From: Candidatus Omnitrophota bacterium
Lineage (GTDB): Bacteria > Omnitrophota > Omnitrophia > Omnitrophales > JACROU01
NCBI GenBank assembly: GCA_016214265.1
Contig: JACROU010000077.1
Coordinates: forward strand, 1-36,538
Direction: 5' to 3'
DNA: 36,538 nucleotides
The first letter of the stretch is position 1. Every line of letters starts with the position of its first letter. The translations under genes and the position numbers were made by a program. Below the pieces are notes generated by a model. That model was not told where the DNA came from. It saw only the letters and a program-made list of their open reading frames with translations, and ran no database searches. Of this stretch, positions 1-36,538 are shown one piece after another.

Positions 1-185
1 AGCCCGGTTTGGGGCCGAAGCGTTGGGGGCCGATCAGCGCAGATTCCACCGTCATTCACAAAGACGTTGGCTGTACGACGTGTCCGGCGCATGAATGCCA
101 ATTTTCGTTTTTGTGCCTGGATGCGATTTCAGTGGAGGAGGTTTTGGATGCTGTCCGGAAATATCAAACGTGTTTTAATCGTTAA
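1..185 (+). CDS. Glycosyltransferase family 9 (heptosyltransferase-like), C-terminal fragment
   Basis: This is the 3' end of a gene that starts before the window. It is read in the third frame from base 3 and stops at TAA 183-185. The visible 60 residues contain GPKRWGP, then a cysteine cluster CTTCPAHECQFSFLC, then an acidic helix (ISVEEVLDAV) and a short tail. A Cys-rich segment followed by a 'sxeeVlxav' helix is how ADP-heptose:LPS heptosyltransferases (GT9) end. The complete gene just downstream ends in a similar way. The role would be adding a sugar, probably heptose, to LPS core at the cytoplasmic face of the inner membrane. The last 38 bases overlap the next gene, so the two are translationally linked. 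Donor and acceptor cannot be told from this fragment. Confidence 0.8.
   Translation, partial: PGLGPKRWGPISADSTVIHKDVGCTTCPAHECQFSFLCLDAISVEEVLDAVRKYQTCFNR
134..141 (+). promoter_or_regulatory. Strong Shine-Dalgarno deciding the second GT9 start
   Basis: GGAGGAGG lies 6 nt before ATG 148, inside the coding end of the upstream glycosyltransferase. The open frame extends to a TTG at 67, but those upstream codons are arginine-rich read-through of the previous gene and have no comparable ribosome site. Confidence 0.75.
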
Positions 186-1254
186 TCCATTCGGCTTGGG
201 CGATTGTCTATTTTTGTCGCCAGTTTTCCGCGCTCTAAAAAAGTCTGGCGTTGAGAAAATCGTTTTGCTGCTGGGATCCAGAACATCCGAGCTGTTCCGC
301 AATCATCCGTTCGTGGATGAGGTGATCGCGATTGACCGCGACCAAATTCGTTCTCAAAGCCGTTGGGAAAACTTTTTATTTGTGAAAGAACTTGTCGTGC
401 GGCTTCGGAGGGAGAAGTTTGACGCGTTTTTGGATGTCTCGCTTTCGCGGGAGTACGCTTTTTTCGCGAAGTTTTTTCTCGGCATTCGCAAACGCGTCGG
501 ATTCGATTATCACAAACGCGGTATTTTTCTCACGGACCGGATCAAACTGCCGGAAGGATATGCCTCGAAGCATGCGATTCAATACTACCGGGATTTGCTG
601 CGTCCTCTCGGTATTGAGGCCGAAACCCGGGCGCCCGAAATTTTTCTGGGCGAAGATGAGATTCGAAGCGCCCAACAATTTTTGTCCGAAGCGGGTATTT
701 CAAACGGAGAATCATTCACCGTGATTGTGCCGGGGGGCGGAGAGTCGTGGGGCAAGGATGCTCGCTTCAAACGATGGCCAGCGACTTATTTTTCGGATCT
801 TGTGAATCAGCTGAAAAATGATCTGCCATCACGCAATATTGTGATTCTCGGCAGCCGGGGTGAAAAGCAGCTGGGGGATACGCTGGCCAACGCGCTTTCC
901 AATTTCAATGTCATCAACTGGATGGGGGAACGGACGCTTCGGGAATCGCTCGCCGTGCTCAGTCAGGCCTCGCTTGTGTTGACGAATGACGGAGGATTGT
1001 GTCATGCGGCGCAGGTTTTTAATCGTCCGCTCGTCGCCATATTTGGCCCCGTGGATCCGGTTGTATACGGACCTTATCCCGAAACGGATAAGTCGATTGT
1101 TGTTCGGAGAACCGATTTGGCGTGTCAGCCTTGCTACAAAAGTTTTCGTTACAACTCCAGTTGTCAGACGATTGAATGTCTGAATGATTTGTCACCGCGT
1201 GACGTTGCCGCCGCGATTCAAGAAAGGAAATTTTTTACGTGCTTAAAACACTAA
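148..1254 (+). CDS. Glycosyltransferase family 9 (ADP-heptose:LPS heptosyltransferase-like)
   Basis: 368 residues from ATG 148. The N-terminus RVLIVNPFGLGD is the GT9 opening motif (family form: ilivrlgalGD), placed before the first Rossmann-like domain. The second half has VIVPGGGESWGKDARFKRWP, matching the nucleotide-sugar region of heptosyltransferases, then LTNDGGLCHAAQVFNRPLVAIFGPVDP, a close match to the conserved donor-binding stretch. A C-terminal cysteine segment (CQPCYK..CQTIEC) mirrors the upstream gene. The likely role is transfer of heptose or a related sugar onto LPS core in the cytoplasm. The tandem arrangement with another GT9 and the nearby heptose kinase rfaE1 support LPS core assembly. 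The 3' end overlaps the lipoprotein gene by 16 nt. The exact acceptor is unknown. Confidence 0.88.
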   Translation: MLSGNIKRVLIVNPFGLGDCLFLSPVFRALKKSGVEKIVLLLGSRTSELFRNHPFVDEVIAIDRDQIRSQSRWENFLFVKELVVRLRREKFDAFLDVSLSREYAFFAKFFLGIRKRVGFDYHKRGIFLTDRIKLPEGYASKHAIQYYRDLLRPLGIEAETRAPEIFLGEDEIRSAQQFLSEAGISNGESFTVIVPGGGESWGKDARFKRWPATYFSDLVNQLKNDLPSRNIVILGSRGEKQLGDTLANALSNFNVINWMGERTLRESLAVLSQASLVLTNDGGLCHAAQVFNRPLVAIFGPVDPVVYGPYPETDKSIVVRRTDLACQPCYKSFRYNSSCQTIECLNDLSPRDVAAAIQERKFFTCLKH

Positions 1255-2165
1255 ACTTAGTTGCGATTGGATTTCTGATTCTGGCTCTGACCGGCTGTTC
1301 GCTTCCGCCGGGATATTACGGGAAGAAAGAAATCGCGAAGCAATCCATCGTTTCAGAAGTTCCGGTCGCGCCTGTACCAACGCCCGCACCGACGCTAGAA
1401 CCTGCATCGGCACCTGTTCAGGCCCCTCTAGCGGTTGTTGAAGAAAAATTACCCGAGGGTGTATCGCCCGGTCTTAAAAAACTCCCTGTTGGGGAACAGC
1501 TGACATTCAGCATTCGCTGGATGGGCCTTGAGGCGGGCCGCACGACCTCGACGATCAAAGAGATTGTGAAAATCAACGGGCGGGACTGCTATCACATCGA
1601 GGCGTTTTCCCGCACCACGTCGATTTTGGATTTATTATTCCGCATCCGCGATTATCATGACAGCTATGTCGATTGTGAGAATTTTTATTCGCATCGTTTC
1701 ATCATCCGAGCTTCAGAAGGGGATCACACTTACGACGAAATTAATGATTTTGATTATGACAAAAACAAGGCTTATTACCTGAACAAAAAGAAAAACGAGC
1801 ACAAAGTCACGGACATCCCCGGCAAAGTTCAGGACATTGTTTCGGTCAGTTATTGGTTCCGCACTCAGAATGTGAAGGTGGGCGATACTGTAGCGGCGGT
1901 TCTTCACTCGGATGAGAAAAATTATGATGTGACCATCAAGGTGCTGAAAAAAGATAATTTCCGGATGGGGGGGCAAGGCCGTGTGCCCATGATGGTGATC
2001 GAGCCGAAAGCCAGGCGGGGCAAGAAACTCTACAAAAAGGGCCGGGCCAAGATTTGGGTGACCGATGATGATGTCCGCCTGCCGTTGTTTGCTGAGCTTC
2101 ACGTGATTATTGCCGGTGCCTTGAACATTGTTCTGGTTTCCCATGAAACGGTAAATGTGGCGTGA
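1239..2165 (+). CDS. DUF3108 family lipoprotein
   Basis: 308 residues with a GTG start at 1239, overlapping the end of the preceding glycosyltransferase by 16 nt; AAAGGA lies about 10 nt upstream. The N-terminus is a lipoprotein signal peptide: Lys3, a hydrophobic run, then lipobox LTGC with Cys20. A Pro/Ala/Val-rich linker follows (about residues 45-70). The rest, opening with LPVGEQLTFSIRWMGLEAG, matches my recollection of DUF3108, a beta-rich periplasmic family of unknown biochemical role. Residue 21 is Ser, not Asp, which would favour outer-membrane sorting under the E. coli rule. Its place between glycosyltransferases and Kdo/heptose genes suggests a role in LPS or envelope assembly, but that is inference. 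Confidence 0.78.
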   Translation: MLKTLNLVAIGFLILALTGCSLPPGYYGKKEIAKQSIVSEVPVAPVPTPAPTLEPASAPVQAPLAVVEEKLPEGVSPGLKKLPVGEQLTFSIRWMGLEAGRTTSTIKEIVKINGRDCYHIEAFSRTTSILDLLFRIRDYHDSYVDCENFYSHRFIIRASEGDHTYDEINDFDYDKNKAYYLNKKKNEHKVTDIPGKVQDIVSVSYWFRTQNVKVGDTVAAVLHSDEKNYDVTIKVLKKDNFRMGGQGRVPMMVIEPKARRGKKLYKKGRAKIWVTDDDVRLPLFAELHVIIAGALNIVLVSHETVNVA

Positions 2166-2190
2166 TTCGGCCGCGAATTTTAGGTATAAT
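2162..2190 (+). promoter_or_regulatory. Candidate sigma-70 promoter for rfaE1 operon
   Basis: A perfect TATAAT at 2185-2190 has GTGATT at 2162-2167 with a 17-bp spacer. The -35 is weak against TTGACA. It lies in the 59-bp gap before rfaE1, one of the few real gaps in this gene run, so a second transcription start for the Kdo/CTP genes is plausible. Confidence 0.45.
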
Positions 2191-2224
2191 AAAGGGTTTG
2201 AATTTCTAATGACAACGGACACTT

Positions 2225-3255
2225 ATGCCTACACTGATTAAAGAAAACCAATTTGTTTTAGATGAAAAAACCCAGAACCGGTTTCGCCAAATTGTGAACC
2301 GATTTAACAAAGCCCGCATTCTTGTTTTGGGTGATTTCATTCTGGACGAGTTTATCTGGGGGGATGTGAACCGCATTTCCCCCGAGGCTCCGGTTCCGGT
2401 GGTGAACGTTCAAAAACAGTCGTTTATGCCGGGCGGTACGCTGAACGTTGCCAATAACATCCGCAGCATGCTGGGAACCGTTTACCCCTGCGGCGTTCTC
2501 GGACGGGATATTCACGGGCGCATGCTCACCAAAACGATGCGCAAGCAAGGGATTGAAACGGGTGGCGTGATTATCGATAAAGCGCGCCCGACGACGATTA
2601 AAACGCGCATCATTGCCCATTCTCAACAGGTCGTTCGTTATGACCGTGAAAGCGTGCAGTCGATCAGCAAAAAAGATGCGGATCGCATCATCGATTTCGT
2701 CGCCAAAAAATTGAAAGATACCGATGTCATCATCATCGAAGATTACGGCAAAGGCGTGATTACCGAGGATTTGCTGAAGAATGTGATTCAGATGGCCCGC
2801 CGCGCGAAAATTCAAGTGGTGGTTGATCCGAAAGAAAAACATTTTTCGTATTACAAAGGCGTGACGGCAATTACACCAAATCATCATGAGGCTTATGGAG
2901 CAGTTCGAAACGGGGAAGGGCCAAAACTGACGCTCGAAGAAGTCGGTGAGCGGCTCCTTGAAAAACTGGGATGCGATTCCGTTTTGATTACGCTCGGCAA
3001 AGACGGCATGGCACTTTTTGAGAAAAATGGCGATCTCACCCGCATCAACACCGCGGCCCGCGAAGTGTATGACGTGGCGGGTGCCGGAGACACCGTGATT
3101 TCAGTGTTCGCGCTGGCTTTGGCTGTCGGCGCTACGATGAAAGAAGCAGCCAAGATTGCGAATCTGGCGGCCGGCATTGTGGTCGGAAAATTGGGCGTTG
3201 CGGTCACGACTCCCGAAGAATTAATCGCGGCATTTCGCAATGGAAAGGTCCGGTC

Positions 3256-3259
<4 letters not shown>
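2225..3259 (+). CDS. rfaE1: D-glycero-beta-D-manno-heptose-7-phosphate kinase (PfkB/ribokinase fold)
   Basis: 344 residues, ATG 2225. It phosphorylates heptose 7-phosphate at C1 on the ADP-heptose pathway for LPS core. The sequence has the RfaE domain-I pattern: LVLGDFILDEFIWGDVNRISPEAPVP near residue 35, then the PGGTLNVANN substrate loop, and the PfkB C-terminal signature VAGAGDT with the catalytic Asp near residue 290. The length fits the kinase domain only. The nucleotidyltransferase domain fused to it in E. coli HldE is absent, so a separate RfaE2 would be needed. The ribosome site is weak. The stop overlaps the kdsB start by 4 nt (ATGA), indicating tight co-translation with CMP-Kdo synthesis. 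Confidence 0.92.
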
Positions 3260-6581
<3,322 letters not shown>

Positions 6582-7547
6582 ATGGCTAATTCAATTGCTC
6601 TTGCGAGAAATGTTCTCGATATCGAAGCACGCGCGATTAACGGGCTCAAGCGGAGTTTGAATAAAAATTTTGACGATGCCGTGAAGTTTCTTTTTAATTG
6701 CTCCGGCCGCGTGGTTGTGACGGGGATGGGCAAGCCCGGTTTTATCGGCCGTAAGATTTCTGCCACGTTATCCTCGACCGGAACTCCAAGTGTTTTTATG
6801 CATCCGGCGGAAGCGATTCACGGTGATTTAGGTTTGTTGAAACGCGAAGACGTGGTGCTCGCGATTTCCAACAGCGGTGAAACCGAGGAAATCACCAAAC
6901 TTCTCTCGACGATCAAAAAAATTGGCGCGCACGTGATCGCGATGACGGGAAATTCCAAGTCGACACTGGCCCGGCATGCGGATGTGCTGTTAAATATCGA
7001 GATTAAAAAAGAGGCCTGTCCGCTGAATCTTGCGCCGACGGCCTCCACAACTGCGGCTTTGGCGATGGGGGATGCTCTGGCCTTGGCGGTTCTGGATAAA
7101 CGGGGATTTCGGCCCGAAGATTTTGCTTTTTTGCACCCAGGTGGTAGTCTTGGTAAAAAACTTTTGCGCGTCAGAGACGTGATGCGTAAGGGGAAAGATC
7201 ACGCGGTAGTGTCTGAAAAGACCAATGTTCAGGACGCCTTGATTGCGATTACCCGCTCACGAAGCGGTTCCTGCACCGTGGTGGATAAAAAGGGAAAGCT
7301 GGTCGGGATTTTCACGGATGGCGATTTGCGCCGCCGCTTAGAAGTGGATGGGCGCGATCTTCTTTCTGAATCTATTGTGAGCGTTGCCACGAAAAATCCA
7401 CTCAATATTTCTGAAAACAAACTTGCGGCCGAAGCGCTTCAAGTTTTGCGCGACCGGAAAATCGATGAGCTTCCGGTGGTGAATGATCAGTCGAAAGTCG
7501 TCGGACTTTTAGACGTACAAGACCTTTTGAAGGTGGGACTGGTTTGA
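6582..7547 (+). CDS. kdsD: D-arabinose 5-phosphate isomerase (SIS plus two CBS domains)
   Basis: 321 residues, starting on the base after the kdsA stop. It isomerises ribulose 5-phosphate to arabinose 5-phosphate, the substrate of KdsA. The SIS domain (about 35-170) has VVVTGMGKPGFIGRKISATLSSTGTPSVFMHPAEA and ISNSGETEEI; the HPGGSLGKKLL stretch follows. Two CBS motifs come after VRDVMRKG (about 205-320), with GIFTDGDLRR in the first and DVQDLLK at the end. Length and order match KdsD/KpsF/GutQ. Its position in a Kdo operon favours KdsD. It overlaps the acyltransferase gene by 4 nt (TTGA). Confidence 0.95.
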   Translation: MANSIALARNVLDIEARAINGLKRSLNKNFDDAVKFLFNCSGRVVVTGMGKPGFIGRKISATLSSTGTPSVFMHPAEAIHGDLGLLKREDVVLAISNSGETEEITKLLSTIKKIGAHVIAMTGNSKSTLARHADVLLNIEIKKEACPLNLAPTASTTAALAMGDALALAVLDKRGFRPEDFAFLHPGGSLGKKLLRVRDVMRKGKDHAVVSEKTNVQDALIAITRSRSGSCTVVDKKGKLVGIFTDGDLRRRLEVDGRDLLSESIVSVATKNPLNISENKLAAEALQVLRDRKIDELPVVNDQSKVVGLLDVQDLLKVGLV

Positions 7548-8467
7548 AAAATAAGCCGTACCGTTATTGGCTTTATTTATTGGCAAGGGGTTTTATCGGT
7601 TTTGTCCGGCTTTTGCCGCGCCGACTGGCACTGGCACTCGCGGCCGGAATTGGTTCTTTGTCATTTGATCTGTTGAAAAAAGAAAGAGAAAAAACTCTTT
7701 CCCATCTTCGGTTTGCTTACGGAAATGTGAAATCGAATCAAGAAATAGCGCGGATCGGTCGTGAAGTATTCGTCAATTGCGCCAAATCCGGAGTGGACTG
7801 GATTTTGTATCCGCGATTTAGCCGGGCGAATTGGAATAAAATTGTTCATTGGAATGATGAGTTCCAGAAAGTGGATCAGTTGCTCGCGGCAGGCAAAGGT
7901 CTGATCATGGTTTCCGGTCACTTTGGCAATTGGGAATATTTGGCCTCCACGTTTACCGTTCATGGGTATCCGGGTTGCGTGATTGGCCGCAGAATTTATT
8001 ATGAGCCTTACAATCAATTGATCGTGAACACGCGATTGTCAAAGGGGGTGGAAACTTATTACCGGGAGGATTCCCCCAAGGCGGTTTTGAGGGCGCTTAA
8101 GGGAAATCAGATTCTGGGCATTGTTGCCGATCAAGATGTAGACAGTATTGACGGCATTTTCGTTCCTTTTTTCGATCATCCGGCGTATACCCCGGTTGGC
8201 CCTGCGGTATTAAGTCTGGCAACCGGCGCTCCGATAGTACCGGGATTTATGATTCGTCAGCCGGATGACAGTTATCAGATGATTTTAGATGAGCCGATTT
8301 TTCCGAACCCAGATGCCCCGCGAAGTGATGAGATTGAACGAATTACCCGTTTATGGAACGCGGCGATAGAAAAATATATTCGTCTCTATCCTGAACAGTG
8401 GGTTTGGATGCACCGCCGGTGGAAAACAAAACTCCCAGCGGCGGGAAATTTTAAAGAAAGGAAGTAA
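7544..8467 (+). CDS. LpxL/HtrB-like lipid A (late) acyltransferase
   Basis: 307 residues with a TTG start at 7544 that overlaps the kdsD stop. A hydrophobic N-terminal region (about residues 8-45) should anchor it to the inner membrane. The catalytic HX4E motif is SGHFGNWE (His126, Glu131), and the last part has EQWVWMHRRWK, the usual end of LpxL/LpxM. This family adds secondary acyl chains to Kdo2-lipid A, so it acts just after the Kdo enzymes encoded beside it. The gene occupies the slot where E. coli carries kdsC. Which acyl chain or position it uses cannot be read from sequence. Confidence 0.88.
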   Translation: MKNKPYRYWLYLLARGFIGFVRLLPRRLALALAAGIGSLSFDLLKKEREKTLSHLRFAYGNVKSNQEIARIGREVFVNCAKSGVDWILYPRFSRANWNKIVHWNDEFQKVDQLLAAGKGLIMVSGHFGNWEYLASTFTVHGYPGCVIGRRIYYEPYNQLIVNTRLSKGVETYYREDSPKAVLRALKGNQILGIVADQDVDSIDGIFVPFFDHPAYTPVGPAVLSLATGAPIVPGFMIRQPDDSYQMILDEPIFPNPDAPRSDEIERITRLWNAAIEKYIRLYPEQWVWMHRRWKTKLPAAGNFKERK

Positions 8468-8472
8468 CTCTA

Positions 8473-9456
8473 ATGGTAAAGCGTTTTATTTTTTTTAGTT
8501 TGATTGTGGTGGTGGCTTATGTGGGATCGGTGGCCTTTAAAGTCTATCAGGCTTCGAAAAATCCGGTATCCCAAAATATCGCGCAGCAGCAGAAAGTTGA
8601 AGAGCCAAGTCATAAAGTTTACAGCTTTAGTTTTTCCAAATACAAAACCAATGGAGCTAAAGAGCTGGTTATCGACGGGGACTCCGCGGATATTTTTTCA
8701 CGCACTGTGGTACTCAGCAATGTCATTGCTAAAGCCTATGCCGATGAACAACCAGTAACCGTGACTGCGGATGACGGCATGTTCGATAAAGCCTCGGGGA
8801 AGGTGCATCTTAATAATAATGTAGTCGCCACGACTGAGAATGGCGCAAAGATGATTACCGATTCCCTCGATATTTTCCCGAGCAAAAAGACCATTGAGAC
8901 GGATGCGACCGCGATTGTGAAAAAAGACAATCTGAATATCAAAGGCGACGGCGCTTTTGGCGATTCGCAGATGAAAAACGTTAAGTTCAAAAAAAATGTT
9001 ACGGTGGTAGTCCAGAGTGATGATGGCGGTAAGAAAATTCCCACCACGATCACCTGCGACGGTCCGCTGGATATTGACTATGATAAAAATATCGCTAAGT
9101 TTCATAAAAACGTTGTGGCTGAGGATTCGCGCGGCCGTCTGACGGCGGATGAAATGGAAGTCATTTATAACAAGGTGTCCAAAAAAGTTCATAAAATTAT
9201 TGCCACCGGTAATGTGGTTATCCGTAATCCCGAAGGAAATGAGACTTTCAGTGATAGTGTCGTGTATCTGGCGGAGGAGGGGCGCATTATTCTCGGTGGA
9301 GATACCGAGGCGCTTTATCTTGTGGGCGGTAAGGGAGCTAATATAAGAGGTTTTGAGGCTTTGGGAAATTTAGGACAAAACAAAAAAACTTCTGCGCTCG
9401 CGGGAGGAACCCTCGCTTCGGAAGCTCAGGAAGCTCCGGTAAGTACACAATCATGA
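8473..9456 (+). CDS. LptC-LptA fusion, LPS transport bridge protein
   Basis: 327 residues. A single N-terminal membrane helix (about residues 4-22) is followed by an LptC-like beta region, with ELVIDGDSADIF, a pattern like 'w.l.a..a......' of LptC. Repeated OstA/LptA-type strands follow: VTADDGMFDKASGKVHLNNNVV, then DIDYDKNIAKFHKNVV, LTADEMEVIYN and HKIIATGNVVIRN. LptC and LptA are separate proteins of under 200 residues each in E. coli, so the length and order here point to one polypeptide spanning inner-membrane anchor and periplasmic bridge. It overlaps lptB by 4 nt, the classic lptC-lptA-lptB order. The call is solid at family level; the exact domain boundary is inference. Confidence 0.82.
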   Translation: MVKRFIFFSLIVVVAYVGSVAFKVYQASKNPVSQNIAQQQKVEEPSHKVYSFSFSKYKTNGAKELVIDGDSADIFSRTVVLSNVIAKAYADEQPVTVTADDGMFDKASGKVHLNNNVVATTENGAKMITDSLDIFPSKKTIETDATAIVKKDNLNIKGDGAFGDSQMKNVKFKKNVTVVVQSDDGGKKIPTTITCDGPLDIDYDKNIAKFHKNVVAEDSRGRLTADEMEVIYNKVSKKVHKIIATGNVVIRNPEGNETFSDSVVYLAEEGRIILGGDTEALYLVGGKGANIRGFEALGNLGQNKKTSALAGGTLASEAQEAPVSTQS

Positions 9457-10178
9457 ATCTATTAGAGACAAAAAATTTAGTAAAAGCATACAAAGGCCGG
9501 ACAGTGGTGAATCATGTTTCGATTCACATTGGCCCCGGTGAAATTGTCGGACTGCTTGGTCCCAACGGTGCTGGCAAAACCACCACGTTTTATATGACCG
9601 TCGGTGTGATTCGCCCTGACCAAGGCGAAATTTTTTTCCGCGGAGAAAATATCACCAATCTTCCGATGTACAAGCGCGCCCGGCTGGGTATCGGTTATCT
9701 GGCTCAAGAACCTTCTATTTTTCGAAAACTGACTGTTGAAGAAAATATCATGGCTATTTTGGAGACGCTCGATATTCCCAGAAAAGAGCGCGAGAACCGC
9801 TTGCGGCACTTGCTGGAAGAACTTGATATTTCTCATCTTGCCAAAAATAAAGCCTACACCTTATCGGGCGGGGAGAGGCGCCGTCTTGAAATTACGCGTG
9901 CATTGGTGACTAATCCTTCCTTGATTCTTCTCGACGAACCCTTTAGTGGAGTGGATCCCATCGCGGTGTTTGAAGTGCAGAAAATTCTTTCCCGCCTAAA
10001 AGAACAAAAACTCAGTATTCTTTTGACGGATCACAGTGTTCGCGAAACACTGGCTATTACGGACCGTTCGTATATCATGGCCGAAGGGAAAATTTTGACT
10101 TCGGGAACTTCTCATTATTTGGCAACCGATAAGAAGGCACGGGAAATTTATCTTGGTGAAAAATTCGTTCTCGCTTAA
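9453..10178 (+). CDS. lptB: LPS export ABC transporter ATPase LptB
   Basis: 241 residues, standard for LptB. It powers LPS extraction from the inner membrane with LptF/LptG and LptC. Visible motifs are Walker A GPNGAGKTT (36-44), the Q-loop in YLAQEPSIFRKLTVEENI, signature LSGGE (137-141) followed by RRRLEI, Walker B LILLDEP with Glu162, and the H-loop His194 in LLTDHSVRE. The LAQEPSIFRKL stretch is characteristic of LptB rather than other ABC ATPases. It overlaps the LptC-LptA gene and is 18 nt from hpf. Its permease partner is encoded far downstream on the opposite strand. Confidence 0.96.
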   Translation: MNLLETKNLVKAYKGRTVVNHVSIHIGPGEIVGLLGPNGAGKTTTFYMTVGVIRPDQGEIFFRGENITNLPMYKRARLGIGYLAQEPSIFRKLTVEENIMAILETLDIPRKERENRLRHLLEELDISHLAKNKAYTLSGGERRRLEITRALVTNPSLILLDEPFSGVDPIAVFEVQKILSRLKEQKLSILLTDHSVRETLAITDRSYIMAEGKILTSGTSHYLATDKKAREIYLGEKFVLA

Positions 10179-10184
10179 AAAAAT

Positions 10185-10190
10185 AGGAGG
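10185..10190 (+). promoter_or_regulatory. Ribosome binding site supporting a TTG start for hpf
   Basis: A full AGGAGG sits 6 nt before TTG 10197. It makes TTG the clear start, giving MKVSITGK, the normal HPF N-terminus. Confidence 0.8.
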
Positions 10191-10196
10191 TTTGCT

Positions 10197-10712
10197 TTGA
10201 AAGTTTCTATTACAGGTAAACACATTCAAGTTCGTTCAGGAATGAAATCCTACATCAACGAGCGTTTGGAAAAACTCAAGCATTTTTTTAGCGGGGTGGA
10301 TGCCGCTCATATTGTACTTAAAACTGAAAAGTATTTGAACACCGCAGAAGTATCCCTGAAAGGGAAAAAGCTGCATTTGTTTGCGGAAGGTTCCAGCGAA
10401 GAGAATCTCTATATCGCTATCGACCGGGCTGTCGACCGTATCGAAAGCCAAATTAAACGTCAAACTGAAAAAATTAAGGGGCATGACGCCAAGCGTGTGG
10501 CGAAAAGAAAAGAAGCGGTTCTCGGGGGCGGTTTTCCTGGAGTATTAATCGAACGGGAATTAGTTGGTTCAAAACCGATGACTTTGGAAGAAGCTCGCCT
10601 TCAATTGGATGTTGAGGATCAGGATTTTCTTGTGTTTGAAAATGCAGCTTCCCGACGATTGAGTGTTCTTTATAAGAAGAAAAAGGGAAGTTACGGTTTA
10701 ATCGAATCATAA
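10197..10712 (+). CDS. hpf: Ribosome hibernation promoting factor, long form
   Basis: 171 residues. It binds the 30S subunit and drives 100S (paired, inactive) ribosome formation when growth slows. The N-terminal RaiA/S30AE domain (1-100) opens KVSITGKHIQVRSGMKSYI and has the usual basic surface. A linker follows (about 100-118). The C-terminal dimerisation domain has SKPMTLEEARLQLDVEDQDFLVFENA, diagnostic of long HPF. The domain pair separates it from short HPF/YfiA. It lies between lptB and ptsN, as in E. coli, but without rpoN in front. Confidence 0.94.
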   Translation: MKVSITGKHIQVRSGMKSYINERLEKLKHFFSGVDAAHIVLKTEKYLNTAEVSLKGKKLHLFAEGSSEENLYIAIDRAVDRIESQIKRQTEKIKGHDAKRVAKRKEAVLGGGFPGVLIERELVGSKPMTLEEARLQLDVEDQDFLVFENAASRRLSVLYKKKKGSYGLIES

Positions 10713-10748
10713 TTTAATTTCTGACTGTGAAAGGAGCGGCAAGCTAGT

Positions 10749-11213
10749 ATGAAGATTACAGATATTTTGGATCCCAAAGCAGTGACGTTAAATTTGCAGG
10801 CTGTGGACAAGGAGGGCGTACTGCACGAGCTTGTCAATCTCCTGGCTCAATCAAAAGATTTAGGCGATAAAAAGGCCGTTGTGAAATCGTTGATTGACCG
10901 TGAAAATCTTGGTTCAACAGGAATTGGGCAGGGCATTGCCATTCCGCACGGTAAAACGGATAAGGTCAAAGAGCTTTGCGCTTGTCTGGGTATTAGTCAG
11001 AAAGGTGTAAATTTTGATTCTTTAGACGGTGAACCAGTCTATATTTTCTTTCTCCTTGTGGCGCCCAAAGATTCCGCAGGTCCCCATCTTAAAGCTTTGG
11101 CCAGGGTTTCCCGGTTACTTCGTGACAGTTATTTCTGTCAGCTGATCCGCAACGCTAAGTCAGAAAAAGATGTGTACCAACTTATTGCTGCGGAAGAAGA
11201 CAAGAAATCTTAA
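10749..11213 (+). CDS. ptsN: PTS EIIA component, nitrogen/fructose type (PtsN-like)
   Basis: 154 residues, a single EIIA domain. The phospho-acceptor is His67 in GIAIPHGKTDKV, and the FFLLVAPKDSAGPHLKALARVSRLLRD stretch is typical of the PtsN/FruA family. It would take phosphate from HPr (encoded at 13483) and act as a regulator, since no IIB or IIC domain is fused or nearby. AAGGAG lies 12 nt upstream, a long but usable spacing. The hpf-ptsN order matches the PTS-Ntr cluster of Proteobacteria. The regulated target is unknown here. Confidence 0.85.
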   Translation: MKITDILDPKAVTLNLQAVDKEGVLHELVNLLAQSKDLGDKKAVVKSLIDRENLGSTGIGQGIAIPHGKTDKVKELCACLGISQKGVNFDSLDGEPVYIFFLLVAPKDSAGPHLKALARVSRLLRDSYFCQLIRNAKSEKDVYQLIAAEEDKKS

Positions 11214-11243
11214 CGTTCATTCCAAAGGATATTGTGTAATCTT

Positions 11244-12188
11244 ATGCCCGCTGTTCTCGTCAAAGATCTTTTTGATTCGCTAAAGGATACGCTCAAACTC
11301 AAACTGATTACTCCGGGAATTCCTTTAACCGGGAAAATTAAGTCCTCGGAAATTCATCGGCCCGGACTTGCCTTCGCGGGTTTCTATGACTATTTTGCTT
11401 CGGATTGTGTCCAGATTTTAGGGACGACAGAAGTTGCATTCTTAAATAAACAACCGGCGGCAAAAAGAGAGCAGTCATTAAAAAAATTTTTCAGTTACAA
11501 AATTCCGTGCATTGTTATTACAAAAAATCAGTCTGCTCCTGAAAGTTTAATGAATTATGCTGTCAAAAGCGGCATTCCAATATTCCGCTCTCCCCTGAGA
11601 ACGACGAATTTGATTGGGCGCACCACCATTTTTATTGAGGATGCGTTGGCCCCGCGTTCATCGGTTCATGGGACGCTGTTGGACGTTTACGGAGTAGGAA
11701 CTTTGCTGATGGGTAAAAGTGGAGTTGGAAAATCCGAGACTGCGTTGGAGCTGGTTCAGCGCGGACAACGACTTGTGGCAGATGATGTGGTGGAAATTAA
11801 GCGTACGCCGGGAGATGTGCTGATGGGATATTCCAGCAAGGTGATTCGTCATCACATGGAAATCCGGGGGTTGGGCATAATTGACGTCATGTCTCTTTTT
11901 GGCGTTGGCGCTGTGCGTAATCAGAAACGTATTTTGATGGCCGTCACGCTTGAGAAATGGAATGCGGAAATTGAATATGAAAGAGCGGGACTGACTGAAA
12001 GCTGGAAAGAGTTTCTTGGCGTGCGTCTTCCGCATCTTGTTATTCCAATTATTCCAGGACGAAATATTCCTGTTCTGGTGGAAGTTGCGGCACTGAATCA
12101 ACGGCTCAAGCGAATGGGGATTCATACGGCCAAACAGTTTAATGAAGATCTGATTCGGCAGATGGCCGAACGGGATGCCTCGGACTGA
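11244..12188 (+). CDS. hprK: HPr kinase/phosphorylase
   Basis: 314 residues from ATG 11244. It phosphorylates HPr on the regulatory serine and can reverse the reaction. The N-terminal domain (1-130) precedes a P-loop kinase domain with Walker A GKSGVGKS (157-164) and the HprK signature EIRGLGIIDVMSLFGVGAVR. A TTG at 11232 is in frame, but its spacing to AAAGGA is only 2-3 nt; the ATG has about 14 nt and gives a normal N-terminus (MPAVLVKDLF). The substrate gene ptsH lies two genes downstream, and the target serine is present there. Together they form a self-contained switch. Confidence 0.94.
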   Translation: MPAVLVKDLFDSLKDTLKLKLITPGIPLTGKIKSSEIHRPGLAFAGFYDYFASDCVQILGTTEVAFLNKQPAAKREQSLKKFFSYKIPCIVITKNQSAPESLMNYAVKSGIPIFRSPLRTTNLIGRTTIFIEDALAPRSSVHGTLLDVYGVGTLLMGKSGVGKSETALELVQRGQRLVADDVVEIKRTPGDVLMGYSSKVIRHHMEIRGLGIIDVMSLFGVGAVRNQKRILMAVTLEKWNAEIEYERAGLTESWKEFLGVRLPHLVIPIIPGRNIPVLVEVAALNQRLKRMGIHTAKQFNEDLIRQMAERDASD

Positions 12189-12197
12189 TTCAATTAA

Positions 12198-12203
12198 AAG
12201 GAG
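12198..12203 (+). promoter_or_regulatory. Ribosome binding site deciding the yvcK start
   Basis: AAGGAG is followed by 6 nt and GTG 12210. An in-frame TTG at 12204 touches this site directly, so it cannot be the start. Confidence 0.75.
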
Positions 12204-12209
12204 TTGCTC

Positions 12210-13511
12210 GTGAGTTTTTTCAAATGGTTTTATCCTGGGATGGGCGTGAAGCGGTGGATATTTTTGTGCTCGCTGGGATTGTCTCTTCTCGTTTTGATTT
12301 CGCTCACCTCGGTGAAGTCCCTATCTCAGACCAATCTGTTGCTTGCGGGTTTTGTGACCGCTATTTTGATTTTCGGTGTGTTTTTAGTTGTAGTTTCGGT
12401 CAAAAATATGCTCCGGACTTTTGTGCGTGCTTTGATGCCCAAAGAAAAAGAAGAGCCTTTGGTGGATATCGTTTATCAAAATCGTGTTGAACGGACATTG
12501 GAACGAGCTCCGCGTGTTGTGGCCATTGGAGGTGGAACAGGACTTAGTGCTTTGCTTCAGGGATTGAAGCTTTTTACGCACAACATCACGGCAATTGTTA
12601 CCGTAACAGATACCGGAGGAAGTTCCGGTCGGCTTCGAAAAGAATTGGATATTTTGCCTCCGGGGGATATTCGCAACTGTCTTGTGGCCCTTGCTGACCA
12701 GGCGCCGCTTATGAGTGAACTCTTTCAATATCGATTTGAGGATGGACAGGGGCTTAAAGGCCACAGTTTTGGTAATTTGTTTATCACGGCGCTGTCGAAA
12801 GTTACCGGAGATTTTGACCGAGCAGTGAAAGAATCCAGCAAAGTGCTGGCGATTCGCGGGCGTGTAATCCCTTCCTGTCTTGAGAACGTCAGTCTTGTTG
12901 CCACATTTGAGGATGGGACAGAGGTGGAGGGGGAAACCAACATTACCTCAAAACGGAAAAAAATCCGTTCTCTCCGTCTTAATCCCGAAGATTGCAATGC
13001 TACCGAAGAGGCGCTTGATGCGATTGATAATGCTGATATTGTTATTCTTGGGCCAGGTAGTTTGTATACCAGCGTGCTGCCGAATGTGCTGATTCCGGCG
13101 CTTCAAAAACATATTATAGCTTCGGATGCCTATAAAGTTTATGTTGCGAATGTGATGACTCAGCCAGGTGAAACGGAGCACCTTACGGCTTCTGATCACA
13201 TTCGGGTTTTGGTGGAACATACCAATCCTCATTTGATTGATAGCGTCATCATTAATAATGGCGCCGTGCCGGATTCAATCGTGAAACGTTACGAGGCCGA
13301 GGGCGCGTCCAAGGTCGTTTTGGATTTAGAAAGAATTGTAGAGATGGGATATCAGGTATCAGCGGGTGATGTGGTTCAGCTGGAAGGGCAGGTTCGCCAT
13401 CATTCTGAAAATTTAGCCAAACTTATTTTTGAAAAGTTTGAGGAATTCAAAGAGCGAGAAGATGAAGATAAAAAGGAAAAACATGAAAAATCCGTTGCCC
13501 GAGTCTCCTAG
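12210..13511 (+). CDS. yvcK: YvcK/CofD-like family protein with N-terminal membrane anchor
   Basis: 433 residues from GTG 12210. Two hydrophobic segments (about 16-35 and 43-66) precede the YvcK domain, which starts at VVAIGGGTGLSALLQGLK (glycine motif about 107-111) and continues with VTVTDTGGSSGRLR, LPPGDIRNCLVALAD and the family's GPGSLYTSVLPNVL. In B. subtilis YvcK is a soluble UDP-sugar-binding protein needed for gluconeogenic growth and cell shape; it lacks this anchor. The highly charged C-terminal tail overlaps ptsH by 29 nt. Position between hprK and ptsH recalls the B. subtilis yvcJ-yvcK-crh cluster, but the yvcJ/rapZ gene is missing. Confidence 0.9.
   Translation: MSFFKWFYPGMGVKRWIFLCSLGLSLLVLISLTSVKSLSQTNLLLAGFVTAILIFGVFLVVVSVKNMLRTFVRALMPKEKEEPLVDIVYQNRVERTLERAPRVVAIGGGTGLSALLQGLKLFTHNITAIVTVTDTGGSSGRLRKELDILPPGDIRNCLVALADQAPLMSELFQYRFEDGQGLKGHSFGNLFITALSKVTGDFDRAVKESSKVLAIRGRVIPSCLENVSLVATFEDGTEVEGETNITSKRKKIRSLRLNPEDCNATEEALDAIDNADIVILGPGSLYTSVLPNVLIPALQKHIIASDAYKVYVANVMTQPGETEHLTASDHIRVLVEHTNPHLIDSVIINNGAVPDSIVKRYEAEGASKVVLDLERIVEMGYQVSAGDVVQLEGQVRHHSENLAKLIFEKFEEFKEREDEDKKEKHEKSVARVS
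13473..13477 (+). promoter_or_regulatory. Ribosome binding site deciding the ptsH start
   Basis: AAGGA lies 5 nt before ATG 13483, inside the yvcK coding end. The frame is open to 13429, but upstream in-frame starts lack a comparable site and would only add lysine-rich read-through. Confidence 0.6.
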
Positions 13512-13782
13512 TGAGGAATCGGTTGAGAAGAAAGTTGTAATTAAAAATAAACTGGGGCTCCACGCTCGGCCCGCAGCACTTTTTGTGCAAACCACGAGCA
13601 AATTTAATTGTGAAATTACCGTCCGTAAAGGCAAACAAAAAGTAAATGGCAAATCAATTATGGGCCTTATGATGCTTGCTGCAGGACAGGGAACCACGTT
13701 GTCTCTGGAGGCGGTAGGGCCTGAAGCAAAGCGGGCTGTCCAGGAAGTTGAAAAACTGGTGAACAATAATTTTGGAGAATAG
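13483..13782 (+). CDS. ptsH: Phosphocarrier protein HPr with both His and Ser phosphosites
   Basis: 99 residues. It carries phosphate from Enzyme I to EIIA. His27 in NKLGLHARPAALF corresponds to HPr His15, and Ser58 in VNGKSIMGLMMLAAGQGT to Ser46, the HprK target. A 12-16 residue Pro/Ser/Glu-rich N-terminal extension precedes the core. Retention of the histidine separates it from Crh, which lacks it. The gene overlaps yvcK by 29 nt and is followed after 3 nt by ptsI. Both phosphorylation systems that act on it are therefore encoded within 3 kb. Confidence 0.94.
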   Translation: MKNPLPESPSEESVEKKVVIKNKLGLHARPAALFVQTTSKFNCEITVRKGKQKVNGKSIMGLMMLAAGQGTTLSLEAVGPEAKRAVQEVEKLVNNNFGE

Positions 13783-13785
13783 TAC

Positions 13786-15543
13786 ATGCGAACATTAAAA
13801 GGGATTGGGGTTTCTCCCGGCGTTGTGATCGGTAAAGTGAAAGTTTTGCGCGCTGAGGAAATTACGGTTCCGAAAGTTAACGTCAAAGATTCCGAGATCC
13901 CGAATGAAATCGCTCGGTTTGAGGAAGCGCTTACCAAAACCCGAGCGGAACTATTGGGTATCCGCCGAAAAATCTCTCAGGAAATCGGACGTGATCATTC
14001 AGATATTTTTAATGCACATCTTTTGATTCTGGAAGATCGGACTTTGATTGAAGACGTGATTGGTTTGATCAAGTCGGAAAAAGTGACCACCGAGTATGCC
14101 TTTAGCGTTATTCTCCAGCGCTACTTTCACGCGTTTTCCCAAATAGACGATGAATATCTAAAAGAGCGTATTTCAGATATCAAAGATATCGGGAAGCGGG
14201 TTTTGTCGCATCTGATGAGCCAGGAGCGTGAATCGCTTGTGAGTTTGCGTGAGGCCGTGATTGTTGTCTCGCACGATCTGTCGCCTTCGGATACGGCAAC
14301 AATGGATCGTAAAAATGTGATTGGTTTCGCGACTGATATCGGAGGTCCCACATCCCATACGGCCATTATGGCGCGTTCCATGGAAATCCCGGCAGTTGTT
14401 GGACTCGAGAGAATTAGTAAAGAAGTAACAAGCGGCGATAAGCTGATTATCGATGGGACGCACGGGCTGGTCATCATTAACCCAGATGAAAGCACCGTAG
14501 AAAAATATTTATCGGAAGGAAAAAAGTTTGCAATGTACATTCTGGAGCTCGAAAAGCTCCGGAATCTTCCCGCTGAAACTAAAGATAAACATCAGGTGGA
14601 ATTGGCAGCCAATATCGAATTTCCAGATGAGATTCCCTCTGTTATTTCTCACGGAGCCAATGGGATCGGGCTTTACCGCACTGAATATTTTTATTTAAAT
14701 CGTCAGGATTTGCCGACCGAAGAAGAGCAGTTCGTGGCGTACAAGACCGTGGCCGAGCAGATGAAGCCTAATCCCGTTGTTGTCCGCACTTTGGATTTAG
14801 GCGGCGATAAGTTTCTTTCCTCGCTGGATGTGCCGCGTGAAATGAATCCGTTTCTTGGCTGGCGGGCTATTCGTTTTTGCCTGACACGTGTTGACGTGTT
14901 CCGCGCTCAGCTCCGTGCTATTCTTCGGGCCAGTCATTATGGTAATTTAAAAATTATGTACCCGATGATTTCCAATCTGGACGAGCTTCGCCAGGCGCAT
15001 GAAATTTTACGTTCGGTGGGTGAAGAGCTCACAAAAGAAGGCATTCCCTACGATAAAGATATTGATGTCGGGGCCATGATTGAGATTCCATCGGCCGCAA
15101 TCACCAGTGACTCACTGGCTAAAGAAGCGGACTTTTTCTCGATCGGTACCAATGATTTGATTCAATATTCTCTTGCGGTCGATCGTGTGAATGAAAAAAT
15201 TGCTTATCTGTATCAGCCGACGCACCCCGCAATTTTGAGGTTGATTCAGCAAACGATCAAGAATGCGCACGACAATAAAATTTGGGTGGGTATTTGCGGT
15301 GAAATGAGTGGGGACCCTGTCTCAGCTTTGTTGATGGTGGGGATGGGTGTCGACGAGTTGAGCACTAGTCCGTTTGTTTTACCTAAAATCAAAAAGGTGA
15401 TTCGATCCGTGAATTTCAGTGATGTGAAAGCTTTGGCTGAAAAAGTGTTGAGTGATTTCCATACGGCCGAAGAAATTCGTAATTACGCTGAGAAAGAATT
15501 GAACCGCCTGATTCCGGGATTTTCGGATGAGTATTTGACATGA
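13786..15543 (+). CDS. ptsI: PTS Enzyme I (phosphoenolpyruvate-protein phosphotransferase)
   Basis: 585 residues, close to the usual 570-590. It autophosphorylates from phosphoenolpyruvate and passes phosphate to HPr. The N-terminal domain opens LKGIGVSPGVVIGKV. The active histidine is His191 in GGPTSHTAIMARSMEIPAVVG. The PEP-binding barrel shows GIGLYRTEYFY, VVRTLDLGGDK, FLGWRAIRFCL, FSIGTNDLIQYSLAVDR and GICGEMSGDP with the catalytic cysteine. It lacks a GAF domain, so it is the sugar-PTS type rather than PtsP (EI-Ntr). It overlaps the downstream isomerase by 4 nt. Confidence 0.96.
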   Translation: MRTLKGIGVSPGVVIGKVKVLRAEEITVPKVNVKDSEIPNEIARFEEALTKTRAELLGIRRKISQEIGRDHSDIFNAHLLILEDRTLIEDVIGLIKSEKVTTEYAFSVILQRYFHAFSQIDDEYLKERISDIKDIGKRVLSHLMSQERESLVSLREAVIVVSHDLSPSDTATMDRKNVIGFATDIGGPTSHTAIMARSMEIPAVVGLERISKEVTSGDKLIIDGTHGLVIINPDESTVEKYLSEGKKFAMYILELEKLRNLPAETKDKHQVELAANIEFPDEIPSVISHGANGIGLYRTEYFYLNRQDLPTEEEQFVAYKTVAEQMKPNPVVVRTLDLGGDKFLSSLDVPREMNPFLGWRAIRFCLTRVDVFRAQLRAILRASHYGNLKIMYPMISNLDELRQAHEILRSVGEELTKEGIPYDKDIDVGAMIEIPSAAITSDSLAKEADFFSIGTNDLIQYSLAVDRVNEKIAYLYQPTHPAILRLIQQTIKNAHDNKIWVGICGEMSGDPVSALLMVGMGVDELSTSPFVLPKIKKVIRSVNFSDVKALAEKVLSDFHTAEEIRNYAEKELNRLIPGFSDEYLT

Positions 15544-16604
15544 CTGATCTTGAAAATTTAGATCAAATTCGTCTGCTTGATTCTGGCGATTTTCTTGATT
15601 TAATCTTGAAATTTCCCGCGCAGCTTCAAGAAGCTCTGAAAAATAAATTCGAACTTCGAAAACCTTCGACAGCAATTTCTTCCATAGTACTTTCAGGAGT
15701 GGGGGGGTCAGCTATTGGAGCTGAATTTGTGCGTTCACGGCTCATTTACTCCTGCCCCATTCCCATCACCGTTCTTCGCCATTACCGGCTTCCTCAATTT
15801 GTGAATTCCAGTACGCTCGTGATCGCCTGCAGTTATTCCGGTGATACGGAAGAAACCCTTGCGGCTGTTGACGAGGCGGTTCGAAAAAAGGCCAAACTGG
15901 TAACGGTAACCTCGGGTGGGTGTCTTGCCCGGATGGCTGAAGAAAAAGGCTTTGATTGTGTGCGTATTCCGTCCGGCTATCCGCCTCGGGCTGCGATGGG
16001 ATTTTCGATTATTTCAATCCTTTCAATTCTTGAGAAATTCGGAATTACGTCGTCTACGAAGCTAGAAGCGGAAGAGTCGATTTCATTACTTGAGCGTTTG
16101 GCGGGGGATGAGTATGGAGTTTCAATTCCAGAGACGAAGAATCCTGCGAAACAGCTGGCGCGGCTGATTCAGGGCAAATATCCGATTATTTACGCCTCAA
16201 CTGATTATATGGAGGCAGTGGCTCTGCGCTGGCGCGAACAAATCGAGGAAAACGCAAAAACGCTCGCGGGGCATTATCTTTTTCCTGAGATGACACATAA
16301 TGAAATTGTGGGCTGGCACGAGCCAAAACATTTATTAAATCAATTCGCCGCGATTTTTTTGTTGGACCCATCACATGACCATCCGCGAATTAAGCACCGC
16401 TTCAATTATTCTAAAACAGTAATTCAAAAAACGGGAGCGTCCGTAGTCGATTTGACCGCCCGTGGAAATTCACCGCTAGCCAGGATGTTTTCTCTGGCGT
16501 ATCTCAGCGATTTTGTCAGTTTTTATTTGGCCATGTTGAATGATGTAGATCCCACCCCCATTCAGGTGATTGATACACTTAAGAAAGAACTCATAAAGCA
16601 ATAA
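15540..16604 (+). CDS. Bifunctional phosphoglucose/phosphomannose isomerase (SIS family)
   Basis: 354 residues. It interconverts glucose 6-phosphate or mannose 6-phosphate with fructose 6-phosphate. SIS motifs are VLSGVGGSAIGAEFVRS and IACSYSGDTEETLAAVDEA, then SGYPPRAAMGFS, then the C-terminal isomerase half with MTHNEIVGW (the Glu/His-bearing family motif) and the closing DVDPTPIQVIDTLKKEL. This is the type described from archaea and some bacteria, not classical PGI. It is translationally coupled to ptsI and followed 2 nt later by a nucleotidyltransferase, so it probably supplies sugar phosphates for envelope sugars. Substrate preference cannot be told from sequence. Confidence 0.88.
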   Translation: MTDLENLDQIRLLDSGDFLDLILKFPAQLQEALKNKFELRKPSTAISSIVLSGVGGSAIGAEFVRSRLIYSCPIPITVLRHYRLPQFVNSSTLVIACSYSGDTEETLAAVDEAVRKKAKLVTVTSGGCLARMAEEKGFDCVRIPSGYPPRAAMGFSIISILSILEKFGITSSTKLEAEESISLLERLAGDEYGVSIPETKNPAKQLARLIQGKYPIIYASTDYMEAVALRWREQIEENAKTLAGHYLFPEMTHNEIVGWHEPKHLLNQFAAIFLLDPSHDHPRIKHRFNYSKTVIQKTGASVVDLTARGNSPLARMFSLAYLSDFVSFYLAMLNDVDPTPIQVIDTLKKELIKQ

Positions 16605-16606
16605 CT

Positions 16607-17356
16607 ATGAAAGTTATTATTCTTTGCGCCGGCTATGCTGTACGACTTTATCCTCTGACTGAAAATACCCCAAAACCTTTACTTCCCGTAGGCGATCGCC
16701 CCATGCTGGAGCACCTTCTCGACAGAGTCCGTCCTCTCAAAGAGATTGACCAGCTTTTTATCGTAACCAATACCAAATTTGCGGGACATTTCGAAAGTTG
16801 GAATCTGGGGCAGAAGGTTTTCGACCGTCAAATTGTTGTTATTAATGACGGGACGACGAGTAATGAAACCCGATTGGGCGCTTTGGGGGATTTGAATCTG
16901 GTTCTTGAACAAGGACGAGTTCAAGATGATGTTCTGGTTTTGGCAGGAGATAACTTTTTTACATTTGATTTGGAGGACTTTGTTAGCGTTGCCCGTACTC
17001 ATAACCCCTTTGCTTCTATAGGGATATATGATGTAAAAGATCCATCTTTGGCTAAAAATTATGGCTTGGTCGAAGTTCAGCCGAATGATAAAATACGCTC
17101 CTTTTTGGAAAAGCCTCAGAACCCAACCACCACGTTGGCGAGTACTGGGGTTTATTATTTCCCTCAAGGTACGTTGCAACTATTGGACTTATATCTTTCT
17201 GAGAAGAACAATCCGGATGCTCCCGGATATTTTATTCAGTGGCTTATAAAGCGCTCACAGGTTTATGGAGTCAAGCTGGAGGGCTCTTGGTATGACATTG
17301 GAGATTTAGCGTCCTACAAAACAGTCAATCAGTTGATGCAAAAAAAATCGGTTTAA
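16607..17356 (+). CDS. Sugar-phosphate nucleotidyltransferase (NTP_transferase family)
   Basis: 249 residues. The N-terminal signature [33 protein letters not shown] is that of glucose-1-phosphate thymidylyl-, mannose-1-phosphate guanylyl- and related transferases. The usual 'GxGtRL' is GYAVRL here. LVLAGDNFF supplies the metal-binding Asp, and FLEKPQNP and STGVYYF are the usual later motifs. No left-handed beta-helix or PMI domain follows. It should make an NDP-sugar from a sugar 1-phosphate in the cytoplasm. The preceding isomerase makes mannose or glucose phosphates plausible, but nucleotide and sugar cannot be assigned. Confidence 0.82.
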
Positions 17357-17366
17357 GGAGAAAAAA

Positions 17367-18626
17367 ATGGCAAAAAAGACGTTTTCTACCCCAAAATGGA
17401 ATTCCAATAATGATAACGAGGGAGGAGTGGCAACTTTGAAAAGTACAAATCAGGCTACAGCTGGCAAGAAAGCCGTTCATTCATCCAAAGCAGTGAAAAA
17501 TTTATTTACTTCCGAATCGGTTAGTGAAGGACATCCCGACAAGGTTTGCGATCAGGTTTCAGATTCGATTCTGGATGCAATTTTAGAACAAGACCCGCAA
17601 GGCCGCGTTGCCTGCGAAACGCTGGTGACTACAGGAACCGTGGTGGTCGCCGGTGAAATTACCACGAATGCTCACATTGATATTCCCACGATTGTACGCA
17701 ATACGATTCGCGAAATTGGCTATACCGATGCGAAGATGGGTTTCGATTACCGCACTTGTGGCATTCTTCAGGCGGTGCAAAAACAATCTCCTGATATTGC
17801 GATGGGCGTTGACACTGGAGGTGCAGGAGATCAAGGTATGATGTTTGGCTATGCCACGGATGAGACTCCCGAGTTGATGCCGATGCCGATTATGCTGGCG
17901 CATCATCTGGTTCGTGAACTTGCGCGGTTTCGCAAAGAAGGTTTAATTACTTATTTGCGACCGGATGCAAAATCCCAGGTGACGATTGAGTATCAGAACG
18001 GAGAACCCGTTCGTGTTGATACTGTCGTTGTCAGCACGCAACACGATTCCGAAGTCTCACAGAAGCAGATTGAAAAAGATGTTCGTGAAAAACTGGTTCC
18101 CAAGGTTATTTCCAAGAAATTTCTTGATGCCAAGACGCGAATTCTCGTTAATCCGACCGGCCGTTTTGAAATTGGTGGTCCACACGGGGATACGGGGCTG
18201 ACTGGCCGCAAAATTATCGTTGATACTTACGGTGGGGTTGGTGCGCACGGCGGGGGAGCTTTCAGTGGAAAAGATCCATCGAAAGTGGACCGTTCTGCCA
18301 GCTATTTTGCCCGTTATGCTGCCAAGAACATTGTTGCCAGCGGTTTGGCGAGACGCTGCGAAATTCAGGTAGCCTACGCCATTGGCGTTGCCCAGCCGGT
18401 CAGCGTGATGGTTAACACGTTCGGAACCGGAAAATTAAACGACACGGTTCTGGCTGAAAAAATCCAAAATATTTTTGATTTTACACCTCGCGGAATTATC
18501 ACCACGTTGAAACTTCGCCGTCCTGTTTTTCGTCAAACAGCCGCATACGGGCATTTCGGGCGGGATGAGGATGGTTTCACATGGGAAGAAATTGATCGCG
18601 CTAAAGATCTCAAAAAACTTTTATAA
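17367..18626 (+). CDS. metK: S-adenosylmethionine synthetase
   Basis: 419 residues from ATG 17367 (AAGGAG, 6-nt spacer). It makes SAM from methionine and ATP. The core begins at [19 protein letters not shown] and has [25 protein letters not shown] and the metal/phosphate loop [16 protein letters not shown]. About 47 residues precede the core, rich in Lys/Asn/Ser/Thr and unlike MetK. An in-frame TTG at 17436 with GGGAGGAG 8 nt upstream would give 396 residues, nearer the family norm. Either or both starts could be used. The downstream ahcY makes a SAM-to-SAH recycling pair. Only 10 nt precede the gene, leaving no room for a riboswitch. Confidence 0.95.
17420..17427 (+). promoter_or_regulatory. 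Internal Shine-Dalgarno within metK 5' end
   Basis: GGGAGGAG lies 8 nt before in-frame TTG 17436. It could start a shorter MetK that lacks the first 23 residues of the extension. Confidence 0.4.
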
Positions 18627-19940
<1,314 letters not shown>

Positions 19941-19944
19941 TCTG

Positions 19945-21048
19945 TCAGCGGTTTCCAAGATCCAGTCTGAAAAGAGCCCCCGTTGCAAAAACGAGATTGC
20001 TGAACCAAGCTGCCACCGGCGCGTAGAGCACTCCGGATTTTCCGAGTGCCTGCGCGAAGGCGTTGGTGATGTGGAAGGCAAGAACCACTCCGAAACAAAT
20101 ACAGAGATTAATCGCAAACGCTTTGCGTTTGGCAATTACCGAAAGAATCGGCACCGCAATCAAAATCATCACAAGATTATACCAGGGAGACGCCAGTTTA
20201 TTAGCTAGCTCTACTTCTTCAGAGTGCAGCCGGAATTGATGTTCTTTGAGCTTCTGAATCTGGCCTTTTAGCTCCTTATAACTTAAATAAATGCTTTCTC
20301 GGGATGTCTCAATTAAGTCTTTTGGCGTCACATTCACTTCTGTAAAATCTTTTTCTGGTAGAATTACGGGATCTCCTACAATTTTCCCTTGCTCGTCCAT
20401 GTCGTATGAGGTGATTTGCTTCAGTTTCCAAACGCCGCTTTTATAAACGCCTTCTTTGGCGATTACTTTTCTCTCGGCTTTTTTCTCTGGAGTCAGAAAA
20501 AGAACGTTCAGGTTTTCCGCTTTGTTCTCCTTGGTGTTAAATGTCTGAATATAAAAAATCTCATTCTCGGGGCTAAAATAGGTGACATCATGAAGTGTCA
20601 GGCCCCCCATTTTTTTTGCTGAAGAGGCATTCTTTTCTATCTGAGAATGACGGATGTCTTGGGCTTCCAGGTATGTGTTGGGTACTACGCGGTCATTGAT
20701 GACAAAGGTCATAATGCCAATGACCAGGCCGACATAAAGCATCGGGACCATAATCGTTTCAATCGAAAGGCCGGCTGCTTTCATCGCAAGAATTTCGTTG
20801 TGGCGGTTGTAATTGAAGAGGAGAAAAATTGTGCCCAGCAATGTCGCCCAGCAAATAGTTTGCGAGAAAGCAATTGGAATCAGATTAAGATAATATTTGA
20901 AGATGTAGCCGACATCGGTTTTATTCCGGAGCATTTCGCTCAAATTATCGAAAATGTCCGCGATCAAAAAAAGCATGATTAAGCTGGCTGAGCAAAAAAT
21001 GATCGGGATAACCAGTTCACGGATGACGTAACGATCCAGGATTTTCAT
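19945..21048 (-). CDS. lptG: LptF/LptG family LPS export permease (YjgP/YjgQ)
   Basis: 367 residues on the minus strand. It opens MKILDRYVIRELVIPIIF, the standard LptF/G start, followed by membrane helices near 12-32, 58-78 and 98-118. A long periplasmic beta-jellyroll region comes next (about 125-270), then three C-terminal helices (about 282-365). The stretch NEILAMKAAGLS is the LptB-coupling helix region. With LptB (9453) and the LptC-LptA fusion it would form the inner-membrane LPS extractor. Only one of the usual LptF/LptG pair is here; G rather than F is a guess. It overlaps comF by 4 nt, and its 3' end meets ahcY with no visible terminator. Confidence 0.88.
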   Translation of the reverse strand: MKILDRYVIRELVIPIIFCSASLIMLFLIADIFDNLSEMLRNKTDVGYIFKYYLNLIPIAFSQTICWATLLGTIFLLFNYNRHNEILAMKAAGLSIETIMVPMLYVGLVIGIMTFVINDRVVPNTYLEAQDIRHSQIEKNASSAKKMGGLTLHDVTYFSPENEIFYIQTFNTKENKAENLNVLFLTPEKKAERKVIAKEGVYKSGVWKLKQITSYDMDEQGKIVGDPVILPEKDFTEVNVTPKDLIETSRESIYLSYKELKGQIQKLKEHQFRLHSEEVELANKLASPWYNLVMILIAVPILSVIAKRKAFAINLCICFGVVLAFHITNAFAQALGKSGVLYAPVAAWFSNLVFATGALFRLDLGNR

Positions 21049-21788
21049 GATAGGGACGGGGTGCGCGCCAAGGCGAATACGCTGACCTTTGAGGCCCCGG
21101 CCTCCTTTAACATTTTAGAGCACTCTTGGACTGTAGCCCCAGTGGTGACGACATCATCAACTACGAGGACCCAGCAATTTTTTAATTTCATGCGCTTTCT
21201 CACTTGAAACAAGTTTTCCAAATTTGCCAGCCGTTCCCGTCGTGTCAACCAGCTTTGAGGCGAACGGTGTTCACGGCGAAGCAGGATATCCTTTTTTATG
21301 GGAATATCCAAGATTTTAGATATCGTCTCGGCAATGATAAGGGATTGATTGAAAGTGCGCTCTTTCATCCGGAATTTGTCCAGCGGAACAGGAACAATGA
21401 AAGAGGGCAGTTCGGGCCATTGATTTTGGAATGTCCGTTTGATTTTTTTCTTGAACGTCTCAAGCAGCCAATATTTGCGCTCATATTTGATTTGATGAAG
21501 GACTTGTTTGAAATTATCGTCGTATCGAAAAACAGCGAAAATTTCGTCGAAGGTAATAGCTTTCCCGCGGCAAGCGTTGCAACGGCTTATTTTTTCAGTG
21601 TGTGGGGGGATTTCAACGCCGCACCCTCGGCAAATAGGTAACCGGATCCGGGCGAGTTTGATGAAACAGGCCCGGCACAGATGATCTTCAGTAAGGTGAA
21701 GCAGGCGTTTGCAAACAGCGCACCAGCCGGGATACAGCCAGCGAGCGAGGGTCCGGGTCAGCATTCGTAATTCAAAAACCGTGTTCAT
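21045..21788 (-). CDS. ComF family phosphoribosyltransferase-like protein
   Basis: 247 residues on the minus strand. An N-terminal zinc-finger region has CAVC, CRAC, CRGCG and CNACRG, followed by a PRTase fold with the phosphoribosyl-diphosphate motif VLVVDDVVTTGATVQECS near the C-terminus. FIVPVPLDKFRMKERTFNQS is the typical ComF middle. ComF/GntX proteins are linked to DNA uptake in competent bacteria and otherwise of unclear role. The first ATG (21788) has no Shine-Dalgarno. A good -10 lies just upstream, so the mRNA may be nearly leaderless. A second in-frame ATG nine codons in (before LTRTLARW) also lacks a ribosome site. It is co-oriented with and overlaps lptG. Confidence 0.88.
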   Translation of the reverse strand: MNTVFELRMLTRTLARWLYPGWCAVCKRLLHLTEDHLCRACFIKLARIRLPICRGCGVEIPPHTEKISRCNACRGKAITFDEIFAVFRYDDNFKQVLHQIKYERKYWLLETFKKKIKRTFQNQWPELPSFIVPVPLDKFRMKERTFNQSLIIAETISKILDIPIKKDILLRREHRSPQSWLTRRERLANLENLFQVRKRMKLKNCWVLVVDDVVTTGATVQECSKMLKEAGASKVSVFALARTPSLS

Positions 21789-21796
21789 GACCGGTT

Positions 21797-21825
21797 AATA
21801 TACACGAAAAAAAAGTGACAGTCAC
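21797..21825 (-). promoter_or_regulatory. Candidate comF-lptG promoter, minus strand
   Basis: On the minus strand GTGACT (21820-21825) and TATATT (21797-21802) are separated by 17 bp. Initiation about 7 nt after the -10 would fall within a few bases of the comF ATG. The -35 is one half of the palindrome that also serves the rpsU promoter. Confidence 0.5.
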
Positions 21826-21826
21826 T
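21814..21826. repeat. 13-bp palindrome AGTGACAGTCACT between comF and rpsU
   Basis: AGTGAC-A-GTCACT is a perfect inverted repeat around base 21820. It overlaps the -35 elements of both divergent promoters. Twelve of its thirteen bases recur at 22101-22113. It could be a repressor or activator site, or a copy of a dispersed palindromic repeat. Confidence 0.6.
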
Positions 21827-21843
21827 AAAACTGACGATATAAT
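21815..21843 (+). promoter_or_regulatory. rpsU promoter
   Basis: GTGACA (21815-21820, five of six consensus bases) and a perfect TATAAT (21838-21843) are 17 bp apart. The predicted start near 21850 leaves a leader of about 23 nt with AAGGA before the GTG start codon. Confidence 0.75.
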
Positions 21844-21872
21844 ACGCGCACTTTAAACGAAAGGATTCACTC

Positions 21873-22055
21873 GTGACCAAAGTTCTCGTCGGTGAAAATG
21901 AAAGTCTCGAAAAGGCGCTGCGCCGCTTGAAGAAAAAAGTAGAGCGCGAAGGTGTCCTTAAAATTTTAAAAGCCCGCAAGCATTACGAAAAGCCCAGCGA
22001 AATTAAACGCCGCGCCCGTCGTAATTCCCAGAAGAAACAACGCTTCGCTGTCTAA
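21873..22055 (+). CDS. rpsU: Small ribosomal subunit protein bS21
   Basis: 60 residues, GTG start at 21873 with AAGGA 7 nt upstream. bS21 is a small basic 30S protein that sits near the anti-Shine-Dalgarno end of 16S rRNA and helps initiation. The sequence has the family form: VGENESLEKALRRLKKKVEREG, then ARKHYEKPSEIKRRARR and a basic tail. It is a single-gene unit with its own promoter upstream and a strong terminator 30 nt downstream, in contrast to the long operons around it. Confidence 0.95.
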   Translation: MTKVLVGENESLEKALRRLKKKVEREGVLKILKARKHYEKPSEIKRRARRNSQKKQRFAV

Positions 22056-22084
22056 GCCAAATAGGGCGGATTTTTAAGATAAAA

Positions 22085-22122
22085 GGTGGCTGTTACCCTA
22101 AGTGACAGTCACCTTTTTTTTT
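22085..22122 (+). terminator. Rho-independent terminator of rpsU
   Basis: Left arm GGTGGCTGTTAC (22085-22096) pairs with GTGACAGTCACC (22102-22113) over 12 bp including two G-U pairs, with a 5-nt loop CCTAA. Nine T follow (22114-22122). The right arm repeats the palindrome of the rpsU promoter. Confidence 0.9.
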
Positions 22123-22130
22123 GCTAAAAT
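22102..22130 (+). promoter_or_regulatory. Candidate hisS operon promoter overlapping the rpsU terminator
   Basis: GTGACA (22102-22107) lies in the right arm of the terminator. TAAAAT (22125-22130), preceded by an extended-10 TGC, follows after 17 bp. Initiation near 22137 would leave a leader of about 28 nt containing GAGGAGG. Confidence 0.6.
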
Positions 22131-22164
22131 ACCCCTTTGTTTTTAGCGAGGAGGCGCCTTTCTC

Positions 22165-23454
22165 TTGAAGTATCAAGCACTTAAAGGAATGATGGACATT
22201 CTGCCGGATCAGGTTTGGAAATGGCAGTTTGTGGAATCTGTATCCCGGAATATCTTCAACCGCTTCAATTTCCAGGAAATCCGTACGCCTATTCTGGAAT
22301 CCTTACCTCTGTTCCAACGATCGATTGGTGAAGAAACCGATATCGTTCAAAAAGAAATGTTTCAGTTTAAAGACCGCGGCGATCGCGATGTGGTAATGCG
22401 TCCGGAAGTAACGGCCTCTGTCGTGCGTGCCTTCGTCGAGCATCAACTCAAGGACGGAAAGCTTTATTACATCGGCGCCAGTTTTCGCGCGGAGCGTCCT
22501 CAGGCCGGACGTTTTCGCCAATTTCATCAGGTGGGCGCTGAACTAATCGGAGGGAAAAATCCGGAGGATGATGTTCTTCTTCTGAAAGTATTGACGGCGC
22601 TACTGGCAGGGCTTGGTCTTCGCCGGTATCAGCTCAAAATCAACAGTGTGGGATGTCAAACAACCTGCCGTCCGGAATACCGGAAAGTGTTGAAAGAATA
22701 TCTGAAACAGAAGCACGCGCATTTGTGTGAAAACTGTCAGCGCCGCATCGAAACCAATATTATCCGGATCTTCGACTGCAAAGTGGAGGGTTGTCAGAAA
22801 GCGATTGAAGGTGCCCCGCGCGTTTTAGACCATCTGTGTAAACCCTGCGAGGAGCATTTTGCGAAAGTGAAAGAACTGCTCGATCATGAAAAAGATATCC
22901 CGTATCAGATTGAGCCGCGAATTGTACGGGGGCTGGATTATTATAACCGAACCGTTTTCGAGGTCAGTCATGACGCGCTTGGCGCCCAGAATGCGGTGGG
23001 CGGCGGCGGACGTTACGATACGCTGGTGGGCGAGCTCGGTGGATCAAAAGATATTGGTGCGTGCGGGTTCGCGTGCGGGATGGAGCGACTTCTGATGGCG
23101 CTCGACAGCGAAGAAGGGTTTAAGACCGAAGAATCGGCCCAGCGTCTGCGCTGCGGATTAATTTATCTTTGTGTTTTGGGAGGGAATCCTGAACTAAAAA
23201 CTGCCGCGCGGAAAATTCAAGGACAGCTTCGCGGCGCTGATTTTCGAGTCGAAGAACTCGCCGCCGAAGACAAACCGCTCAAAAAACATTTGGAAATCGC
23301 TAATCGTTTGCACGCGCTCTTTGTTTTAATTTTGGGAGAAGATGAATTCCGTGAAGGAACTGTTTCTGTCAAAGATATGAATTCCGGCACTCAGGAAAAA
23401 ATTAAATTAGACGCAATCGAAACCTATCTGAAAGGAAGGCTGGTCTCGCGATGA
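22165..23454 (+). CDS. hisS: Histidyl-tRNA synthetase
   Basis: 429 residues, TTG start at 22165 with GAGGAGG (22148-22154) 10 nt upstream. It charges tRNA-His. Class II motifs are the motif-1 region RNIFNRFNFQEIRTPILE, motif 2 in FRAERPQAGRFRQFHQVGAE, the HisRS-specific RGLDYYNRTVFEV, and motif 3 in GFACGMERLLMAL. The insertion between motifs 2 and 3 has the CENCQRR...DCKVEGCQ...CKPCEEHF cysteines common in bacterial HisRS. The anticodon-binding domain fills about 335-429. The stop overlaps aspS by 4 nt, a common hisS-aspS pairing. Confidence 0.96.
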   Translation: MKYQALKGMMDILPDQVWKWQFVESVSRNIFNRFNFQEIRTPILESLPLFQRSIGEETDIVQKEMFQFKDRGDRDVVMRPEVTASVVRAFVEHQLKDGKLYYIGASFRAERPQAGRFRQFHQVGAELIGGKNPEDDVLLLKVLTALLAGLGLRRYQLKINSVGCQTTCRPEYRKVLKEYLKQKHAHLCENCQRRIETNIIRIFDCKVEGCQKAIEGAPRVLDHLCKPCEEHFAKVKELLDHEKDIPYQIEPRIVRGLDYYNRTVFEVSHDALGAQNAVGGGGRYDTLVGELGGSKDIGACGFACGMERLLMALDSEEGFKTEESAQRLRCGLIYLCVLGGNPELKTAARKIQGQLRGADFRVEELAAEDKPLKKHLEIANRLHALFVLILGEDEFREGTVSVKDMNSGTQEKIKLDAIETYLKGRLVSR

Positions 23455-25235
23455 GTAACAGTTTGTTTGTGACAAAATTCCGAACCCATACGCTGGGTGA
23501 ATTAAATAAATCGAATGTCGGCCAAGAAGTAACGGTTGCCGGCTGGGTAGCGAAACGCCGGGATCACGGAGGTTTGATTTTTGTAGATTTGCGTGATCGA
23601 TTTGGCTTGACTCAAATTGTGTTTAATCCAGAAAAGGTTCGTGAGCTGCACAAAGAAGCAGAGAAAATCCGCCTGGAATATGTGATTCAAGTCACCGGAA
23701 AAGTCGTTCCGCGTCCAGCTGGAACCGAAAATCCGAAATTGCCGACGGGGGAGATTGAAATTGAAGCAAGCGATCTCAAAATTCTGAACGCCTCCGAACA
23801 GTCTCCGTTTGAAATTTCAGAGGACTCCTTTGTTTCTGACGATGTCCGGCTCAAATACCGGTTTCTGGATTTACGGCGCAAGATGATGCAGCGAAATTTA
23901 AAATTCCGCTACGATGTCACGCGAGTCGCGCGAACTTATTTTGATGGCCAAGGCTTTATGGAAGTCGAGACGCCGTGCCTGACGAAGAGTACGCCGGAAG
24001 GCGCGCGCGACTATCTGGTTCCGGCGCGGCTTTCTCCCGGAGATTTTTACGCCCTGCCGCAATCGCCACAGCTCTTCAAACAGCTGCTCATGGTGTCCGG
24101 CATCGACCGCTACTATCAGCTGGCCCGCTGCTTCCGCGACGAGGATTTGCGCGCGGATCGTCAGCCCGAGCACACGCAAATCGATGTCGAGATGTCTTTT
24201 ATCGGCGAAGAAAATATTATGAATTTGATCGAGGGATTGCTAGTTTCGGTGTTTAAAAATTTGATGAAGATCGAGCTTAAAACCCCGTTTCGCCGTATGT
24301 CATACGACGAAGCGATGAATCGCTACGGATCGGACAAGCCGGATCTCCGATTTGGACTGGAAATGTCGGACGTCACCGAGCTATTCAAAGACACCGGATT
24401 TAAAGTGTTTCAGGATGTTATTCAGGCGAAAGGCGCGATCAAAGCGCTTCCGGTTTCCGGCGGCGCGCAATTTTCCCGAAAAGATATGGACGATATGACT
24501 GAGCACGTCAAAGGGTTTGGCGCGAAGGGGCTGGTGTGGATGAAACGTTCCGCGGCCGGAGAGTGGGAATCACCCGTAGCGAAATTTTTCACTCCTGAAG
24601 TGCTGGAGAAAATAGCAAAAACCCTCAACGTGAAAAATGGCGACGTCGTATTTATGGTGGCCAGTGATTGGCGTACCTCGTGTTTTTCACTCGGCGCACT
24701 CCGGAATTATCTTGCCAATAAATTGAAACTGATTGCCGAAGGCAAATACGAACTTTGCTGGGTGGTCGACTTTCCGATGTTCGAATATAGTGACGAAGAA
24801 AAACGGTTGATGGCTTTGCATCATCCGTTTACCGCGCCGAAGGATGAGGATGTTCCGAAGCTGAAGACCCATCCCGAGACTGCGCACGCGAAAGCTTACG
24901 ATATCGTTTTGAACGGAACCGAAATCGGCGGCGGCAGCATTCGAATTCACGATCGGGGAATTCAGTCTCAGGTATTTGAATGTCTGGGCATCGGCGAGGC
25001 GGAAGCTCAGGAGAAATTTGGATTTTTGCTGAAGGCACTCAGTTTCGGCGCTCCGCCGCACGGAGGCATTGCGATCGGGCTGGACCGGTTGTGTGCGGTA
25101 CTCCTCGGAGCGGAATCTATCCGTGACGTGATCGCTTTTCCGAAAACGCAAAAAGGTACTTGTTTGATGACAGAAGCGCCGTCCAAAGTGGCGCCAAAGC
25201 AATTGAAGGAGCTTCATCTAAAGCCGGTAGCATAA
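23451..25235 (+). CDS. aspS: Aspartyl-tRNA synthetase, probably non-discriminating
   Basis: 594 residues, bacterial type. The OB-fold anticodon domain has [23 protein letters not shown]. The class II core has [54 protein letters not shown] and, at the end, [13 protein letters not shown] insertion domain (about 280-420) marks it as the bacterial form. His39 in RRDHGG corresponds to the residue (His31 in Pseudomonas) linked to relaxed tRNA choice, so it may also charge tRNA-Asn with Asp for later amidation by GatCAB. That is inference. It overlaps hisS and is 16 nt from phoH. Confidence 0.95.
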
Positions 25236-25251
25236 CTCGACAGGAAACAAA

Positions 25252-26205
25252 ATGGGCGCAAAATCTGAACCGGGTAAGAAAATCCTAAAACTTAATTCTG
25301 ACGAAGAGGCGATACGTTTATTCGGCTCGCTGGATGAAAACCTTCGTTTCGCGGAAGAACAATTCAAAGTCAAAATTTCCGCGCAGAATTATCGCCTGAT
25401 CATCACGGGCTCGAAAAACGGTGTCGAACAGGCCTTTGAGTTTTTTCAAGAAAAGCTCGCAGAAAGCCGTGTGGGCTCACGGGAAGAAGAGAAACCTAAA
25501 TCCACTGCGCCCGCGAAACATGTCACTGATTCTGGTGCCAATCTCGACAACATTCAGTTTCATCACAAGGGAAAGTTGATTCGCGCCAAAAGTTCGCATC
25601 AATCGGAATATCTGGAAGCCATTGTCCGCAACGATATCGTCATGTGCATTGGTCCGGCGGGAACCGGAAAAACGTATCTGGCTGTTGCGCAGGCGGTGGA
25701 CTATCTCAAAAAACGCAAAGTCGGCCGAGTCATTCTGACCCGTCCGGCGGTAGAAGCGGGCGAAAGCCTGGGGTTTTTGCCCGGTGACCTTTATGCCAAG
25801 ATCAATCCGTATTTGCGTCCGCTTTATGACGCGCTTTATGACATGCTCGAATATGACGATGTGGCCAAATATCTGGAACGCGGCATTATCGAAGTGGCGC
25901 CGCTGGCTTACATGCGCGGCCGCACGCTCAGTGACGCCTTCATCATTTTGGATGAGGGGCAGAACACGACGCATGATCAAATGAAAATGTTCCTGACACG
26001 TCTCGGGATCGCGTCTAAATTGGTGATTACGGGTGACATCACCCAGATTGATCTACCCGGAGGTAAAAAATCCGGACTTATTGAATGTCAAAAAATTCTG
26101 AAAGGTGTGAAGGGCATTAATTTCATGTATCTGACCGAAAGCGATGTGGTGCGCCACGCGCTGGTGAAAGATATTATCCGCGCCTATGACCGCTATGTTC
26201 CATAA
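25252..26205 (+). CDS. phoH: PhoH-family ATPase (YbeZ type)
   Basis: 317 residues, ATG 25252 with AGGA 6 nt upstream. An N-terminal KH-like region (about 10-75) and a linker are followed by a P-loop domain: Walker A GPAGTGKT (134-141), then [32 protein letters not shown] and Walker [12 protein letters not shown]. PhoH proteins are RNA-linked ATPases. The phoH-ybeY neighbourhood in many bacteria ties them to rRNA processing. Here ybeY lies one gene downstream, with the HD phosphohydrolase between, the order typical of Firmicutes. The 3' end overlaps the next gene by up to 20 nt. Confidence 0.94.
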
Positions 26206-28414
26206 AAACCAACAAGTAACCTGGGCTGATCGATTGCTTCGCGGGCTCATTTACACCGGCTCGTTTGGGCTGGTGCTTTTTTTGCTCGTTTACGATCGGT
26301 CGTCGGATTCCTGGGATTATAATTTCAAAGAAGGCGAACCCTCACCCCGGACGGTTTACGCGCCTTTTGATTTTTCTTATGTCAACCAAAAGGCCACTGA
26401 AGAAGCCCGCCAGCGTGTGTCACTTCAATCGCTTCCGGTTTATCGGACAGATTTGAATATCGAAAAAGATGCAGTTGGAAAAATCAAAGCATTATTTGAA
26501 GAATTGCAAGGTAATCGCAAGTCACGAAAAAAAGACAAGGTGGTTCCTTCATCACTGTTTTATGAGTCCCTTGCTTTTTCCGAAGACGAAATAAAAATGC
26601 TGCGTGATGAGAAAGAAGTGCCTGGTTGGCAAACGGCTCTCGAGGCGATTCTTTCCGAGGTATTCCATACCGGGATTACACAGCCTCAAGATAAGCTAAC
26701 TTTGATGGCTCAGGGAAGAAATAAAATTCTTTTAGCGGAAGACAAGCAGGAATTTGAAATTGATACAGCTAAATTAATCACATTGGATGATGCTCGCAAC
26801 AGGGTTCAGGAAAAGCTTCAGGAGAAATTTGGCAGAAATCGCAGGTTGAAAGATGCTTTTGCGCGAATTTTGAATTCTGTCATCATTGCCAATTTGATTT
26901 TGGATGAGAAGGCTTCTGCGAAGCATCGAGAGGCCGCGGTTAAAGGTACCGCTGAAATAAAAGTAGATATTAAACGAGGAGAGCTGGTTGTTCAGCGGGG
27001 TAGAAGGATTGGCGGTGAAACAGTTCAAATCCTCAGTGTGATCCAAAAACGGACGCAAAGTCGGGAGATACTTCAGAAAATATTTTCCCAGGCGCTGATT
27101 GTTTTCCTGCTTTATCTCTTGCTGGGAAGTTATTTCAAGTTTTTCGAACCGAAGCTTGGTTTTTCAGTAAAACATTTGCTTTTGATTCATTCGCTTTTGG
27201 TGCTGAATCTGCTAATTTCAAAAGTGATTCTCTATTTCCACTGGGGGTATTATCTCATTCCCATTTCGCTCGCATCATTGTTGCTTGTCCCGCTGGTCAA
27301 ACCCCGAATTGGTTTTTCAGTAGGTTTTATTTCCGCAGCTTTGTCCAGTCTGCTTTGCGGCTGGTCACTTGAGGTATTTCTCTTTGGGCTTTTTGGATCG
27401 TTGATGGGCGTTTTCAGCGCAAATGGCCTGCGTAAGCGTATTCAATTCGTTACGGTGGGACTAACAGTGGGAGCTGCGCAGGGTATCACTATTTTTGCCG
27501 CCCAGCTTTTTCAAGGAATTCCGGTTCTTGATGCCGCCAAGATGAGTGCGCTGGGACTTGCGAATGGACTCTTGATTACCATGCCGCTTTTCAGTCTTCT
27601 GCTCCCGGTTTTTGAGCATTTGTTCAATTTAACGACGGATATTACTCTCCTCGAACTTTCAGATTTGAATCATCCACTGCTCAAGAAAATGGTGATTGAA
27701 GCGCCGGGAACGTATCATCACAGTTTGATCGTCAGTCATTTATCAGAGGAAGCCGCGAAAGCAATTGGCGCGAATGCGCTTTTAGCCCGTGTCGGCAGTT
27801 ATTTTCACGATATCGGAAAAATGGTGAAGTCGGAATATTTCGTGGAAAATCAGCCAAGCCGTGAAGAAACAAAGCACACCGATTTGACCCCCCAGATGAG
27901 TTATATGATTATTCTGAGCCACGTGAAAAAAGGAATTGAGTTGGCTCGCAAGAATAAACTGAAAGACGTTATCATTAATTTTATTCCAGAGCATCAGGGG
28001 ACAGGTGTGATTTATTATTTTTATCGCAAGGCGCTAGACCAAAAGAAAGATGGCGAAGTAATTAACTCAGATGACTTTCGCTATCCTGGTCCCAAACCGC
28101 AATCGAAGGAGACCGCGATTGTGATGCTGGCCGATTCATCGGAGGCAGCGTCCCGTTCGCTAGAAGCGTACACGCCGGAAGTTATCCGGGAGTTGGTAAC
28201 CCGTATCATTTTGGATAAACTTAAAGACGGTCAGTTGGATGAATGCGATCTTACTGTCAAAGATTTGGATGATGTGAAAGAAAGTTTTATCCGGAGCTTA
28301 ATGGCTGTTTATCATTCCCGGATTCCGTATCCCAAACAGGATGAAGAAAAATCCCTCAAATCGAACAAGCTCAATCACGGTCGAGATCAGCGCGCGAAAG
28401 TGTCCACTCAGTAA
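26186..28414 (+). CDS. pgpH: 7TMR-HDED/HD-domain membrane phosphohydrolase (PgpH-like, c-di-AMP phosphodiesterase family)
   Basis: 742 residues. A first helix (about 18-37) leads to a long extracytoplasmic 7TMR-HDED domain (about 45-290), a cluster of membrane helices (about 295-480) and a cytoplasmic HD domain. HD residues visible are [13 protein letters not shown] (around His511), SYFHDIGKM (His541-Asp542) and IPEHQGTG. Firmicute PgpH hydrolyses cyclic di-AMP to pApA; whether this one does depends on a cyclase elsewhere. ATG 26186 has no clear ribosome site, nor does ATG 26195, so translation may depend on reading out of phoH. The last 74 nt overlap ybeY. Confidence 0.88.
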
Positions 28415-28814
28415 ACGCGAACTCGAAAGATTTATTGGTAGAGTTCTTGCCTTTATTCGCAAAAAACACTATGGCGTAAGTGTGTTTGTTGTGGATTCCC
28501 GTAGGATGAAACGACTTCACAAACAATTCTTTGGTGATGCCAGCGACACCGACTGCATTTCTTTCAGTCAGTTAGAAGGCCGGGCTGTTGGCGGGGAGCG
28601 CTTGCTTGGCGATGTTTTTGTTTGCTGGAATCAGGTGAAGCGGCAAGCGCAGGAATTTGGGAATACCCCGCAGAAGGAGCTGTTATATTGCGTAATTCAT
28701 GGTCTTCTTCATTTAATTGGGTATGAGGATCAAAAACAGGGTGCCCGGGCAATAATGTTCAAATTGCAGGACCGAATTTTCAAGAGACTTCACCATGGCC
28801 ATACAAAAAACTGA
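28341..28814 (+). CDS. ybeY: Endoribonuclease YbeY (16S rRNA maturation)
   Basis: 157 residues, starting inside the end of pgpH. YbeY is a metal-dependent RNase for 16S rRNA 3'-end maturation and ribosome quality control. The N-terminal strand SITVEIS, the DTDCISF motif, GDVFVCW and the metal site HGLLHLIGYED are visible. The canonical site is HGxLHLxGYDH, so the third histidine is Asp here, a variant I recall from Bacteroidetes YbeY too. No Shine-Dalgarno stands at a useful distance from ATG 28341, suggesting coupling to pgpH. The 3' end overlaps recO by 20 nt. Confidence 0.9.
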   Translation: MKKNPSNRTSSITVEISARKCPLSKRELERFIGRVLAFIRKKHYGVSVFVVDSRRMKRLHKQFFGDASDTDCISFSQLEGRAVGGERLLGDVFVCWNQVKRQAQEFGNTPQKELLYCVIHGLLHLIGYEDQKQGARAIMFKLQDRIFKRLHHGHTKN

Positions 28815-29565
28815 AGCCCTCGTTCTCAAAAAATTTGATTTCCGCGACACTTCGTTAATTGTTACTCTGTTTACCCGTGATTTTGGCAAGATGAAAGTAG
28901 TAGTGAAAGGAGTGCGCAAAGAGGGAAGCAGCGATCTGGTTCATTTCGAGGTGTTGAATCACATCGACATTGTTTTTTATGAGAAGGCCCGTGCGGAACT
29001 TCACCTTTTGTCCGAATCATTTTTAATTGATCCCATCCTCGAACTTCGGAACTCATTCAGAACGTATACGTTCGGTTGTTACTTGGCGGAACTGGTAGAC
29101 GCTTTATTTGAAATTCACGAACCTTCGCCGAAAATTTTTGATTTTCTGCTTGAAACGTTGAAACGGATTACTTCTCGGAATATTTCATGTGAAGTGCTCA
29201 AGTTTGAGCTCGGAATTTTAAAAGCGGCAGGACTGTCTCCCGGAATAAACGCCTGCGTTCGTTGTGCAAAATCTAGTGATAGTCGTTGGAGCTGGAGTCC
29301 GCGGCAGGGAGGGCTGCTTTGCGGAGCTTGCGCTATTCGAGAAGCAAAGATATTTCCAGTATCCGCTGAAAGTTTTGAGGTAATGCAAAACCCCGGTTTT
29401 TATCAGGCGGATCATGGTGTTTACAAGGATGTTGAACAATTAGTGCGGGAATTTATCCGGGCCCGTGTCGAGTATCCGATTCGCTCGGCCGAGTTTCTTT
29501 CTTCGACGGACAGTTTCAAGGCGGGGTTGGCTGTGAAAGCCTCGAGAATTGCCGGGGAAGTCTAG
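28795..29565 (+). CDS. recO: DNA repair protein RecO
   Basis: 256 residues, ATG 28795. RecO anneals single-stranded DNA and, with RecR, loads RecA at gaps. The N-terminal OB fold has TEALVLKKFDFRDTSLIVTLFTRDFGKMKVVVKGVRK, the family start. A zinc site is formed by CVRC and CGAC (about residues 156-182), with GGLLCGAC typical. The length is normal. It closes the phoH-pgpH-ybeY-recO overlapping run. Its stop codon overlaps the stop of a possible small ORF on the other strand. Confidence 0.92.
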   Translation: MAIQKTEALVLKKFDFRDTSLIVTLFTRDFGKMKVVVKGVRKEGSSDLVHFEVLNHIDIVFYEKARAELHLLSESFLIDPILELRNSFRTYTFGCYLAELVDALFEIHEPSPKIFDFLLETLKRITSRNISCEVLKFELGILKAAGLSPGINACVRCAKSSDSRWSWSPRQGGLLCGACAIREAKIFPVSAESFEVMQNPGFYQADHGVYKDVEQLVREFIRARVEYPIRSAEFLSSTDSFKAGLAVKASRIAGEV

Positions 29566-29633
29566 TCGATGACGCTGAGGACTACCAGAATCAGCACCAT
29601 CATAAATACCTGAAAAAATTCTGCAATCCCCAT
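29562..29633 (-). CDS. Possible 23-residue single-span membrane peptide
   Basis: The minus strand has ATG 29631-29633, 23 codons and TAG at 29562-29564. A full AGGAGG (29642-29647) sits 8 nt upstream, the best ribosome site in this gap. The peptide starts MGIAEFFQVFMMVLILVVLS and ends VID: a short polar N-terminus and one strongly hydrophobic stretch of about 18 residues, fitting a single membrane helix. It overlaps the end of recO tail to tail by 4 nt. I do not recognise a family. No convincing minus-strand promoter was seen, and chance occurrence cannot be excluded without conservation data. Confidence 0.45.
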   Translation of the reverse strand: MGIAEFFQVFMMVLILVVLSVID

Positions 29634-29641
29634 ACTTGCCC

Positions 29642-29647
29642 CCTCCT
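29642..29647 (-). promoter_or_regulatory. Consensus Shine-Dalgarno on the minus strand
   Basis: AGGAGG followed by more G (plus-strand CCTCCT) lies 8 nt before the ATG of the 23-residue ORF. A full consensus in an otherwise AT-rich gap is the main argument that the ORF is translated. Confidence 0.5.
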
Positions 29648-29711
29648 AAGGGTGTTTAATTTCATCGACTCTATTTCATTTTTCCTTTACTTTAAAACTT
29701 CTCTACCTAAT

Positions 29712-29740
29712 TTGACAGCTCCCAAGGTGCGTGCTAGTTT
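29712..29740 (+). promoter_or_regulatory. Strong sigma-70 promoter upstream of the unknown gene pair
   Basis: A perfect TTGACA (29712-29717), 17-bp spacer and TAGTTT (29735-29740), with an extended-10 TGC just before it. Initiation near 29747 gives a leader of about 90 nt. The rest of the 273-bp gap (29566-29838) is AT-rich and holds the minus-strand small ORF; I see no terminator in it. Confidence 0.65.
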
Positions 29741-29838
29741 TAACTTAGACCTGATTGCTGCTGAAATGGTCAGATAATTAAATAAATAAAAAAAGCTTGT
29801 AATAATAAGCAGCGCAAAGGAAATAGAGAGAATTATCA

Positions 29839-30612
29839 ATGAGAGAAAAGAGCATGATTTCGATGTCGAAAGATTATTTTAATTTGCTCAACAAAGAGAA
29901 GGAATCGGCGATCAGCTATCTGCTTGAGGCATTGATACGGTCACGCGAAGAGAATCATTTTCCTTCAAACAAAAAGATTTATGATGAGGATGTGAATATT
30001 TATTTGGCCCATCTGCTTCTGGCCTACGCTACGTCAAGTTATCAGGATTTAGTGGCGAAATATTTATCAGCTTATGATTCGGAAATTAGAGAGTTGGTTG
30101 ACAGCGCACGTGATCGTTATGTGAAATATTTCATCTTTAAAGTGAACGCAGATTATTTGCTGATTCATCTCGGGGTTTTTCAGGATCTGGGAGGCGTGAT
30201 TCGGTTTGGTTCGCGTTCGGTGAACCGTTCAGAGCGCTATTTTGCGCAGAACGCGATTAGCTATTATCAGGAGGCTGCGAATTATAATCAAAAGATTTAT
30301 CACAAAAAAACGGCGGTCAAAGATGTTTTGGAAAAACTGGCAGACTATTTTGATGATTACCGTGATTTGCTCAAAAAAACACGGAGCCACTACTTCCATT
30401 TCATGAATCATTTTGAAGACAATGAATTTAAGAATTTTACCAATTCTATCGCGAGCTATGAGAAAGAATTTTCGAGAAAAGAATTGGAAAATAAGTTGTT
30501 GGATTTATACTTGGAATGGAAGAAGAAGCCAACTCCAGAACTTGAATCTTTGATTCGGATTGTGGTGGGCGAGATTCAAAAAATGGATCCAGTCTTTAGG
30601 TTTCAAATTTAG
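29839..30612 (+). CDS. Unrecognised helical protein
   Basis: 257 residues from ATG 29839 (GAGAGAA about 6 nt upstream). ATGs at 29854 and 29863 are possible later starts. I do not recognise a family. The protein is rich in Tyr, Phe, Asn, Lys and Glu, appears almost wholly alpha-helical, and has no signal peptide, membrane span, cysteine cluster or nucleotide-binding motif. It contains YLAHLLLAYATSSYQDLVAKYL near residue 55 and a charged region with DYFDDYRDLLKKTRSHYFHFMNH near 175. It is probably cytoplasmic. It has its own promoter and is followed after 19 nt by a small charged gene, so the two likely form a unit. Its composition is more AT-rich in feel than the neighbouring housekeeping genes. 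Confidence 0.72.
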   Translation: MREKSMISMSKDYFNLLNKEKESAISYLLEALIRSREENHFPSNKKIYDEDVNIYLAHLLLAYATSSYQDLVAKYLSAYDSEIRELVDSARDRYVKYFIFKVNADYLLIHLGVFQDLGGVIRFGSRSVNRSERYFAQNAISYYQEAANYNQKIYHKKTAVKDVLEKLADYFDDYRDLLKKTRSHYFHFMNHFEDNEFKNFTNSIASYEKEFSRKELENKLLDLYLEWKKKPTPELESLIRIVVGEIQKMDPVFRFQI

Positions 30613-30631
30613 CTTAAAGGAGCTCTTGTCG

Positions 30632-30844
30632 ATGCATATGGAGGGCGCAGCCATGGAAGAAGAAAAAGTGATAAAACAAGAAGACAGAAAAGACCGCGAA
30701 AAGAAGATCGTTGAGAAACAAAACGAATTTCTTGATGTGTATTCACTCTATCTTCGGACAGGGTCAGACTGGATTAAGCAAGAAGCCATCCTGAAAGCCT
30801 ATGAGCTCCATGTGCTGGATTCCAAGTTCACCATTGAGATTTGA
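30632..30844 (+). CDS. Unrecognised small charged protein
   Basis: 70 residues from ATG 30632, with AAGGAG 9 nt upstream. A start at 30653 (63 residues) has GGAGGG 7 nt upstream and is equally reasonable. The first half is very rich in Lys, Glu, Asp and Arg (EEEKVIKQEDRKDREKK) and may form a coiled coil. The second half has aromatic residues (EFLDVYSLYLRTGSDWIKQE). No family is recognised. It follows the 257-residue unknown by 19 nt, suggesting co-transcription and possibly a joint function. It ends just before the tRNA promoter. The frame is open to 30560, but that part lies within the upstream gene. Confidence 0.6.
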   Translation: MHMEGAAMEEEKVIKQEDRKDREKKIVEKQNEFLDVYSLYLRTGSDWIKQEAILKAYELHVLDSKFTIEI

Positions 30845-30862
30845 CACAAAGACAATCTCCGT

Positions 30863-30891
30863 TTTACAACCCTCAGCCCCCGTGATAAAAT
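30863..30891 (+). promoter_or_regulatory. tRNA (and tilS) promoter
   Basis: TTTACA (30863-30868) and TAAAAT (30886-30891) are 17 bp apart, with an extended-10 TGA. Initiation near 30898 is about 13 nt before the tRNA. No terminator separates the tRNA from tilS. Confidence 0.7.
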
Positions 30892-30910
30892 CCCGAACTT
30901 TTATATTTTA

Positions 30911-30986
30911 GGCGGTGTAGCTCAGTTAGTAGAGCAGCGGACTCATAAGCCGCGCGTCCGGGGTGCAATTCCCTGCACCGCCACCA
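30911..30986 (+). tRNA. tRNA with CAT anticodon (elongator Met, or Ile2)
   Basis: The 76-nt cloverleaf includes an encoded CCA (30984-30986). Acceptor GGCGGTG/CACCGCC is fully paired. The D stem is GCTC/GAGC. The anticodon loop CTCATAA has CAT at 30944-30946, and the T stem CGGGG/CCCTG has one G-U. G1-C72 pairing excludes a typical initiator. Three oddities: the D loop is AGTTAGTA, giving A at position 18; the T loop is TGCAATT, giving G at 55; and the top anticodon-stem pair is A31/G39. The acceptor resembles elongator tRNA-Met as I remember it. A role as tRNA-Ile2, modified by TilS encoded 25 nt downstream, remains open. Confidence 0.9.
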
Positions 30987-31011
30987 TATTTGTTAACCCC
31001 ATGAGGCTTCA

Positions 31012-32424
31012 ATGAAAGCCAAATTTCTTGAAACGATTCAAAAGTACAGAATGTTCGATAAAGGTCACAATGTTTTTGTCGGCGTTTCCGGCGGGCCGGA
31101 TTCGGTGGCGCTGTTCCACATGATTTATTCGTTAAAAAATGATCTCGGGCTAAAAAACGTCGGCATATTTCACGTTAATCACTTGTTGCGCGATGAAGAA
31201 TCCGAAAAAGATCAGATTTACGTAGAAAATCTTGCCAAGCAGTTTCAGGTTCCGATTTCCATCGGGCGGGTGAATGTTCGCGAACTGCAGCGGAATTATC
31301 ATTACAGCCAGGAAGAAGCCGCGCGTATCGGCCGGTTTCATTACATGCGTGACGAGGCGAAGCGGCAGGGAATTGACCGTGTTGCGCTCGGTCACACGCA
31401 GGATGATCAGGCTGAAACCGTGTTGATGCGCATTATTCGCGGAACCGGGCTCCGCGGATTTCAGGCAATTCGCCCCGTGCTGAATTACCCCGAAACAACT
31501 TTTGTTCGTCCTCTGATTGAAATTCGAAAAGACGAATGCATCGATTATTTAAAACTTGAAAAATTAAGTTATCGAATTGATGCTTCCAATTATTCTACGC
31601 GGTACGTGAGAAACCGCATCCGCATTGAACTTCTTCCCGAACTCGAAAAAAATTATAATCCTCGGATCAAAGAAATTTTAGCCCGGCTTCCCGAGGCCAT
31701 CGGGATGGATATCAGTTTTCTGGACGAAATCACCGACCAGCAATATGAGCGTTCGGTGAAACGGGTTGAGGACGACGAGATTTTTCTCGAGAAAGAAGTG
31801 CTTGCGGAACTTCCCGAAGCCATTCAATACCGGATTTTCAATAAAGCGATTTCCATTTTGGATCCGAATGTGGAGCTGGATTTTTATCATTGGAATGAAA
31901 TCCGGAAAGCGATGAATGATCAAACGCACTTTCAAATTTCACTTCCCGAAGATATGGTGATTACTTTTGAGCGCAAGGAAGTTTTGATCACTAAAAAACT
32001 TACCGAGCCTGTTATTCCTTATGAGTACCACATGAAACTTGGGGAGAGAATTTATGTTAAAGAAGCCCAAGTCAATTTTTCTTGTGAGGTCTTCGATAAG
32101 CGAATTTATAAGGTAAAAAAGGATGATCGCCGCTACGAAATTTTTGATTATGACAAATTGAAATTTCCGTTGAGTGTACGAAATCGCAGGCCGGGTGATG
32201 TTTTCCAACCCATGGGGATGTCGGGAAAAAAGAAGCTTAAAGATTTCCTCATTGACCGCAAAGTGCCCAGCCGGGAAAAGATCTATTTGCCCCTGTTTGT
32301 TTCAGGAGGTAAGATCGTGTGGGTGTTCGGGTTAGGTATTTCGGGAGACGTTGCTGTTACCGACAGAACCCGTAAATTCCTCAAGATCAGCTCATTCGAA
32401 CAGCAGCGAAGTTTTGCATCCTAA
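31012..32424 (+). CDS. tilS: tRNA(Ile)-lysidine synthetase
   Basis: 470 residues, ATG 31012 with GAGG 5 nt upstream. It converts C34 of the CAU-anticodon tRNA-Ile2 to lysidine so it reads AUA. The PP-loop ATP motif SGGPDS (about 26-31) is followed by VNHLLRDEESEKDQ, ALGHTQDDQAETVLMRIIRGTG and RPLIEIRKDECIDYL. The C-terminal domain has VRNRRPGDVFQPMGMSGKKKLKDFLIDRKVPSREK, characteristic of long TilS. It lies 25 nt after a CAT tRNA without an intervening terminator, so enzyme and possible substrate may share a transcript. Confidence 0.95.
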   Translation: MKAKFLETIQKYRMFDKGHNVFVGVSGGPDSVALFHMIYSLKNDLGLKNVGIFHVNHLLRDEESEKDQIYVENLAKQFQVPISIGRVNVRELQRNYHYSQEEAARIGRFHYMRDEAKRQGIDRVALGHTQDDQAETVLMRIIRGTGLRGFQAIRPVLNYPETTFVRPLIEIRKDECIDYLKLEKLSYRIDASNYSTRYVRNRIRIELLPELEKNYNPRIKEILARLPEAIGMDISFLDEITDQQYERSVKRVEDDEIFLEKEVLAELPEAIQYRIFNKAISILDPNVELDFYHWNEIRKAMNDQTHFQISLPEDMVITFERKEVLITKKLTEPVIPYEYHMKLGERIYVKEAQVNFSCEVFDKRIYKVKKDDRRYEIFDYDKLKFPLSVRNRRPGDVFQPMGMSGKKKLKDFLIDRKVPSREKIYLPLFVSGGKIVWVFGLGISGDVAVTDRTRKFLKISSFEQQRSFAS

Positions 32425-32438
32425 AACTCCTCATTTTC

Positions 32439-32470
32439 TGCTAGAATGCCCTGTTTTTCCCATTAATGGG
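32439..32470 (+). promoter_or_regulatory. Possible ftsH promoter with downstream palindrome
   Basis: An extended -10, TGC-TAGAAT (hexamer 32442-32447), lies in the 79-nt gap before ftsH. No good -35 stands at 16-18 bp. CCCATTAATGGG (32459-32470) is a perfect 12-bp palindrome just after the expected start of transcription. Confidence 0.35.
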
Positions 32471-32503
32471 TTATTGTTTTAATAGAAAGAGAGAGAGTCT
32501 TCG

Positions 32504-34441
32504 ATGGCCAAAAGTAATGCCCCAAAGTCCTCAAATCCATCACCAAATTCTGGAAAAAAAGGCCCCGGTCCGAAACAGCCCGGTTTCAAGTTAGAGCCTG
32601 AAAAATATCGTCTTCTGATACTTGGCGGTATCGCTCTAGCCTTTTTTATTCTGCTGCAGTTGGTTATTTTCCCCGAGATTGAAATCAAGAAGATGAATTA
32701 CAGCGAGTTCTATGAGATGGTGATGCGTAATCCCCAGTCTCACGAAATCGTTTCCTGTGAAATGGTTGAGAACGTTATTCGCGGAAAACTCACGAACGGT
32801 TCCTATTTTCAAGTCAATGTGCCGATGAATGATTTGGAGCTGATGCCCATTTTGCGCAAAAATGTCGGCAATTTTTCTGTCAATCCGCCTAAAACTTTTC
32901 TGAGAAATTTGATTTATTCCGTGATGCCGGTTTTGCTTCTCATCGGATTTTTCTGGTTCTTCGTTTATCGCGGGGCCCAGCAGGGTGGAGGCCGACTGCT
33001 GTCTTTTGGAAAAGCCCGTGCCAAGCAGGGTGGTGAAAAAACTCAAGTCACATTTCAAGATGTGGCCGGCTGCGATGAAGCGAAAGAAGAGTTACGGGAA
33101 ATCATCGATTTTTTGAAAGAACCCTTGAAATTCACGAAACTTGGCGGTCGTATTCCAAAAGGTGTGCTCTTGATGGGTCCTCCAGGAACGGGAAAAACAT
33201 TGCTGGCTCGTGCAGTGGCCGGTGAGGCGAATGTGCCGTTTTACTCGATCAGCGGTTCGGATTTTGTGGAAATGTTTGTGGGTGTTGGCGCGGCACGCGT
33301 GCGGGATTTGTTTGAGCAGGCGAAAAAATCCGCGAAACAGAGCGGCAAGGGATCGATAATTTTTATCGACGAGTTGGATGCCGTGGGCCGTCAGCGTTTT
33401 GCTGGTATTGGCGGTGGCCATGATGAGCGCGAACAAACTCTGAATGCACTTCTTGTCGAAATGGACGGTTTTGACGGAACGCTTGGCGTGATTTTGGTTG
33501 CCGCGACGAATCGTCCGGATGTGCTTGATCCGGCGCTGGTTCGCCCGGGGCGTTTTGATCGTCAGATTGTTGTCGACCGTCCGGATAAAGTGGGCCGCGA
33601 AGCGATTCTAAAAATTCACACGAGAAACGTGACGCTGGATAAGGATGTGGATCTCTCGAAGCTTGCCCGTCAGACGCCCGGCTTTTCTGGTGCGGATCTT
33701 GCGAATTTGGTCAATGAGGGGGCGCTGCTTGCTGCACGGCATGGAAAAAATACGGTGACGATGGAAGAGCTTGAGGCATCTATTGAGCGCGTGATGGCGG
33801 GGCCTGAACGCCGAAGCCGGATCATCTCAAAAAAAGAAAAAGAAGTGGTCGCGGTGCACGAATCCGGTCATACCCTGCTGACGCTCCTTTTGGAAGGTGC
33901 GGATCCATTAAAAAAAGTTTCGATTATTCCCCGTGGCCATGCGGCTTTGGGCTACACACTTCAAATGCCTACGGAAGACCGCTACATGATGACGGAAAAA
34001 GAACTGATGAATAAAATGACGGTGTTGATGGGCGGCCGTGTCGCGGAAGAAATTACTTTTCATGAGATTACAACCGGTGCGCAAAATGATTTGGAAGTGG
34101 CCACCGGATACGCCCAGCGCATGGTCTGCGAATTTGGGATGAGCAAACGGCTCGGCAATTTGACATTCGGAAAAAAAGACCGACAGGTTTTTCTGGGGCG
34201 CGATTTGATGCGCGAGAAGGATTATTCGGAAAGCACCGCCATTTTAATCGATGAAGAAGTCCGGAGAATTGTGGATACCTGTTATCGTCACGCCCGTGAG
34301 CTGCTCACGCAGCATCAGGACAAGCTGAAAAAATTGTCGGATACGTTGCTTGAGAAAGAAACGCTGGAAGCCGACGAAGTTAGAATTCTCGTCGGTATTG
34401 AAGGCCCTATTCAGGAAAGTAATAACGGCACGGCTGTCTAA
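32504..34441 (+). CDS. ftsH: ATP-dependent zinc metalloprotease FtsH
   Basis: 645 residues. FtsH is a membrane-bound AAA protease for damaged membrane proteins and regulators; in E. coli it also limits LpxC and so LPS synthesis. A Pro/Lys-rich cytoplasmic start (1-33) precedes helix 1 (about 36-55), a periplasmic domain, and helix 2 (about 138-155). The AAA module has Walker A GPPGTGKT (225-232), Walker [12 protein letters not shown] and the SRH region [20 protein letters not shown]. The protease site is HESGH (His452, His456). The purine-rich leader GAGAGAG is a weak ribosome site. It is separated from tilS by 79 nt and followed by folP after 5 nt. Confidence 0.97.
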
Positions 34442-34446
34442 CGGCT

Positions 34447-35289
34447 ATGCTTTTTCGCGCTCGAAAACATCAATTTGATCTTTCAAAACAGGTGCTGATC
34501 ATGGGCGTGATTAATGTCACGCCCGATTCTTTTTCGGATGGCGGAAAATTTCTTGATCCTGAGAAAGCGGTTTGCCACGCACTCCAGCTTGAGTCGGAAG
34601 GCGCGGATATTTTAGATGTCGGAGCCGTTTCCACGCGTCCCGGAGCTCCGGAGGTTTCCGAAGAGGAAGAGCGTGCACGGCTCATGCCGGTGCTTGAAAG
34701 AGTTTGCCGCCGGGTTTCGGCGCTGATTTCTGTCGATACCACATCGCCGCGCATTGCCAGCGAAGCGCTTGAATTGGGTGCACATATCGTGAATGATGTG
34801 AGCGGGCTTAAAAGTAATCCGGCACTGGCCGAACCAGTTGCGAAATATCAATCGGGAATTATTTTGATGCATCGACGGGGCAATCCGCGATCGATGCAGA
34901 ATCTGGCTCAGTACACCAATTTGATTGCCGACGTAAAATCAGAACTTCGAGAAAGTATTCAGATCGCTCGTTCGTACGGTATTTCGGATGAGGCGATTGT
35001 GGTGGATCCTGGCATTGGTTTTGCCAAAACACCGGTGCAGAATCTTGAAATTTTGAATCGCCTCAAAGAATTTGAAGATCTGGGATTTCCGGTGATGGTG
35101 GGCCCGTCGAATAAATCGTTTATCGGGGATGTGCTGAAGCGCGAAGTGTCGGAACGAAAAATTGGAACCATTGCCAGCTGCGTGCTTGCCGTTCGTGAAG
35201 GCGCGCGCATTTTACGAGTTCATGATGTTCAGGCCGCGAAAGAAGCGGCTGAAATGACGTTAGCCATTATTCAACAAGAGGAGAAGTGA
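34447..35289 (+). CDS. folP: Dihydropteroate synthase
   Basis: 280 residues, ATG 34447, no strong ribosome site. It joins p-aminobenzoate to dihydropterin pyrophosphate in folate synthesis; it is the sulfonamide target. Motifs are MGVINVTPDSFSDGGKF (about 19-35), ADILDVGAVSTRPGAPEVSEEEE, ISVDTTSPRIA, IVNDVSGLK, IVVDPGIGFAKT and VGPSNKSFIG, where the last carries the lysine-serine pair that contacts substrate. SNKSFI is a small variation on the common SRKSFI. The ftsH-folP pairing is common in bacteria. yebC follows after 3 nt. Confidence 0.95.
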   Translation: MLFRARKHQFDLSKQVLIMGVINVTPDSFSDGGKFLDPEKAVCHALQLESEGADILDVGAVSTRPGAPEVSEEEERARLMPVLERVCRRVSALISVDTTSPRIASEALELGAHIVNDVSGLKSNPALAEPVAKYQSGIILMHRRGNPRSMQNLAQYTNLIADVKSELRESIQIARSYGISDEAIVVDPGIGFAKTPVQNLEILNRLKEFEDLGFPVMVGPSNKSFIGDVLKREVSERKIGTIASCVLAVREGARILRVHDVQAAKEAAEMTLAIIQQEEK

Positions 35290-35292
35290 GAC

Positions 35293-36036
35293 ATGTCAGG
35301 TCATTCCAAATGGTCGACAATCAAACACAAAAAAGCCGCTCTTGATTCCAAGAGGGGAAAAGCTTTCACGAAAATTATCAAAGAAATTACCGTCGCGGCA
35401 AAATCTGCCGGAGGGGATCCTGCCACCAATCCGCGTCTGCGCTTGGCGATTGCTAACGCGAAGGCCGCTAACATGCCGTCGGATAATGTCGATCGCGCGA
35501 TCAAAAAAGGAACCGGCGAACTTGAAGGGGTCAATTACGAGGACGTTACTTACGAAGGTTATGGAGCGGGTGGGGCCGCTATTTTGGTTCATTGTCTGAC
35601 CGATAACAAAAACCGAACCGCCGCAGAAATCCGAAGCATTTTTACGAAAAAGAACGGCAATCTGGGTGGCCCTGGATCTGTGGCTTGGCAATTTGAGCAA
35701 AAAGGACTGATTGTTGTTGCCGGAGGTGCGGCGACTGAAGATCAATTGATGGAGCTTGCTCTCGGTGCTGGCGCGGAAGATTTGAACAAAGATGAGGATA
35801 CCGGTAATTTTGAAATTACCTGTCAGCCGCAAGATTTTGAGGCGGTGAAAAAAGCGCTTGAGGTGGCAAAAATTAAAACAGAATCGGCGGAAGTTACGAT
35901 GTTGCCGAAAAATTTAGTGAAGACTGATGTGGCCAGCACCAAAGCCGTGCTTCAGCTGTTGGAAGCCATGGAAGATCACGACGATGTTCAGAACGTGTAC
36001 AGCAACGTGGATATTCCGAAAGAACTGATGGAATAA
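35293..36036 (+). CDS. yebC: YebC/PmpR family protein
   Basis: 247 residues, the standard length; GAGGAG lies 9 nt before ATG 35293. The N-terminus [20 protein letters not shown] is nearly invariant in this family, and [31 protein letters not shown] and [21 protein letters not shown] follow as expected. YebC-type proteins were named as transcription regulators, and more recent work links them to translation of proline stretches. Which applies here cannot be read from sequence. It overlaps ruvC by one base (TAATG), the usual yebC-ruvC arrangement. Confidence 0.96.
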
Positions 36037-36509
36037 TGAAAATCCTCGGCATTGATCCCGGAACCATTCAGTTGGGAGTGGGTCTTCTGGAATTCGATGG
36101 CCCTCAGGTTCAAGTTCGTCTGGCGGAAACAGTAAAGACCCATGCCAAGGATTCTCTCCCCAAAAGATTGAAAGAGCTGTATCACGCGCTTTCAGAAGTG
36201 TTTCAGATTTATCGTCCCGATGAAGCAGCTCTCGAAAGTGTGTTTTTTAGCAAGGATGTTCGGGCCGCGATTAAAATCGGCGAAGCACGTGCGATCGCGA
36301 TGCTGGTGGCCGCCCAGTTTTCCTGTCCAGTAACAGAATATCCGCCGGCGAAAGTCAAACAAGCGGTTTGTGGCAACGGGCAGGCGAAGAAGTATCAAGT
36401 TCAGTTTATGATGCGGAGCATTTTGAAATTGAAAGAAAATCCGCCGGAAGATGCGGCGGACGCGTTGGCTTTGGCGGTCTGTCACCATCAACATTCGCAG
36501 TTCCAATAA
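36036..36509 (+). CDS. ruvC: Holliday junction resolvase RuvC
   Basis: 157 residues, matching the usual 155-175. It cuts Holliday junctions produced by recombination, working with RuvAB. The RNase H-like fold begins KILGIDPGTIQLGVG. The four catalytic acids are visible at Asp7, Glu67 (in ALESVFF), Asp139 and Asp142 (in EDAADALALAVCH). ATG 36036 overlaps the yebC stop. The expected next gene, ruvA, would begin at or just after the right edge. Confidence 0.95.
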   Translation: MKILGIDPGTIQLGVGLLEFDGPQVQVRLAETVKTHAKDSLPKRLKELYHALSEVFQIYRPDEAALESVFFSKDVRAAIKIGEARAIAMLVAAQFSCPVTEYPPAKVKQAVCGNGQAKKYQVQFMMRSILKLKENPPEDAADALALAVCHHQHSQFQ

Positions 36510-36531
36510 AAGTTAAACAGGGACAACAAAA

Positions 36532-36538
36532 ATGTACC
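36532..36538 (+). CDS. Possible first codons of the next gene (ruvA expected)
   Basis: ATG 36532 followed by a Tyr codon, with a weak GGGA upstream, lies 22 nt after ruvC. Only seven bases are visible. Naming it rests on the common yebC-ruvC-ruvA order, not on sequence. Confidence 0.25.

Follow-up and report, generated by a model that had tools for sequence, protein, structure and literature searches.

It is a long-standing question whether repeats of the REP type are parasitic or of use to the genomes that carry them. RAYT genes have been described with REP copies on both sides (PMC2817692), and REPINs consist of doublets in inverted pairs (PMC3116915). For GTAG- and CGTC-tagged palindromic repeats a role in termination has been hypothesized, and the promoter question was called not yet tackled (PMC3733652). 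Here we compare with these systems a locus of a Candidatus Omnitrophota bacterium, located in a 36,538-nucleotide stretch of DNA (hereafter the window), where a palindrome lies between the divergent genes comF and rpsU.

Like REP and REPIN elements and their RAYT genes (PMC2817692, PMC3116915), the repeat to which this palindrome is assigned below is short, mostly extragenic and present in many copies in two sister genomes of the same family (G001 and G002), it occurs as doublets and inverted pairs, and one Y1 gene of G001 is flanked by copies. It differs from them by the lack of a GTAG or CGTC tag, by the shortness of its unit (13 bp, flanked by A/T), and by its near absence from the genome of the window itself. 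It resembles the tagged repeats (PMC3733652) in being a dispersed hairpin repeat, but the tag is missing and its arms coincide with the -35 hexamers of both divergent genes. As in other overlapping divergent bacterial promoters, the opposite-strand -35 boxes share bases, so that binding of polymerase to one should exclude binding to the other; here, however, the common sequence is a dispersed repeat and no conserved operator.

Predicted promoters of comF, rpsU and hisS

The window has a compact layout here, in which only 84 bp separate comF from rpsU and the two -10 boxes are 35 bp apart. The genes and predicted promoter elements are the following.

21045 to 21788, minus strand: comF, ComF-family phosphoribosyltransferase, then lptG (gene check: ComF family, LptG)
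21797 to 21802, minus strand: putative comF -10 box TATATT, 8 bp 5' of the ATG, a leaderless-type promoter as in many relatives
21814 to 21826, no strand: 13-bp perfect palindrome AGTGACAGTCACT, copy of a REP-like dispersed repeat whose commonest form in G002 is the same 13-mer
21815 to 21820, plus strand: -35-like GTGACA of rpsU, within the palindrome (promoter scan)
21820 to 21825, minus strand: -35-like GTGACT of comF, within the palindrome (promoter scan)
21838 to 21843, plus strand: putative rpsU -10 box TATAAT, in ATATAATACGC common to G002 (scan and comparison with G002)
21873 to 22055, plus strand: rpsU, 30S ribosomal protein S21 (gene check: TIGR00030)
22102 to 22107, plus strand: hisS -35-like GTGACA, part of the 3' arm of the predicted rpsU terminator (promoter scan)
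22125 to 22130, plus strand: -10-like TAAAAT of hisS (promoter scan)
22165 to 23454, plus strand: hisS, histidine--tRNA ligase (gene check: TIGR00442)

The perfect symmetry that the sequence-only reading had reported for 21814-21826 was confirmed, with its centre at 21820, a base that is common to the rpsU and comF -35 boxes and that is also the exact midpoint between their -10 boxes. The same reading had placed GTGACA 17 bp before the TATAAT of rpsU and GTGACT 17 bp before the TATATT of comF-lptG, and a mechanical promoter scan returned both, GTGACA-N17-TATAAT on the plus strand (21815-21843) with 11/12 matches and GTGACT-N17-TATATT on the minus strand (21825-21797) with 9/12, the comF -35 box itself matching at only 4/6 positions. 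The hisS pair GTGACA-TAAAAT scores 10/12, again with a 17 bp spacing, and the 16-18 bp spacing of sigma70-type promoters is found in all three predicted promoters.

Of 30 loci, window included, 21 have a -10-like hexamer at a distance of 6-12 bp from a comF start; a perfect TTGACA accompanies 13 of the 21, and the -10 box is TATAGT in all but one of these 13. This position, kept in most relatives, indicates that the comF message is probably leaderless, and it makes TATATT a credible -10 box in the window, where it stands 8 bp from the ATG. Because the comF -10 box is kept in most relatives and the rpsU -10 region (ATATAATACGC) in G002, both promoters are likely to be real, and sigma70 may well use the hexamers of the palindrome. 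Polymerases could hardly occupy the two promoters simultaneously, and mutual exclusion would be expected.

Symmetry taken alone is weak evidence, since the window contains 12 palindromes of 13 bp with such symmetry and one turns up in about 1.4% of intergenic 84-bp sequences after shuffling. The feature that exceeds chance is the recurrence of the same 13-mer beyond the first site. Rfam families were absent from positions 19900-23500, and a literature search for the exact palindrome string returned unrelated papers only.

The comF-rpsU arrangement in relatives

The sequence-only reading had itself named relatives with comF and rpsU so arranged but no palindrome as grounds for its refutation, and such relatives exist. 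Seventeen other genomes with divergent comF and rpsU were compared, and GTGACNGTCAC is absent from the gap in every one, which is not the conservation at orthologous promoters that characterizes an operator. Most of these 17 relatives have TTGACA as the -35 box of both genes, and 100-370 bp lie between their -10 boxes. Genome G004 (L015) is as compact as the window (35 bp between -10 boxes), and its overlapping -35 boxes form the near-symmetric TTGATTTCAA, a different string, which suggests that such overlap in itself favours symmetry. G001 and the window have AATATACACGAAA in common, and by direct reading this puts a TATATT 9 bp before the G001 comF ATG, an assignment from which the automatic -10 call at that locus (L050) differed. 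The repeat was not seen in the sequenced rpsU-hisS gap of G001 and G002.

Other sequences accompany the rpsU -35 box in relatives. A stretch like CTATCTTGTTGAATTAGAAAAGGTTACA is kept just 5' of it in L051, L052, L054-L058, L060, L061 and L064, and at the rpsU promoter of G001 (L009 / L050) another inverted repeat, GAGACTCTT...AAGAGTCTC, surrounds the TTGACA.

A dispersed repeat in the sister genomes

GTGACNGTCAC is found in 130 copies in G001 and 204 copies in G002, and the reversed-pattern control gives 0 in both. Most of the copies in sampled stretches, which for G002 were picked from contigs carrying copies, lie outside ORFs (23/29 in G001 and 39/45 in G002), in sequence that is about 90% coding. 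They form doublets with a period of 15-16 bp, often in inverted pairs (e.g. T-15-T-27-A-15-A), and the units of G002 doublets are joined by TAAA or TTTA. The tags of the described REP superfamilies are not a feature of the units, GTAG being near 7/44 and CGTC near 1/44 copies in G002 (2/29 and 2/29 in G001), and we therefore name the repeat REP-like. One G002 copy, AAAAAGTGACCGTCACTTTTT, lies 5' of rpsU and overlaps the stop codon of the gene before it; it terminates an aroD-like gene located within the 4 kb that separate rpsU from comF.

Two stretches of the window correspond to this repeat.

21807 to 21829, plus strand: 23 bases, AAAAAAAAGTGACAGTCACTAAA, identical to G002 repeat copies and including the TAAA doublet joiner of G002
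22081 to 22117, plus strand: second repeat copy, a decayed doublet GGTGGCTGTTACC-CTA-AGTGACAGTCACC of period 16, predicted to terminate rpsU through a 16-bp hairpin and the T run after it

The second stretch overlaps 22 exact bases (22100-22121) common with G002 repeats. Control 84-mers had 11-16 exact bases in common, apart from one at 23 that starts at 21801 and contains the palindrome site. The whole window genome holds 5 exact GTGACNGTCAC, the same number as its reversed-pattern control, and for this reason the assignment of the window copies to the family draws on the sister genomes and on flank identity, which on sequence grounds demonstrate it.

Copies and Y1 transposase genes

The five occurrences in the window genome comprise two around rpsU, two C-centred ones in apparently coding sequence, and one in a hairpin between rpsA and tyrS (names from our reading of the translations), leaving only three intergenic copies. 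A genome-wide regulon of the palindrome was rejected, there being no excess of GTGACNGTCAC over control. Both copies around rpsU are intergenic, that at 21814 as a singlet and that at 22081-22117 as a doublet hairpin; sequence after 21829 that might be a second, decayed unit was discounted as too weak. AAGTGACAGTCAC recurs at 22100-22112 in the rpsU-hisS gap, 287 bp from the first copy, as the 3' arm of the rpsU terminator hairpin, for which a fold of -22.6 kcal/mol is predicted (22081-22117). A CTA-spaced doublet of this kind is also present in G001 (L136). The third copy is the hairpin AAAGGTGACAGTCGCTGTGCGTGACTGTCACCTTTTT, 3' of rpsA, at about 1480-1515 of L006 (G000:C93 about 34675-34710); about 10-16 bases separate its end from the ATG of tyrS, a gene with no obvious ribosome-binding site. 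A hisS search gave no locus in viral contigs and one distant locus in genome contigs.

A -10-like hexamer stands 16-18 bp from the half-site in 3 of 4 cases in the window, versus 2/148 in G001 and G002 together, which is background level. Since two of the three window half-sites are the starting observation, only the hisS case is independent, and retention of the copies through their usefulness is thus suggested and no more.

One of the four Y1 transposase genes of G001 has three repeat copies upstream and one downstream; a repeat-flanked Y1 gene was not found in the G002 assembly, which is 87% complete. RAYT-driven mobility would be consistent with this arrangement, the candidate RAYT being known as a Y1 transposase only. 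The single Y1 gene of the window genome was rejected as the cognate transposase, as it has a different palindrome, GGTTCCAGGAACC.

Further repeats were seen in the window genome. Its only Y1 gene (L047, G000:C35:3452-3784) is flanked by AAAGGTTCCAGGAACCTTT palindromes of another repeat family, and at L041 (G000:C64:38208-38247) paired AGGTGCCAGGCACCT palindromes lie within a larger inverted repeat, ACAGAAGGTGCC...GGCACCTTCTGT.

Origin of the palindrome

The sequence-only reading proposed that a protein bound at the palindrome would block or control both promoters. Its layout and the likely reality of both promoters hold up, but the palindrome as operator finds no support: the 17 genomes of the same arrangement lack it, and its symmetry can be explained without a DNA-binding regulator, the sequence being dispersed through sister genomes as a REP-like repeat. 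A dimeric transcription factor jointly controlling comF, rpsU and hisS would account for two identical 13-mers, one on either side of rpsU, that coincide in part with the -35 boxes of three promoters. We nevertheless find it highly improbable in view of the 17 divergent-pair genomes without the palindrome, a window genome count no higher than control, the rpsU-hisS gaps of G001 and G002, and the hundreds of mostly intergenic sister-genome copies with no favoured distance to -10 boxes. Symmetry could also be a by-product of opposite-strand -35 overlap in a compact gap, free of any repeat ancestry, as the 35 bp arrangement of G004 illustrates; this would leave unexplained both the identical 13-mer 287 bp away and the 23-nt and 22-nt identities to sister-genome repeats, and we regard it as unlikely.

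That the palindrome is the terminator-type hairpin of a former gene between comF and rpsU, devoid of promoter function, seems quite unlikely as well. The G002 palindrome that terminates the aroD-like gene speaks for such an origin, as does the hairpin on the window minus strand, which is followed by T8, but no gene now ends at the palindrome, and taken by itself the hairpin has a weak fold of about -3.5 kcal/mol. Two -10 boxes, each with support of its own, stand at exactly 17 bp, which favours promoter use whatever the origin of the palindrome. We think it probable that the sites are relic copies of a REP-like family of which this lineage has hardly any left, and that they were co-opted as -35 boxes and terminator. 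An element of AGTGACNGTCACT units, often doublets, would have multiplied in the bacterial family, probably with a RAYT-type (Y1) transposase moving it, and become almost absent from the window lineage, where a few intergenic copies sit at places useful as transcription signals. The comF-rpsU copy would supply each strand with one of two overlapping -35 hexamers, for the leaderless-type comF promoter and for that of rpsU, and the copy 3' of rpsU would form the intrinsic terminator of that gene and offer the hisS -35 box. Selection may have kept these copies. A bolder version of this co-option, in which the lineage purged a RAYT-type family and the survivors were exapted at translation genes to core transcription signals, the -35 boxes of rpsU, comF and hisS and the terminators of rpsU and rpsA, is conceivable but on balance doubtful.

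The locus thus cautions that a palindrome over a promoter need not be an operator. Around the gene for a ribosomal protein, both core promoter elements and a terminator are seemingly supplied by one repeat sequence, in a genome from which its family is nearly gone. A promoter role has been called untested for such repeats (PMC3733652), and this site would be a concrete, testable candidate for their retention by exaptation.
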